From Verrucomicrobia bacterium ADurb.Bin070 (lineage in GTDB: Bacteria; Verrucomicrobiota; Kiritimatiellia; RFP12; UBA1067), in NCBI GenBank assembly GCA_002071025.1, contig MWEJ01000003.1, positions 1-54,385 of the forward strand: 54,385 nucleotides of DNA, given 5' to 3'. Positions 1 through 54,385 of the stretch are shown one piece after another. The translations under genes and the position numbers were made by a program. The notes under the pieces are model-generated. The model saw nothing but the letters and a program-made list of their open reading frames with translations, was not told the origin of the DNA and made no database searches. Numbering within the stretch: position 1 is the stretch's first letter; every line of letters begins with the position of its first letter.

Positions 1-193
1 CACGACCACGACCTGCGAGAGATCCAACGTCCCCGTCGCGGTCAGGCAGTCGCTCGCCGCGCCGCTGACCGTCACTCGGTAAACCGTTCCCTCGGCCAGC
101 GTCACACCTTCCACAGTAAAACTACATGGCTCACGGTACCCTTTTTGGTCAAATACCGTCAACCCAAATAAGGCGGACGCCATCGGCAGACGT
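1..193 (-). CDS. Partial secreted beta-rich (autotransporter-like) protein fragment, runs off left edge
   Basis: The minus strand is open from a possible ATG at 193 to the window edge. The translation (64 codons) is rich in G, T, V and L and includes GTLDLS, a phrase typical of autotransporter-associated beta-strand repeats. There is no signal peptide, and an in-frame TGA lies ten codons upstream of the ATG. The frame therefore looks like the surviving 3' part of a longer gene rather than a normal start. No Shine-Dalgarno sequence is visible. The family assignment comes from composition only. Confidence 0.35.
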
Positions 194-243
194 ATAGGCG
201 CCGGATGACATCAGGCAGGCCGGCACTTAATGTTGTTCACTTC

Positions 244-354
244 TTGGTAGTAAAAATAGTGAAAAATATTTTTCGGAGGTATTGACATGCCGACATGAAA
301 AAGTTCATACTGATGACATCAATTGCGGAACGGCTGATTTTTTCAACGTCCTAG
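244..354 (+). pseudogene. Promoter, SD and signal-peptide-like start with no gene body
   Basis: A promoter-like TTGGTA (244-249) and TATTTT (267-272) with 17-bp spacing precedes GGAGGT (275-280). Two tiny overlapping frames follow: ATG 287 gives MPT-stop, and ATG 295 gives a 19-residue peptide starting MKKFILMTSIA and ending at TAG 354. The second has the basic-then-hydrophobic start of a signal peptide but stops before any mature domain. This could be the decapitated start of a secreted-protein gene or a leader peptide. The segment is more AT-rich than its surroundings. Confidence 0.3.
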
Positions 355-662
355 GACTCTGGGTTTCGGTTCGTCGTGATGGAGGAGTTGCCTGAAACAG
401 GGCAACAGGTGATTTTTTGAAGTGTGGAGGCTAGAAGCCTAGGTTCGTTATGACGCCAGCCCGTTGTTTTGAGGTTCAGCGTTCTCGCGTCTTTCTGACT
501 CTTCCGGCATTCCACCGCAGACACTTTGGGACTGTCGCAGGTTTACGTTTGTGAACCGCGCAGGATAGGCGGGTTGCCTACGGAATCGTTTTTGGCCATG
601 GGAAGCGGTTCCGCCAGACACAGAACAAACATGGCGTGAGTGAAGTACAGAAGGACAGAGAC
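355..662 (+). other. Non-coding stretch, probable long 5' leader of the RRM gene
   Basis: I find no convincing gene in these 308 bases. They lie directly upstream of the RRM-protein start. Small RRM/Gly-rich protein genes in bacteria often have long, cold-responsive leaders, so a regulatory 5' UTR is plausible, but I cannot assign a promoter or a conserved structure here. Confidence 0.3.
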
Positions 663-1043
663 ATGGACATCTATGTTGGCAATCTTGCCTATTCGACGAA
701 TGATGAGTCCCTGCGGAGCGCGTTTGCTGCGTACGGCGAGGTTGCTTCTGCGCGTGTCGTTTCCGACCGCATGACGGGCCGTTCCAAGGGTTTCGGCTTC
801 GTCGAGATGCCTGACCGCACCCAAGCCCAGGCGGCGATCGACGGCCTGAACGGCCAGGATCTGGATGGTCGCACGCTGCGCGTGAACGAGTCGCAGCCGA
901 AGCCGCGCGAAGAGCGTCGCGGTGGCGGCGGTGGCGGCGGCGGCGGCTTCGGTGGCGGCGCCGGCGGCGGCTTCCGCGGCGGTCGTGGCGGCGGTGGCGG
1001 TCGTGGCGGTGATCGTCGCGAATCCCGCGAGACCCGCTGGTAA
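663..1043 (+). CDS. RRM-domain glycine-rich RNA-binding protein
   Basis: This 126-residue protein has one RNA recognition motif at residues 2-80. RNP2 is IYVGNL (3-8) and RNP1 is KGFGFVEM (42-49), so both aromatic RNA-contact positions are present. A C-terminal tail (about 86-126) is almost entirely Gly and Arg (RGG-like) and ends RETRW. I chose ATG 663 because AAGGA lies about 7 nt upstream and the RRM begins at once; a GTG at 636 would only add nine residues with no domain. Family members in cyanobacteria and PVC bacteria bind single-stranded RNA and often respond to cold. The gene stands alone, with a terminator just after it. Confidence 0.9.
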   Translation: MDIYVGNLAYSTNDESLRSAFAAYGEVASARVVSDRMTGRSKGFGFVEMPDRTQAQAAIDGLNGQDLDGRTLRVNESQPKPREERRGGGGGGGGGFGGGAGGGFRGGRGGGGGRGGDRRESRETRW

Positions 1044-1070
1044 CCCCGGCTTACGTGCTATGATTTGACA

Positions 1071-1109
1071 GAGCGGCCGGTCCTGTTCAGGGCCGGTCGC
1101 TTTGTTTTC
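1071..1109. terminator. Bidirectional terminator between the RRM gene and the GH13 gene
   Basis: A 12-bp stem (AGCGGCCGGTCC paired with GGGCCGGTCGCT, allowing G-U pairs) is followed by TTTGTTTT on the plus strand. It sits 28 nt after the RRM stop and abuts the 3' end of the opposing gene, so it can serve both. Confidence 0.75.
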
Positions 1110-4100
1110 ACTTCTCTTTCTCCACCCGTACGTCGTCAACCCAGACCCGGCCCCGGTTGCCGTTGAGCCCGACTTCCACCGCCACGTCGCCGAACCGCGG
1201 CGGCAGCGTGACCGATACGCTGTACTCACGCCAAGCGCTGCTCCCCTCCGGCAGGCTCACCGTCTGATAGATCACCCGCCCCTCAGTCTGAACGCACCAG
1301 CGCAGGCAGGCGGTTTTCCAGTCGACATCGCCTTTCTGGACGTCCTCGCCGCGCATGCGGGCAGCGAGCCGCCAGGTCTCGCCCGGCAAAAATGCCCGCG
1401 TCGGCAGTGCCTGGTGAATCAGCCGATAAGAAGCCCCGTCGCCATCGATTCGCACGCACGGATTATTCCCCTCGCGGACCCTTGCACTTCCTTCCGGCAG
1501 GTGCCACCCCACCTGCGCCACGGACCGCTCCGACGGCCAGCCGAGCCCCGACTGCACCAGCCGCAGAGTCCTGCCGGCAGCCCCGTCTTCATCGAAACGG
1601 CCATCCCGCACCACCTCGACCGGGACAGCCACTGCCGCCACATCCAGTTCCTCGCCCTGCGCGGCAACCACGCGATCCTCGCACGACACGCTCATCGAAA
1701 CCCCATGCCAAGTTCCAGGCCCCGCTGTGCCGGCCGCGCCGTCCAGCCAAGCCAGATGTAAATCTTCGCCGTGCAGGAACACGTTTCCCGGCCGCGTGCC
1801 GGTCCACCTCAGATCCGCCAGCCGAACCGTCACGCCGCCCGCGCAAGCGATGCGGATATCAGAGGGCAGCCGCAGCGGATCGGTCGCCTTCGCCGTTTCG
1901 CAGGTGCGCGCCTTGCCGCTGTTTGAATCACGCGACAAGATGACGCCTGACGCATCGCTGAAAACCGCGCGTGCCGCCCCGATATAAGTCGTGCGCTGCG
2001 AAAGGAACGCGCGGCCCGCAGCAGGCACCGTGGTGCTTTGGAATGCCGTGAAGCGGCGGAACGCGGGGCCGTCGCCCAAGGTGAACACGCTGCAGAACCT
2101 CACCGGGTGCCCCAACTTGTCGAACCGGCCGAAGCCCCGCATCTCGCCCGTGACACTCAGGCGCACGCCGTCGGCTTCCGCCGGCTCGATGCGCACGCTG
2201 GCCTCCACGTCGTTCTCTTGCGCGATGTGCTCGCCGTCGCGCGCGAACCCCTTGTCGGTATACAGACCGTCCGTCCGCACGACCGCCTGCCACCCCTCGC
2301 CGTCACGCCGCCAGAGCCCGGCCAGCGTGCCGGTGCGGCTGAGCCGCGCGCGGTAGTACCCGTTTTCAAACTGCCAGCCGCCGCCGACCGCGGTCAAGCG
2401 CGGATCGCCGCTGCCGGTATTTGCCGCTTGCCGCTCGCGGGCTGCGCAAATCTTGAAACGCACGTCGTCCACGCCCGATGTCACGCCATGATCGTCGCTG
2501 CGCCACGACACGGCCACGTTCAAACCGTGGCGGTCACCCATGCGGTCCAGCAGCCGTACGGAGGCAGGCAATCGCGCGGAATCGAAGGTGATCGAGAGGC
2601 CGCGTCCGTCGGGCAGACGCACACCCACGCGGGCATGCGCGGCGTCCAATCCAAAAGGGTGCCGCCTCGAATCCCACAGCACGGCACCGCCCTGCGGCAG
2701 ACGGTAGATCGGACCGGCAACCCCCTGCATCGCCATTCCCGGATGGCGCACGCGGAACGGGCTCTCAAAACGGCCCTCCGCCGTATCGGCATACCAGGCG
2801 CACGCCTCGTCGAGCGCGATCACCAGTGACGACTCAGCCGGCGCGCCGTCCGGCCACGCGGCGCGGATTTCCACGCCCCCGTCCGTTTCGCGCTGCTGCA
2901 AGGCCAGCGTGCGTCCCTGCCAGACGTACTCGGCATCCACACCGTCCGCCCCGGCCGTCAACCGGGCCGGGACCGCCGAAGCGTCGCCCCAGCCTGCCGG
3001 CAGCGCGACGTCCATGCGTAGCGGCGTCTCACGCCACCATCCGGTGCGCCAGGCGCGCGCCCACCCGGTCTTGGCATCGGCCACCAGCGGACCGACCCGA
3101 AGCGTCGCGCCGCCCGTGCGCGCAGCCGCGGCAGCCTTCGGCAACGCTTCTTCCGGCACCGGCGCGCAGGCCGGCAACGGCGCGCTCGCCAGCCGCAGAA
3201 CCGTGTACCCGAATGCCGGCAGCGACACCTCGCAGGCGCCGCCGCGCACGGCCACCCGCCCGCCGCTCATCAGATCCCGCGCCCATGTCGCGCCACGCAC
3301 CGCCGCAGGCAGGCTCGCCGGCGGCACCGACACCGTGCCTGTCACGGCCGTTCCGTTCAGATTCACCAGCACGATCGACGCGCGCCCGGCTGTGTCTGGC
3401 CGCGTGTCCCACGCATATTCCTCGTGCCACGCCGCGTCCGCGCGCGCAGGCCGCGCTCCGCTCCGCAGGCACGCAAACACGCCAGACGGCGCGGATACGC
3501 TCAGATAATCGGCGGCCCCCGCGTTCAGCTCCGGCACATGCCGCCGCACGTGAAAGATACGGCGATATGCCTCGTAGTGGCCATCTTCCATCTCGTGATA
3601 GACCATCGGAATGCCGTGGATCCAACTGATCAGCGCCACCAGTGCGCGCTGCGCGTCCGCTCCGTACCACAGGCCGGAGCGCAGGCTGTCGTGGCTTTCG
3701 ACATGACGCATGCGTACTAAATCCGGCACCTCGGCGCACTGCTGCTCATGCAGCCAGCGGCGCAGGCGCGGCACAAACACGTCGGCCGGCACACGCCTGA
3801 AATCATGCAGCACATGGTAACAGAGGTCAAAATCGTAGGTGGAATCGCTGACTGCGCCGTGCACGCTCGCACCGACCTCCGCCAGATTCGCGCCGTCCGG
3901 CTTGACCCTACGCACCTCCTCGCGCAAGGCGCGCTGCATGGCGAAGCCACCCTGCGCCTGCGCATGGCTGGCCCGCGCGTACGGAATCTCCGGATTCCAG
4001 TTCGGAATCTTGCTGCCGCCGCACGCGTCGATACGAAAACCGTCCAGCCCGTACTCACGCATGTAGAACGAAACCACGCCGCGCATGTAATCGATCCATG

Positions 4101-5325
4101 TCGGCCAGTTGAAGTCAAAGCACCAGTAGTGGAGCGTCGAACCGTCTTCGTTTTGCGCCAGCCACTCGGGATGCGCTTTGGCGCGCGGAAACTCATTGCC
4201 GCCGCCGTGCGGCACGCAATCCTGCCAGACGCGCATCCCGAGCGAACGGGCGCGCGCCGTGAACGCCTTGAAATCGTCGGGCGTGCCGATTCCCTCCTGA
4301 AGCTTGTAGTAATCGCGCGGCCAATAGATCGACTTGTCCTCGAGCGGCATCAGCCAGATCGCGTTGCAGCCCAAGCTGTCGATATGCGGCAGCAGGGCGG
4401 TAGCTGACGGAAAACCGCCGAGATCACGGCAGTTCGAACCAATCGTTCCGCCCGGATGAAACGAGTAGAGAATTACGCGCTTGAGCCAGTCCGGACGCCC
4501 CTCCGGCGGCACCTGGCCGACGGCCGCGAACCACTCGGGCAGGCGCCGCAACGCCGTCTCCGCATCGTTCGGCTGCACCCAGAGCCAAGTGTCGCCGACC
4601 CGCTGCGTCACGCCGCCGCGCATGTGCCCCTGCATAGAGAAGGATTGCGTGACGCGAATCTCGCCGCGCCCCTCCTGCACGCCCGTGCTGCCGCGGTCCG
4701 CATAGGGCTGAAGCTCGTCCAACGCCCACACCACGGACCAGCCGCGCCCGTTCTCACCGATCACGACACAGGGGCTGCGCCAACTGCCGGTGCGGCGCTC
4801 AGCGGCCAGTTCGCTGGCCGCGACGCTGCGCGGCGGATACTGCGCGGGCAGCAGATAGCGGCCGGTCGCCGCAAGCGGCAGCACGCCGCTCTGCACCCAG
4901 AAGCCCTTGATCTTCGTGGCGGACGCGCCATGCCACGTCACATCGAACCAGCGTCGAACGGTGCGCCGCTCAGGATCGAGACGGAGGCAGGCATCGACCG
5001 TCCACGCGCCCGCCCTCGTCCGGCATCGGATCGTATCGGGCGACACGCGCTCCACGCCCTGCCGCTCAATCGTCTGGCCGCCTCCCGAGATCCACGCCTC
5101 GTCGTGGCGGATGTCATAGGCCTGCGCCGTCGTCGGCGCCGCCACAACCGGCTGACCCTCGCACAGCACTTCGGCCAACCAGCCGTTCCGCGCATCGATC
5201 CGCACCGCGAACCGCTCGGTCCCGAAAAGAGTTCCCCGCGCGTCGTCGCGCAGCGGCACCTCCGCCCGCGCGGCGAACGCCATCCCGCTCAGTGCCATCA
5301 CCATCCCGACCGTACGCCTCAGCAT
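1108..5325 (-). CDS. Large secreted GH13-type (alpha-amylase family) glycoside hydrolase
   Basis: The protein has 1405 residues. I chose ATG 5325 because it follows AAGGAG and starts a clear signal peptide (MLRRTVGMVMALSGMAFAARA); the frame stays open upstream, but without a domain. Residues about 25-290 are an unassigned beta-rich domain. Residues about 300-640 are a GH13 TIM barrel with the region II motif DGFRIDA (nucleophile Asp near 431), a candidate acid/base Glu in NLAEVGA (near 480) and region IV VESHDS (near 543). Region I is unusual, reading DCVPHGGG. About 600 residues of beta-sandwich sequence follow, and the last 160 resemble a CBM4/9-type module ending RVWVDDVRV. The substrate cannot be read from sequence. 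It is divergent to the GH106-like gene. Confidence 0.8.
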   Translation of the reverse strand: MLRRTVGMVMALSGMAFAARAEVPLRDDARGTLFGTERFAVRIDARNGWLAEVLCEGQPVVAAPTTAQAYDIRHDEAWISGGGQTIERQGVERVSPDTIRCRTRAGAWTVDACLRLDPERRTVRRWFDVTWHGASATKIKGFWVQSGVLPLAATGRYLLPAQYPPRSVAASELAAERRTGSWRSPCVVIGENGRGWSVVWALDELQPYADRGSTGVQEGRGEIRVTQSFSMQGHMRGGVTQRVGDTWLWVQPNDAETALRRLPEWFAAVGQVPPEGRPDWLKRVILYSFHPGGTIGSNCRDLGGFPSATALLPHIDSLGCNAIWLMPLEDKSIYWPRDYYKLQEGIGTPDDFKAFTARARSLGMRVWQDCVPHGGGNEFPRAKAHPEWLAQNEDGSTLHYWCFDFNWPTWIDYMRGVVSFYMREYGLDGFRIDACGGSKIPNWNPEIPYARASHAQAQGGFAMQRALREEVRRVKPDGANLAEVGASVHGAVSDSTYDFDLCYHVLHDFRRVPADVFVPRLRRWLHEQQCAEVPDLVRMRHVESHDSLRSGLWYGADAQRALVALISWIHGIPMVYHEMEDGHYEAYRRIFHVRRHVPELNAGAADYLSVSAPSGVFACLRSGARPARADAAWHEEYAWDTRPDTAGRASIVLVNLNGTAVTGTVSVPPASLPAAVRGATWARDLMSGGRVAVRGGACEVSLPAFGYTVLRLASAPLPACAPVPEEALPKAAAAARTGGATLRVGPLVADAKTGWARAWRTGWWRETPLRMDVALPAGWGDASAVPARLTAGADGVDAEYVWQGRTLALQQRETDGGVEIRAAWPDGAPAESSLVIALDEACAWYADTAEGRFESPFRVRHPGMAMQGVAGPIYRLPQGGAVLWDSRRHPFGLDAAHARVGVRLPDGRGLSITFDSARLPASVRLLDRMGDRHGLNVAVSWRSDDHGVTSGVDDVRFKICAARERQAANTGSGDPRLTAVGGGWQFENGYYRARLSRTGTLAGLWRRDGEGWQAVVRTDGLYTDKGFARDGEHIAQENDVEASVRIEPAEADGVRLSVTGEMRGFGRFDKLGHPVRFCSVFTLGDGPAFRRFTAFQSTTVPAAGRAFLSQRTTYIGAARAVFSDASGVILSRDSNSGKARTCETAKATDPLRLPSDIRIACAGGVTVRLADLRWTGTRPGNVFLHGEDLHLAWLDGAAGTAGPGTWHGVSMSVSCEDRVVAAQGEELDVAAVAVPVEVVRDGRFDEDGAAGRTLRLVQSGLGWPSERSVAQVGWHLPEGSARVREGNNPCVRIDGDGASYRLIHQALPTRAFLPGETWRLAARMRGEDVQKGDVDWKTACLRWCVQTEGRVIYQTVSLPEGSSAWREYSVSVTLPPRFGDVAVEVGLNGNRGRVWVDDVRVEKEK

Positions 5326-5515
5326 AGCATCTCCTTGTAAATGCCCGATTCCCCACAACGGCAACTTTCGGACAGTGTAACGGATCCGGCCGCGCGCTTC
5401 ACGCTTAACCTGCGCCAGCTTAACCTGCCGTCGGGCAGAAATCGAAATCGGCTGGACCATCCGCAACCGGAGCGTGTACGCTGTCGTCAGTACCACACCA
5501 GCGCGAAGGAAAAAG
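5326..5515. promoter_or_regulatory. Divergent control region of the GH13 and GH106-like genes
   Basis: These 190 bp separate two divergently transcribed hydrolase genes. A -10-like TACACT lies on the minus strand at 5379-5374 for the GH13 gene, without a good -35, and TACGCT at 5477-5482 is a weak -10 for the GH106 gene. An 11-bp direct repeat, GCTTAACCTGC, occurs at 5403-5413 and 5418-5428 (15-bp period), lying between the two -10 boxes, and could bind a shared regulator. Confidence 0.4.
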
Positions 5516-8500
5516 ATGATGCAAAGTCAAGACCGGAGCCGGATTTCGGCACGAAGCATGGTCGCACTCGCGGCGGTTCTGTTCATGCATCCGTCACGGT
5601 CGTACGCCGCACAGGCCCCCGGCTTTCCTCAGCGCGACGTGACGCCGGCGGAGCTTCGGCTCGCCTTCAAAACCCCGCCACCGGGTTACGGGCAGGTGCC
5701 GTTCTGGTGGTGGACAGGCGAACCGCTGAACAGGGAGCGCCTGCTCTGGCAGCTCGACGAGCTACACAAGGCCGGCGTGTCGGGCACCCAGATCAACTAC
5801 GCCCACACGCGGTCGGACGGCTGGCGTACCGAGACGGTCGAACCGCCGATCTTTTCGGATGCGTGGTGGGACATCTTTGCCTTCATGGCCGGTGAATCAG
5901 CCAAGCGCGGCATGGGTATCGGAATGAGCGGCTATACCCTGGACTGGCCCGGGCGCGACAACCTCTTCCGGCAGCTCGGCATCACAACCGATGAGTTGCA
6001 CGCGCACGGCCTGGCCCTGAAAACACGCGACATCCACGTTGCGGATGACGCGCGGCCGGTTGCGCCTTTGCCGCATGAGGCGGCCGCGATTTCCGTCGCG
6101 GCTCTGCCGTTGCGCGACGGTCGTCCACACCCGACCGACAAACGTTCACTCACTCCGCAGGCCGAGTCCTGGCCTCTGCCGAAAGGCGCCTGGCGTCTGC
6201 TCGCGGTCGTCGCCGAACCCCGGCCCGCCACCCTGGACCCGCTCAACCCGGCGTCGGGCCGCCGTGTGATCGAGCGGTTCCTCAACCCCTTTTTGGCGCG
6301 CACGCCGCCTGAGGCCCGCAGCGCGCTGAACTATTTTTTTCAGGACGAACTGCGCCTCGCCGGCGATAAGCACCTGTGGAGCGATGCGTTTGCAGCCGAG
6401 TTCCAGCAGCGCAAGGGATATGACGTGCGTCCCGTTCTCGCGGCGCTCTTCACGGATCTCGGACCTGAAACCGCCAAGGTTCGGCTGGATGTGAACGACG
6501 TCACGGTGTCGCTCACGGAGGCGTATTATTTCAAACCCATCTTCGAGTGGCACAACAGCCGCGGCATGATCTACGCGTGCGACCCGGCCTCGCGCGGCCG
6601 CGACCCGCTGGAGTTCGGCGATTACATGCGCACCATGCGCTGGTACACCGCGCCCGGTTTCGACACGCCGGGCTCCAGCGCCGACCTGATCAAGAACAAG
6701 GTCGGCTCATCGATCGCCCATCTCTATGACCGGCCCCGCGTGTGGGTCGAAGGCTACCACAGCCTCGGCTGGCAGGCGTCACCGACCGTGCTTTTCGACT
6801 CGAGCAACCGCAACTTCCTGTACGGCACCACGCTGCTCAACCTGCACGGCCTTTACTACTCCACCTTCGGCGGCTGGTGGGAATGGGCACCGCCCTGCTA
6901 CCACTTCCGCATGCCCTATTGGCGCCACATGCCCGTGTTCTTCAAATACTTTGAACGCCTCAGCTATCTGCTCAGCCAGGGCAACCACGTCGCGGATGTC
7001 GCGATCATCCAACCGCACGAGCCGATGGTGGCCGATCCGGCCCGCGGCAAAGCGGCGCAGGAATGTGCGTATGCCCTGGCCGCCGATCTGACCGCGCACC
7101 AGACCGATTTCGATTTTATCGACGCTGAATCGCTCGCGCGCGCTGAGGTCGTCCCCGCGGGCGAGGCGCGCGCACACATTCGGCCTGACGATCACGCGCG
7201 CCTCTGCGTGTCCGGCGAGGCCTACCGCGCGCTGGTCTTACCCGACATGTTCGCGATCCGCCACGCATCGCTTGAGAAGGCGCTGGCTTTTCAGCAGGCC
7301 GGCGGACGCGTGATCGCCCTCGGAGGGCTTCCCGAAGCGACCGACCGCGCCGGCAGCGGCGATCCGCAAACGACCGCTCTCGTCAGCCGGCTGTTCGCCC
7401 CGGACGCCGGCTCGCTTCACTGGACACTGTCCGCGAAGCCCGACACCCGGCCCGCGCGCACCTACGCCGGGCACTTCACCGGACGCTGGGTCTGGACACA
7501 CAAGCCCGCGCCGCAGGCGGTCTTCAAGCATGTCTGGAACGGAGCGGCGGGCGATTATCAGGCGGCGATGCTCTGCGACAACGCCGGCACGCTCTCTCTC
7601 AACGGACGTACGCTCGCCACCTGGGCCAGCTACCGTGAGCCTTGGACCGGCACCCTGTCGCTCGCCCCCGGCGATGTGCTCGCTGTCGCCGTCAGCGACG
7701 GCCCCGGCGAGACCGGCAGCAAGACCGCAGGGCTCTTTTTCGCGCTGGCTCGGAACGGCACGACCTGTTTTACCACCGAACAGTTCCGCGTGCGTCCCGG
7801 TCGCGTATCGGCTGAGTGGCTTGCCAGTCCGGCTTTGGACGGGCTCGAAAACCCAGACCCCTCCAATGTCCACGAGGTGCATCAGGGCGAGCCACCCGCG
7901 CCGCAACTCGTCGCCGCACAGGCCATCCGCGCCCTGATCGGCACGCCTGATTTCAGCGGGCCCGCTGGCGTGAAAGCCTTGCACCGCCGCATCGGCGGTA
8001 CCGACGTTTATTTCATCATGGACTTGCGCGAATCCGCCGTCTGCACGTTCCGCGCGCGCGGCACCCCGGAGCGGTGGGATGCGTGGACCGGTGAACAGAC
8101 CCCCGTCGCCGGTGCCGTCGCCCGCGCAGACGGCACGACATCCGTGCCGCTGAATGCGGACGGCTCGCCGCTGCTGCTGGCCTTCACCGACTCGCCTCCT
8201 CCTGCGGCAGCCACGCCCGCGCCGCAAGTCACGCGCGCGCTCGCGCTGGACGGCGACTGGGACTTCACGCTTATCCCCACCTGTGACAACCGCTGGGGCG
8301 ATTTTCGCCTGCCAGCCTTCAACGGGCTGATCGGCGCCGAGGCGCGCCATCTTACCTGGAATGTTCCGGGCATGCCGCCGCGCATGACCTACTCGCACGG
8401 TCCGCAATTCCGCGCGTTCGGGCCGTTCTCGCCCGGCGCAGAGACTGACGCGCTGGTGAAGGCTTTGGCGGCCGACGCCACGCTCTCACCCGGCACAACC

Positions 8501-9634
8501 GTCACCGTGAACGGCCGCGCCTACGCCTGGCAGCCGTTCTGCTTTTCGTGGCGCGAGGGCGTTGAGAACCACCCCGCCTATCAGAACTGGCATCACGGGC
8601 TCAACCGCAAAGTCGGCGATGAGTTTTTTGTGCTCGGCGCGTATGACCGAGGTCTTTACGACGTCAAAATGCCGGCCGGCGCCGCGCCGGAGACGCGCCT
8701 GTACCACACCACCGTTTTCGCAGCCGAGCCCTGCCGTGCGGAGATCATGACCAGCGGCGTCGCGCCGGCCGCGGTCTGGCTCGCCGGCGTGCGTCACGCC
8801 CCCGGCGACACGGTGGCGCTGCGTGCCGGCCGCACGCCGCTGCTGGTGCGCTACGATGCGTTCGGGCGCGCGGCGCTCGTCCTGCGTCGTACGGGCATCG
8901 ACACCGACCGTCCTATCCACCCGCTGGCCATGCGCTGGTTCGATGATCCGGCCATCCTGCCGTTCGACTGTTTCGACGGAAGCTTGGCGCAGGCGACGTA
9001 TTCTTTTGAAGCGCCGCCCGCACTGCTCGCCGCCGACGTGACGCTGCGCGGCGAACTGCTCGCCGCAACCCTCGCCGGACAAGCCGCCGCCGTCACGATG
9101 GTTCGCGCGCACAACGGTACGCGCGTGTACCGCGTGACACCCGGCGGGCAGACGATGCCGCCCCAACCTCCCTTCTCCGGACCCGCCACCGTCCGCCTGA
9201 CGGTTCAGCACGCGCCCGGCCACACCGGCGGCGCGGCCTTCCCCGAACCGGTGCGGCTGACATGCGGCACCGGAAAAATGGCGGCAGGCGACTGGGCACG
9301 CGTCGACGCCCTGAGCTGCTATTCCGGCGGTGCCATCTACGCACGGCAGATGACGCTCACGCCGGACGAGGCGAACGGCGTGGTCGCGCTCGACCTCGGC
9401 GGCGTTGGCACCACCTGCGAGGTTGCGGTCAACGGCGAATCCGTGCGCGTGTTGGTCTGTCCGCCGTGGCGGGTGGATCTCACCGGCCGTGTGAAGGTCG
9501 GCGAGAACCGGTTAGCAGTCACGGTCTACAACACGCTTAACAACCACTACCAAACCATCCCGACCCGCTATCGCAAGCCGCCCGCACAGGAACCGTCCGG
9601 CCTGCTCGGTCCCGTCAGGCTGCTGCTCCCCTAG
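5516..9634 (+). CDS. Secreted GH106-like alpha-L-rhamnosidase
   Basis: This 1372-residue exported protein starts at ATG 5516, with AAGGA 5 nt upstream. A signal peptide covers about residues 1-33 (hydrophobic MVALAAVLFM, then SYAAQA). The mature N-terminus has the family-typical FWWWTGEPLNRERLLWQLDELHKAG region (split here only by description; residues about 63-87), marking a GH106-type TIM barrel. The second half contains beta-sandwich/galactose-binding-like domains, including LDGDWDFTL and a C-terminal segment ending with a jelly-roll-like NRLAVTVYNTL. GH106 enzymes remove terminal alpha-L-rhamnose from plant or algal polysaccharides such as rhamnogalacturonan and ulvan. The next gene, a DUF4432 epimerase-like enzyme, fits sugar processing. 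Substrate is inferred. Confidence 0.78.
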   Translation: MMQSQDRSRISARSMVALAAVLFMHPSRSYAAQAPGFPQRDVTPAELRLAFKTPPPGYGQVPFWWWTGEPLNRERLLWQLDELHKAGVSGTQINYAHTRSDGWRTETVEPPIFSDAWWDIFAFMAGESAKRGMGIGMSGYTLDWPGRDNLFRQLGITTDELHAHGLALKTRDIHVADDARPVAPLPHEAAAISVAALPLRDGRPHPTDKRSLTPQAESWPLPKGAWRLLAVVAEPRPATLDPLNPASGRRVIERFLNPFLARTPPEARSALNYFFQDELRLAGDKHLWSDAFAAEFQQRKGYDVRPVLAALFTDLGPETAKVRLDVNDVTVSLTEAYYFKPIFEWHNSRGMIYACDPASRGRDPLEFGDYMRTMRWYTAPGFDTPGSSADLIKNKVGSSIAHLYDRPRVWVEGYHSLGWQASPTVLFDSSNRNFLYGTTLLNLHGLYYSTFGGWWEWAPPCYHFRMPYWRHMPVFFKYFERLSYLLSQGNHVADVAIIQPHEPMVADPARGKAAQECAYALAADLTAHQTDFDFIDAESLARAEVVPAGEARAHIRPDDHARLCVSGEAYRALVLPDMFAIRHASLEKALAFQQAGGRVIALGGLPEATDRAGSGDPQTTALVSRLFAPDAGSLHWTLSAKPDTRPARTYAGHFTGRWVWTHKPAPQAVFKHVWNGAAGDYQAAMLCDNAGTLSLNGRTLATWASYREPWTGTLSLAPGDVLAVAVSDGPGETGSKTAGLFFALARNGTTCFTTEQFRVRPGRVSAEWLASPALDGLENPDPSNVHEVHQGEPPAPQLVAAQAIRALIGTPDFSGPAGVKALHRRIGGTDVYFIMDLRESAVCTFRARGTPERWDAWTGEQTPVAGAVARADGTTSVPLNADGSPLLLAFTDSPPPAAATPAPQVTRALALDGDWDFTLIPTCDNRWGDFRLPAFNGLIGAEARHLTWNVPGMPPRMTYSHGPQFRAFGPFSPGAETDALVKALAADATLSPGTTVTVNGRAYAWQPFCFSWREGVENHPAYQNWHHGLNRKVGDEFFVLGAYDRGLYDVKMPAGAAPETRLYHTTVFAAEPCRAEIMTSGVAPAAVWLAGVRHAPGDTVALRAGRTPLLVRYDAFGRAALVLRRTGIDTDRPIHPLAMRWFDDPAILPFDCFDGSLAQATYSFEAPPALLAADVTLRGELLAATLAGQAAAVTMVRAHNGTRVYRVTPGGQTMPPQPPFSGPATVRLTVQHAPGHTGGAAFPEPVRLTCGTGKMAAGDWARVDALSCYSGGAIYARQMTLTPDEANGVVALDLGGVGTTCEVAVNGESVRVLVCPPWRVDLTGRVKVGENRLAVTVYNTLNNHYQTIPTRYRKPPAQEPSGLLGPVRLLLP

Positions 9635-9642
9635 GAAAACAG

Positions 9643-9671
9643 TTGCGCCGCAAAGAGCGCCGGTCTAAGCT
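9643..9671 (+). promoter_or_regulatory. Promoter of the DUF4432 gene (leaderless arrangement)
   Basis: TTGCGC (9643-9648) and TAAGCT (9666-9671) are separated by 17 bp. The -10 hexamer ends 6 nt before the ATG at 9678 and there is no Shine-Dalgarno sequence, so transcription would start at or beside the start codon. Confidence 0.45.
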
Positions 9672-9677
9672 ATCTCC

Positions 9678-10697
9678 ATGAAAGATCTTAGCGCCTCATA
9701 TCTCACGCCGCGCCTGGGCACTATGGAACAGCTCGCGTCGATCCGCCGTTTGGTTTCGGACGACGGCAAAGGACGCGGCATGCGCGTCCTGGAGATCAAC
9801 AACGGTAGCGGGTTGGTTTTCACCGTCTATCCCGACCGCGGGCTGGACATCGGCGCGGCGACGTTCTGCGGCGTGCCGCTGGCCTGGATGTCGCGCAACG
9901 GCGAGGTCGCGCCGGCTTTTTATGACCGTACCGGCCTCGAATGGCTCCGCACCTGGCCCGGCGGCCTGCTCACCGGATGCGGCCTCAGCAACGTGGGTGG
10001 CCCGAACGCCTCCGGCGGTGAAGAGCACGGCCTGCACGGACGTCTCAGCCATCTGCCGGCAGAAGCGGTCAACACCGATGCGTCATGGGCGGCAGACGGA
10101 CGTTACACGCTCAGCATCAGCGGCCGCGTGCGCCACAGCAAAGTCTTTTTCGAAAATCTGGTGGTGACGCGCCGCATCACCGCGACGCTCGGAGACAACG
10201 CGATCACGGTGTGCGACACCCTCGAAAACCGGGGCTACGGTGCCGTTCCGCTGATGTTGCTTTATCATCTGAATCTGGGCTGGCCGCTGGTCGATGACGG
10301 CGCGCGACTCGAGATGCCCCGCCACACGGTCACCCCGCAAAACGACCACGCCGCAGCCGGCCTTGCCGAATGGTCCGCAATCACCGCCCCGGTCCCCGGC
10401 TTCGCCGAGCAAGTCTACTACCACACGCTGCCCAAAAACCGTCAGGGACTCGCGACGGCGCGGTTAGTGAACGAGAAACTGGGTCTGGCGTTTTGCGTGT
10501 CGTACCGCGTCGCGGAACTCCCCTATCTGATCCAATGGAAGATGATGGGACAAGGCGAATACGTGGTGGGGCTTGAACCGGCCAACTGTTTCCCGGAAGG
10601 CCAGGCGCAGAATGCGAAGCGCGGATCGCTCCGCATGATCGCCCCCGGTGAGCAGGTAGAAACCTACCTGCGGTTGTCGGTCGAGACGCGCGGCTAG
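9678..10697 (+). CDS. DUF4432 family aldose 1-epimerase-like protein
   Basis: The 339-residue cytoplasmic protein matches the DUF4432 family, a galactose-mutarotase-like beta-supersandwich. Recognisable features are the N-terminal VYPDRGLDIGAATFCGVPL region (residues about 52-70), GLSNVGGPNASGGEEHGLHGRLS near 108-130 and the C-terminal VVGLEPANCFPEG. It probably interconverts or binds a sugar released by the upstream rhamnosidase, from which it is separated by 43 nt. The start at 9678 follows a -10-like box and lacks an SD. The family is clear; the exact reaction is not known. Confidence 0.8.
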   Translation: MKDLSASYLTPRLGTMEQLASIRRLVSDDGKGRGMRVLEINNGSGLVFTVYPDRGLDIGAATFCGVPLAWMSRNGEVAPAFYDRTGLEWLRTWPGGLLTGCGLSNVGGPNASGGEEHGLHGRLSHLPAEAVNTDASWAADGRYTLSISGRVRHSKVFFENLVVTRRITATLGDNAITVCDTLENRGYGAVPLMLLYHLNLGWPLVDDGARLEMPRHTVTPQNDHAAAGLAEWSAITAPVPGFAEQVYYHTLPKNRQGLATARLVNEKLGLAFCVSYRVAELPYLIQWKMMGQGEYVVGLEPANCFPEGQAQNAKRGSLRMIAPGEQVETYLRLSVETRG

Positions 10698-10716
10698 CAC
10701 ACGGTGTAATTCGTCC

Positions 10717-12450
10717 ATGTTCCTTCCCTGCACAACTGCGGAACTTCAGCACCTGGGCTGGGATGCGCCAGACATTATCTTGGTTACGGGTGATGCCTAC
10801 ATCGACTCCCCCTTCTGCGGGATCGCTGTCATCGGTCGAGCGCTCGCGGCTGACGGTTTCCGTGTCGCCGTCATCGCTCAACCCGACACCGCAAGCCTTG
10901 ACGACATCCGCCGACTCGGCCAGCCGCGTCTTTTCTGGGGCGTTTCAGGAGGTTGTGTCGACTCGATGGTCGCCAACTATACGGCCACAGGCAAGAAGCG
11001 GCAACGGGACGACTTCACGCCCGGCGGCGTCAACGACGCGCGGCCCGACCGGGCGGTCATTGCATATTGCAACCTGATCCGGCGCGCCTTCAGGCCCTGC
11101 CGCCCCCTTGTCATCGGCGGTATCGAGGCCAGCCTGCGGCGCATCGCACATTACGATTACTGGTCCGATTCCGTGCGCCGGCCCATACTTTTTGACGCCA
11201 AGGCGGATATCCTGGTGTACGGCATGGGCGAGCGCACCGTGACAGCGCTGGCGCGTGCGCTGCGCGACGAACGCGAGTGGCGCGGCCTGCGCGGCATTTG
11301 CTACGCGCAGCCTGCAACCGACGACATGTTGCCGCCCGATGCGCTGAGCCTGCCGGACTACACCGCAGTGGCCTCGGCCACACCGGATGGCCGCGCGGCG
11401 TTCCTCGACATGCACCGCCTCTTTGCCGCCAACCAGGAGCCGCACACGGCGCATCCCCTGCTACAACGGATCGACACGCGTTGCCTGGTGCACACGCCGC
11501 CGGACAAGCCGCTCTCTTCTGCCGAACTGGACGCCGTCCACGCGTGGCCCTTCATGCTAGACGCGCATCCCATCCATGCGCCCAAAGGCAAGGTCCGCGC
11601 ACTGGAGACCATCCGATTCTCGCTGGCCACGCACCGCGGCTGCTATGGCGAGTGCAACTTTTGCTCGATCGCGGTCCATCAGGGCCGACAGGTCGTCAGT
11701 CGTTCAGAGCGTTCGATCCTGGAAGAAGCGCGCCGGCTGACGCACCACCCCGCCTTCACCGGCATCATTCAAGACGTGGGCGGTCCTACCGCCAACATGT
11801 ACGGATTCGAATGCGCGCGCAAGATGAACCAAGTTGCCTGCGCATCAAAAAGATGCCTTTTCCCGGTGTGCTGCCCCGCGCTCAAGCCCGACCACAGCGC
11901 GCAAGTCGCCTTGCTCAAACGCCTGAGTCACCTGCCTGGCGTGCGCAAGGTGTTCGTGGCCTCCGGCATCCGCCCCGACCTGATCGCGGCCGACACGCGC
12001 CACGGCGCGGCGTACATTGACGAACTGGTCGCGCACCATGTCTCCGGCCAGCTCAAGCTCGCGCCCGAGCACGCCGATCCAGGCGTGCTGCGCGCGATGG
12101 GCAAGCCCGGCCACGAGGCATTGCTGGATTTCGTCAAGCACTTCCACGCGGCGAACGCACGCCACCGCCTCAAGCAGTTTCTGACCTACTATTTCATCGC
12201 GGCGCACCCCGGCTGCTGCGAGACGGAAATGCGTGCGCTCAAACACTTCGTCACCCAGCACCTGCGTCTCTCGCCCGAACAGGTCCAGATTTTCACGCCG
12301 ACCCCTTCCACCTGGTCAACCGCGATGTACTACACCGGAATCGACCCCTTCACCGGTCGACCGATCAACGTCACGCGCGGACTGCGCGCCAAGCAGGCGC
12401 AGAAAGAAATCCTCGTCTCGCCCTTACGGGGCGCATCCACGGTTCACTGA
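10717..12450 (+). CDS. ygiQ: YgiQ family radical SAM protein
   Basis: The 577-residue protein has the UPF0313/YgiQ layout. A cobalamin-binding-like N-terminal region (LVTGDAYIDSPFCGIAVIGR, about 22-41) precedes a radical SAM core whose 4Fe-4S ligands are in CYGECNFC (about 309-316). APEHADPGVLRAMGKPG follows in the second half of the barrel. It lies 19 nt after the DUF4432 gene. E. coli YgiQ is longer; this copy lacks most of the disordered Lys/Arg-rich C-terminal tail. The reaction of this family is not established. Confidence 0.88.
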   Translation: MFLPCTTAELQHLGWDAPDIILVTGDAYIDSPFCGIAVIGRALAADGFRVAVIAQPDTASLDDIRRLGQPRLFWGVSGGCVDSMVANYTATGKKRQRDDFTPGGVNDARPDRAVIAYCNLIRRAFRPCRPLVIGGIEASLRRIAHYDYWSDSVRRPILFDAKADILVYGMGERTVTALARALRDEREWRGLRGICYAQPATDDMLPPDALSLPDYTAVASATPDGRAAFLDMHRLFAANQEPHTAHPLLQRIDTRCLVHTPPDKPLSSAELDAVHAWPFMLDAHPIHAPKGKVRALETIRFSLATHRGCYGECNFCSIAVHQGRQVVSRSERSILEEARRLTHHPAFTGIIQDVGGPTANMYGFECARKMNQVACASKRCLFPVCCPALKPDHSAQVALLKRLSHLPGVRKVFVASGIRPDLIAADTRHGAAYIDELVAHHVSGQLKLAPEHADPGVLRAMGKPGHEALLDFVKHFHAANARHRLKQFLTYYFIAAHPGCCETEMRALKHFVTQHLRLSPEQVQIFTPTPSTWSTAMYYTGIDPFTGRPINVTRGLRAKQAQKEILVSPLRGASTVH

Positions 12451-12539
12451 CCCCTGAGGTTTTTGGTCTCGGGTTTCGGGTTACGACAACACCCCCTTCT
12501 TCCTTCCACCTCTCGACCGATGTGGTCGTGCAGCCGGCA

Positions 12540-12566
12540 GGGCGGTCCCGGCGCGACCGCCCCTTT
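12540..12566 (+). terminator. Terminator after ygiQ
   Basis: GGGCGGTC (12540-12547) pairs with GACCGCCC (12555-12562) across a 7-nt loop and is followed by CTTT. It sits between the ygiQ stop and the next promoter, where a terminator is expected. The T tract is short. Confidence 0.45.
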
Positions 12567-12570
12567 CGCC

Positions 12571-12599
12571 TTGAACTGAATCCCCGTAAACCGTATGCT
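12571..12599 (+). promoter_or_regulatory. Promoter of the yggT-yggU operon
   Basis: TTGAAC (12571-12576) and TATGCT (12594-12599) are spaced 17 bp apart, starting 8 nt after the ygiQ terminator. A leader of about 22 nt would precede ATG 12629; only a weak CAGG could act as SD. Confidence 0.5.
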
Positions 12600-12628
12600 G
12601 ATTCCATCGGTTTCTGCAGGTTTTTTTT

Positions 12629-13525
12629 ATGGACTTTTTTCTCTACGGTTTTCACATTGCCGCATTGATTTTCTGGGTTCGTCTTTGGTCGGCGCCTGCG
12701 CGCGAGTTTTATTTCAACCCGTTCCTCTCCGGCACGATGCGACTGACCGACAGCGTTCTCGCGTTCCTGCGACCGGTCTTGTTCATGCCGGAGCGGGCGG
12801 CTGCGCTGGCGGTCCTGATCTTTGTCTTGCTGTTCAAAACGGTTGTCACCTGGCGCTTCGGCGGCGACTGGCTGATCCGGGTCGGCCAGGGATTCGCGTT
12901 CGCGCCGCTGCCCGCCGCGAATCGCGCCGTTTCTCTGGTTCTGTTCAGCACCTTGCAGACTACAGTGTTCATCCTGCGGCTGTGGACGGTCTACCTGCTC
13001 GTTCGACTGATCACCCCACCCTTCCGGTCCACCCGCGCCAGCGAGGCGCTGGCTTTTTTTGTCCGCCCCTTTTCATACGTGCCGAGCATGCTTCAGCCCC
13101 TCGCCTTGCTGGCACTGCACGGTGCGCTGGCCTTCACCCTGACGCACATCTGCGTGCTCACGCAATCGCCGATGCCGGACACGGGCCAGCCGCTAAACCC
13201 GTTCATTACGGGCCCGTTCTATGCGCAGATCCTCAAGACCTGCTGGCTGGCGGTGCTCTCCTTCTGTGACGGCCTGATGTTTCTGACACGCGGCCTTTTC
13301 GTTCTGATCATCGCCAATTTCGGTGCTTCGCTGTTGCAGGCACGCGGTGCCGCCATCATCTGCAGCGAGGGCGTGGATCTCTTGCTCGGACGTTTCGCGC
13401 GGCGCGGCGGCACCGGCATGGGCTTCGACTTTACGCCGCTGATTTTCTTCTTTGTGGCCGATCTGCTGTACACCTCGATCGGCCGGGTTCTGCTTCAACT
13501 CATGCACACACCCTTTCTCAATTAA
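12629..13525 (+). CDS. YggT-like multi-pass membrane protein
   Basis: The 298-residue protein is almost entirely hydrophobic, with about six to seven membrane segments (for example ALAVLIFVLLF near 55-65 and TLQTTVFILRLWTVYLLV near 110-127). The RLWTVYLLVRLITPPFRS region resembles one copy of the YggT motif, and a second similar half follows, as in two-YggT-domain proteins. The strongest support is the next gene, a DUF167 (YggU) protein 6 nt downstream, because yggT and yggU are neighbours in many bacteria. The start lacks a strong SD. Confidence 0.62.
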   Translation: MDFFLYGFHIAALIFWVRLWSAPAREFYFNPFLSGTMRLTDSVLAFLRPVLFMPERAAALAVLIFVLLFKTVVTWRFGGDWLIRVGQGFAFAPLPAANRAVSLVLFSTLQTTVFILRLWTVYLLVRLITPPFRSTRASEALAFFVRPFSYVPSMLQPLALLALHGALAFTLTHICVLTQSPMPDTGQPLNPFITGPFYAQILKTCWLAVLSFCDGLMFLTRGLFVLIIANFGASLLQARGAAIICSEGVDLLLGRFARRGGTGMGFDFTPLIFFFVADLLYTSIGRVLLQLMHTPFLN

Positions 13526-13531
13526 GGCCCC

Positions 13532-13834
13532 ATGCCCTGGCTGACTCCGACATCCGATGGCTGCACCGTGACAGTCAAAGCCACCCCGCGCGCAAACCGC
13601 TCCGAAATCACCGGGGCCGACCCCGACTGGCTGCGCGTGCGGCTGAAGGCGCCGCCGGTCGATGGCAAGGCCAACACTGAGCTGGCCACCCTGTTTGCAT
13701 CCATTTTTTCTGTCCCGAAACGTGCGGTTGAACTTTTGTCGGGCGACACCGCGCGCCTCAAACGCATCAAACTTCACGGCGTCCCGGCAGAGACCGCCGC
13801 CGCCGTAGTCGCCCGTTTGACCCATGACGCCTGA
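13532..13834 (+). CDS. yggU: DUF167 (YggU) family protein
   Basis: This is a 100-residue cytoplasmic protein of the DUF167/UPF0235 family. The core reads VTVKATPRANRSEI near the N-terminus, then RLKAPPVDGKANTEL and the conserved LLSGDTARLKRIKL. The length is normal. Its role is unknown in all bacteria. It follows the YggT-like gene by 6 nt, and its 3' end overlaps the next gene by 11 nt, so the three are probably co-transcribed. Confidence 0.92.
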   Translation: MPWLTPTSDGCTVTVKATPRANRSEITGADPDWLRVRLKAPPVDGKANTELATLFASIFSVPKRAVELLSGDTARLKRIKLHGVPAETAAAVVARLTHDA

Positions 13835-15926
13835 TCGCACACGCCTCCTCTGCCGCGTCCTGCCGGCCCTGCTCGGCATGCTGCTTGCGGGCAGCGTGTT
13901 CGGCGCCGCGACGGTCTTTGACATGCCGGGCTTGCACGCACGGCACATGCGCCTGCTTGCGCTGATGGACACGTCCCATCACGCGGGCGATTACATCACC
14001 ATGGAGGTGGCCTGCCGCGAAGGGATCAAGGCCGGCACCGCCGATGAACTCTGGCACTACAATCTGGCCTGCGCATTGGCGCTCCAAGGCCAGTGCGAGG
14101 AAGCCCTGGCCGCACTCGACCAGGCGATCTCGCTCGGTTTTATCGATTTCGAACACGTCGCGCAGGACCCAGACTTCGCCGCCCTGCGCGGCACCGAGGC
14201 GTTTGACGCGCGCATCACTCGCATGCGCGAACGGAGTGACAGCACCGACGGGGCGTCACGACTGCCCGCCGCTCTGGCGCCCGATGCAGACGGCACCGTC
14301 ATGCAGAGCGCGTCCAACACGCTCTGGCGTTTCGATGCCGCCCTGTTTCACACGCGGATCCTGCTGCCGTCAAATCCGCCGCCGACCGATTACCAAGGCC
14401 CCGAAGCCGCACGGATCAACGCCTGGTTGCGCGAGGGGACGGCGGCCGGCGCGGCGGGGCTGCTTTACGTGAACCGCGATAATGACACGCAGGTCTTCGA
14501 CCTCGCGCGTTTCCCCGGCATGGCGCGCCTCGGTTATGCGCCCGACGTGACCGACCGGAAACTTTCGATCGGCCAGCCGAACACGCTCTTCTCACAACCC
14601 GGACACGACGCGCTGGTGCCGGTCATCGGACACTCCGCCATGGGTTATCTGAACTCCGCCTACTGGCGCAGTCAGCCACGCGCGGTCTGCTGCGACCGCG
14701 AACAAGCCGTGCGGCAGCCGATCCTGCTGCTCGGCAACCAGCTCTTTTTTTACCCCGCGTTCAGCGATTACACCATGCAGGGCGGCGACCTTTTCCCGGC
14801 CAACATGCCCTGCTTCATCGCTGTCGCGGGACAAAGCGGTGCCGAGCGGCCGTTCGTTGAGGCGGCGGCCGCCGCCCTCGCCGCGATGCGGACGGAGACG
14901 CGCGCCGAGTTGGCGCGGCACGGCCTGCTCATGCCGGCGCTCTCCATGCTCTTCCGAGCCTCGCTGAAAACCCTGCGCGACCGGCGCGACTATCTGACCG
15001 GGCTGGCGCATCCGGCCGTCTTTGACGGCAGCCGCCTGGATACGGCGCGACTGGTTGAGGCGGCCCATGCGCTGACGACCAACGACCTGCCGCCGCTGGT
15101 GCTGATCGACGTGCGCCGTGAAACGCCGATGCGCGCCGGCCTTGATTTTTTCGACATGGCCGACTCCGAACAGCTCTTCGACACGCCGGTGGCGGTCGCG
15201 CGCGTTTTCCGAGGCATCGCCCGTACGCGCACCTACGAGATCCACGCGCAGTGCGCACGGGCCGACGCGCGGCTCCACTGGGTCGTCTTGCACGGCGATC
15301 CGGCCAAAGTGACATTCACGCCCTCGCTGACCAACGCCGCGCTGATGACCGTCACGGTGGCCCATCACGCGCCTTTCGACACGCCGCTCGACAGCGACAC
15401 GCGCATCCGCACCTGCCGCGTCGACATCGGCGTGATCGCGGAGACGGCCACGACATTCTCCATGCCGGCGATTCTCAGCATCTGTTTCCTGGCAAACGAG
15501 TATCGGCTCTACACCGATGACGGGCGCCCGCAAGTCATCGACTACACGCGGCCGCAAGCGGGCTACACCGATCCCCTGCTGAGCGTCACGCGCCGCTGGA
15601 AAGACGTTTTCGACTACGATGCGCAGGGCGGCTTCATCGGCTGGCGGCGCTTTCGCGGTTTCGACACGGAACACTTCACTGCCCACGGCCACCGCGCCGT
15701 TGAATTCGATGCGTCCGGGCGCGTGACGCGCGCGCATCTCATTCGATATCTGCCGCGCAAAACGCGGAACGAAGAGGGCAGCGAGAGCCTGCCCGAGTTG
15801 GCGCAGGTCGATGACACGGTGTCGGTCGCCTACCGGTATGCGTCGGAAGACGACCGCGTGGGCGAACCGGACCTCACGACACTGACGCGGAAGACTCCGC
15901 CGCCTGAGCCGGCTGTTTATCCTTAA
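13824..15926 (+). CDS. Secreted protein with N-terminal TPR-like region, function unknown
   Basis: The 700-residue protein starts with a signal peptide (hydrophobic LLCRVLPALLGMLLAGSVFGAA). Residues about 30-135 form TPR-like helices; WHYNLACALALQGQCEEALA and DPDFAALRG are typical of bacterial tetratricopeptide proteins that end in such a half-repeat. The remaining 550 residues are a mixed alpha/beta region I do not recognise. It contains a conserved-looking DEQ-poor, Tyr/Phe-rich centre (LLLGNQLFFYPAFSDYTM near 300-317). The start overlaps yggU by 11 nt. The 3' end overlaps the opposing Usp gene by 53 nt. No catalytic motif is visible. Confidence 0.72.
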   Translation: MTPDRTRLLCRVLPALLGMLLAGSVFGAATVFDMPGLHARHMRLLALMDTSHHAGDYITMEVACREGIKAGTADELWHYNLACALALQGQCEEALAALDQAISLGFIDFEHVAQDPDFAALRGTEAFDARITRMRERSDSTDGASRLPAALAPDADGTVMQSASNTLWRFDAALFHTRILLPSNPPPTDYQGPEAARINAWLREGTAAGAAGLLYVNRDNDTQVFDLARFPGMARLGYAPDVTDRKLSIGQPNTLFSQPGHDALVPVIGHSAMGYLNSAYWRSQPRAVCCDREQAVRQPILLLGNQLFFYPAFSDYTMQGGDLFPANMPCFIAVAGQSGAERPFVEAAAAALAAMRTETRAELARHGLLMPALSMLFRASLKTLRDRRDYLTGLAHPAVFDGSRLDTARLVEAAHALTTNDLPPLVLIDVRRETPMRAGLDFFDMADSEQLFDTPVAVARVFRGIARTRTYEIHAQCARADARLHWVVLHGDPAKVTFTPSLTNAALMTVTVAHHAPFDTPLDSDTRIRTCRVDIGVIAETATTFSMPAILSICFLANEYRLYTDDGRPQVIDYTRPQAGYTDPLLSVTRRWKDVFDYDAQGGFIGWRRFRGFDTEHFTAHGHRAVEFDASGRVTRAHLIRYLPRKTRNEEGSESLPELAQVDDTVSVAYRYASEDDRVGEPDLTTLTRKTPPPEPAVYP

Positions 15927-16389
15927 ACGCGCGCGGCACGACCAGAACCGGACAGGTCGCCTTGCGCACCACCTTGCCGGTCACGTTCCCGAGCAACCAC
16001 TGTGTGATCGCGCCGCGTCCCTGGCGCCCCACCACAATCAGGTCTGTGCCGTCCTGCGCAGCAAAATCAAGGATCATCCGCGCCGCATCGCCGATGCGCA
16101 TCTCCACGTCAAACGTCACGCCGGCCGGCACACGCGGGCGGTAATCCGCATCGATGGCCCGGTCGATATCCGCGCGCGCCTTCGCATCCATGTCGCCGAC
16201 TTCGTAGATGTACCCCTTCCAGAACTGCGCGTCCGGCTCGGGAATCACGTGCAGCAACGTCAACGTACAACCGACATTACGGATCGCGGCGTCAATCGCG
16301 AAGTCAAAGGCGAATTTCGCATTGTCGGAGAAATCCGTGCAGAAGAGGATCCTTCGGTAATGACCGACACGCAAACCCGACTCATTCAT
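15874..16389 (-). CDS. Universal stress protein UspA family, TRAP-associated
   Basis: The 171-residue protein has the Usp fold. It begins RRILFCTDFSDNAKFAFDFA near residues 10-29, and the ATP-binding signature G-2X-G-9X-G is present as GRQGRGAITQWLLGN. I chose ATG 16389, which has AGGAGG just upstream. It is the last gene of the dctP-dctQ-dctM operon, 22 nt after dctM. Usp proteins linked to TRAP genes are known (TeaD in Halomonas) and are thought to bind ATP and modulate uptake. The 3' end overlaps the convergent 700-residue gene by 53 nt. Confidence 0.88.
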   Translation of the reverse strand: MNESGLRVGHYRRILFCTDFSDNAKFAFDFAIDAAIRNVGCTLTLLHVIPEPDAQFWKGYIYEVGDMDAKARADIDRAIDADYRPRVPAGVTFDVEMRIGDAARMILDFAAQDGTDLIVVGRQGRGAITQWLLGNVTGKVVRKATCPVLVVPRAFKDKQPAQAAESSASVS

Positions 16390-16411
16390 GACGTCCTCCT
16401 GTCTTTTCTCG

Positions 16412-17713
16412 TCACTCCAACGCCGCCGGCAACCACGTTGCAAGCTGCGGAAACACCATCAGCAGCGCACAGGCGACCGCCAGCGCCAGCAAAAAGGGCA
16501 TGGCGCCGCGAAATACCGTCTGCAGCGGCAGGCTGCGCTCGATGCCGCTCACGACATAGACATTAACCCCGACCGGCGGCGTGATGACGCCCATTTGCGT
16601 GACCAGCACAATGATCACGCCGAACCAGATCGGGTCATAGCCCAACTCGATCACGACCGGATGGAAGATCGGGATCGTGAGCAGGATCAGCGCCAGCGAA
16701 TCGATAAAGCAGCCCGCGACCAGGTAGAAAAGCAGGATCAAGATGATGATGACGGTCGAAGGCACCGGCAGATGGGTCAGCCAGCCGGCAAACTGCATGG
16801 GCATCCCGGTCACCGCCAGAAAGTGGCCGAACGCCGTTGCCCCGGCCACGATCACCATCACCATGCATGAGGTTCGGATGGTTTCCTGCGCGGCCTGCCA
16901 AAGCTTGCTGACGGACACATTACCGCCGGCAGCGGCAATCGCCACACTGCCGGCAGCACCCATGGCCGCCGCCTCGGTCGCCGTGAACCAGCCGGCGAAC
17001 ATGCCGCCCATCACAAAAACGAAGAGGATCAGGGTCTCGATCACGCCGCCCAACTTGCGGAAGCGTTCGCGCCACGACACGCGCGAGGTCGGCGGTGCCA
17101 GCCGGGGATTCAGCCAACACTGCAGGCTGATGACACCGCAGAAAAGCACCGCCACGAGGATACCGGGTATCACGCCGGACATAAAGAGTTTGCCGATCGA
17201 CTGCTCAGTCAAGATGCCGTACACGATGAAAACCACGCTGGGCGGGATCAGCATGCCCAGACCGCCGCCGGCCGCGACTGTACCGCTGGCCAGTGCATCA
17301 TCATATTTAAAGCGCCGCATCTCCGGCAGCGCCACCGCCGCCATCGTCGCCGCCGTCGCCGGCCCCGAGCCGCAGATCGCGCCGAAGGCCGCGCACGCTC
17401 CGACGGTCGCCATCGCCAGACCGCCGCGCAAGCCGGAGAGCCAACTGTTCGCGGCGGCAAACAGGCGACGGCTGATCCCGCTATGAAATGCGATCTGTCC
17501 CATGAAAACAAAGAGCGGGATGACTGTCAGATTATAGTTTGCAAAGACATCGTACAGGTCGGCGGAAAGCATCGCCAGCGCCGCCCGGCCGGAGATCACC
17601 AACGCATAACCCGCCACGCCCACCAGCGCCATCGCGACCGCCACCGGCAGGCTGCACACCAGCAACACCACCAACGCGAGAACCCCAAAAATGCCGATTA
17701 CGGTTGGAGTCAT
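16412..17713 (-). CDS. dctM: TRAP transporter large permease, DctM family
   Basis: The 433-residue inner-membrane protein has about a dozen membrane segments and the DctM core, with LPLxVAVAM-like SLPVAVAMALVG near the start and ALPEMRRFKYDDALASGTVAAGGGLGMLIPPS in the middle. It carries solute and sodium across the membrane, using substrate delivered by DctP. I chose ATG 17713, which overlaps the dctQ stop in ATGA, so the two are translationally coupled. The length matches the family (about 425). Confidence 0.93.
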   Translation of the reverse strand: MTPTVIGIFGVLALVVLLVCSLPVAVAMALVGVAGYALVISGRAALAMLSADLYDVFANYNLTVIPLFVFMGQIAFHSGISRRLFAAANSWLSGLRGGLAMATVGACAAFGAICGSGPATAATMAAVALPEMRRFKYDDALASGTVAAGGGLGMLIPPSVVFIVYGILTEQSIGKLFMSGVIPGILVAVLFCGVISLQCWLNPRLAPPTSRVSWRERFRKLGGVIETLILFVFVMGGMFAGWFTATEAAAMGAAGSVAIAAAGGNVSVSKLWQAAQETIRTSCMVMVIVAGATAFGHFLAVTGMPMQFAGWLTHLPVPSTVIIILILLFYLVAGCFIDSLALILLTIPIFHPVVIELGYDPIWFGVIIVLVTQMGVITPPVGVNVYVVSGIERSLPLQTVFRGAMPFLLALAVACALLMVFPQLATWLPAALE

Positions 17714-18219
17714 GAGCGCACCAGCTCCCGTCCCGGATAAACCAGGTGAAACACGACCACCAATGCCGTGACCGCGAATGAAACCGCCATCAGCCACGGC
17801 ACCCAGAAGATCGGCATCTCAATCGTGTCGGTCACCTGGCCGCTCTTGAGGAAACGCACGCCGTAACCGACACTTTCAACCGCCGCCAGCAGAAAACCGC
17901 CAATCATCAGCAGCCGCATCAGGGAGTCCACCGCAATGCGCCAGCGCCGGTTCAGGCGCTGGAAGAAGTATTCGATCGCGACGTGTCCTTTCATGGCTGT
18001 TGTCACCGGCAGCGCGCACGCGATGGTGATCGCACCGGCGACGCGCACCACGTCATACGCGCCCTTGATCGGCACCCCGCACACGCGCAGCGCCACGTCC
18101 AGACACGTCACCAGCATCATCGCCAGCAGCCCGACCACCGAAACCGCCGTCATGACGCGTCCGACCCACACCACCGTCCGCCAGAAAGGGCCCAGCGGCA
18201 TTCTCACCGGCTTCTGCAT
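17710..18219 (-). CDS. dctQ: TRAP transporter small permease, DctQ family
   Basis: The 169-residue membrane protein has four predicted segments and the DctQ-type DVALRVCGVPIKGAYDVVR motif at about 40-58, followed by ALPVTTAMKGHVAIEYF. It pairs with DctM to form the membrane part of a TRAP carrier. The start lies 3 nt after the dctP stop, and the stop overlaps dctM by 4 nt. Confidence 0.9.
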   Translation of the reverse strand: MQKPVRMPLGPFWRTVVWVGRVMTAVSVVGLLAMMLVTCLDVALRVCGVPIKGAYDVVRVAGAITIACALPVTTAMKGHVAIEYFFQRLNRRWRIAVDSLMRLLMIGGFLLAAVESVGYGVRFLKSGQVTDTIEMPIFWVPWLMAVSFAVTALVVVFHLVYPGRELVRS

Positions 18220-18222
18220 GAT

Positions 18223-19269
18223 TTACTTCCCACTCACCGCGCGCGCTTCGGCCACCTGTTTCTTGAGGGCTGCCAGAAACTCCGCGCCGGGCAATCCCTT
18301 CTCGTCCGCGCCCGCAGCATAAGCGTTTAGCAACGGTGCCACACGCGCACGCCAGGCTGCCTGTTCCTCTGCGCTCAGCTCGACGATCGAGCGTTTCAGC
18401 TCTTTGACGAACGCGAGTCCTTCGGCGTCCGCCTCGTTCCAAGCCTGGCCGTGCTTCACGACCCACTCAGCCGAAACCTCCTCGATGACACGCTGCGCCT
18501 CGGGCGGCAAGGCGGCCCACTTCTCTTTGTTCATCACCACAAAAAAAGCGGTCGTATATCCGATGCAGCGCGAATCCGTCAGGCTCTGAATCACCTCACC
18601 CTGCTTCCAGCCCTTTAGCGTCTCCACCGGACAAAAGGTCGCCTCGACGACGCCTTTCTGCAGTGCTTCGTAGGTCTCGCCCTGCGGCATGCTGACCGGC
18701 GACCCGCCGAGGCTCTCCGCGATTTTCGCGCAAAAACCGGTCGCGCGGATCTTCATGCCCTTGAGGTCTGCCAGTCCGGACACCGGTTTTTTCGTGGCCA
18801 GCACACCGGGCCCGTGCGCGTGGACATAGAGCAGCTTGGAATCCTGCACCTCGGACGGATTGAACTGCATGGTCAGCGCATGTGCGATCCGCGTGGCACT
18901 AATCCCGTCCGGATACCCCACCGGCAGATCCAGGCCCTCCAGCAGCGGGAAACGGCCGCGCGTGTAGGCGAAGGCGCTCATGCCGAGGTCCGACACGCCG
19001 CCCACCACGCCCTGGTAGCATTGGTCGGCCTTAGTCAAAACACCGCCCGAAAACACCGTGATCTGCACCTGCCCGCCCGAACGCGCCTTGATCGCCTCGG
19101 CCCATTCGCTGGCCAAACGGGCCTGCACATGGGTCGGCGGGAAAAAGACGCTATAGGTCAGTTTCACCGGCTTCGCGGCACCGGCCTCGGTCTTGCCCTG
19201 ACGGCCGCAGCCGCAGAACGCCAGAACACCGGCAAGAATAACCACACACACGGAACAGTTTGTTTTCAT
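18223..19269 (-). CDS. dctP: TRAP transporter solute-binding lipoprotein, DctP family
   Basis: The 348-residue periplasmic binding protein starts with a lipoprotein-like signal ([21 protein letters not shown]; the likely lipidated Cys is in FCGC). The mature part has the DctP fold, with [21 protein letters not shown] near the N-terminus and the signature Arg segment [35 protein letters not shown]. The substrate is probably an organic acid, unknown in detail. I chose ATG 19269; a longer frame exists but lacks a signal peptide. There is no SD, and the -10 box TACACT ends 7 nt before the ATG. Confidence 0.92.
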
Positions 19270-19276
19270 GCGACCT

Positions 19277-19305
19277 AGTGTATCCCGCTGCGCCGCCGCA
19301 CACAA
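19277..19305 (-). promoter_or_regulatory. dctP promoter, leaderless arrangement
   Basis: On the minus strand, TTGTGT (19305-19300) and TACACT (19282-19277) are separated by 17 bp. Only 7 nt separate the -10 box from the dctP ATG (19269). Confidence 0.6.
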
Positions 19306-19353
19306 CACGATTTTCAAGCGCGCAGACAACGGCACGCAAATCGCAAATCGACG

Positions 19354-19382
19354 TTGCAGCGCCTCTGCGCCTCCGATACACT
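19354..19382 (+). promoter_or_regulatory. gmhA promoter, leaderless arrangement
   Basis: TTGCAG (19354-19359) and TACACT (19377-19382) are separated by 17 bp. The ATG of gmhA is 8 nt further on, with no good SD between. It is divergent to the dctP promoter. Confidence 0.6.
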
Positions 19383-19390
19383 GAGGCATC

Positions 19391-20032
19391 ATGAATCCGA
19401 ATTCGCGCGACAAGACCGCTCTCCTGTTCCAGCGCTATCCGTGCCTCGCCCCGCTCGCCGGCGTGCTCACCGCAGCCACGGAGGCCGTTGTCCGTTGCCA
19501 TGTGCGCGACGGCTTGGTGCTGCTGTGCGGGAACGGCGGCAGCGCCGCAGACGCCGCACACATCTCCGGCGAGTGGCTGAAGGGGTTTCTGAGCCAGCGT
19601 CCGCCGCTGCCCGGGCAGGCCGCCGCGCTCGCGCGCGAGCTGGGCGACGCGCCGCTCGCCGCCAGATTGCAACGCGGCCTGCGCGCCGTGAATCTCTGCG
19701 AAGCCTCCTCGATCATCACCGCCACCGCGAACGATCTCGGCCCCGAGCTGATCTTCGCGCAGCAGGTCTTCGCGCTGGGCCGCCCCGGCGACATCCTGAT
19801 CGGCCTCAGCACCAGCGGCAACGCAGAGAATGTCACGCGCGCCATGCAGACGGCGCGCGCGACGGGGCTGACCACGATCGGCTTCACCGGCGCACGGCCC
19901 GGCCGCATGGACCCCTTCTGTGACCTGCTTTTCAAGGTGCCGGAAACCGAGACCTACCGCGTGCAGGAACTCCACCTGCCGCTCTACCACGCGCTCTGCG
20001 CACTGGTTGAAGCGGCCTGCTTCGGCACGTGA
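19391..20032 (+). CDS. gmhA: Phosphoheptose isomerase-like SIS-domain protein
   Basis: The 213-residue protein is a single SIS domain of the GmhA type. It has [19 protein letters not shown] (near 44-62), the phosphate-binding [11 protein letters not shown] (near 138-148) and the C-terminal [13 protein letters not shown] with the Gln and His expected in the active site. GmhA converts sedoheptulose 7-phosphate to D-glycero-D-manno-heptose 7-phosphate for lipopolysaccharide core. An insert around 65-95 is a little longer than in E. coli (192 aa). Its TGA abuts the stop of the convergent GH97 gene in TGATCA (20030-20035). Confidence 0.83.
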
Positions 20033-22042
20033 TCAGAAGAGCCCCAAGAATTTTTTCGGCGTAAGACGCGCGGTCCAACCGCCGCCGGACGAGAGCTGAA
20101 CGGTCAGCGACGTGCCGCCCTTGACCGTGCGCACCTCATGTGTGTAGTCCGTGGCGTCGCGGTCCGCATTGATGCCGTCCGCAAAGATCTCCGCGCGGTA
20201 GGCACCCTTCAGGAAGCCCAGATCGAGTGTCAGTTCGCGCGGCTCCCAGTTGCCGATCACGGCGAGATACCAGACATCGCCCTTGCGGCGGGCCACCGCC
20301 ACATACTCGTCGACCGAGCCCAGCACTCCGACCGTCTCGTCCCACACGGTGGGCACCTTGACCATGAAGTCCGTGCAGGCCTGATTGCGGATGTACTGCG
20401 TGGGCGTGTCGCACAGCATCTGCAGCGGCGCCTCGAAAAGGGTCATCAGCGCCATCTGGTGCACGCGCGTGCCCTGCGAGGTCGGCTGTGCATAGTTCGC
20501 TTTGAAGCCCTTGCGCGTCTGATTCAACATCGATCCCGGCGTGTAATCCAGCGGGCCGGCCACCATGCGCGTGAAAGCGATCATGCAGTCGTGGGCCGGG
20601 AAGTCGCTGCCATTCTCCCACTTGAGCTGCTCGAGCCCGTGCACGCCTTCGAAGTTCACGATGTTCGGGCAGGTGCGCTGCAGGCCGGTCGGCTTGTACA
20701 TGCCATGATAGTCCACGATCAGCTTGTACGACGCCGCGATATTCGCCGTCTCCTCCAAAAACTTCACGACAAACTGGTCATCGCGGTCCATGAAATCGAT
20801 CTTGAACCCTTTCGCGCCCATGTCGGCATACCGCTTGAACACCTCGTGCTGACGGCCGACCAGTTGCGGCCAGGAACACCAGAGAATGATACCGACGCCG
20901 CGCGCATCGGCATAGCGGATGAGTTCGGGCACATCGACGTCCGGATGGATCTCCATGATCTTGAGGCTGACCGACCATCCCTCGTCGAAGATGACATACT
21001 CGATGCCGTTCTTTTTTGCGAAGTCGATGTAGTACTTGTAGGTCGCCGTGTTACACCCCGCGCGGAAGGGCACGCCCGAGACGTTCCAGTCGTTCCACCA
21101 GTCCCACGCGACTTTGCCCGGCTTGACCCAGCCGAATGCGTCGGCCTGCGCGCACGGCGTCGCCAGCGCATAGACGAGGTCCGACTCGATCAGCTTCACC
21201 GGCTGGTCGGCCATGATGAAGACCCGCCACGGAAACGTGCGCGTGCCCGCTGTTTCGGCCAGCCACGGCTCGCGCTCCTTGACCAGGCGCTGGCGCTGGT
21301 TGTCCTCCACCGTGCGGCTCACCGGAACCCGCGCCATCCAAGGCGAGAGGCGGGCGGCGTCCTTGCCGTCGCGGTAGAGATTCCAGCCGGGATAGTCCAG
21401 CAGGTCCGACTCGGTGACGCACACGCAGGCCCCGTCGGGGTACTGCAGCAGCAACGGCAGATAGACCAGACGTTGCTTGTCCGCCGCAACCTCGGAGACC
21501 TTCATCTTCTCGTAGATCGATTCCCAACTGTTCTGAAGCTTGTCCTGCTTGGCATCCTCCCGGTTGCCCCAGTTGTAACCGACGTAGGCGGTCAGGTCGG
21601 GCGACGGAAAGGTGAGCGCGGCCTGCTCGTCGGTCACTTTGATCGTGCCGCCCAGCGCGGTCGCGAAGCGATAGGCAACCCCGTCATCGTGCGCGCGCAG
21701 AATCACCTGATAGCCGCCCTCGAAGCGCACGGCCACCTCATGCCCCTTGGCGTGGATCGCGGCCTTTTTGTACACCGGCGTCAGGATGGTTTCCGCGACC
21801 GCGCGTTCGCGTTTGCCGGCGACCACCGGCTTCGCGCCGAGCACGCCCCGGTTCTCGACGGTCATGCTGAGGGGCGTCGGCGCAATGCGCACCTGGCCGT
21901 TGCGCAGCACGGCATAGCGCAGGCTCTCTTCCACCAGCAGCCGGATCTCATTTTTGCCGTCCGGCGACCTGACCGCGATCGTCTCCGCGAACAGCCCGCC
22001 CGCACAACCCAACGCCAGCACACCCAACACTGCAATTTTCAC
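20033..22042 (-). CDS. Glycoside hydrolase family 97 protein
   Basis: The 669-residue exported enzyme starts at GTG 22042, preceded by AGGAGG, with signal peptide KIAVLGVLALGCAGGLFAE. The N-terminal beta-sandwich (about 20-290) leads with SPDGKNEIRLLV. The TIM barrel follows, with YVIFDEGWS near 352, KGFKIDFMDRDDQF near 415 and NFEGVHGLE near 463; a C-terminal beta domain ends the protein. GH97 includes inverting alpha-glucosidases (SusB) and retaining alpha-galactosidases. An Asp in KIDFM suggests the retaining type, which is inference. The start lies 20 nt after accA, so it may ride on the accD-accA transcript. Confidence 0.9.
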   Translation of the reverse strand: MKIAVLGVLALGCAGGLFAETIAVRSPDGKNEIRLLVEESLRYAVLRNGQVRIAPTPLSMTVENRGVLGAKPVVAGKRERAVAETILTPVYKKAAIHAKGHEVAVRFEGGYQVILRAHDDGVAYRFATALGGTIKVTDEQAALTFPSPDLTAYVGYNWGNREDAKQDKLQNSWESIYEKMKVSEVAADKQRLVYLPLLLQYPDGACVCVTESDLLDYPGWNLYRDGKDAARLSPWMARVPVSRTVEDNQRQRLVKEREPWLAETAGTRTFPWRVFIMADQPVKLIESDLVYALATPCAQADAFGWVKPGKVAWDWWNDWNVSGVPFRAGCNTATYKYYIDFAKKNGIEYVIFDEGWSVSLKIMEIHPDVDVPELIRYADARGVGIILWCSWPQLVGRQHEVFKRYADMGAKGFKIDFMDRDDQFVVKFLEETANIAASYKLIVDYHGMYKPTGLQRTCPNIVNFEGVHGLEQLKWENGSDFPAHDCMIAFTRMVAGPLDYTPGSMLNQTRKGFKANYAQPTSQGTRVHQMALMTLFEAPLQMLCDTPTQYIRNQACTDFMVKVPTVWDETVGVLGSVDEYVAVARRKGDVWYLAVIGNWEPRELTLDLGFLKGAYRAEIFADGINADRDATDYTHEVRTVKGGTSLTVQLSSGGGWTARLTPKKFLGLF

Positions 22043-22062
22043 AATTCCTCCTGATTCAGAGG

Positions 22063-22875
22063 TCACCTGCAGCCCATCGCGCAGAATTTGTCGTAGCGCT
22101 GCGCAACGAGGCTCTTCAGCGGCACCGCGCACAGGGCTTCCAGGCACGCGAGCACGGCCTTCTTGACCGCCGCCGCCGTGGCCGCGGGATCGGCATGGGC
22201 GCCGCCGGCCGGCTCCGGCACGATGGCGTCGATGATGCCCAACCCCTTCAGCGATTCGGCCGTGATCTTCAGCGCATCGGCGGCCTGCGGCGCCTTGCTG
22301 CCGTCGCGCCACAGGATCGAGGCGCAGCCTTCGGGGGAAATCACTGAATAAACCGCGTTCTGCAGCATCAGGATACGGTCTCCCACCGCGATGCCCAATG
22401 CGCCGCCGCTGCCGCCCTCGCCCGTGACCACCACGACGATCGGGGTCTTCAGCGTGGCCATGAATTCCAGATTGTGGGCGATGGCCTCGGCCTGGCCGCG
22501 GGCCTCGGCCTCACTGCCCGGATAGGCGCCCGGCGTGTCGACAAAGCTGACCACCGGTAAGCCGTACTTCTCGGCAAGACGCATCAGCCGCATCGCCTTG
22601 CGGTAGCCTTCCGGACTCGCCATGCCAAAGTTGGCCTCGATGTTCTCGTCCACGCCGCGCCCCTTGCGGTGTCCGATCAGCACCACCCTGCGGCCGCCGA
22701 TCGTGGCAAAGCCACCGATCAGCCCGCGATCATCGCCGAACAGGCGATCGCCGTGAAGCTCAACAAAATCATCGCACAGCAGACGGATGTAATCCGTGAT
22801 GTTCGGACGCTCCGCGTGGCGCGCGATCTGCACGATATCCCACGCCGCCAATTTCTTCTCAGTTTTCTTAGCCAT
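22063..22875 (-). CDS. accA: Acetyl-CoA carboxylase carboxyltransferase subunit alpha
   Basis: The 270-residue protein is the AccA half of the carboxyltransferase that makes malonyl-CoA for fatty-acid synthesis. Landmarks are WDIVQIARHAERPNITDYI, GDRLFGDDRGLIGG, PEGYRKAMRLMRLAEKYGLP and the oxyanion-hole region GEGGSGGALGI. It is about 50 residues shorter than E. coli AccA because the N-terminal helical extension is missing. I prefer ATG 22875 (GGTGAG 5 nt upstream) over the GTG at 22881. It is 53 nt downstream of accD. Confidence 0.96.
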   Translation of the reverse strand: MAKKTEKKLAAWDIVQIARHAERPNITDYIRLLCDDFVELHGDRLFGDDRGLIGGFATIGGRRVVLIGHRKGRGVDENIEANFGMASPEGYRKAMRLMRLAEKYGLPVVSFVDTPGAYPGSEAEARGQAEAIAHNLEFMATLKTPIVVVVTGEGGSGGALGIAVGDRILMLQNAVYSVISPEGCASILWRDGSKAPQAADALKITAESLKGLGIIDAIVPEPAGGAHADPAATAAAVKKAVLACLEALCAVPLKSLVAQRYDKFCAMGCR

Positions 22876-22928
22876 AAACACTCACCGTATGAACGTGACT
22901 GGATACTCTGGGTCGCCGCCGGGCCGCC

Positions 22929-23759
22929 TCAATATCCGGCGTACCGGAGGACATTCGCGAGAAACGCCTTCAGCTCCTTGCGCGGCACGATGTGATCGAC
23001 AAAGCCGTGCGCGAGCGTGTATTCAGCGGTTTGGAAGTCATCCGGCAGCTTCTGCTTGATCGTTTGCTCGATGACGCGCCGTCCGGCAAAACCGATCAAC
23101 GCCTTGGGCTCGGCGATGTTGAGGTCGCCCACCATCGCATAGCTGGCCGAAACACCGCCGGTCGTCGGATCGGTCAGGATTGACAGGTACGGCAGGCCGG
23201 CTTCCTTGACGCGCGCGATCGCCGCGCAGGTCTTGGCCATCTGCATCAGCGAGACGATGCCTTCGTGCATGCGCGCGCCGCCCGAGGCTGAGACAATGAT
23301 CAGCGGACGCTTCAGCGCGATAGCCTTTTCAGCGGCCAGACGGATGCGCTCACCAGTTCCGCTGCCGAGGCTACCGCCCAGAAACTTGAAATCCATCACG
23401 CCGAGTACCACCGCGATCTTCTCAACGGTGGCGGTGCCGGTGAGGATCGACTCTCCCTCGCCCGTCTTAGCGACCGTGGCTTTGGCCTTGTCGGCGTACG
23501 CGCCGCTCGAATCCGAGAAGGACAGCGGGTCGTTGAAACTGACCTCAGCGTTCAACTCTTTGAAACTGCCCGCATCGGTCAACAGCGCCACACGCTCGCG
23601 GCAGTTCAGGCGTTCGTGATGGTTACAGCGGGGGCAGACCTTGTCGGCCGCGCGCCACGCCTCTTTGGCAACGTACGCCTTGCAGGACGGACACACCGCC
23701 CAAATCGCATCAGTCGGAACGCGGGCCGGAGCTTCGGCCGGCTTTTCAAACCATGACAT
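22929..23759 (-). CDS. accD: Acetyl-CoA carboxylase carboxyltransferase subunit beta
   Basis: The 276-residue protein has the AccD four-Cys zinc ribbon (Cys 23, 26, 42, 45; CPSC and CPRC) and then the crotonase-like core with KFLGGSLGSGTGERI, SASGGARMHEG and LTDPTTGGVSASYAM. It pairs with AccA. The gene has AAGGAG upstream and heads an accD-accA-GH97 run. A palindrome overlies its promoter. Confidence 0.96.
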   Translation of the reverse strand: MSWFEKPAEAPARVPTDAIWAVCPSCKAYVAKEAWRAADKVCPRCNHHERLNCRERVALLTDAGSFKELNAEVSFNDPLSFSDSSGAYADKAKATVAKTGEGESILTGTATVEKIAVVLGVMDFKFLGGSLGSGTGERIRLAAEKAIALKRPLIIVSASGGARMHEGIVSLMQMAKTCAAIARVKEAGLPYLSILTDPTTGGVSASYAMVGDLNIAEPKALIGFAGRRVIEQTIKQKLPDDFQTAEYTLAHGFVDHIVPRKELKAFLANVLRYAGY

Positions 23760-23792
23760 AATGGAAACTCTCCTTATGGTTTCAGTGCGAGG

Positions 23793-23825
23793 GTGACAAT
23801 ATCAGAAAAAGTGTCACTCAGGCAA
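23793..23825 (-). promoter_or_regulatory. accD promoter with overlapping inverted repeat
   Basis: On the minus strand, TTGCCT (23825-23820) and TATTGT (23801-23796) are spaced 18 bp. The inverted repeat GTGACA (23793-23798) / TGTCAC (23812-23817), with 13 nt between arms, covers the -10 and part of the spacer. This is a suitable place for a repressor of fatty-acid synthesis, but no regulator is identified. Confidence 0.5.
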
Positions 23826-23874
23826 GTCTGGACGCGCATGTCCGAACGCGCTCCGCTGCTTTCCTCGTTACCGC

Positions 23875-23903
23875 TTGTGTATGCGCCAATGATCGCCTAC
23901 ACT
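23875..23903 (+). promoter_or_regulatory. Promoter of the DUF523-DUF1722 gene
   Basis: TTGTGT (23875-23880) and TACACT (23898-23903), with 17 bp between, are the same hexamers as at dctP. Here a leader of about 55 nt with an AGGAG Shine-Dalgarno follows. Confidence 0.6.
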
Positions 23904-23964
23904 GTGCGGCACGGGCGCGGGCAGCGACAACAGACAACAAGGTCCGGCTAACAGGAGAACGCTC

Positions 23965-24933
23965 ATGACGGCCACCGTGGCACCCTGCAAAATTCCGATC
24001 GGCGTTTCGGCCTGCCTGTTGGGCGACAAAGTACGCTTCGACGGCCAGCACAAACACGATACCTTTTTAACCGGCACGCTCGGCCCCTATTTCGATTACG
24101 TGCCGATTTGCCCGGAGGTCGGCTGCGGCCTCCCGGTGCCGCGCGAGGCGATGCACTTGGTGGGCTCGCCCGACGCGCCGCGGCTGGTCGGCGTCAGGAG
24201 CGGCACCGACTTCACCGCGCAGATGCTGGCCTTCTGCGAGCGAACCGTCGAAGCGCTGAAAGACAAAAATCTTCACGGCTTCATCTTCAAGGCGCGCTCG
24301 CCCTCGTCCGGCCTCTTCCGCGTCAAGCTCTATACCGAGGACGGCAACGCCACCAACCAGTACACCTCGGGACTCTTCGCGCGCGCCTTCACCCGTGCCT
24401 TTCCCGCGCTGCCGTGCGAGGAGGAGGGACGTCTCAACGATCCCGGACTGCGCGAAAACTTCATTGAACGGGTTTTTGCCCTGAAACGTTGGCGTGAAGC
24501 GGTCATGGCCGCACCCTCGGTCCGCGGCCTTCAGGCGTTTCATGCGCACGCCAAGTATCTGCTGATGGCGCATTCACCTGACGGTCTGTCGCAGCTCGGC
24601 CGCCTGGCGGCCGGTGCTGCGACGGACAGCCTGTCGGACACGTTGTCGGCGTATGAAGCGCTCTTTCTCGCAGCGATGGCCGAGCCGGCGACGCCGGGCC
24701 GGCACGTGAACGTGCTCCAACACATGCAAGGCTATTTCAGCGAGAACCTCACCCCGCGGGAACGGCAGGAGTTGGCCGGTGTGATCGACGAGTACGCCCG
24801 CGAGCAGGTGCCGCTGATCGTGCCGGTCACGCTTTTCCGCCACTACATCTTCAAATACCAGACCGACTACCTGATGCAGCAGCACTACCTTTACCCGCAT
24901 CCGTCAGAGCTCAAGCTGCGCAATCACGCATAG
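23965..24933 (+). CDS. DUF523 and DUF1722 (YbgA) fusion protein
   Basis: The 322-residue protein joins two domains. Residues about 8-155 are DUF523, with SACLLG, CPEVGCGLPVPRE and the KARSPSSG phrase. Residues about 165-322 are the helical DUF1722, with HAHAKYLLMAHS and a C-terminal YQTDYLMQQHYLYPHPSELKLRNHA. DUF523 includes the TudS 2-thiouracil desulfidase, an iron-sulfur enzyme whose cluster ligands are Cys residues like those seen here. This suggests a sulfur-removal or RNA-base repair role, but it is inference. It has an AGGAG SD. The 3' end overlaps the convergent ccsA by 10 nt. Confidence 0.9.
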   Translation: MTATVAPCKIPIGVSACLLGDKVRFDGQHKHDTFLTGTLGPYFDYVPICPEVGCGLPVPREAMHLVGSPDAPRLVGVRSGTDFTAQMLAFCERTVEALKDKNLHGFIFKARSPSSGLFRVKLYTEDGNATNQYTSGLFARAFTRAFPALPCEEEGRLNDPGLRENFIERVFALKRWREAVMAAPSVRGLQAFHAHAKYLLMAHSPDGLSQLGRLAAGAATDSLSDTLSAYEALFLAAMAEPATPGRHVNVLQHMQGYFSENLTPRERQELAGVIDEYAREQVPLIVPVTLFRHYIFKYQTDYLMQQHYLYPHPSELKLRNHA

Positions 24934-25709
24934 TTGTGCATGCCGGCAAAGAGGCGCGACAGGTTGATCCAGGTCAGCGTCAGCACGATGAAGAGCAGGC
25001 CGATCCATAGCAACGCCGCCAAGGTGCGCGGCGCGCGCACGCCGTGTGCCAGGCGTTCATGGAAGTAGCCGGCATAGACCAGCCACGTCGCGAGCGACCA
25101 CATCTCTTTGGGATCAAACTGCCAGTAGTGTCCCCAGCAGATCTTCCCCCAAAGCGAGCCGAGAAAAAGTCCCAGAGTCAGCAGCACAAAGCCGACCACC
25201 GCGGTCTGGCGCGAGGCCGTCTCCGCCTGACGCATCCGGTCGTCGGCGACATCCCGCCGGAACAGCGGCAGCGCCATCAGCGCGGCGCGCGCCAGCAAAA
25301 CATACCCGGCCACATAGCTGCCGACGTGCGGGATGAAGAGTGCGCTTTGCAGCGCAGGCGGCAGGCGCCGCACCTCCTCGCCGAAAACAAAGCCGGCCGG
25401 CACGAGAATCAGCATGCCCAGCAGCGCATCCTGCACCGTCGTATCCAATCCGTTGCGCCAGCGGCTCCATACGGAAAGCGGCCAGAGAGCCGCCGCCATA
25501 CACAGGAAGAACTCAAAGAGGTTCTGCATCGGCGGATGGCCGGTATGGAGCCCGCGCCAGGCGACCGACGCGACGGCCGCCACAAAGCCTGTCCCCCAGA
25601 AGGCGTTGCCGATGGCACGCCAACCGCCGCGACGCGCGATGACGGTCGCCGCAAAGAGTGTCAGCGTCAGATAGATCAACCCGCCCTGCACAGTCATTTT
25701 CACCATCAT
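24924..25709 (-). CDS. ccsA: Cytochrome c biogenesis protein CcsA/ResC type
   Basis: The 261-residue protein has about eight membrane segments and the CcsA/CcmC-type WWD motif in the form WGHYWQFDPKEMWSLATW (near 200-218), with His residues at HERLAHG for heme handling. With ResB it forms the system II cytochrome c synthetase, which delivers heme across the membrane to CxxCH proteins. It starts in an ATGA overlap with resB and ends the operon that begins with a diheme cytochrome at 29449. Confidence 0.9.
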   Translation of the reverse strand: MMVKMTVQGGLIYLTLTLFAATVIARRGGWRAIGNAFWGTGFVAAVASVAWRGLHTGHPPMQNLFEFFLCMAAALWPLSVWSRWRNGLDTTVQDALLGMLILVPAGFVFGEEVRRLPPALQSALFIPHVGSYVAGYVLLARAALMALPLFRRDVADDRMRQAETASRQTAVVGFVLLTLGLFLGSLWGKICWGHYWQFDPKEMWSLATWLVYAGYFHERLAHGVRAPRTLAALLWIGLLFIVLTLTWINLSRLFAGMHNYA

Positions 25710-26473
25710 GCCGGCACCTCCCTCGCAGACGTCCCCTGGATGCGAAAGATGCGCCAGGCAAAGAACAGAATGCCGGCGAACAGCAGCGTGAACCCGGCAT
25801 ACACCAGCCTCAGCCCCGGATCACGAATGACTTGCAGCACCGTGTAGACGATCGGCCGTCCCAGCCGGTCGGTGCTGTGGCCCCAGCTCATCTGATAGAT
25901 GTGGTAACCGCGCACATAAACCGGCTCGTTCACGCGCACGTTGGCCACATAAGGCGGCCGTCCCGGCTCCGTGATCGTGACGCGGCTTCGGTATTCCCGT
26001 ACCGGCGCGTCACGTCCGGCATCGCGGTCATCGCTGTTGCGCGCGTAGCGCTCAACAAAAAAACGCTCCAAGCGCACCGAGAAGGGAAGCCGCCCCACAG
26101 AGCGGTCGAGCATCGGCCCCTCCCACAGCCGATCCGACTCCTCGCCGTCGACCATCACCATCGATCCGATGCAGGGGTGGTCGGGCGACGCATGCCTCAC
26201 GGCGTGGCGGCCCATCAGCCACCCCGCCAGCACACAGGCGCACCCCACATGCAACAGCGCCGAATCGAACCGGCGCCGCAGCACGGCACGCGCGCCAACG
26301 ACACCGAAGAGCAGCGCCAGCAGCGCGACGCCGGCCTGCATGACCGGCCGTGCCATCCAAGCACCCGCGCGTTCCGCGCCGGGGAAAGCCAGCGCCACAG
26401 CGCCGAGCGAGAGCGCCCAGCACAACCAGGCCGCCGGAGCCGGACCGGTCCATCTGTTCAGGAGTTTTCTCAC
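25706..26473 (-). CDS. resB: ResB-like cytochrome c biogenesis protein
   Basis: The 255-residue membrane protein has an N-terminal pair of hydrophobic segments, a third near 60-80, a periplasmic middle and a last segment (LVYAGFTLLFAGILFFAWRIF). The end of the periplasmic part, YHIYQMSWG then VIRDPGLRLVYAGF, is the ResB/Ccs1 signature. It is short compared with the 450-residue ResB of Bacillus. It begins with GTG in a GTGA overlap with the RidA-like gene and overlaps ccsA by 4 nt. Confidence 0.82.
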   Translation of the reverse strand: MRKLLNRWTGPAPAAWLCWALSLGAVALAFPGAERAGAWMARPVMQAGVALLALLFGVVGARAVLRRRFDSALLHVGCACVLAGWLMGRHAVRHASPDHPCIGSMVMVDGEESDRLWEGPMLDRSVGRLPFSVRLERFFVERYARNSDDRDAGRDAPVREYRSRVTITEPGRPPYVANVRVNEPVYVRGYHIYQMSWGHSTDRLGRPIVYTVLQVIRDPGLRLVYAGFTLLFAGILFFAWRIFRIQGTSAREVPA

Positions 26474-27498
26474 GCCCGTTTCACCGCATCGACTTCAAGC
26501 TCCACCAGCAAGTCGTCGCGGCAGACATCCGCCTCAACCGTGATGAGCGGCAAGCCCTCTAGGCGGTGCGCGCGCAACCATGCCCGCCACTCCGTCATGT
26601 AGGCGGCCTTCTTCAGATACATGACCGCACGCGTCGCGTCGCGCCAGCCCATGCCGCGCGACACCAGGATCGCCTCGACCACATCCATCGTCAACTGGAT
26701 CTGGCGCGGCACGTCGTCCACGTAGGCCGTCGCGCCGCCCGGCTCGATGCTGGCCGTGCCGGACACCATCAGCGTGCGGCACTCCGGCGTGCCGATCTCT
26801 ACCGCCCGGCTGAACGAACTGCCGTACTCCAGCGCCGCGCACTGCAAGGGTGACGGAACGGCCTCCACCGTCACGGCGCCGGGCACCCGCGGCTTGACCG
26901 CGATGGCGCAGGCGGTGATCGCCGAGCCGCACAGGTTGGCGCTGCCGATGCCGGTGCTCGCGGGCACGAGTCCGTCGTAGACCGCACGCGACCGGAAGAA
27001 GGCGTCGCGCGCGCGGTTGAACGGATCGTACCAGTCGAGGATGCGGTCCATGTAGAGCCATGTGCGCGCCACGTTCGCGAAGGTCATGCCGGCATCTGAA
27101 AGCGCATCTTCGATCCCCTCGAAGACCGCCGTTGTCTGCGCCTCACGCGACGCGGTCAGGTCAGGCGGCAGCACACCGGTGAGCAGACAATACTCGGAAA
27201 ATTCGTCGTGGTAGGCCACCCCGACCGTGCACCCGTGACGCCGGATCAGCCGCGGCTCCACGCCGCCCACCACATACCTCTGGTAGACCGGCGGCAATTC
27301 GCCGCTGCCGCCGCACAGCCAGAGCTGCGGGACGGACGTTCCTTTTGCGCCGACCTCGGCCTGCTGCAACTGCACGCGGCTGCCCCAGCCGGTCTGAGAC
27401 ACCGCGCGCCCTCGGACGGCCTGCGGCACGCCCTGCTCCGCCGACCACACGCCCATCTCCTGGTGACGCGTCACACCGCCATGAAAAATTCCCCGCAT
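26470..27498 (-). CDS. RidA/YjgF-fold protein, possibly chorismatase-like
   Basis: The 342-residue protein starts at ATG 27498 behind AAAGGA. The C-terminal half is clearly RidA-like (LTMDVVEAILVSRGMGWRDATRAVMYLK and a final LPLITVEADVCRDDLLVELEVDAV). An earlier segment, MTFANVARTWLYMDRILDWYDPFNRARDAFF (near 160-190), is typical of longer proteins with two RidA-like folds, the arrangement seen in chorismatases. It is translationally coupled to resB and lies 47 nt after the diheme cytochrome, an unusual place for a RidA protein. The enzyme activity is not predictable. Confidence 0.7.
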   Translation of the reverse strand: MRGIFHGGVTRHQEMGVWSAEQGVPQAVRGRAVSQTGWGSRVQLQQAEVGAKGTSVPQLWLCGGSGELPPVYQRYVVGGVEPRLIRRHGCTVGVAYHDEFSEYCLLTGVLPPDLTASREAQTTAVFEGIEDALSDAGMTFANVARTWLYMDRILDWYDPFNRARDAFFRSRAVYDGLVPASTGIGSANLCGSAITACAIAVKPRVPGAVTVEAVPSPLQCAALEYGSSFSRAVEIGTPECRTLMVSGTASIEPGGATAYVDDVPRQIQLTMDVVEAILVSRGMGWRDATRAVMYLKKAAYMTEWRAWLRAHRLEGLPLITVEADVCRDDLLVELEVDAVKRA

Positions 27499-27544
27499 AC
27501 GTTTTCCTTTATGCTTAGAGTCCCCCGCACACCGCCCCTTAACC

Positions 27545-29449
27545 TTAAAGCGACAGCACGAATTCCGCCAGCGCGTCGATCTCCCCGTCGTCCAGCTTCT
27601 GTGTCGCACCGTGCGCATCCTGCGGATTGCACGCTTTCAGAAGCTCCTGTATCGTCAGAGCCCGCCCGTCATACAGATACGGTGCCGTGCGCCACACCTC
27701 GACCAGCGTCGGCGTGTCGAATTCGCGTCCCTCTTCATTGCCGACCCCCAGTCCGAGGTTAAACTTCTTAAGATTGGTGAAAAGCCGTTCGCCGTGCGGC
27801 CCCAGCTTGTCACCGGGATGGCACTCCGCGCAGCCGGCCCGCTTGAACAGCCGCTCGCCCTGCTTCGCCTTGGCAGACAGCGCACCATTGACGCGGTAGG
27901 GACTCACCTCCGGCGTGAGCGACATCGCATAGGCATCTAGGCAGAGCGCGTCTTCCTCCGGACGCACAACAAACTGGATGTGCGTAAGTCCCTTGCGGTT
28001 GCAGGCCTGAAGATCCGGGCGGATACCGGTCACCATCGTCGGCGGCGTCAGATGGGTGTAGATCATGTTTTTGGTCTGCTTGGGGTTGCCGATGCCGTCG
28101 TTCATCAGATCCCAATTGAGCGCGTCCACGCGACCGTCGGGGTGACAGCTCGCGCAGCTTTGCCAGTGCTGGAAACACATCGCGCCGTCGTTCCACAGCA
28201 TCTCGCCGCGCCGCACGCGATCCTTGCCGAGATCGACCGGCGCGCCCAGCGCGACCGCCGCCGGCTTCGCGGCCGCGTCGCCCAGCGGCAAGGCCGCCAG
28301 CGCATCCGCGAAATACACCGTCGTGTAGACGGTGCCTCCGGCCACCGCCACGCCGCGGGGCCCGTCGCCATCGAGTTTCACGCGACGACGCACCGTGACC
28401 AGAAAAGAGAGGTCGTTCGGCACATCCGCCGCAGACTTCGTTACCTCGGTGACCTTTTCATTGCGCGCCGCCTTCTCCAGCCGCGCATGGAATTCAGCGC
28501 GGTCGATCACGCTCAGCTCGCGTGTGCCGGCGTGCGCCACCACCACGTGCTTGCCGTCCGGAGAGACCGCCACCCCCCAAGGATTGGCCGCACCGAGATC
28601 CACATCATCCAGGAGTGCCGTGTTGACATACGCGCCCGTCTCGCCGTTAAAAACGCTGAGCCCCGCCGTGTTCATCCAGCCGCGTTCAAGCTGGGTCGTC
28701 GGAAGCTGATAGCGGCCGAAGGTGTGGGTGACATAGATGTGTTTTCCGTCCGGTGACGCGCCGACGCCGCGTACACCGGTCGAGCCGTTGGGCAACAGCA
28801 CATGTTGAACGGCATGCCCCGCCGAGGTGTCGATCACGCTGACCGATGCCGCGACAACCGCGTCGGTGGCGCGGCAGGCCGGCAGCAGGTTCGCCACAAA
28901 CAGCAGGCGGCCGCCGGCACCGAGCGCCGCCGCAAACGGCTCGCGCAGCACCGGCACCGTCGCCTTGACACTCAGCGTGCGGGCATCGAACACCCTGACA
29001 CAGGCGTCGAAGCGGCAGAGCACGTAGAGCGTCGCGCCATCCGGGCTCACTACCGGCGCGAGCGGCGTGTGCCCCGCCGCCGCCTGCACGGCCGGCGTGC
29101 CGTCCGCCGCGAACTTCTGCACGAAGCCCTCGGCACCGCCGCCGGTCACGAAGACCGTTCCGTCCGGCGCCACGGCGACACCGCTCGGGTCCGCTGACCC
29201 CGCCGTCGCGCCGCCGCCAAAGAGGGAGGACCAAAACCCGCGCGGGCGCTCCGTCTCATTCTTGAGCAGCCACTCGCCCACGACCTTGGCTCGTCCAAGG
29301 TCCATCACCAGCAGGCGGCCGCCGGTCGCCGACGTCACATAGGCCCGCTGGCCGTCCGGCGTCACGGCCAGACACTCGGGAGAGACATACGAAGCCGCCT
29401 CCGCAAACACAGCGACTCCCGCTAAAAAAACCGCCACTACTCGCTTCAT
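27545..29449 (-). CDS. Secreted YVTN beta-propeller protein with diheme cytochrome c module
   Basis: The 634-residue protein has a signal peptide (MKRVVAVFLAGVAVFAEAAS). A beta-propeller follows, built from repeats with LAVTPDGQRAYVTS, VAVAPDGTVFVTG, VSPDGATLYVLC and similar phrases (about 25-390). A cytochrome part has two CxxCH sites, CASCH near 433 and CAECH near 540. The second half, with TNLKKFN and RTAPYLYDGRALTIQELL, resembles MauG/cytochrome c peroxidase-like proteins. It probably acts as a periplasmic electron-transfer or oxidation protein. The heme ligation genes resB and ccsA are in the same operon. Confidence 0.85.
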   Translation of the reverse strand: MKRVVAVFLAGVAVFAEAASYVSPECLAVTPDGQRAYVTSATGGRLLVMDLGRAKVVGEWLLKNETERPRGFWSSLFGGGATAGSADPSGVAVAPDGTVFVTGGGAEGFVQKFAADGTPAVQAAAGHTPLAPVVSPDGATLYVLCRFDACVRVFDARTLSVKATVPVLREPFAAALGAGGRLLFVANLLPACRATDAVVAASVSVIDTSAGHAVQHVLLPNGSTGVRGVGASPDGKHIYVTHTFGRYQLPTTQLERGWMNTAGLSVFNGETGAYVNTALLDDVDLGAANPWGVAVSPDGKHVVVAHAGTRELSVIDRAEFHARLEKAARNEKVTEVTKSAADVPNDLSFLVTVRRRVKLDGDGPRGVAVAGGTVYTTVYFADALAALPLGDAAAKPAAVALGAPVDLGKDRVRRGEMLWNDGAMCFQHWQSCASCHPDGRVDALNWDLMNDGIGNPKQTKNMIYTHLTPPTMVTGIRPDLQACNRKGLTHIQFVVRPEEDALCLDAYAMSLTPEVSPYRVNGALSAKAKQGERLFKRAGCAECHPGDKLGPHGERLFTNLKKFNLGLGVGNEEGREFDTPTLVEVWRTAPYLYDGRALTIQELLKACNPQDAHGATQKLDDGEIDALAEFVLSL

Positions 29450-29547
29450 TCTGTCTCCTCGTGCGCCGACGGCTCACCACCTCCGGCCGCCCGCGTTCGT
29501 TCTCATTTCGTACATGCGCCCGTCGGCTGGCGACGCAGCGGGCCCGT

Positions 29548-30357
29548 TTAAACCTCCCGCTCGACCGCCTGGGCGATCGCCCGCAGTTCTTTGACCAAGG
29601 TGTAAAACATCTCCGGCGTCTCGCTCTGGTCGCCGTCGCACAACGCACGGTCTGGACAGGCATGCACCTCCATCATCACGCCGTCCGCACCGCAGGCCAC
29701 CGCCGCGCGCGACATGGCCGGCACCAGCGACGCCTTGCCCGTGCCGTGACTCGGGTCCACGATGACCGGCAGCCAGGTGCGCTCTTTCAGCAGCGGCACG
29801 GCGCTCAGATCGAGCGTGAAACGCGTCGCAGTCTCGAACGTGCGGATACCGCGCTCGCAGAGCACCACGCGCCGCGCGCCCGCGCTCAAGACATACTCCG
29901 CCGCATACAGATACTCCTGGATCGTGGCGCTCATGCCGCGCTTGAGCAGCACCGGCTTGCCGCAGGCCCCGGCATCGCGCAGCAGGATCGAATTGTGCAT
30001 GTTGCGCGATCCGATCTGCAGCATGTCCGCCACGGCCGAGACGATCGGAAGCTGCGCGGATTCCAAAACTTCGGTCACCACCGGCAGCCCGGTGCGCTCG
30101 CGCGCCTCCTCCAGAATCTCAAGACCTTCTTCACACAGGCCTTGAAAGGCGTAAGGCGAGGAGCGCGGCTTGAAAGCCCCGCCCCGCAACATCGCGGCAC
30201 CGGCCTCCTTCACGGCGCAGGCGATCTCGATCATCTGCGCCCGGCTTTCCACCGTGCAGGGGCCGGCGATCAGCACCAACCGCCGACCGCCAAAAACGAC
30301 ATCGCCCACCGACACGGTTCCAGTCCCGGCCCCCACAGTATCTTTGTCGACTATCAT
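29548..30357 (-). CDS. aroF: 3-deoxy-7-phosphoheptulonate (DAHP) synthase, type I beta
   Basis: The 269-residue enzyme makes DAHP from PEP and erythrose 4-phosphate, the first step of the shikimate pathway. It carries the KDO8P/DAHP-synthase landmarks [46 protein letters not shown] and [11 protein letters not shown]. It lacks the N-terminal ferredoxin-like or chorismate-mutase regulatory domain found in many homologues, so feedback control is probably absent or provided elsewhere. It stands as a single gene. Confidence 0.93.
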
Positions 30358-30450
30358 GGCATGCTACCACCCGCTGACGCGCCAGCGCCCGGCGCCGTTC
30401 CCTCATCCCCCGAACGCGCCGCAAAGGTACGCCTTTGCTCATTGCAGATC

Positions 30451-30480
30451 AGTATATCGCAACACCGGTTATCCGCGCAA
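30451..30480 (-). promoter_or_regulatory. aroF promoter
   Basis: On the minus strand, TTGCGC (30480-30475) and TATACT (30456-30451) are separated by 18 bp. A leader of about 85 nt would precede the start at 30357. The -10 box matches the consensus in five of six positions. Confidence 0.55.
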
Positions 30481-30591
30481 GCGCCGATGGATCGTCATTC
30501 GGCCGGCGTATCTCCGTTTCACTGACCGTTGAGGCTCCGACCGGGGAACGGGGAACGAGACATGTTCCTCGGTCAACTGATGACGCCACTC

Positions 30592-31377
30592 CTAAACGTC
30601 GGCAGAGACGAACCCCAGACGGTTCGATACCTGAAACGCGCACTCGCGGATGTGGGCACCTATTTGTGGGACACGGTCACGGTCAAGATCCATCATCAGC
30701 CCCGTCACCCAAAGGGCTGCGACCGGATAGCCGACACGGTCCAAGATCGGTGCGCCGATACAGTACACGCCCTCAAACTGCTCGCTGTTGTCAAACGCAT
30801 ATCCTGCGCTCACAACACTGTCCAGTTCACGCTGGAGCGCCGTCCGCGTTGTTAGAGTCCGCGCATTATGGCGGACAAACCGGATCGACGACAGGACCGT
30901 CTCCCGTTCGGCGTCCGGCAAGAACGCGAGGATCGCTTTGCCGGGCGCGGAGCAGTGGACACCGATCCGGTACCCCAGTTTGGCCACGAAGCAAAACATG
31001 CGCGCCCCGGTCACCTGATCCAGAACCACCACCTCCGTGCCGTCGCGAACCCCGATCAGCACCGTATCGACAACCCGGTCACGCATTTCGCGCATGATGT
31101 CCAATGAGCTTTCGATCAGGTTGGTCTCTGTGATCGCCCGCTGGCCGGTCAGCAACAGTTTGTTGGTGAGCCGGATCTGTTTGCTCTCAGCATCTCGCAC
31201 CACCAGCCCCATATCCTCCAGCGCCATCGTGATACGATAAGCGCTGGAGACCGGGCAGCCCAGAGCTTCTGCGATGTCTGTGAGCATTTTCCCCCGCGGG
31301 AAATGCGACAGATGCTCAAGGATCTTGAACCCCATCTTCAGGCTCGGTACGTCGTATTTGGGATTTTTCTTTGTCAT
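30592..31377 (-). CDS. IclR family transcriptional regulator
   Basis: The 261-residue protein has an N-terminal winged helix (SLKMGFKILEHLSHFPRGKMLTDIAEALGCPVSSAYRITMALEDMGLV, described as residues about 11-58) and a C-terminal GAF-like effector domain with HCSAPGKAILAFLPDAE and the final GAPILDRVGYPVAALWVTG. IclR proteins control sugar- and aromatic-acid use genes in response to small molecules. Its targets are unknown. It lies 61 nt after the 1214-codon diheme gene and may be part of that locus. Confidence 0.93.
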   Translation of the reverse strand: MTKKNPKYDVPSLKMGFKILEHLSHFPRGKMLTDIAEALGCPVSSAYRITMALEDMGLVVRDAESKQIRLTNKLLLTGQRAITETNLIESSLDIMREMRDRVVDTVLIGVRDGTEVVVLDQVTGARMFCFVAKLGYRIGVHCSAPGKAILAFLPDAERETVLSSIRFVRHNARTLTTRTALQRELDSVVSAGYAFDNSEQFEGVYCIGAPILDRVGYPVAALWVTGLMMDLDRDRVPQIGAHIRECAFQVSNRLGFVSADV

Positions 31378-31438
31378 ACTTCCATTTTTATTGAATGGTG
31401 ATCATCGTCCCTGAGTGGCAGATGAGTTTCACGCAGCA

Positions 31439-34400
31439 TCACTCGACTTCCACGATCACGCGGAAGCCGACATCGAACACTTTCTGCCAAGGCTGGTAGG
31501 CGCGGCGCACCGACGCCCCGGCATCGGCGGGCCGGTCGGCCCACGAGCCACCGCGCACGACCCGGCGCGTCTCGCCTTGCGCTGCCGCGCCGGGATACGG
31601 ATACGCCGCGTAGGACGAACGGGTCCACTCGCTGACATTGCCGACCATGTCTTTGAGGCCCCAGGCATTGGCCTCGGTCTGACCGACATAATCCACCACA
31701 AACCCGTTATCCTTGAAACGTGGGTCGTGCAGCGGGAAGTTCATCTCCGGCGGATGCGGGAAACGGTTTTGCAGAACGCTCGCACCCTCCCACTTCATCC
31801 GATAGTTGCGCAGGTCGCTGTCCGCCAGATTGGCGAAACGCCCGAAGTCGGCATCCGCACCGCCGTAGAAAAACGGCGTGTCCGTGCCTGCACGCGCGGC
31901 CCACTCCCACTGCGCCTCATCGGGCAGCGTCACGCGCAGACCGGATTTTTTGCTGAGCCAAACGCAGAAGGCCAGGGCCTCTTCGCAAGAGACACGCGCT
32001 GCCGGCTGATCCGGGTGATTGGCGATATGGCCCGGCACGACATGGTCCATGAAGTGCATGTCGATGTAGCGTGTGTCGTGCTCGGGATCGAACCGCGCGT
32101 ACTGGTCGTTGGTCACCTCGGCAACCCCCATCGCGAAAGGCTTGTTGATTCGGACGACCGCGCGCGGCCGTTCGTCTGGCGCGCCGTCGAGGCGGCCCAT
32201 GACGAACGCCCCGGCCGGCACCGCCACCAACCGCATGACAACCCCGTTGCCTAAATCGAGGCTGGACGGCAAGCGGCCTGCGCAGGCCTCCTGCAGACGG
32301 CGAGCCGCAGTGTGATCCATGGGGAAACCGGCCGCCTGCAGCCCGTCGGAGGCGACCGACGCGACCGGCGGCGGCTTCATAAACCCGGTCAGCGTGCGGC
32401 TGCGAAACGCCTCGGCCGCCGTCGCATGCTCGGCCTCGGGGTTGACGTCCACACCGGCGAATCTTTTCGCCAGTTCGAGCCGTCGCGCCACCGGGTCAAC
32501 GCCTTTCCACACCGGCGGGGCCCAGTTGCCGGCGAAGGGCGCGTTCAGGTCGATCCAGCAGGCGAGGCGCGCGCGCGCCTCGCCGCCCATCGACGCGAAT
32601 GTCACGCCCTGGTGACCTTTCTCAAGCATTTGGAACAGGCGGCTGGTGGAAGTGTGGTACTCCATGGGGGCCAGTAACGCCATGTCGCCCTCGATGCCCG
32701 CTCGGCGGACATACGGGTGCAGGGTGTCATACGCCGTCTTGGGGTCTGCAAAGCAGGGCATGCTGCGCGGCCCGACCGTTTGCTTTTCGCGGTGACAGCC
32801 GATGCAGTGGCGTTCCAGCACGGGATAGACCTCGTGCGTGAAGGCGAAGGGGCGGGCCGGTCCCAGCCAGGGCGAGAGAGGCTCGCTGTGGCGCGTCTCG
32901 GCAAGGCTGCGCTGTGGTGGCAGCGAGGCGCGGCGGTCTTCGTGGCAGCCGGCGCAAGAGACGCGTTCGCCCGGCATCCCCACCAGCCAACTGCGCATAA
33001 GCTGCACGGCGTTGCCGTCGGCATCCAGCGGCTGCAGCGAAACCGGCGTGTTGGCCGGGATCTGGAAGCAGGCCGAGCCGTCCGCTTCGACACGAGCCGT
33101 GCCGAGCACGCGCTTCACATCCCAACCGGACTCCGTGCCGATCAGCGGAAAACCGCCCTTGCCGATGTAGCAGAAGTGGTAGGCGAAGACACGGATCGCC
33201 TTGACCGTGCCGCGCGGCACCCCGCGCAACCCGGGACCGCTGTAAATGTCTGCAATGTGTACATCGGCTGTCTTGGACGCGAGATTCACGCGGTCCGGAA
33301 TCACCGGCGGCCGGGGACGCGGCAAGAAGAGCTGCGGCTCGAAAAGCGCCGTACCCTCCTCTTCGTAAATCAAGGTCGCGTTGTCGAACACGTCCACCAG
33401 ATAGATGCCCCACAGGCTGTCGGCATCGGGCTTCATGGCTGCCAGAAAATATTTTTCGTTGAGCGGATGCGGATGCGTGGCCAGTGACGGATGTTGCTTC
33501 AGGTACACATCGGTTACGGCGGCGTCGCAGACGGTGCCCGCCACCGGTTTTCCGTATCCGGGAATCAACTGGACGAACCCAGTCTTTTCGGCGGGCAGGA
33601 TCTCAGGGGTGACCGCGATCGGCTGGCCGACCTCGCCCCACTCTTTGGATGTCGGCCGGTAGCGGAACGGATAGGCTCCGGCTAGAGCGGGGTCCAGCAG
33701 GGCCAGCCGGCCGACATCACCGTAGCCGCCCCGGCAATGGTGCCCACTGAGGATGCCCGCCAGCAGGGAGGGATGCCCCGGCACCGGCTGGGCGAAACGG
33801 AACGCGGTCGGGAACCAAGAGTTGCTGCCGTACAGCGCAAGTTGGCCGGTGCCGTCCGGATTCATAGTCATGCGGCGGCGCGCGAAGTAGTGCGGAATGT
33901 CGCTGTATTCCCAGCGCTGATACACCACGCGCCCGTCATGCAGCACGGCGGGATCATTGCCGTGGTCCTGGTCGAAGGTCAGTTGGCGCAGATGTTTCGT
34001 GGCGGGATCGAGCCGATACAGCGAAGAGACCTTGTACTTGCCGTCCAGGCACGGCACGCCCACATAATAGGCGTTCGAACAGAGGACAATCTTGCCGTTC
34101 GGCAGATAGCAGGCGTCGAAAAAATCCAAGTCCGGATCGTCGGCGGGCGAGAGCTGTTGCAGGGAGCCGCCGTCGGCGGCGATCTGGAAAATGGCCCAGC
34201 GGTTGGTGCGGTCGAGGCCCGAGAAGAGCAACCGCTGCCCGTCGAAATCCAGGCAGACATCGCGCACCAGCGTGTCGCGATCCGGTTTGAAAAGTTTTTT
34301 CAGCGTCGGCTTACCGCTGCGCAGGCCTGTCATCACGGCGATTTCGTTGTCGTAGCCGGTGCCCGGCAAATCGGTGTGGTTCAAGTAGTTGTTGGGCACC

Positions 34401-35083
34401 CACCCCAGCTCACGGCCCGTGGCTTGCCGCGCGCGCCCGTTTATGATGCGCCGGCGCACGACCAGCAGTCGGTCCACGTCCAACAGCGGGTTGGCCAGCA
34501 GCGCGGCGCGCACGCCCGAGGCCAGCGCGTCAAAGCGCACCGTGTCCGGCTCCTCACCATGATCGAGCAGCGCAAGCATCCTTGCCTGTTCCTTGCTGAA
34601 AGCATCTAGATGACGCAGGTGGTCCACCGCCGCATAACGGTCCGGACAGGCTTTTTCAAGGTCACGTATGGCGCGGCGCACCGCCTCCGGATCAGGCATC
34701 AAAATTTTCCTGCGCAGCGCGCGCAACCGCCCGTCATGTGCGGTCCCGCGCAAGATCTCCTGACGTTTCTCCGGCGCGGGGCGACTGACGGACGCGACGC
34801 CAGACAACCCCTCGGACGCCTCGATCTTGATGGCACAGATGTGCGGAAAAGGACCGTTGCGCCTTAAGGTCACCATCCTTGTCCCGGCCTTGACTTGAAC
34901 GGAGCATTGACGTTCCCACCGCGCGGACTTCGTGTTCCAACCTCCGGTGGCGTCCTTGAAACCGGTGTGCACCTTGACGCCGTCCAACAAAATATCGATC
35001 TTTGTCAGACCTGTCAAGCGCTTGTCAGGGGGTGTAGGGTCGTAGTTGTACTTTGTGCAAATTAGGCAAGAAAGGCGGCCCAC
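31439..35083 (-). CDS. Diheme HzsA-like/FGE-like multidomain protein, 5' end missing or uncertain
   Basis: The open frame spans 1214 residues. An N-terminal piece looks like the end of a beta-domain (LDGVKVHTGF, CAIKIE). A beta-propeller-like region follows (about 215-520), then an HzsA-type segment (RGTVKAIRVFAYHFCY) carrying two heme sites, CAGCH near 711 and CIGCH near 761. The last 270 residues are an FGE-sulfatase/SUMF1-like domain (VPAGAFVMG, EAQWEWAARAG, NVSEWTRSSY, RRVVRGGSWADRP). That domain lacks the paired Cys of active formylglycine-generating enzymes. Heme attachment needs export, yet no signal peptide is present and the first ATG lies inside a terminator stem, so the true 5' end seems lost. 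Confidence 0.72.
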   Translation of the reverse strand: MGRLSCLICTKYNYDPTPPDKRLTGLTKIDILLDGVKVHTGFKDATGGWNTKSARWERQCSVQVKAGTRMVTLRRNGPFPHICAIKIEASEGLSGVASVSRPAPEKRQEILRGTAHDGRLRALRRKILMPDPEAVRRAIRDLEKACPDRYAAVDHLRHLDAFSKEQARMLALLDHGEEPDTVRFDALASGVRAALLANPLLDVDRLLVVRRRIINGRARQATGRELGWVPNNYLNHTDLPGTGYDNEIAVMTGLRSGKPTLKKLFKPDRDTLVRDVCLDFDGQRLLFSGLDRTNRWAIFQIAADGGSLQQLSPADDPDLDFFDACYLPNGKIVLCSNAYYVGVPCLDGKYKVSSLYRLDPATKHLRQLTFDQDHGNDPAVLHDGRVVYQRWEYSDIPHYFARRRMTMNPDGTGQLALYGSNSWFPTAFRFAQPVPGHPSLLAGILSGHHCRGGYGDVGRLALLDPALAGAYPFRYRPTSKEWGEVGQPIAVTPEILPAEKTGFVQLIPGYGKPVAGTVCDAAVTDVYLKQHPSLATHPHPLNEKYFLAAMKPDADSLWGIYLVDVFDNATLIYEEEGTALFEPQLFLPRPRPPVIPDRVNLASKTADVHIADIYSGPGLRGVPRGTVKAIRVFAYHFCYIGKGGFPLIGTESGWDVKRVLGTARVEADGSACFQIPANTPVSLQPLDADGNAVQLMRSWLVGMPGERVSCAGCHEDRRASLPPQRSLAETRHSEPLSPWLGPARPFAFTHEVYPVLERHCIGCHREKQTVGPRSMPCFADPKTAYDTLHPYVRRAGIEGDMALLAPMEYHTSTSRLFQMLEKGHQGVTFASMGGEARARLACWIDLNAPFAGNWAPPVWKGVDPVARRLELAKRFAGVDVNPEAEHATAAEAFRSRTLTGFMKPPPVASVASDGLQAAGFPMDHTAARRLQEACAGRLPSSLDLGNGVVMRLVAVPAGAFVMGRLDGAPDERPRAVVRINKPFAMGVAEVTNDQYARFDPEHDTRYIDMHFMDHVVPGHIANHPDQPAARVSCEEALAFCVWLSKKSGLRVTLPDEAQWEWAARAGTDTPFFYGGADADFGRFANLADSDLRNYRMKWEGASVLQNRFPHPPEMNFPLHDPRFKDNGFVVDYVGQTEANAWGLKDMVGNVSEWTRSSYAAYPYPGAAAQGETRRVVRGGSWADRPADAGASVRRAYQPWQKVFDVGFRVIVEVE

Positions 35084-35100
35084 TGGCCGCCTTCTTTGTT
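35069..35100. terminator. Strong hairpin terminator at the start of the diheme gene
   Basis: AAGGCGGCC (35072-35080) pairs perfectly with GGCCGCCTT (35085-35093) around a 4-nt loop. T-rich stretches lie on both sides, so it can end transcription either way. It follows the gene tail at 35130-35276 and underlies the annotated start of the diheme gene. Confidence 0.75.
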
Positions 35101-35129
35101 TGTGGGATTGACGTCCGGAGCGGACGGGT

Positions 35130-35276
35130 TCACTTGCCCTTCTTCAACTCCTCCGCCAGCCATTCGCCAGCAGTCAGCTTCTTGTCGTCGCCGCCACCGG
35201 CCGCCGGGGGCTTCGCGGCCCTTCCGGTCAGCTTCTCCAGCCGGTCGACCTCGGCCTTGTGCTTGCGAAGCCTGAT
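35130..35276 (-). pseudogene. C-terminal tail of a lost gene
   Basis: The minus-strand frame is closed by TAA (35279-35277) upstream and has no start codon. It encodes 48 residues rich in Lys, Glu and Ala (RLEKLTGRAAK, then KKLTAGEWLAEELKKGK) and ends at TGA 35130, with the terminator 30 nt on. The sequence has the look of a real protein C-terminus in high-GC codons. The parent family is not identified. Confidence 0.5.
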
Positions 35277-35335
35277 TTATCCGCTTGGTTGTTGCCTCCT
35301 GAAGATGCTAAAACCCGCGTCAAAGGGGACGTACA

Positions 35336-35485
35336 ATGTCCAGAGAGTTCAATGTGGTGATCGAGCAGGATGAAGACGGTTATTTCGTCGCGTCCGTGCC
35401 CGCATTGCGCGGCTGCCACACGCAGGCCAAGTCTCTTGATGTGCTGATGAAGCGCATCAAGGGGGCCATAGTCCTGTGCCTGTAA
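35336..35485 (+). pseudogene. Truncated HicB-type antitoxin
   Basis: ATG 35336, with AAAGGGG upstream, opens a 49-residue product beginning MSREFNVVIEQDEDGYFVAS and continuing with GCHTQAKSLDVLMKRIKGAI. This is the HicB/UPF0150 N-terminal half. The product stops at LCL-TAA, where intact family members continue. No HicA follows in its own frame. It is either a degraded copy or a solitary minimal HicB. It precedes a complete hicBA pair of different sequence by about 58 nt. Confidence 0.65.
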
Positions 35486-35507
35486 TCTGAATGCCGGAAC
35501 TTCGCAG

Positions 35508-35537
35508 TTGTCACGCATGAAGCCGAGGTGTTATCGT
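35508..35537 (+). promoter_or_regulatory. hicBA promoter, leaderless arrangement
   Basis: TTGTCA (35508-35513) and TATCGT (35532-35537) are spaced 18 bp. The -10 box ends 6 nt before ATG 35544, and there is no good SD. Confidence 0.5.
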
Positions 35538-35543
35538 ATTGAC

Positions 35544-35762
35544 ATGAAAGCGCTCAAACATTTGAAGATTGAGACCGAGCGGGAAGAAGACGGTCGCTGG
35601 ATAGCTGAACTTCCCGATCTGCCGGGCGCTATGGCCTATGGCGACACGCGCGAAAACGCCGTCGCCAACGTTAAGGCGCTGGCCTTCCGGATCGCCGCCG
35701 ACAAGATCGAGGCGCATGACCGGGCGCCCGAGATCGCCCCCCTTACCGCTGTTTTCGCATGA
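35544..35762 (+). CDS. hicB: HicB-family antitoxin
   Basis: The 72-residue protein has the short UPF0150/HicB fold, with IETEREEDGRWIAELPDLPGA and YGDTRENAVANVKALAFR. I chose ATG 35544 because the conserved beta strand starts shortly after and the promoter ends 6 nt before; the frame is open further upstream, to a GTG-like start near 35508. Its stop overlaps the start of hicA (ATGA), so the pair is coupled. HicB masks the HicA mRNA interferase and usually represses the operon. Confidence 0.82.
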   Translation: MKALKHLKIETEREEDGRWIAELPDLPGAMAYGDTRENAVANVKALAFRIAADKIEAHDRAPEIAPLTAVFA

Positions 35763-35974
35763 GCGTCTGGCCGTCGACCAAAGCCCGGCGCGTCAAAGCC
35801 GCGTTGTTACGCATCGGCTGGCAGGTCAAGCGGCAGTGTGGAACATCACACTGTATTCTTGCCCGAGACGGGGATCCGGATTTCGTATTTGCGTTCCACG
35901 ATTCCGTCGAACTCGGCCCAGCAATGCTTGCCCGCATCGCCCACCATACGGGCCTCCAGCCCCAAGATATTTGA
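35759..35974 (+). CDS. hicA: HicA-family mRNA interferase toxin
   Basis: The 71-residue protein has the HicA double-stranded-RNA-binding-like fold: a basic start (KARRVKAALLRIGWQVKRQ), a GTSHCIL segment with the catalytic His, and a C-terminus reading HDSVELGPAMLARIAHHTGL as in the family. HicA cleaves mRNA. It is downstream of hicB, the reverse of the classical hicA-hicB order but common for this small HicB type. Confidence 0.82.
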   Translation: MSVWPSTKARRVKAALLRIGWQVKRQCGTSHCILARDGDPDFVFAFHDSVELGPAMLARIAHHTGLQPQDI

Positions 35975-36497
35975 GCCGGGTTGTGAAGGTGTGAGGCGGC
36001 GGATCGCCGCCCCACGCTACGCCCGTGATTCATTTCCCGCCCGCCGTCAACGCCGGGCCTCGAAAAATACCCGAACCGACCGACCCCCGCGCCCTTTCAG
36101 CCCGCCACCGACTTGACAGAAGCGCCGTAATCCGACTTTGCCGTATCCCGCACCCGCTAGAAAACGCGGCTTGTACGTCCTATCCGCAAGACGGCATAAA
36201 CGTTCAACGCTCAAGTATAAACCCGATGGACATGGCAGCCGTTCGCAGTTCTCCCCACTTGAGCGTTGAGAGTTGAACGTTAAGACACCCGTAGAAGGTA
36301 CCGGAATATTGGCTGTGAAAGTAAATGTACCAGGGGTTGTACCATAAGAAGTGAAATTAGAAATATTGTAATCCGCTATTGCCTCATTTCGATCCAAGAA
36401 AACACCTCCAATGCTATTGTCTGCAGTTCCATAATTACCATCGCCATTAGAAAAGGAGTTGAATGTGAAACCCCCGCAAAAACGAGACGTTCCTTTA
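35975..36497. other. Non-coding scar between hicBA and tadC
   Basis: There is no intact gene here. A GC-rich half (35975-36190) includes the hairpin GGCGGCGGATCGCCGCC. An attC-like hairpin sits at 36199-36281, and the part after 36281 is clearly AT-richer than the rest of the window. The minus strand is open over 36655-36047 in a frame whose central part (GTSRFCGGFTFNSFSNGDGN and onward, about 36290-36510) looks like a secreted beta-protein fragment. Before and after that part it reads like noise, so I treat it as a possible gene relic. Confidence 0.45.
36199..36281. repeat. attC-like imperfect palindrome
   Basis: The outer stem AACGTTCAAC (36199-36208) pairs with GTTGAACGTT (36272-36281). 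The inner stem GCTCAAGT (36209-36216) pairs with ACTTGAGC (36257-36264). A 7-nt bulge lies on one side (36265-36271) and the loop is 40 nt. GTTCAAC and GTTGAAC match the R'' (RYYYAAC) and R' (GTTRRRY) boxes of integron recombination sites. The one-sided bulge and lack of an integrase nearby make the assignment tentative. Confidence 0.4.
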
Positions 36498-36527
36498 ATG
36501 ACAGCCAGACCCGTTTCATGGTATAAA
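36498..36527 (+). promoter_or_regulatory. tadC promoter with extended -10
   Basis: ATGACA (36498-36503) and TATAAA (36522-36527) are spaced 18 bp, and TGG before the -10 gives an extended -10. The hexamers are close to consensus. A leader of about 31 nt precedes ATG 36566. Confidence 0.5.
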
Positions 36528-36565
36528 CAAAGATCATTCGTGACCTTTTTACGAAAGACGTTCCC

Positions 36566-37483
36566 ATGACGGACATCGTGAGTTTTTTGACACAGCTTGC
36601 GTGGGCGCTCTGCGCGACAGGCATCGCGTGGTATTGTCTCAACATCGCGCGACAAATTACTTATGTGACGTTGGCGGACGGTCGCCAGCAGGAAAGAAAG
36701 CTGCCGATCGTTTTCCGGCTGCTGCTGCCGTTCGTGCCCAACCTCGATGGCGTCGTCGCGCGGCCCGCGTTTGAAAAGGCGCGTGTCACAGCCGACCGGA
36801 AACTGGTGGCAGCCGGCTTCGAAGGCTTACTCTCGGGCAAGGAGTTTCTGGCGCTGAAGCTGCTGATGCCGGTTGTGTGCGGGGCTTTCTGGTTCGCGTT
36901 GCTCCGACTGATTTCCGTGCTCAATCCGCAGTCGGAACTGGCCAAGAACATGACGCTCACCTTCTTGCTGGGCCTCGCCCTCTTTTATTATTTCCCGCTG
37001 CTCTGGCTGCGGCGCGTGCTGACGGCGCGGCACACCGCGATCCAGCGCGCGCTGCCGTTCGTGCTGGACCTGCTCACGCTCTCGGTCGAGGCCGGCATGG
37101 ACTTCATGAGCGCGCTCCAGCGTAACTGCGAACGGCGCAAGCTGGACGCGCTCAACGAAGAGCTGATCCGCATGACACGCGAGATCCAAGTCGGCATCCC
37201 GCGCCGAACGGCGCTGCGCAACATGGCGCAGCGCGTGGATCTTGGCGACCTGCGCTCAGTAGCCCACGCGCTGATTCAGGCGGACGAACTGGGCGTCAGC
37301 ATCGGCGCGATTCTACGCATCCAGTCCGACCAGATGCGCGCGCGCCGCTTCGACCGCGCCGAGAAATTGGCCAACGAGGCGCCAGTGAAAATGCTCGGTC
37401 CGTTGATGCTCTGCATCTTCCCGGCTGTCTTCATCATTCTGCTCGGCCCTATCCTCCAACAAACCCTGAAAAACCTTTTCTAA
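36566..37483 (+). CDS. tadC: Type II secretion/Tad pilus inner-membrane protein, TadC-like
   Basis: The 305-residue protein is a T2SSF-domain membrane protein. An N-terminal membrane helix, two further helices near 90-150, the cytoplasmic domain LPFVLDLLTLSVEAGMDFMSALQRNCER (described as 155-182) and a C-terminal double hydrophobic segment (LGPLMLCIFPAVFIILLGPIL) fit TadC/GspF. It helps drive pilus assembly in Tad systems, with TadA and TadB. Neither is present upstream, where the island lies, although Tad genes usually occur as a block. It has its own promoter and leads an FHA-PEGA-hrpB run. Confidence 0.85.
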   Translation: MTDIVSFLTQLAWALCATGIAWYCLNIARQITYVTLADGRQQERKLPIVFRLLLPFVPNLDGVVARPAFEKARVTADRKLVAAGFEGLLSGKEFLALKLLMPVVCGAFWFALLRLISVLNPQSELAKNMTLTFLLGLALFYYFPLLWLRRVLTARHTAIQRALPFVLDLLTLSVEAGMDFMSALQRNCERRKLDALNEELIRMTREIQVGIPRRTALRNMAQRVDLGDLRSVAHALIQADELGVSIGAILRIQSDQMRARRFDRAEKLANEAPVKMLGPLMLCIFPAVFIILLGPILQQTLKNLF

Positions 37484-37486
37484 GCT

Positions 37487-38821
37487 ATGAGTACAAACAC
37501 GTACGCCCTTATCGTCGATGAAGGCCCGCTGGCGGGAACACGGTACGGCGTCACTCCGGCCGGACTCACGCTGGGCCGTTCCAGCCAGTGTGACATCGCG
37601 ATCAAAGACATGCTGCTCTCGCGCAGCCACTGCCGCTTCGAGTTGCGCGGCGAGGAGCTATGGGTGGTCGATCTGGCCAGCGCCAACCAGACGCTGGTCA
37701 ACAAGGAAGCGGTCGACGAACGGGCGTTGAATGCCGGCGACCGAGTGGAGGTCGGACAAACCACGCTGCGCGTAGAACGCGCTGCCGCAGCGAACGAGAG
37801 CGATGCCGCAGGCGCAGCCCCGGGAGAGGCCCCGGCCAGCGACGTGGTGATCGACCTCGGCTTCGGCAAGGCCGACGCGCAGGGGCATGCCGCCAAAAAA
37901 TCATTCATGCGGCCCGTCATCTGGACACTCGGCGCGGTGCTGGTGCTGATTGTCGGCACGACGTTCATCCTGGACCCCGCGCGCCGCTCGAACGGGGCGG
38001 ACACTGCCAAACCGGTCAGCCTCGCGCAGGACAAAACCTTACTGGTGCAGTATGAGAAGATCGAGGCGTCGACCGACAACATCTTCCGCTATGAACTCTC
38101 GATCTCGCCGGCCGGCATGCTGACGGTCAAAATCGATGATCTCGCCGGCAAGAACCGCCACGTGCGCAAGGAGAAAAGGGTGGAGCCGGCGTTGCTGTCC
38201 GAACTGGTCCGCGACATCGAAAACAGCGGCTTCTTCGCGCTCGACAAGAGCTTCACCGGTTTCGCGGCCGCACCCAACCAGCTCAACGAGTGGACGCTGA
38301 CCGTCGCCATCGGCCCGCGCGCCCACACCTGCCGCGTCACCAACCGGCTCGAACCCGAGGGCTTCCGCGCGCTACGCGAACGCCTCGAAACCTTCAGCAA
38401 GAACGAACTGGGCATTTGGGCCATCCAGTTTTCGGCTGAAAAGCTCACAGAGCTGGCCCGCAACGCCTTGGGCGTGGCCCGCAAAAAATTCGATGAGCGC
38501 GAGGTGAAATTCGGCAATCTGCACGAAGCGATCCGCAGTTACCATGAGGCGGTCTTCTACCTCGACACCGTTAACCCTAAACCCGATTTTTACACGGAAA
38601 TTGTCGAGGGTGTTGAAGCGGCCGAGGACGAACTCGACAAACGTTATGAAGAGCAGCGTTTCCAGGCCAACCGCGCCATCAACCTGCAGGATTGGCCGAC
38701 GGCGGCGCGCGAACTCAAGATTTTGCGGGAGATGATCCCGGACACGGCGGACAGCCGCAACAAAGAGGCCACCCAAAAGCTCATCGATGTCGAGGGGCGC
38801 CTCAGAAAAATCCGCCGCTAA
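37487..38821 (+). CDS. FHA-domain protein with one membrane helix
   Basis: The 444-residue protein begins with an FHA domain (about 5-97). LTLGRSSQCDI and LSRSHCRFEL contain the conserved Gly-Arg, Ser and His that read phosphothreonine. A single membrane helix, VIWTLGAVLVLIVGTTFIL (about 145-163), separates it from a 280-residue extracytoplasmic or peripheral part that ends in a helical region with coiled-coil character. It starts 3 nt after tadC. Phosphothreonine signalling next to Tad genes is known in several groups; the partner kinase is not in this window. Confidence 0.85.
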   Translation: MSTNTYALIVDEGPLAGTRYGVTPAGLTLGRSSQCDIAIKDMLLSRSHCRFELRGEELWVVDLASANQTLVNKEAVDERALNAGDRVEVGQTTLRVERAAAANESDAAGAAPGEAPASDVVIDLGFGKADAQGHAAKKSFMRPVIWTLGAVLVLIVGTTFILDPARRSNGADTAKPVSLAQDKTLLVQYEKIEASTDNIFRYELSISPAGMLTVKIDDLAGKNRHVRKEKRVEPALLSELVRDIENSGFFALDKSFTGFAAAPNQLNEWTLTVAIGPRAHTCRVTNRLEPEGFRALRERLETFSKNELGIWAIQFSAEKLTELARNALGVARKKFDEREVKFGNLHEAIRSYHEAVFYLDTVNPKPDFYTEIVEGVEAAEDELDKRYEEQRFQANRAINLQDWPTAARELKILREMIPDTADSRNKEATQKLIDVEGRLRKIRR

Positions 38822-38849
38822 CCTGCCTGCACACTTAAGGGAAACCGTC

Positions 38850-40178
38850 ATGACACGCAATCTCGCCACACGCCTCCTCACGGTCCTGCTTGCCGCCTTC
38901 ACGCTGCACGCCGCAAAAAAAGACGGGCCGACCACCCGTCTGGATGTGACCTCGCAACCGGCCGGCGCCACCGTCTTGATCGATCACAACGAACGGGGCG
39001 TCACGCCGCTCACCCTCATTGATCTCGCGCCCGGCCCTCACCTGGTGCAAGTCACCAAGGACGGATGCCGAGACGCCTTCGAGAGCGTTTCGCTGGAGCC
39101 CGGCGTCGTGCGCACGGTGGGCGTCCGCCTCGAACCGCTCACCGGCATCCTGCTGGTCACCTCCGATCCTCCGGCGTGCGATGTGTCGGTCAAAGGGGTC
39201 TCGCTGGGCAGCACCCCGCTGCTTGTCACCACCCTCGAGAGCGGCAGCCATCGCCTCGCGGTCTCCTCGCCCGGCTATCAGACCAAGGAGATCGACGTGA
39301 CCCTTGACGGGCGCACCCCGGTCAAGCAGGAGATCGCCCTGCTTTCCGACTCCGGCACGCTTGCGCTGACCTCCGATCCGGAGGGTGCCGAAGTCCTGAT
39401 CAACGGCATCGCGCGCGGCCGCGCGCCCTGCCGCATCGACCGCATCCCCGGCGGAACGGTCACGGTCAAGGTCCTGGCCGAGGGGTTCCAGCCACACACG
39501 CGGGAGATCACGTTAGCCGCCGGCGAGGTCCAAAGCGTCGAGGTGCAGTTGAAGCCGCTGCCGGGAACGCTGCGCGTCGTTTCCATCCCTGAAGGCGCGC
39601 GTGTCTACATCGACGACGAGTACAAAGGCGAGACCCCGTTCGACCTGACGAAAGCCGAACCCAGAACCTATCGCGTCCGCGTCGAGCGCGCCGGACACGA
39701 GCCGGTCGCGCGCGATGTGACGCTCGCGAAAGGCGCATCGATCACCGAAGAATTCCGTTTGGCCAAAATCACCGGACGTCTCGAAATCGTCACCGCGCCG
39801 TCGCGCGCCACGGTCCTGGTCGGCGGCAAGAAGGTCGGCATCACCAGCACACACGGTGCCGACAGCACGGCGGTTTCCGACCCGTTCGCGGTTGAGGAGA
39901 TCCTGGAAGGCGAGCATGATATCGAGATCTTCCGCAAGGGCTACGCCACTCAGAAACGGCGTGTCACGGTGAAGCGCGGCGAAACGCTGACCCTTCAGTT
40001 CAAGCTGGAACGACAGTTCATCCCGAACTACGAGGTCATCACCGCCCGCTCCCATTACAAAGGCGTGCTGGAGTTCATGAACGAGGAGGGTATCCGCCTC
40101 GAAATCACGCCGGGCATCAGCCAGACGATCCCGATGAAGGACGTCAAGAAACACGGTCCGCTGACCGAAAGCGAGTGA
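38850..40178 (+). CDS. Secreted protein with five PEGA repeats
   Basis: The 442-residue protein has a signal peptide (MTRNLATRLLTVLLAAFTLHAA) and five consecutive PEGA-type beta repeats. Each begins with a phrase like LDVTSQPAGATVLIDHNERG, ALTSDPEGAEVLINGIARG or RVVSIPEGARVYIDDEYKG and ends with HLVQVTKDG or a variant. The last 60 residues contain VKRGETLTLQFKLERQFIPN. I chose ATG 38850, behind AAGGGA. PEGA proteins are surface or periplasmic scaffolds. The start lies 28 nt after the FHA gene, and the end overlaps hrpB by 4 nt (GTGA). Confidence 0.85.
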   Translation: MTRNLATRLLTVLLAAFTLHAAKKDGPTTRLDVTSQPAGATVLIDHNERGVTPLTLIDLAPGPHLVQVTKDGCRDAFESVSLEPGVVRTVGVRLEPLTGILLVTSDPPACDVSVKGVSLGSTPLLVTTLESGSHRLAVSSPGYQTKEIDVTLDGRTPVKQEIALLSDSGTLALTSDPEGAEVLINGIARGRAPCRIDRIPGGTVTVKVLAEGFQPHTREITLAAGEVQSVEVQLKPLPGTLRVVSIPEGARVYIDDEYKGETPFDLTKAEPRTYRVRVERAGHEPVARDVTLAKGASITEEFRLAKITGRLEIVTAPSRATVLVGGKKVGITSTHGADSTAVSDPFAVEEILEGEHDIEIFRKGYATQKRRVTVKRGETLTLQFKLERQFIPNYEVITARSHYKGVLEFMNEEGIRLEITPGISQTIPMKDVKKHGPLTESE

Positions 40179-42688
40179 GCGTGTTTCCGGTCGACGCCAT
40201 CCTGCCCGGCCTGGCCGCCTCGCTGGCCGCCAATCGCACGGCCGTGCTGCAGGCGCCGCCCGGCACCGGCAAAACCACGCGCGTGGCCCCCTTTCTGCTG
40301 GACGCCGCCTGGCTGAAGGGGCGTAAGATCCTGTTGCTCGAACCGCGCCGACTCGCGGCGCGCGCCGCCGCCGCCTTCATGGCGCGCCAACGCGGCGAGG
40401 CCGTCGGCGACACCATCGGCTACCACATCCGCCTCGAACGCCGCGTCGGACCGCGAACGCGCGTCGAACTCCTGACCGAAGGCCTGCTCACCCAACGCCT
40501 GCTGCACGACCCCGAACTCGCGGATGCCGGACTGGTGATTTTTGACGAATTCCATGAGCGCAGCCTGGCCGCGGACACCGCGCTCGCGCTCGCGCTCGAC
40601 ACGCGCCGCGCGCTGCGGCCAGACCTGCGGCTCGTCGTCATGTCGGCCACGCTTCGCCCCGAAGCCATCGCCGCCCACCTCGGCGACGCCGACATCCACA
40701 CGGCCGACGCGCGCCTGTATCCGGTGGAGACGCGCCTGCTTGAACGGCTCTCCACCGCATCCCTTCCGCAGCAGGCCGCCGGTGCCGTGCTGCGCGCGCT
40801 GCGCGAGGAACCGGGCAGCGTACTGCTCTTCCTGCCCGGCGAAGGCGAGATCCGCCGCACGCTGGAGCTGCTGCGCGGCGCCGACCTGCCGCCGGAGGCT
40901 TCGCTGCATCCGCTGTACGGCGCCCTGCCGCGCGAGGAGCAGGACGCCGCCGTGGCGCCCCCCGCCCCAGGCCGGCGCAAAATCGTGCTCGCCACCTCGA
41001 TCGCGGAAACCTCGCTCACCATCGAAGGCATCCGTGTCGTGATCGACACCGGCTGGATGCGGGTGCCGCGTTTCTCGCCGCGCAACGGCATGTCACGCTT
41101 GGAAACCCTGCGCATCACCCGCGACCGGGCCGACCAGCGGCGCGGGCGCGCCGGCCGCCTCGGTCCCGGAGTCTGCTACCGGCTGTGGGATGAGGCCACG
41201 GACCACCAGCTCGCGCCCGAAGCGCTGCCCGAGATCCTGGACGCCGACCTCGCCGCGACGGTGCTGCAGGCGGCCGACTGGGGCACCAGCGCGCGCGACG
41301 GATTGCCCTGGTTCACGCCGCCGCCCGACGCGGCATGGCGGCAGGCAATCGGCCTGCTTCAGGAACTCGGTGCCCTCTCGCCCGCTGTCAGCGGGCCCGC
41401 CGAAGGCGGCGCCGGCACGTCCGAACCGCCCGCGCCGGCGATCACGGCGCGCGGACGCGCCATGGCCGCGCTGCCCGCCCATCCGCGCCTCGCCCATATG
41501 ATTTTCGAAGCCGCGCGCGATGGCGCCGCACAACAGGCCTGCCTGCTGGCGGCCGTGTTCACCGAGGCCGCCTCCGAATCATCGGTTCGCCATGAAACCG
41601 ATGTCCGCCGCCTGCTGGACCGCGTGCACGAGGGAGGCCGCGACGGTTTCAGTTACCGCGTCCATGAGCTTGCCCGGCGCTGGGGCCGCAGCTATCCGGC
41701 ACCCGACGCGCGACGCCTCTCCGAAGGGCTGCTGCTGGCCTGGGCCTTCCCGGACCGCCTGGCGCGGCGGCGCGACGCCGAGGGCCGGTATCTGCTGCGC
41801 AACGGACGCGGCGCAGTCATCGACACCGCCGATCCGCTGGCGCGCGCCGAGTGGCTGGTTGCCGCCGAGTTGCTCGACGAGGCGACCGACGCCAAGATCC
41901 GACTGGCTGCGCCGCTCGCCGACGACGAGGTCGAAGCCGCCTTTGCCGATCAGATGGAGCGCCGCGCGCTGACCTTCTGGGACAAGCGCAGCGAGGCGGT
42001 CATCGCGGTGAACCGCCGCTGTCTCGGCGCGATCACGGTACGCGAAGGCGGCCAGGCGACGCCCGATGCCGACAGCCTGCGCGCCGCCCTGTTCGACGGC
42101 ATCCGCCAGAAGGGGCTCGGCCAACTGCCCTGGAGCAAAAGCGCGCGCGCCCTGCAGGCCCGCGTGATGTTTCTGCGCCACGCCCTGCCGGAACAGGCGT
42201 GGCCCGATTTTTCCGACGACGCGCTGCTGGCCGATCTGGACACATGGCTGGGGCCGTTCTGCGACGGCGTCACCCGATGGAACCATGTGGATGCGCTTGA
42301 CCTGACCGCGATCCTGCTGCGCCGGCTGGAGGTGTGCGGCTGTTCGCGCCGCGCCTTGGACACGCTCGCGCCCACGCACCTGCCGGTGCCCAGCGGCTCG
42401 AACATCCAGGTCCGCTATGATCGCGATCCGCCCTACATGGAGGTGCGCATCCAGGAGGTGTTCGGTCTCACGCGCACGCCGGCCGTGGCCGGAGGGCGCG
42501 TACCGGTCGTGCTTCACCTGCTCTCGCCGGCGCAGCGTCCGGTTCAGGTGACCCGTGACCTGGAGAGCTTCTGGACGACCGGCTACGCGCGGGTACGCAA
42601 AGACTTGCGCGGGCGCTATCCGAAACACTACTGGCCCGAAGACCCACACGAGGCCGAACCCACACACCGCGTACGGCCCCGACCGTAA
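40175..42688 (+). CDS. hrpB: ATP-dependent helicase HrpB
   Basis: The 837-residue DEAH-box helicase starts at GTG 40175, overlapping the PEGA stop. Motif I is APPGTGKTT (near 27-35), motif II is DEFHE (near 124), motif III is MSATL (near 156), and RAGRLGPGVCYRLW carries motif VI. The C-terminal HrpB domain with LPVPSGSNIQVRYD and a final KDLRGRYPKHYWPEDP is diagnostic. The length matches E. coli HrpB (about 820). Its cellular RNA target is unknown. Confidence 0.95.
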   Translation: MSVFPVDAILPGLAASLAANRTAVLQAPPGTGKTTRVAPFLLDAAWLKGRKILLLEPRRLAARAAAAFMARQRGEAVGDTIGYHIRLERRVGPRTRVELLTEGLLTQRLLHDPELADAGLVIFDEFHERSLAADTALALALDTRRALRPDLRLVVMSATLRPEAIAAHLGDADIHTADARLYPVETRLLERLSTASLPQQAAGAVLRALREEPGSVLLFLPGEGEIRRTLELLRGADLPPEASLHPLYGALPREEQDAAVAPPAPGRRKIVLATSIAETSLTIEGIRVVIDTGWMRVPRFSPRNGMSRLETLRITRDRADQRRGRAGRLGPGVCYRLWDEATDHQLAPEALPEILDADLAATVLQAADWGTSARDGLPWFTPPPDAAWRQAIGLLQELGALSPAVSGPAEGGAGTSEPPAPAITARGRAMAALPAHPRLAHMIFEAARDGAAQQACLLAAVFTEAASESSVRHETDVRRLLDRVHEGGRDGFSYRVHELARRWGRSYPAPDARRLSEGLLLAWAFPDRLARRRDAEGRYLLRNGRGAVIDTADPLARAEWLVAAELLDEATDAKIRLAAPLADDEVEAAFADQMERRALTFWDKRSEAVIAVNRRCLGAITVREGGQATPDADSLRAALFDGIRQKGLGQLPWSKSARALQARVMFLRHALPEQAWPDFSDDALLADLDTWLGPFCDGVTRWNHVDALDLTAILLRRLEVCGCSRRALDTLAPTHLPVPSGSNIQVRYDRDPPYMEVRIQEVFGLTRTPAVAGGRVPVVLHLLSPAQRPVQVTRDLESFWTTGYARVRKDLRGRYPKHYWPEDPHEAEPTHRVRPRP

Positions 42689-42724
42689 CACCGATCCCGG
42701 CTCTGGTTTTGCGTGAAAAAAAAT

Positions 42725-42978
42725 GTAATCGGTTGGTGGCCGGGAGATGCGAGTTCAGTGCGTGTTTTAAGCGAAGCGTAGTCGGGAGCGCGGGCGTCCC
42801 CGCCCGCACTGAGAAAGGTCGTGCGCGACACAGATGCGCGGCTTGGCGCCCAAGCCATAGGGCGCTCAGTCTTTTGCACAAACGTTGTTGCAGGAGGGAC
42901 GCCCGCGCTCCGACTCGCCTGCTTCCCTTTTCATCCGAAACGCGGAACCTTCGCGCACCCCGGCCACCAGCCGATTAC
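42725..42978. mobile_element. Snap-back palindromic (MITE-like) element
   Basis: The 254-bp block is bounded by 20-bp inverted repeats (42725-42744 and 42959-42978, one mismatch). A second inverted pair lies inside: GTCGGGAGCGCGGGCGTCCC at 42781-42800 against 42896-42914, one indel. A central hairpin GGCTTGG-CGC-CCAAGCC sits at 42840-42856. Both arms stay alignable for about 90 nt. It has no coding capacity, and A-tracts flank both ends. It fits a non-autonomous element or a repeated structured module; no second copy occurs in the window. Confidence 0.6.
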
Positions 42979-42998
42979 AAAAAAAATGCGGCTTGCCC

Positions 42999-43027
42999 TT
43001 GCCTTAGCGCGGCAGAGCGGTTAAAGT
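42999..43027 (+). promoter_or_regulatory. rpsB promoter
   Basis: TTGCCT (42999-43004) and TAAAGT (43022-43027) are separated by 17 bp. The -35 starts 21 bp after the end of the palindromic element. A leader of about 130 nt follows. Confidence 0.6.
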
Positions 43028-43033
43028 ACGGGT

Positions 43034-43165
43034 TTCTCATATCAGCACGGGCTGCCGAGTGGCTCCCCCGTGTGGAAGCGAAGACGTGCCGGCGAGTCGG
43101 CCGGACGTCAAAGCGGATTAACCCGAGACGGCGAAGCGTCGTCTCACAGTTAAGGAAACGACATC
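43034..43165 (+). promoter_or_regulatory. Structured 5' leader of rpsB
   Basis: Three consecutive hairpins can be drawn: CACGGG/CCCGTG (43046-43072), GACGTGCCGGC/GGCCGGACGTC (43083-43109) and GAGACG/CGTCTC (43125-43145). An AAGGA SD lies just before ATG 43166. S2 autoregulates its own mRNA in many bacteria, so this leader is a candidate S2-binding site. Confidence 0.45.
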
Positions 43166-44182
43166 ATGGAAATGCCAGTGTCGAGCCTCACCGGGCTCAC
43201 CCTGAAAGACCTGTTGGACGCGGGTCTGCACTTCGGCCACCAGACCAAACGGTGGAATCCCAAGATGAAGCGCTACATCTTTGACAAGCGCAACGGGATT
43301 CACATCATCGACCTGACCCAGACCGTCCCGCTGATTGATGAGGCCGCAAAATTCCTGCGCGACACGGTGCTGAGCGGCAAGAAAATCCTTTTCGTCGCGA
43401 CCAAAAAGCAGGCGCAAGAGGTCGTGAAAGAAGCCGCTGCCGCATGCGGCCAAAACTACATGACCGAGCGCTGGCTGGGCGGCACGCTCACCAACAACCA
43501 GACCATCCGCCGCAGCGTGCGCCGCATGCGCCAGATTGAAGCGATGGGCCGCAACAACAACGGCGTGCTGTCCGTCCACAAAAAGGAAGCGTCGAGCCTG
43601 CGCCGTGAACTGGACAAACTGCAGAAGAACCTCAGCGGCGTGGCCGACATGGAGAACAAGCCCGGCGCGCTTTTCATCATCGACATCTGCCGTGAGCAGA
43701 ACGCCGTCAAGGAGGCGCTGCGTTTGGGCATCCCGATCGTGGCGATGGTTGACACGAACGCCGATCCGGATCCGATTGACTACGTCATTCCGGGCAACGA
43801 CGATGCCGTGCGCGGCGTCAAGATGATTGCGGATGCGTTCAGCAAGGTGATCAAAGAGGCGAACGACGAGTACAGCCGGATTGCCGCAGAGCGCCAGCGC
43901 CAGCGGGAAGCCGAGCAGGCTTCTCAGGACGCGCAGGAGCGCGCGGCGCGCAAAGCGCGCAAGGACCTCGCCGGCACCGAAAGCGCTGACAAGGCCAAAG
44001 CTAAGTTGACCGAGACCCGCAAGCGCGCCGCCAAGGCCGCCAAGGACGCGGTTGACGCGAAAGCCGCTTCGGTCGAGCCTGCCGCCGCCGAGGGTGCTGT
44101 TGAAGGTGTCGCTGAAGCTGCCGTCGAGGCCGCTGCGCCGAGCACCGCCGACACCGCCGTTGCGACGCCGGCCGCCGAATAA
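43166..44182 (+). CDS. rpsB: 30S ribosomal protein S2
   Basis: The 338-residue protein contains the complete S2 core: LLDAGLHFGHQTKRWNPKMK, RNGIHIIDLTQTV, FVATKKQAQEVV, ERWLGGTLTNNQTI and IPIVAMVDTNADPDPIDYVIPGNDDA. After about residue 225 there is a 110-residue extension, first a charged helix and then Ala/Val/Pro-rich low-complexity sequence, absent from the E. coli protein (241 aa). It is followed by tsf, the standard arrangement. Confidence 0.97.
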   Translation: MEMPVSSLTGLTLKDLLDAGLHFGHQTKRWNPKMKRYIFDKRNGIHIIDLTQTVPLIDEAAKFLRDTVLSGKKILFVATKKQAQEVVKEAAAACGQNYMTERWLGGTLTNNQTIRRSVRRMRQIEAMGRNNNGVLSVHKKEASSLRRELDKLQKNLSGVADMENKPGALFIIDICREQNAVKEALRLGIPIVAMVDTNADPDPIDYVIPGNDDAVRGVKMIADAFSKVIKEANDEYSRIAAERQRQREAEQASQDAQERAARKARKDLAGTESADKAKAKLTETRKRAAKAAKDAVDAKAASVEPAAAEGAVEGVAEAAVEAAAPSTADTAVATPAAE

Positions 44183-44187
44183 TCTGC

Positions 44188-44220
44188 GGCGGGGTTGCTT
44201 GCATACCAGGCAGCCCCGCC
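44188..44220 (+). terminator. Hairpin between rpsB and tsf
   Basis: GGCGGGGTTGC (44188-44198) pairs with GCAGCCCCGCC (44210-44220). There is no T tract. It probably attenuates or stabilises the mRNA rather than ending transcription fully, which would adjust the S2 to EF-Ts ratio. Confidence 0.5.
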
Positions 44221-44252
44221 AACTATTCACCCATTCTGATTGAGGAGACCCC

Positions 44253-45110
44253 ATGGCTGTTATCACTGTTGCACTCATCAACGATCTTCGCCAGCTCACC
44301 AATGCCGGCATGATGGACTGCAAAAAGGCGCTTATCGACACCAACGGCGACACGGATGCCGCGGTCAAGATTCTGCGGGAAAAGGGTTTGGCCATCCAAG
44401 TCAAGCGCGCCGATAAAGAGTCCAAGGAAGGCACCATCAACGCCGTCTCAGCCGAGAACGGCAAGGCGTACGCGATGGCGGAAGTCAACACCGAGACCGA
44501 CTTCGTCGCAAAGACCGACAACTTCAAGGCCTTTGCCGCTCTGGTCACCCGGACGGCGCTCGAGACCGGCAAGACTTGTCCGGAGGAATTGGGCGCGGCG
44601 TTGAAAGAGCCGCTCATGACCATCGTCTCGCAGACCGGCGAGAATGTTAAAATCCGCCGGGCGGCGCATTTTGTCCAGGCGGACAACGCGCTGATCGAGT
44701 CTTACATCCACATGGGTGGCAAGGTCGGTGTGCTCGTCGAGGTTGCCGCCGGCAAGCCGGAAACGCTGACGACCGATGCGTTCAAAGAGCTGGTCCACGA
44801 CCTGGCCCTTCAAATCGCCGCCGCCGCGCCGCGCTATCTGGTCTCCGATGAGGTCCCGGCTGAGGCGATCGAGAACGAGAAAGAGATCGCGCGTAACAGT
44901 GACCGTTTCAAAGGCAAGCCGGAGAATATTGTTGAGAACGCCCTTAAAGGCATCGTCAACAAGTTCTACTCCGAGGTCTGCCTGATCAACCAGCCGTTCG
45001 TCAAGGAGCCTAAACAGTCGATCACGGATGTCGTGAAGGCGTGTGAAAAGGCCACCGGCGACGTGATCACGATCACGCGCTTCGTCCGCTTCCAGCTCGG
45101 CGCCGCCTAA
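44253..45110 (+). CDS. tsf: Elongation factor Ts
   Basis: The 285-residue protein is EF-Ts, the nucleotide exchange factor for EF-Tu. The N-terminal UBA-like domain has LRQLTNAGMMDCKKAL (about 10-25) and AVKILREKGL. The core has EVNTETDFVAKTDNF, GENVKIRRA and HMGGKVGVLVEV. The C-terminus ends ITRFVRFQLGAA. GAGGAGA precedes the start. The length is close to E. coli (283). Confidence 0.97.
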   Translation: MAVITVALINDLRQLTNAGMMDCKKALIDTNGDTDAAVKILREKGLAIQVKRADKESKEGTINAVSAENGKAYAMAEVNTETDFVAKTDNFKAFAALVTRTALETGKTCPEELGAALKEPLMTIVSQTGENVKIRRAAHFVQADNALIESYIHMGGKVGVLVEVAAGKPETLTTDAFKELVHDLALQIAAAAPRYLVSDEVPAEAIENEKEIARNSDRFKGKPENIVENALKGIVNKFYSEVCLINQPFVKEPKQSITDVVKACEKATGDVITITRFVRFQLGAA

Positions 45111-45133
45111 GGTGCAGCACGACCGAAAATCTT

Positions 45134-45165
45134 GAAAAAGACCAGCGGCACCGCTGGTCTTTTTC
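45134..45165 (+). terminator. Strong terminator after tsf
   Basis: GAAAAAGACCAGCGG and CCGCTGGTCTTTTTC form a 15-bp perfect stem with a CA loop, ending in a T run, 23 nt after the tsf stop. The symmetric A/T arms would also terminate in the other direction. Confidence 0.92.
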
Positions 45166-45184
45166 GGATACCCCAGGAGAAGCC

Positions 45185-45853
45185 ATGATGAAAATGCTGA
45201 CGTCTCTATTGACCTTGTCCTGCTGCCTGCACGCCGTCGCGGACGAGATGTCCGTGAAAGCTGTGCCGGTCACGCCCACGCAAACCATCAGCCTGTTCAA
45301 CGGCACCGACTTTGCAGGCTGGACCAAAGTGATCACCGCCGAGCCGGGCAGTGATCCGGACACGACCTGGACGGTGGCCGACGGCGTGATCCGCTGCACG
45401 GGAAAACCTTTCGGCTATCTGATGACGCAGCAGTGTTTTGCGAACTTTGCCTTGAAGGTCGAGTACCGTTGGTACGCGCAAACCGAGCAGATGAACAGCG
45501 GGATCTTTGTCCTGAAAACCGGTCCTGACAGCTTCTTTTTGCCGAAGGCCATAGAAGCCCAACTTAAAAAGGATAGCGCCGGAGATTTCGTGCTGCTCTC
45601 GCAAGCCACGCTGAACGGACTGGAGAATCCCAAGCACAAGTCCGTCAAGAAAAGGGCGGCCTCATCCGAAAAGCCTGACGGCGAATGGAACCGTGTCGAG
45701 GTCGTCGTCAAAGGGAACACGGTCACGGTGACTGTCAACGGGGTCCTGCAAAACAAAGGGACCGAGGCCTACACCGATGCCGGCGCCATCTGCCTGCAGA
45801 GCGAGGGCGGCGCGATCGAGTTTCGCAACATCACCGTGGAGCCCATAAGGTAG
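45185..45853 (+). CDS. Secreted DUF1080 (3-keto-disaccharide hydrolase-like) protein
   Basis: The 222-residue protein has a signal peptide (MMKMLTSLLTLSCCLHAVA) and one DUF1080 jelly-roll. ISLFNGTDFAGWTKV opens it, RWYAQTEQMNSGIFV is in the middle, and GAICLQSEGGAIEFRNITVEPI closes it. The family is abundant in Planctomycetes, Verrucomicrobia and Lentisphaerae and includes 3-keto-disaccharide hydrolases. AGGAGA precedes the start, 20 nt after the terminator. Confidence 0.9.
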   Translation: MMKMLTSLLTLSCCLHAVADEMSVKAVPVTPTQTISLFNGTDFAGWTKVITAEPGSDPDTTWTVADGVIRCTGKPFGYLMTQQCFANFALKVEYRWYAQTEQMNSGIFVLKTGPDSFFLPKAIEAQLKKDSAGDFVLLSQATLNGLENPKHKSVKKRAASSEKPDGEWNRVEVVVKGNTVTVTVNGVLQNKGTEAYTDAGAICLQSEGGAIEFRNITVEPIR

Positions 45854-45890
45854 TCGGGTGGAAGGTTACTTTTTTGTAACCGCACGCCTC

Positions 45891-45919
45891 TTGTTTCGGT
45901 CAATCATTTTTGTTATTCT
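45891..45919 (+). promoter_or_regulatory. Promoter of the small lipoprotein gene
   Basis: TTGTTT (45891-45896) and TATTCT (45914-45919) are spaced 17 bp apart. They precede a leader of about 54 nt with an AAAGGAG SD. Confidence 0.5.
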
Positions 45920-45979
45920 TTAGTCCGTTTCAAGAACGAAACGAATCTGTGCTAACCGGCACGATTGAAAGGAGATCAT

Positions 45980-46177
45980 ATGAAGAGCCTGTTGATGGTT
46001 ACGATCATGGCCGCCGCGACGTTCGCGTTTGTCGGCTGCAAGAAAGAAGAGACGCTGGGCGACAAGATGGATAAAGCTGTCAAGTCCGCTGAGAAAGCGG
46101 CTGATTCCGCCGCCAAAGACGCCGAGAAGGCCGCCGGCGATCTGCAGAAGAAACTGGATGGCGCGCTGAAGAAATAA
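45980..46177 (+). CDS. Small Ala/Lys-rich lipoprotein
   Basis: The 65-residue protein has a lipoprotein signal (MKSLLMVTIMAAATFAFVGC) with the lipobox FVGC, so Cys 20 would be lipidated. The mature 45 residues repeat Ala, Lys, Asp and Glu in an amphipathic-helix pattern (KAVKSAEKAADSAAKDAEKA). This resembles outer-membrane lipoproteins such as Lpp only in general character. AAAGGAG is 6 nt before ATG 45980. It is a single gene with its own promoter and terminator, so it is probably well expressed. Confidence 0.82.
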   Translation: MKSLLMVTIMAAATFAFVGCKKEETLGDKMDKAVKSAEKAADSAAKDAEKAAGDLQKKLDGALKK

Positions 46178-46202
46178 TTCAGCCTACCTCTTTTCTTTTC
46201 GT

Positions 46203-46234
46203 GACCGGCAGCCGTGTGCTGCCGGTCTTTTTTT
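46203..46234 (+). terminator. Terminator of the small lipoprotein gene
   Basis: GACCGGCAGC (46203-46212) and GCTGCCGGTC (46218-46227) form a 10-bp perfect stem with a 5-nt loop, followed by seven T. Confidence 0.93.
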
Positions 46235-46279
46235 GGCTTTCAGCTTGGATACGGCACGTCGCTGTATTACCTTCTTGTT

Positions 46280-46909
46280 ATGCAAAAGATCTCTTCCACC
46301 TGTTTGAAACTCGGTGTGCTGGGCTCAGGGTCCGGATCGAACATGCAGTCGGTCTTGGACGCGATCGCGGCGGGCACCTTGAACGCCGAGATGCGTCTCG
46401 TCCTCTCCGACGTGCCGGATGCCCGCATCCTTGAGCGCGCCCGCAACCATGCAATCCCTTGCGCCTGGCTGGACTGCGCACCCTTCAAGACCAAGCTGGA
46501 CGGAGAGGCGGAGCAACGTTGCATCCGGCTGCTGCAGGACGCCGGCGTCGACACCGTGATTTTGGCCGGTTTCATGCGGATCGTGAAGCCGGGCCTACTC
46601 GCGGCTTTCCCGCACCGTGTGCTCAACATCCACCCCGCGCTGTTGCCGGCTTTTCCGGGCTTGCAGGCGTGGGCGCAGGCGTTGGCGTACGGGGCCAAGG
46701 TGGCCGGCTGCACCGTGCATTTCGTTGATGCCGGCACGGACACGGGGCCGATCATCGTCCAGCGCTGCGTGCCGGTGCGAGAGGATGACACCACGGAATC
46801 GCTGCACGCACGCATCCAGGCTGAAGAACACCTGGCCTATCCGCACGCGCTGCGCCTGCTCTCCGAAAACCGCCTGACTGTCGTCGGCCGCTCCGTGCGT
46901 ATCACATAA
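46280..46909 (+). CDS. purN: Phosphoribosylglycinamide formyltransferase
   Basis: The 209-residue enzyme formylates GAR in purine synthesis. LGVLGSGSGSNMQSVLDAI forms the N-terminal nucleotide-binding loop. NIHPALLPAFPGLQAW contains the catalytic Asn and His, and HFVDAGTDTGPII supplies the Asp. The length is normal (about 210). I chose ATG 46280; there is no SD, and a strong terminator ends only 46 nt upstream, so its promoter must lie very close. An upstream ATG at 46214 is inside the terminator. Confidence 0.94.
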   Translation: MQKISSTCLKLGVLGSGSGSNMQSVLDAIAAGTLNAEMRLVLSDVPDARILERARNHAIPCAWLDCAPFKTKLDGEAEQRCIRLLQDAGVDTVILAGFMRIVKPGLLAAFPHRVLNIHPALLPAFPGLQAWAQALAYGAKVAGCTVHFVDAGTDTGPIIVQRCVPVREDDTTESLHARIQAEEHLAYPHALRLLSENRLTVVGRSVRIT

Positions 46910-46945
46910 AAAGAACCTGCGCGGTGCCATAAGCGCCGCGCAGGT
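46905..46945 (-). terminator. Terminator of the zinc-finger gene, shared end with purN
   Basis: On the minus strand a 10-bp stem (46945-46936 with 46924-46915) is followed by TTCTTTTTAT at 46914-46905. The stem directly follows the purN stop and may also act on the plus strand, without a T tract. Confidence 0.7.
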
Positions 46946-46982
46946 CCAGAAACGGTGTTCCGTCAGGAAGGGCGTATCGCGC

Positions 46983-48761
46983 TTAATCCGCCGGCTTGTC
47001 CACGTCAGCGCACGGCTCATCCGGCGCCTGGGCGTCTGCCGTCTCAACGGCCACTTCCGGCGCGGCGCCCGGCTGATCGTCTGTGGAAGGCTCGACCTCT
47101 GCGGGGGCAGGCTCAGCGGCGACCGGCGGCGGCACGGCAGGCGTTTGAGACGACGCGGCGGCTTGAGGCTGCCGCGCCACGCCCTGTTGAGCGCCGGCCT
47201 GTTTCTCGCCTGGCAACACGCGAAATGCGGGATAATCAAGCGGACCGCTCAAGACGTCGTTGTAATACTCGACCACGTGGCCGCGCTCAACCAGCCAAAC
47301 GAGTTGGACGAGCGTCTCCTTGACCTTTTCCTCGTCACCGCCAGCGATCGCGGCAATCATCTCCGCCTTGGTGCAGGCAGGATGTTCGTTGACATAGGTC
47401 AACACATCGCGTAATGCCTGAACCGTGTGCGAAGGATCCAGCGCCGCCGGCGTCTTGAGCATGACGAAGTCCTGCCCTTTGGGGTCATTCACACGGAACA
47501 GATGAAGCTTGCGGTGGCGGAAAGCCCCGCGCAGCGCGAAAAACAGCGATGCAGGAAAGCGGCGTTCGCGCAGCAGCATATCCTTCAGCGCGAAAAACAG
47601 CGGGCGACTTGACGTCTGCATGCCGACTGCCGCCGTGCAGATCAGGTGGCGCACGCTCGCGACCTGTCCCGGCAGAATTTCGCGGAGGAAAACCAACTCG
47701 GCGATATCCCGCTCCATCGCAGGCGCCTTGGGGGCCGGCTCGGCATCCGCTTCGGCGTTCGCGCCGGGTTCAGCAGCATCCGCAGCATCAACCGGCTCCG
47801 CCACGGTGGGCGACGCGCCCTTGCGACGGTAAATCTTTTTCTTGGTGCACTGCTGCCGCCATTTTTCGATGGCCTCGGGATCTCGCACGGTCTCGATGCG
47901 CGCGCGATAGGCATCCTCGGAGAAGGTCGCGTAACGGGTCCGCAGCATCTCCTGCACCTTGCCGTTGAAACTGTGGTGATTCGGCGGCCCCAACAACTCA
48001 CCGCTCATGCCGCAGCGCGCGACGCACACGAATGCGCCGGAGGGCGGCTCGCACGCCACCTCCTCCACATCAAAGAAATCATCCATGTGGCGGTTCACCA
48101 GATGCGTGCGGATCTCCTCCTCGGACAGCGCGGGCATGCCGCACACCTTGCATTGGAAGAGCGGCACCTGCTGATCCTTTAACGGTTCAATGCGGACCAG
48201 ACAGGAGGCCGGATTGTCCAAGAAGAGCCAAGCGATGTCGCGCAGAGGAAACGCACGATGCGACGTCTGAATACGGCGAATGACCGCACCCAATGCCTTC
48301 TGCTCGGGCAGCACGCGGATTTCAAGCGGCAGCGCAGGCACCTCGGGGCGATCCTGCCGCGACGGCCCGCGGAAATCACGTCGAGGCGGATAGTCACCTC
48401 CGGATTCCGGCCTGAAGCCCCCCTCGGCACGCAGTCCGCGCAGATCGGCGACAGCCGCGCGCGACTCAGGCCGCGGCATATTGCCGCCGGCAGGTCGCGG
48501 CCCGCGGTCATTGTCGCGGCGCGGTGGACGGCGGTCCGGCTTGCGGCGGTCGCGACCGTCAGCCTCCCGTGGCGCACGGCGGTCACGACCGTAATCGCGC
48601 CCTCCCCGCCGGGAATCGCCGTCATCCGCAAACCGTTCGCTCTGAAAGCGCTGGATCGTCTCCTCGGGCGACGTGCGCGCCCAGCTCGGAGCAAAGTTCA
48701 AATCCAGTACAATCCCGCCGTCGTCCTGCCCCTCAGGCTTCGCCTCTTCATTCTCGCTCAT
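46983..48761 (-). CDS. Unknown RG-rich protein with a C2H2 zinc finger
   Basis: The 592-residue cytoplasmic protein is not assigned to a known family by me. Residues about 44-135 are a disordered Arg/Gly/Asp-rich tract (RGGRDYGRDRR and similar). Residues about 140-200 look structured. CKVCGMPALSEEEIRTHLVNRH (about 203-224; C-x2-C-x12-H-x4-H) is a textbook C2H2 zinc finger spacing. A segment with GPPNHHSFNGKVQEM and RARIETVRDPEAIEKW follows, then a linker, a probable winged-helix-like C-terminal region (VQALRDVLTYVNEHPACTKAEMIAAI) and a Pro/Ala-rich tail. The composition suggests RNA or DNA binding. It has its own promoter and operator and no SD. Confidence 0.8.
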   Translation of the reverse strand: MSENEEAKPEGQDDGGIVLDLNFAPSWARTSPEETIQRFQSERFADDGDSRRGGRDYGRDRRAPREADGRDRRKPDRRPPRRDNDRGPRPAGGNMPRPESRAAVADLRGLRAEGGFRPESGGDYPPRRDFRGPSRQDRPEVPALPLEIRVLPEQKALGAVIRRIQTSHRAFPLRDIAWLFLDNPASCLVRIEPLKDQQVPLFQCKVCGMPALSEEEIRTHLVNRHMDDFFDVEEVACEPPSGAFVCVARCGMSGELLGPPNHHSFNGKVQEMLRTRYATFSEDAYRARIETVRDPEAIEKWRQQCTKKKIYRRKGASPTVAEPVDAADAAEPGANAEADAEPAPKAPAMERDIAELVFLREILPGQVASVRHLICTAAVGMQTSSRPLFFALKDMLLRERRFPASLFFALRGAFRHRKLHLFRVNDPKGQDFVMLKTPAALDPSHTVQALRDVLTYVNEHPACTKAEMIAAIAGGDEEKVKETLVQLVWLVERGHVVEYYNDVLSGPLDYPAFRVLPGEKQAGAQQGVARQPQAAASSQTPAVPPPVAAEPAPAEVEPSTDDQPGAAPEVAVETADAQAPDEPCADVDKPAD

Positions 48762-48770
48762 GGTGGTTCT

Positions 48771-48799
48771 ATGTTACCGTTTGTTTGACCGACCGGTCA
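48771..48799 (-). promoter_or_regulatory. Promoter and palindromic operator of the zinc-finger gene
   Basis: On the minus strand, TTGACC (48799-48794) and TAACAT (48776-48771) are 17 bp apart. TTGACC-GACC-GGTCAA (48784-48799) is a perfect 6-bp inverted repeat of the type bound by TetR-family repressors, and it overlaps the -35. The -10 ends 9 nt before ATG 48761, so the mRNA would have almost no leader. Confidence 0.65.
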
Positions 48800-48806
48800 A
48801 TGTGAT

Positions 48807-50759
48807 TTATGACACCTGGCCCGCCGCGACAGCGGCCAAGAGGCCGCCGTTCAGCACAATTCGTTTCTGGCGGTCGCTCAGCGCCGCCGTAGCTGTGAAC
48901 GAGGTCCCGCGCGAAGCATTCACAAACGTGACCCGACCGTCACCCGCAAGCGCCGACCGGAAAGCGTCACACGTCAGTTCGTCTCCTTTCGCGATCGCAT
49001 CGTAATCCTCCGGACGATCAAAGATAAACGGAACGATACCGAAATTGATCAGATTCGCGCAGTGAATGCGCTCGATGCTCCGCGCCAGCACCGCCTTGAC
49101 GCCCAGGTACATGGGGCACATGGCCGCATGCTCGCGGCTTGACCCCTGCCCGTAGCTTTCGCCGGCCACGATCACGACGTGGCGTCCCGCGTCACGAATC
49201 GCCGAGGCGTTCTTGAAGAACGCGGCATCGACGTGCTCAAAGACATACTTCGCGTACTGCGGCACATTCGAGCGGTACTTCAGGCGCGCGCCGGCCGGCA
49301 TGATATGGTCGGTCGTGATTTTGTCGCCGACCTTGACGACCGCCACGCCATCGAGCGTCTCGGGCAACGGCTTCCCGGCAGGGACCTCGCCGATATTCGG
49401 TCCGCGCACGATCGCCGTTTCCGGCACACCGCGTCCGGCCGTCTCGCGAAAAAGAAACATGCTATCATCCACGTCAAACGTCGCCGGCTCTTCGACACCG
49501 GCCGGGACCGCTTCACAGGCGCGCGGATCGGTGAACACGCCGGTCAGCGCCGCCGCAGCAGCAGTCTCGGGACTCACGAGAAAGATCTGCGCGCTCAGCG
49601 TACCGGAACGCCCCTCAAAATTACGGTTGCTGGTGCGCAGGCTCACGGCGTCCGTGCCGGGCGACATATGGTTGCCGATGCAGAACCCGCAGGCGTTCTC
49701 CAGAAGGCGCACGCCGGCCTGCACTAAATCGGCGAGCAGCCCTTCCTTGGCCAGCATCGCCACCACCTGCCTCGAGCCCGGTGCCACGCCGACCTCCACG
49801 TCAGGATGCACCTTGCGGCCGCGCACCATCAGGGCCACGGTCTTGAGGTCACGGTAAGACGAATTGGTGCAGGAGCCGATCAGCACCTGATTGACGCGGC
49901 GGCCGGCCAGCGAGGCGATCGAGGCGACATTCCCGGGCGAGTGCGGGCATGCCGCCATGGGCTCCACAGCACCCAGGTCGATCTCAACCGTCTGCTCGTA
50001 ATCCGCTCCGTCATCGGCCGTGAGTTCGACCCAATCCGCCTCGCGTCCCTGAGCCTCCAAAAACGCACGCGTCACGGCGTCGCTCGGAAAGACCGATGTG
50101 GTGACCCCCAGTTCCGCGCCCATATTGGTGATCGTCGCGCGCGCCGGCACGCCCAGTGTTGCAACGCCCGGCCCGGCGTACTCCAGCACGCGCCCGACAT
50201 TGCCCTTGGTTCCGAATCGCGCCAGCACAGTCAGAATCACGTCCTTCGCCGAGACGCCCGGCTGCAACGCGCCGGTCAGCAGCACCCGGGTGACCTTCGG
50301 GCAGGTCAGATAAAAAGGGCCGCCGCCCATGGCCACGGCCACGTCGATCCCGCCCGCCCCGATCGCGATCATGCCGATGCCGCCGCCGGTCGGCGTGTGC
50401 GAATCGCTGCCCAGCAGGGTGGCGCCAGGCTTGCCGAAGCGTTCCAGATGAAGCTGGTGGCAGATGCCGTTGCCCGGCCGCGAGAAAACGATGCCGTACC
50501 GCTGCGCCACGCTTTTCAAATAGGCGTGGTCATCCGCGTTTTCAAACCCGACCTGAATCGTGTTGTGATCCACATAGCTCACCGCCAGATCGGCTTTCAC
50601 GCGGTCAAGCCCCATGCTCTCAAACTGCAAGTAGGCCATCGTGCCGGTCGCGTCCTGCGTCAGGGTTTGATCGATACGGATCGCGAGTTCCTCGCCAGGG
50701 ACCAGACTGCCGGCGACCCGATGTGCCGCAAGGATCTTCTCAACAATGTTCTTCGCCAT
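48807..50759 (-). CDS. acn: Aconitate hydratase
   Basis: The 650-residue enzyme isomerises citrate and isocitrate. It carries GSDSHTPTGGGIGMIAIGAGGIDVA (described as about 110-135), the iron-sulfur ligands in GSCTNSSY and CGFCIGNH, and the swivel-domain SYGQGSSREHAAMCP. This is the shorter mitochondrial-like type (about 650) rather than the 890-residue AcnA of E. coli. I chose ATG 50759, with AGGAG 7 nt before it. It is a single gene, 46 nt upstream of the zinc-finger gene. Confidence 0.95.
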   Translation of the reverse strand: MAKNIVEKILAAHRVAGSLVPGEELAIRIDQTLTQDATGTMAYLQFESMGLDRVKADLAVSYVDHNTIQVGFENADDHAYLKSVAQRYGIVFSRPGNGICHQLHLERFGKPGATLLGSDSHTPTGGGIGMIAIGAGGIDVAVAMGGGPFYLTCPKVTRVLLTGALQPGVSAKDVILTVLARFGTKGNVGRVLEYAGPGVATLGVPARATITNMGAELGVTTSVFPSDAVTRAFLEAQGREADWVELTADDGADYEQTVEIDLGAVEPMAACPHSPGNVASIASLAGRRVNQVLIGSCTNSSYRDLKTVALMVRGRKVHPDVEVGVAPGSRQVVAMLAKEGLLADLVQAGVRLLENACGFCIGNHMSPGTDAVSLRTSNRNFEGRSGTLSAQIFLVSPETAAAAALTGVFTDPRACEAVPAGVEEPATFDVDDSMFLFRETAGRGVPETAIVRGPNIGEVPAGKPLPETLDGVAVVKVGDKITTDHIMPAGARLKYRSNVPQYAKYVFEHVDAAFFKNASAIRDAGRHVVIVAGESYGQGSSREHAAMCPMYLGVKAVLARSIERIHCANLINFGIVPFIFDRPEDYDAIAKGDELTCDAFRSALAGDGRVTFVNASRGTSFTATAALSDRQKRIVLNGGLLAAVAAGQVS

Positions 50760-50827
50760 GCGTTGCTCCTGATTGAAAGCCCGTATGGTGCATGAAATGG
50801 CGGTACGCAACAAGCCCAAACTTGGCG

Positions 50828-52855
50828 TCACCGGCCAAACACGATAAAGCAGGCATCCTGAGCCCCAAGAAAAATGGAGGCCGTTACCCGCCCGTCCGCC
50901 TCGCGGCGGACATCCGTCTCGACCCGGCCGATTTCTCCGGTCAACGGATCCCAGCGTTCGGGCACCCCCTTGCCCGTATCGCGGAAGACACAGGTCACGC
51001 GCCCTGGTTCTGTATGCTCGTTGACGAGAAAATAGACCTCATGCGTTGCCGAGCGCCGATGGACAAACCGGACCTGGAATCCCGCCGTGTCCGTCCGCCA
51101 CACCATATCCGGCGTTATGCCGGGCAGGGGGTCTGAACAGCGAGCAGACACCCTCGCCACGTCCCCCCCAGCGGTTTGCGTCAACCGTTCGGCAGCGGAC
51201 GCGTTCCCGTCTGCGGCCTCTTCCGTCAGCAGCCAGACGCGCACACCGCGCGCTGCGAGCATGCGCACGAGACGTTCATTCTCGTCATGTCGCAGCAGCG
51301 GCTCTGCGACGGCCAGCCCCGTATACTCGCGCTCCGATTCAAATAGGATCCGGCCGTTTTTGATGGACGCGGCAGCAAGCATCACGCCGTTTACGGCATC
51401 CGCCGAATAGCCGGCCAGAACGGGCAACGGGCTCTCTGCCCAGACCACAAGGTCGCCAACCGGCACGCCCTGCTGCAGCAGAAGCTGGCACCGGTGCGCA
51501 TAGAGGCAACCGTCACGCAGTGATCGGAAGGCCGTGTCGTCGCTGGGCAACGCGCCGCCGACATCCAGCAAAAGCCGCGTCGCACCGTCCGCATACAGGC
51601 CATCGAGCGCGTGCCTCCAAGGAAACGGCATCAGCACGGCGGCCGGCGAGGGTTCGACCTCGTGCGGCGCCAACCACCCCATCACCACGCGCCGCCCCAG
51701 AGTACGCGCGCCGCCAGCGGCCCGCGCATTGGCTTCGCGCGCGGCGGAGCGCGAGGCTCCGACCAGTACCGGGCGGCGGAAACGCCACGCGACCTCGACC
51801 GGATCAACGGGGGCCTGATCAATACGAATACCGGCCTCCAGGCCCGCTTCGTGCACCAGTTCATCCACCGTCTTTCCGCACCGTTCACGCCAGAGGGCGC
51901 ACACAGTCTGCGCCATGTGCTGCCGCACAAAGGCGGCCGTCGCCTCACCCCCCACCGCCACGCCGGTCCACGCCGGGAGGTACCGATTCAAACCCAGTCC
52001 GCTGCGCTTCAAAAACATTTCAGGCAAGTCAACAGCCCACGCCATGTCTGTACGAGAAAGCCCAGGCAGGAGCACCCAGAGAAGCGTGCTGCCATACGTC
52101 TGTTTCATGCGACTTTGACAGGCAAAGAGCCATTGGTTGACATGCCGGAAAAATGCCGTGCCGTCATAAGGATCGATCTGAGGCGGCTCGGCATCGACGA
52201 CGCCGAACCGATAGACCCTCCATACGCCGCCCGTCGGCAGCGACTGGGCGGACAGGTCCACCAGATGGTGCGGATGCAAATCAGTCACGCCGACGGGCAC
52301 GGCCTGGCACGTTACGCTGCGATAGGAGTCTGGCGGCGTGGCGACCCGCGGTGTCATGCGCGACACGCCGTCTGAATCAGGCCGCACGGTTTCTGCGGAC
52401 CAGACCCATTTCTTTGCGCGCGGCGCGGATTCCGCCTCGTTCTGCGAGATGAAAAAATCAGTGAGTCCCGCCTCGAGCCCCAACTGGCGCGCGCGGCCCA
52501 GCGCGCGCGTCACCCCCTCCCACACCGCTTCGTCTGCCGTCGGCACGGCGAGAAGAACGCCGCCGGCGCCGATATCGCGCGCCCGTTCAAGCTGGCGTCC
52601 CACGCCCTCCCCCAAGAGCCCCTCGCGGTCTGCGGCGAGCGCAATGCAGGGACGAGCCGCATTCGGCGGCGGCGCACGGAACTGCTCGTCGAGTTCCATC
52701 CCGCATGCGTTCACCGCCAACGCACAGCTTAACAGCGTGAAGCATGAACATGAGCCCGTCAAGTTGACCGTCATGCCGCCGACTTTAACATACTCGGCCG
52801 ATATCCGCCACAGCGACAGCATGCCCCCCACATAAAAAAAATCAAAATCAATCAT
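50828..52855 (-). CDS. Secreted GH106-like/unclassified glycoside hydrolase-like protein
   Basis: The frame gives 675 residues from ATG 52855, which has AAGGAG directly upstream. A signal-peptide-like TVNLTGSCSCFTLLSCALAVNAC begins at the internal ATG 52774, which has only a weak SD; the true start is uncertain and I give the longer form. The mature part has a TIM-barrel-like LERARDIGAGGVLLAVPT and RQLGLEAGLTDFF, and late phrases (HEVYFLVNEHTEPGRVTC, ERWDPLTGEIGRV) resemble those in GH106-type proteins. It shares this ending style with the protein at 5516-9634, but identity is low. Catalytic residues cannot be assigned. Confidence 0.6.
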   Translation of the reverse strand: MIDFDFFYVGGMLSLWRISAEYVKVGGMTVNLTGSCSCFTLLSCALAVNACGMELDEQFRAPPPNAARPCIALAADREGLLGEGVGRQLERARDIGAGGVLLAVPTADEAVWEGVTRALGRARQLGLEAGLTDFFISQNEAESAPRAKKWVWSAETVRPDSDGVSRMTPRVATPPDSYRSVTCQAVPVGVTDLHPHHLVDLSAQSLPTGGVWRVYRFGVVDAEPPQIDPYDGTAFFRHVNQWLFACQSRMKQTYGSTLLWVLLPGLSRTDMAWAVDLPEMFLKRSGLGLNRYLPAWTGVAVGGEATAAFVRQHMAQTVCALWRERCGKTVDELVHEAGLEAGIRIDQAPVDPVEVAWRFRRPVLVGASRSAAREANARAAGGARTLGRRVVMGWLAPHEVEPSPAAVLMPFPWRHALDGLYADGATRLLLDVGGALPSDDTAFRSLRDGCLYAHRCQLLLQQGVPVGDLVVWAESPLPVLAGYSADAVNGVMLAAASIKNGRILFESEREYTGLAVAEPLLRHDENERLVRMLAARGVRVWLLTEEAADGNASAAERLTQTAGGDVARVSARCSDPLPGITPDMVWRTDTAGFQVRFVHRRSATHEVYFLVNEHTEPGRVTCVFRDTGKGVPERWDPLTGEIGRVETDVRREADGRVTASIFLGAQDACFIVFGR

Positions 52856-52862
52856 TTTCTCC

Positions 52863-52892
52863 TTGCGTATGCCGAAAGACCGTGAAACACTA
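52863..52892. promoter_or_regulatory. Divergent promoter region before the right-edge gene
   Basis: TTGCGT and AACACT on the plus strand, about 17 bp apart, could serve the gene at 52935. The same 79-bp gap (52856-52934) must also hold the promoter of the opposing gene. Both starts have AAGGAG. Confidence 0.35.
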
Positions 52893-52934
52893 TCAACGTT
52901 AAATGGTTATATTTTCCTGCAAGGAGTGAAGAGC

Positions 52935-54385
52935 ATGTCCTCCGAGCTATACAACGCGTTTACAGAAAGCGGGCCGCGAGACAGGAAGTCTGGTTTGGGC
53001 TCGGCTTTGGCAATCTGCATCGCCGGCGTGTGTTGGCTTTCGCTCAGCGCGCCTGCCGCATTGAGCCCGCCGCTCGCAGAAGACGGCTCGCGCGGCGGAC
53101 TGGGCACGATCACCTCGTGGTCATTCGCCTCCAACAACGCAGGCCGCATCACGCTGCCTGGAACCGTTCTGGACCGCTTTGACCAGACCGGCACCCCCTT
53201 CTTCTCCACCTCTTTTTTCCGCGGCAACCTCTACCATGCCGACGCGGCCTGCACGCTGCTGGGTCACGAGTTTTACTTGGAACGAAACACGCCCGTCGAG
53301 GTGACGTTCAGCGTCTATGAGGGTGCCACCTCCGCAGGGCCCTTCATCCGGGTCGACGAGGCGACCGTTCTGGCCCCGTCCGGCTATGGGTATGTCGCAA
53401 GCGGACAGCGCGGCGTGACACTGCGCGCGGGCTACACCTATGCGGTCGGCGCGGCCGTCACGGAATCGGCGTATTTCCAGCGCCCCGCCGTCACCCTGCC
53501 CTTTGACAACGGCGACCTGAGTTGCGTGAACGGTCTCCTATTTTCTGGCATTCCCGGCGCCACTGTCAGCGCGTTCACCACGGCCGGCAACCCTTACCGG
53601 CAGCGCCTGCGCCTGGGCGGTCCGAGCGATGTCGTGCCCGGCGGCACCACCCTCATGCAGGTAGAAGGCGCTAGCGGGCGCATGCGCGGCAACCTCTACG
53701 CACCCTCACAAAACACCTGGCTGCTCGGACACGGCCTCTATGTGCCGCGCGACAGTGACCGAACGATGCGTCTTTTCGTCTACGAAAGCACCGAGCGCAC
53801 CGGCACCTACGCGCGTGTCGATATGCAGACCGTCACCGTGCCGGCCGGCACGAACTACGTCGCGGTCTCCACCCGTATCCCGATGCAGGCCGGCCGTTTC
53901 TACATGATCGGTGCCTGGGGCAGCAGTTATTCCTGCTACCGGGCCAGCGGCTATTATGCCACACCCCAGGTCTTCTCATGGGGCAGCGCCATCGAAGGCT
54001 ATTCCAGCTCTCTTCTGTTAAGCGGCCCTCCCGACACCTTCGACAAGTCATCCACAACCAACACCACCGTCTACTGGGGCTGCGTCACCGTCGGCGACCT
54101 GCCCGCCCTGCGCATGGACACTTCCGTTGCGAGCCAGATGTCAACCAACAGCGCCACGGTTCTGCTTGACACGCAGGGTTACGACAACCTCTATCTCGCC
54201 TTCGACCACCGGGAAGCCAGCGACGAGCCCCATGACGGGGACGGCGTCTTCGTCAGCGCCAACGGCACCTCGTTCCGCAGGATCTTGCAGATTGACACCA
54301 CGTCGTTGGACTGGACCCGTCATGAGATCGACCTGATCCCGCTGGCGCGCGCCGCCGGCGTGCCGACAGACGGACAGCTCCATGT
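52935..54385 (+). CDS. Large secreted protein with tandem beta domains, 3' end beyond the window
   Basis: From ATG 52935 (AAGGAG upstream) the frame stays open to the right edge for 483 codons. A hydrophobic segment near 25-45 (SALAICIAGVCWLSLSAPAAL) is a long-n-region signal peptide. Two similar domains follow: about 60-190 (FFRGNLYHADAACTLLGHEF, VEVTFSVYEG) and 210-345 (MRGNLYAPSQNTWLLGHGLY, MRLFVYEST). Then comes a region (394 onward) with YDNLYLAFDHREASDEPHDGDGVFVS, similar to beta-sandwich repeats of Lentisphaerae giant secreted proteins. The function is unknown; a surface or extracellular role is inferred. Confidence 0.85.
   Translation, partial: MSSELYNAFTESGPRDRKSGLGSALAICIAGVCWLSLSAPAALSPPLAEDGSRGGLGTITSWSFASNNAGRITLPGTVLDRFDQTGTPFFSTSFFRGNLYHADAACTLLGHEFYLERNTPVEVTFSVYEGATSAGPFIRVDEATVLAPSGYGYVASGQRGVTLRAGYTYAVGAAVTESAYFQRPAVTLPFDNGDLSCVNGLLFSGIPGATVSAFTTAGNPYRQRLRLGGPSDVVPGGTTLMQVEGASGRMRGNLYAPSQNTWLLGHGLYVPRDSDRTMRLFVYESTERTGTYARVDMQTVTVPAGTNYVAVSTRIPMQAGRFYMIGAWGSSYSCYRASGYYATPQVFSWGSAIEGYSSSLLLSGPPDTFDKSSTTNTTVYWGCVTVGDLPALRMDTSVASQMSTNSATVLLDTQGYDNLYLAFDHREASDEPHDGDGVFVSANGTSFRRILQIDTTSLDWTRHEIDLIPLARAAGVPTDGQLH

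Follow-up and report, generated by a model that had tools for sequence, protein, structure and literature searches.

The 54,385-nucleotide stretch of contig MWEJ01000003.1 that we analysed (the window), from Verrucomicrobia bacterium ADurb.Bin070, contains on its reverse strand an open reading frame at positions 46983..48761 that starts with ATG and encodes a protein of 592 residues. This protein carries what looks like a classical C2H2 zinc finger, and its gene lies behind a promoter with a palindrome over the -35 hexamer. The locus raises the question of whether we are dealing with a zinc-finger repressor and its operator or with something else. The initial annotation saw in it an undescribed regulatory or RNA-binding system; the family is indeed undescribed, but the operator and regulator part of that proposal did not hold.

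The gene is real and strongly conserved. Its start ATG is identical in close relatives, and the family is present in 58 of 60 related genomes, nearly always as one copy. Searches of Pfam, NCBIfam and the PDB sequences with the 592-residue protein returned nothing above chance, and 29 members from two lineages gave no family match in the same collections. The N-domain and the C-domain, searched apart, also found nothing above chance in the libraries searched, and literature searches found no paper about the family. Judged by these libraries, the protein is a member of an undescribed and unnamed family; as far as Pfam, NCBIfam and the PDB sequences go, the initial annotation was right to place it in no recognised family.

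Profile searches show the family to be near-universal and single-copy in Kiritimatiellia, the class of this organism, where nearly every genome sampled has it. The phylum-wide search, which was run with the N-domain alignment, extends it to many families of a second lineage, which we take to be Verrucomicrobiia with Opitutaceae- and Akkermansiaceae-like genomes (genome G150 is presumably Opitutus terrae PB90-1, and genus g74 of family f38 is probably Akkermansia); in several other families of the phylum (f36, f39, f42-f44) the profile searches did not find the protein. The homologue loci from a species-wide collection are titled Kiritimatiellae, Pontiella, Lentisphaerae and Verrucomicrobia. 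One complete genome of 4.3 Mb (G076, in f40, the family of the Opitutus-like genome) has no family match while its relatives have one, possibly a real loss. A MAG titled Akkermansia muciniphila (L041) has a copy that is 58% identical to the 592-residue protein and groups with Kiritimatiellae loci; going by this copy, the title looks wrong. A phage-borne or otherwise mobile gene is unlikely, because no relative of the protein is encoded on the viral contigs searched. The PVC superphylum signature protein CT421.2, of about 53-80 residues, occurs in all four main PVC phyla (PMC3444138). It too is a lineage-restricted PVC-group protein of unknown function; however, the members of the present family have about 430-780 residues and were found here in Verrucomicrobiota only.

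From the N to the C terminus the protein consists of an FxPxW motif, an Arg-rich tract, the N-domain, an acidic linker, the C-domain and an acidic tail, all encoded on the reverse strand. The motif, LDLNFAPSWARTSPE (residues 19-33; 48663..48707), includes W27, which is invariant in 29/29 rows of the two-lineage alignment A4; the Trp is present in 74 of 78 homologues from the organism's own class. The tract that follows (residues 34-140; 48342..48662), probably disordered according to its composition and alignment, is 26% Arg, 13% Gly, 13% Asp and 12% Pro, with a net charge of +8. Across the family the Arg fraction has a median of 0.28, and the net charge, over 74 homologues, again has one of +8; the Arg-rich character is present throughout the two-lineage alignment. 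What had been called an Arg/Gly tract thus exists as an Arg-rich stretch, but with a single RGG the term Arg-rich fits it better. We rejected an assignment to the RGG-box RNA-binding proteins, because instead of repeated RGG there is this one copy, and Arg is accompanied by Asp, Gly and Pro. At the other end, the Ala/Pro/Glu tail (residues 513-592; 46986..47225), delimited by composition and alignment, is variable, and many homologues are without it.

An AlphaFold model computed on an alignment of 76 homologues has a pLDDT of 89.7 over residues 138-520, with values of 88-90 for the N-domain (residues 141-316; 47814..48341) and mostly above 90 for the C-domain (residues 351-512; 47226..47711). 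The N-domain is predicted to be alpha/beta, and as a whole it has no solved-structure match in Foldseek (best E 0.098, with high rmsd). Its matches are mainly zinc fingers, and their rmsd is high unless the comparison is restricted to the finger. As modelled, the N-domain is a fold without a PDB match, with the finger embedded in it. The model, Foldseek and PHROG suggest that the C-domain likely consists of two tandem winged-helix modules, an assignment to a fold class and not to a family; the winged-helix-like C-terminal region suspected at the outset is in this way backed by structure prediction. The Foldseek neighbours of the C-domain are MukE, ScpB, ESCRT-II, MarR, Zur and RNase R, all with E >0.1, and PHROG transcription regulators match weakly at residues 445-489.

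The finger (residues 202-225; 48087..48158) reads C204-x2-C207-x12-H220-x4-H225 and is modelled as a beta-hairpin with both His on the next helix; it superposes on a ZFY finger with 0.8 A over 25 residues (Foldseek). Residues 204-225 thus combine the spacing C-x2-4-C-x12-H-x3-5-H with the hairpin and helix of the classical fold. None of the four ligands varies among 17 aligned relatives, and 70 of the 78 own-class homologues have the complete set, a degree of conservation that, at the level of sequence, is far beyond that of a chance pattern. The classical C2H2 pattern noted in the initial annotation appears to be a genuine eukaryotic-type finger. It shares ligand spacing and beta-beta-alpha geometry with the C2H2 fingers of eukaryotes (zf-C2H2; ZFY, CTCF), but it is single and embedded, has Ala at the usual aromatic position, and stays below the Pfam cut-off (zf-C2H2 has no match in the genome at E <= 0.001, nor in the protein at E <= 10). 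Among bacterial proteins, the short alphaproteobacterial Ros holds its ligands C79, C82, H92 and H97, with nine residues between the pairs, in a 58-residue beta-beta-beta-alpha-alpha domain, and Ros/MucR members that lost zinc yet kept function are known, such as Ml5 of Mesorhizobium loti (PMC9779718). The likeness lies in the bacterial C2H2 finger and in the existence of zinc-less members in Ros/MucR too, whereas the protein studied here has a classical beta-beta-alpha finger within a larger domain, and winged helices. Because the spacing is x12 and not x9, and neither Pfam nor NCBIfam gave a match under that name, we reject membership in Ros/MucR.

The finger is nevertheless not the defining feature that it was taken for. 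The remaining 8 of the 78 own-class homologues each lack both Cys, none of them just one, and these eight sequences form two well-supported clades on the tree (the root is open). The full ligand set is also absent in 18/18 second-lineage homologues examined; these often retain one or both His and commonly have Asp where the second Cys would be, and a different metal site could exist in them. Loss of the Cys/His residues in homologues, which the initial annotation had named as evidence against its own reading, is therefore found in two own-class clades and throughout the second-lineage sequences examined, but not in close relatives. Joint loss of both Cys is as predicted for a metal site; it argues for a metal role, and no more. 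Because the ligands are lost as a set while the remainder of the protein stays, the finger, which presumably holds zinc, appears to be a real but dispensable part of the family and not what the family is kept for. More strictly conserved than the finger ligands are the motif GPPNxH (GPPNHH in this protein; residues 258-263; 47973..47990) and C250 shortly ahead of it. H263 of this motif is kept in 78/78 own-class sequences and in 29/29 two-lineage rows; C250 is kept in >90% of sequences and missing in the GSQH clade. Sequence comparison thus points to FxPxW, the Arg-rich tract, the C...GPPNxH site and the winged-helix C-domain as the universal, family-defining parts.

Beyond close genera the gene has no fixed neighbourhood, as expected for a housekeeping gene. 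An aconitase-like gene (48807-50831, reverse strand) lies 45 nt upstream on the same strand and adjoins the family gene in 14 of 80 loci, and a convergent purN-like gene lies downstream in 9-10 loci; both stay only among close genera, and we rejected them as operon partners. In the second lineage, none of the neighbours is widely shared. An open reading frame on the opposite strand (47646-48182, forward) can be followed, uninterrupted and with a similar sequence, through 33 loci; since it lies wholly over a conserved coding region, the conservation of that region most likely accounts for it. Elsewhere in the window, rpsB and then tsf are found at 43166-45110 on the forward strand, and the S2 protein has a long Ala-rich C-terminal extension.

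Our preferred explanation, to which we give an even chance, is that the protein binds nucleic acid in a housekeeping role and belongs to an undescribed family common to two lineages of Verrucomicrobiota. Its single-copy, near-universal spread without a fixed neighbourhood fits this explanation, as do the Arg-rich tract in all members, the classical finger and the winged helices of a high-confidence model, the weak PHROG regulator matches within the winged-helix part, the gene's own conserved promoter and terminator, and the lack of viral copies. However, none of the domains has an above-threshold sequence or fold match to a proven nucleic-acid binder, the net charge of the core domains is small (+3 and +1), many members have lost the finger and kept the remainder, and winged helices also act as pure protein-protein modules (ESCRT-II, MukE, ScpB). 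In such a protein the Arg-rich tract would provide unspecific affinity for RNA or DNA, and the invariant FxPxW, on a flexible tether of about 100 residues, may dock the protein on a partner. The folded N-domain would carry the conserved C...GPPNxH site and, in most own-class members, be stiffened by the zinc-bound beta-beta-alpha finger, while the tandem winged helices could provide a further surface that contacts nucleic acid or a partner. We judge association with RNA or the ribosome to be more likely than promoter-specific DNA binding. A bolder version may also be right, although the odds lie somewhat against it: the protein would bind RNA or the ribosome as a core factor at the level of the phylum and have a fold outside the PDB, and its embedded eukaryote-type finger would have been gained or lost whole several times while the surrounding domain stayed constant.

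A narrower form of the housekeeping explanation makes the protein a ribosome- or translation-associated factor, with a function in assembly, hibernation or the initiation of leaderless mRNAs. The housekeeping spread and the Arg-rich tail would suit such a factor, the finger region weakly matches a C2H2 protein of PDB 6skg (profile E 0.43), which we take to be an archaeal ribosome, and the winged helices match RNase R in its complex with a 30S intermediate, at E 1.2 and an rmsd of 1.7 A. However, all these matches are below significance and the recurrent neighbours that we found are not ribosomal genes, and we think this specific role unlikely.

The promoter of the gene, TTGACC-18 nt-TAACAT, has its -35 hexamer at 48795..48800 and its -10 hexamer at 48771..48776 (both reverse strand). 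The -10 ends 9 nt before the ATG and no Shine-Dalgarno sequence is present, whereas the neighbours tsf and the 50828 reading frame have one. A score of at least 9 of 12 for this promoter is reached by 25 of 76 upstream regions and by 1.7% of shuffles; in all 25 the -10 ends 6-10 nt before the ATG, in 16 of them exactly 9. The 25 loci are mostly near relatives of the locus studied here, and among the 76 upstream regions those from the Pontiella group and from elsewhere in the class have no such promoter. About 37 nt past the stop codon an intrinsic terminator (46915..46945, reverse strand), with 10-bp G+C-rich arms followed by TCTTTTT, folds to -28.6 kcal/mol (z -6.6). Because the promoter geometry is conserved and the terminator strong, transcription of the gene is most likely monocistronic and the mRNA leaderless or nearly so. 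The leaderless mRNA proposed in the initial annotation is thus supported, at the sequence level, across related genera.

The palindrome is a different matter. A perfect inverted repeat, TTGACCGGTCGGTCAA, does contain the -35, as had been claimed, but it occupies positions 48785..48800 and not 48784-48799. An alternative explanation of the locus is that the protein is a sequence-specific transcription repressor that binds this repeat on its own -35. In its favor, the repeat is exact (spacer-shuffle probability 0.0026), three close genera retain it as TGACCGNNCGGTCA with constant arms and a varying centre (shuffle P 0 to 0.009), and a protein that has a zinc finger as well as winged helices is suited to DNA binding. 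However, those three genera are the only ones: the repeat was not found in the other genera that have the promoter, whose -35 and -10 are kept far more widely. The sequence TTGACCNNNNGGTCAA has two sites in the 4.4-Mb genome including this one (compositional chance estimate about 0.2), the near-universal single-copy spread comes with no linked target gene, and the operator, if there is one, may belong to another regulator. These observations speak against the repressor-type operator system initially proposed, and we regard a self-binding repressor as rather improbable. A local operator in the three-genus group is possible; a regulon of the 592-residue protein is not indicated, and with two genome sites and no retention beyond three genera we rejected a palindrome regulon.

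The strictness with which H263, and nearly so C250, are kept in both lineages could also mean that the protein is a metal-dependent enzyme, with C250 and GPPN-x-H263 as its active site and the winged helices as accessory parts. This has a small chance of being right: there is no match to an enzyme fold or family, the GSQH clade does without C250, and conserved acidic residues that could form a catalytic set are not apparent. Very improbable is a chromosome-structuring protein acting like the tandem-winged-helix (kite) partners ScpB and MukE, or a replacement for ScpB, since the likeness of the modelled C-domain to ScpB, MukE, ESCRT-II Vps22/25 and Pol III C34, two winged-helix-like modules in a row, comes with no sequence similarity and with Foldseek E-values all >0.1, a true ScpB is encoded elsewhere in the genome and in 18/20 relatives, and profile-profile comparison with the ScpB of these genomes was negative (hhalign probability 0.1%).

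The novelty of the family lies in the N-domain and the behaviour of its finger, and it is not yet a nameable new kind of system. The family provides a bacterial example of a classical C2H2 finger outside Ros/MucR, with a clear joint loss of ligands inside a constant domain; if the finger was indeed gained or lost as proposed, the family would display, as a natural series, how bacteria come to dispense with a zinc finger. The conserved leaderless promoter is one to test in this group. A one-copy protein that is kept by nearly the whole class and by many families of another lineage, and that is missing from Pfam and NCBIfam, marks a gap in what is known of the core biology of these bacteria, apparently Akkermansia among them.
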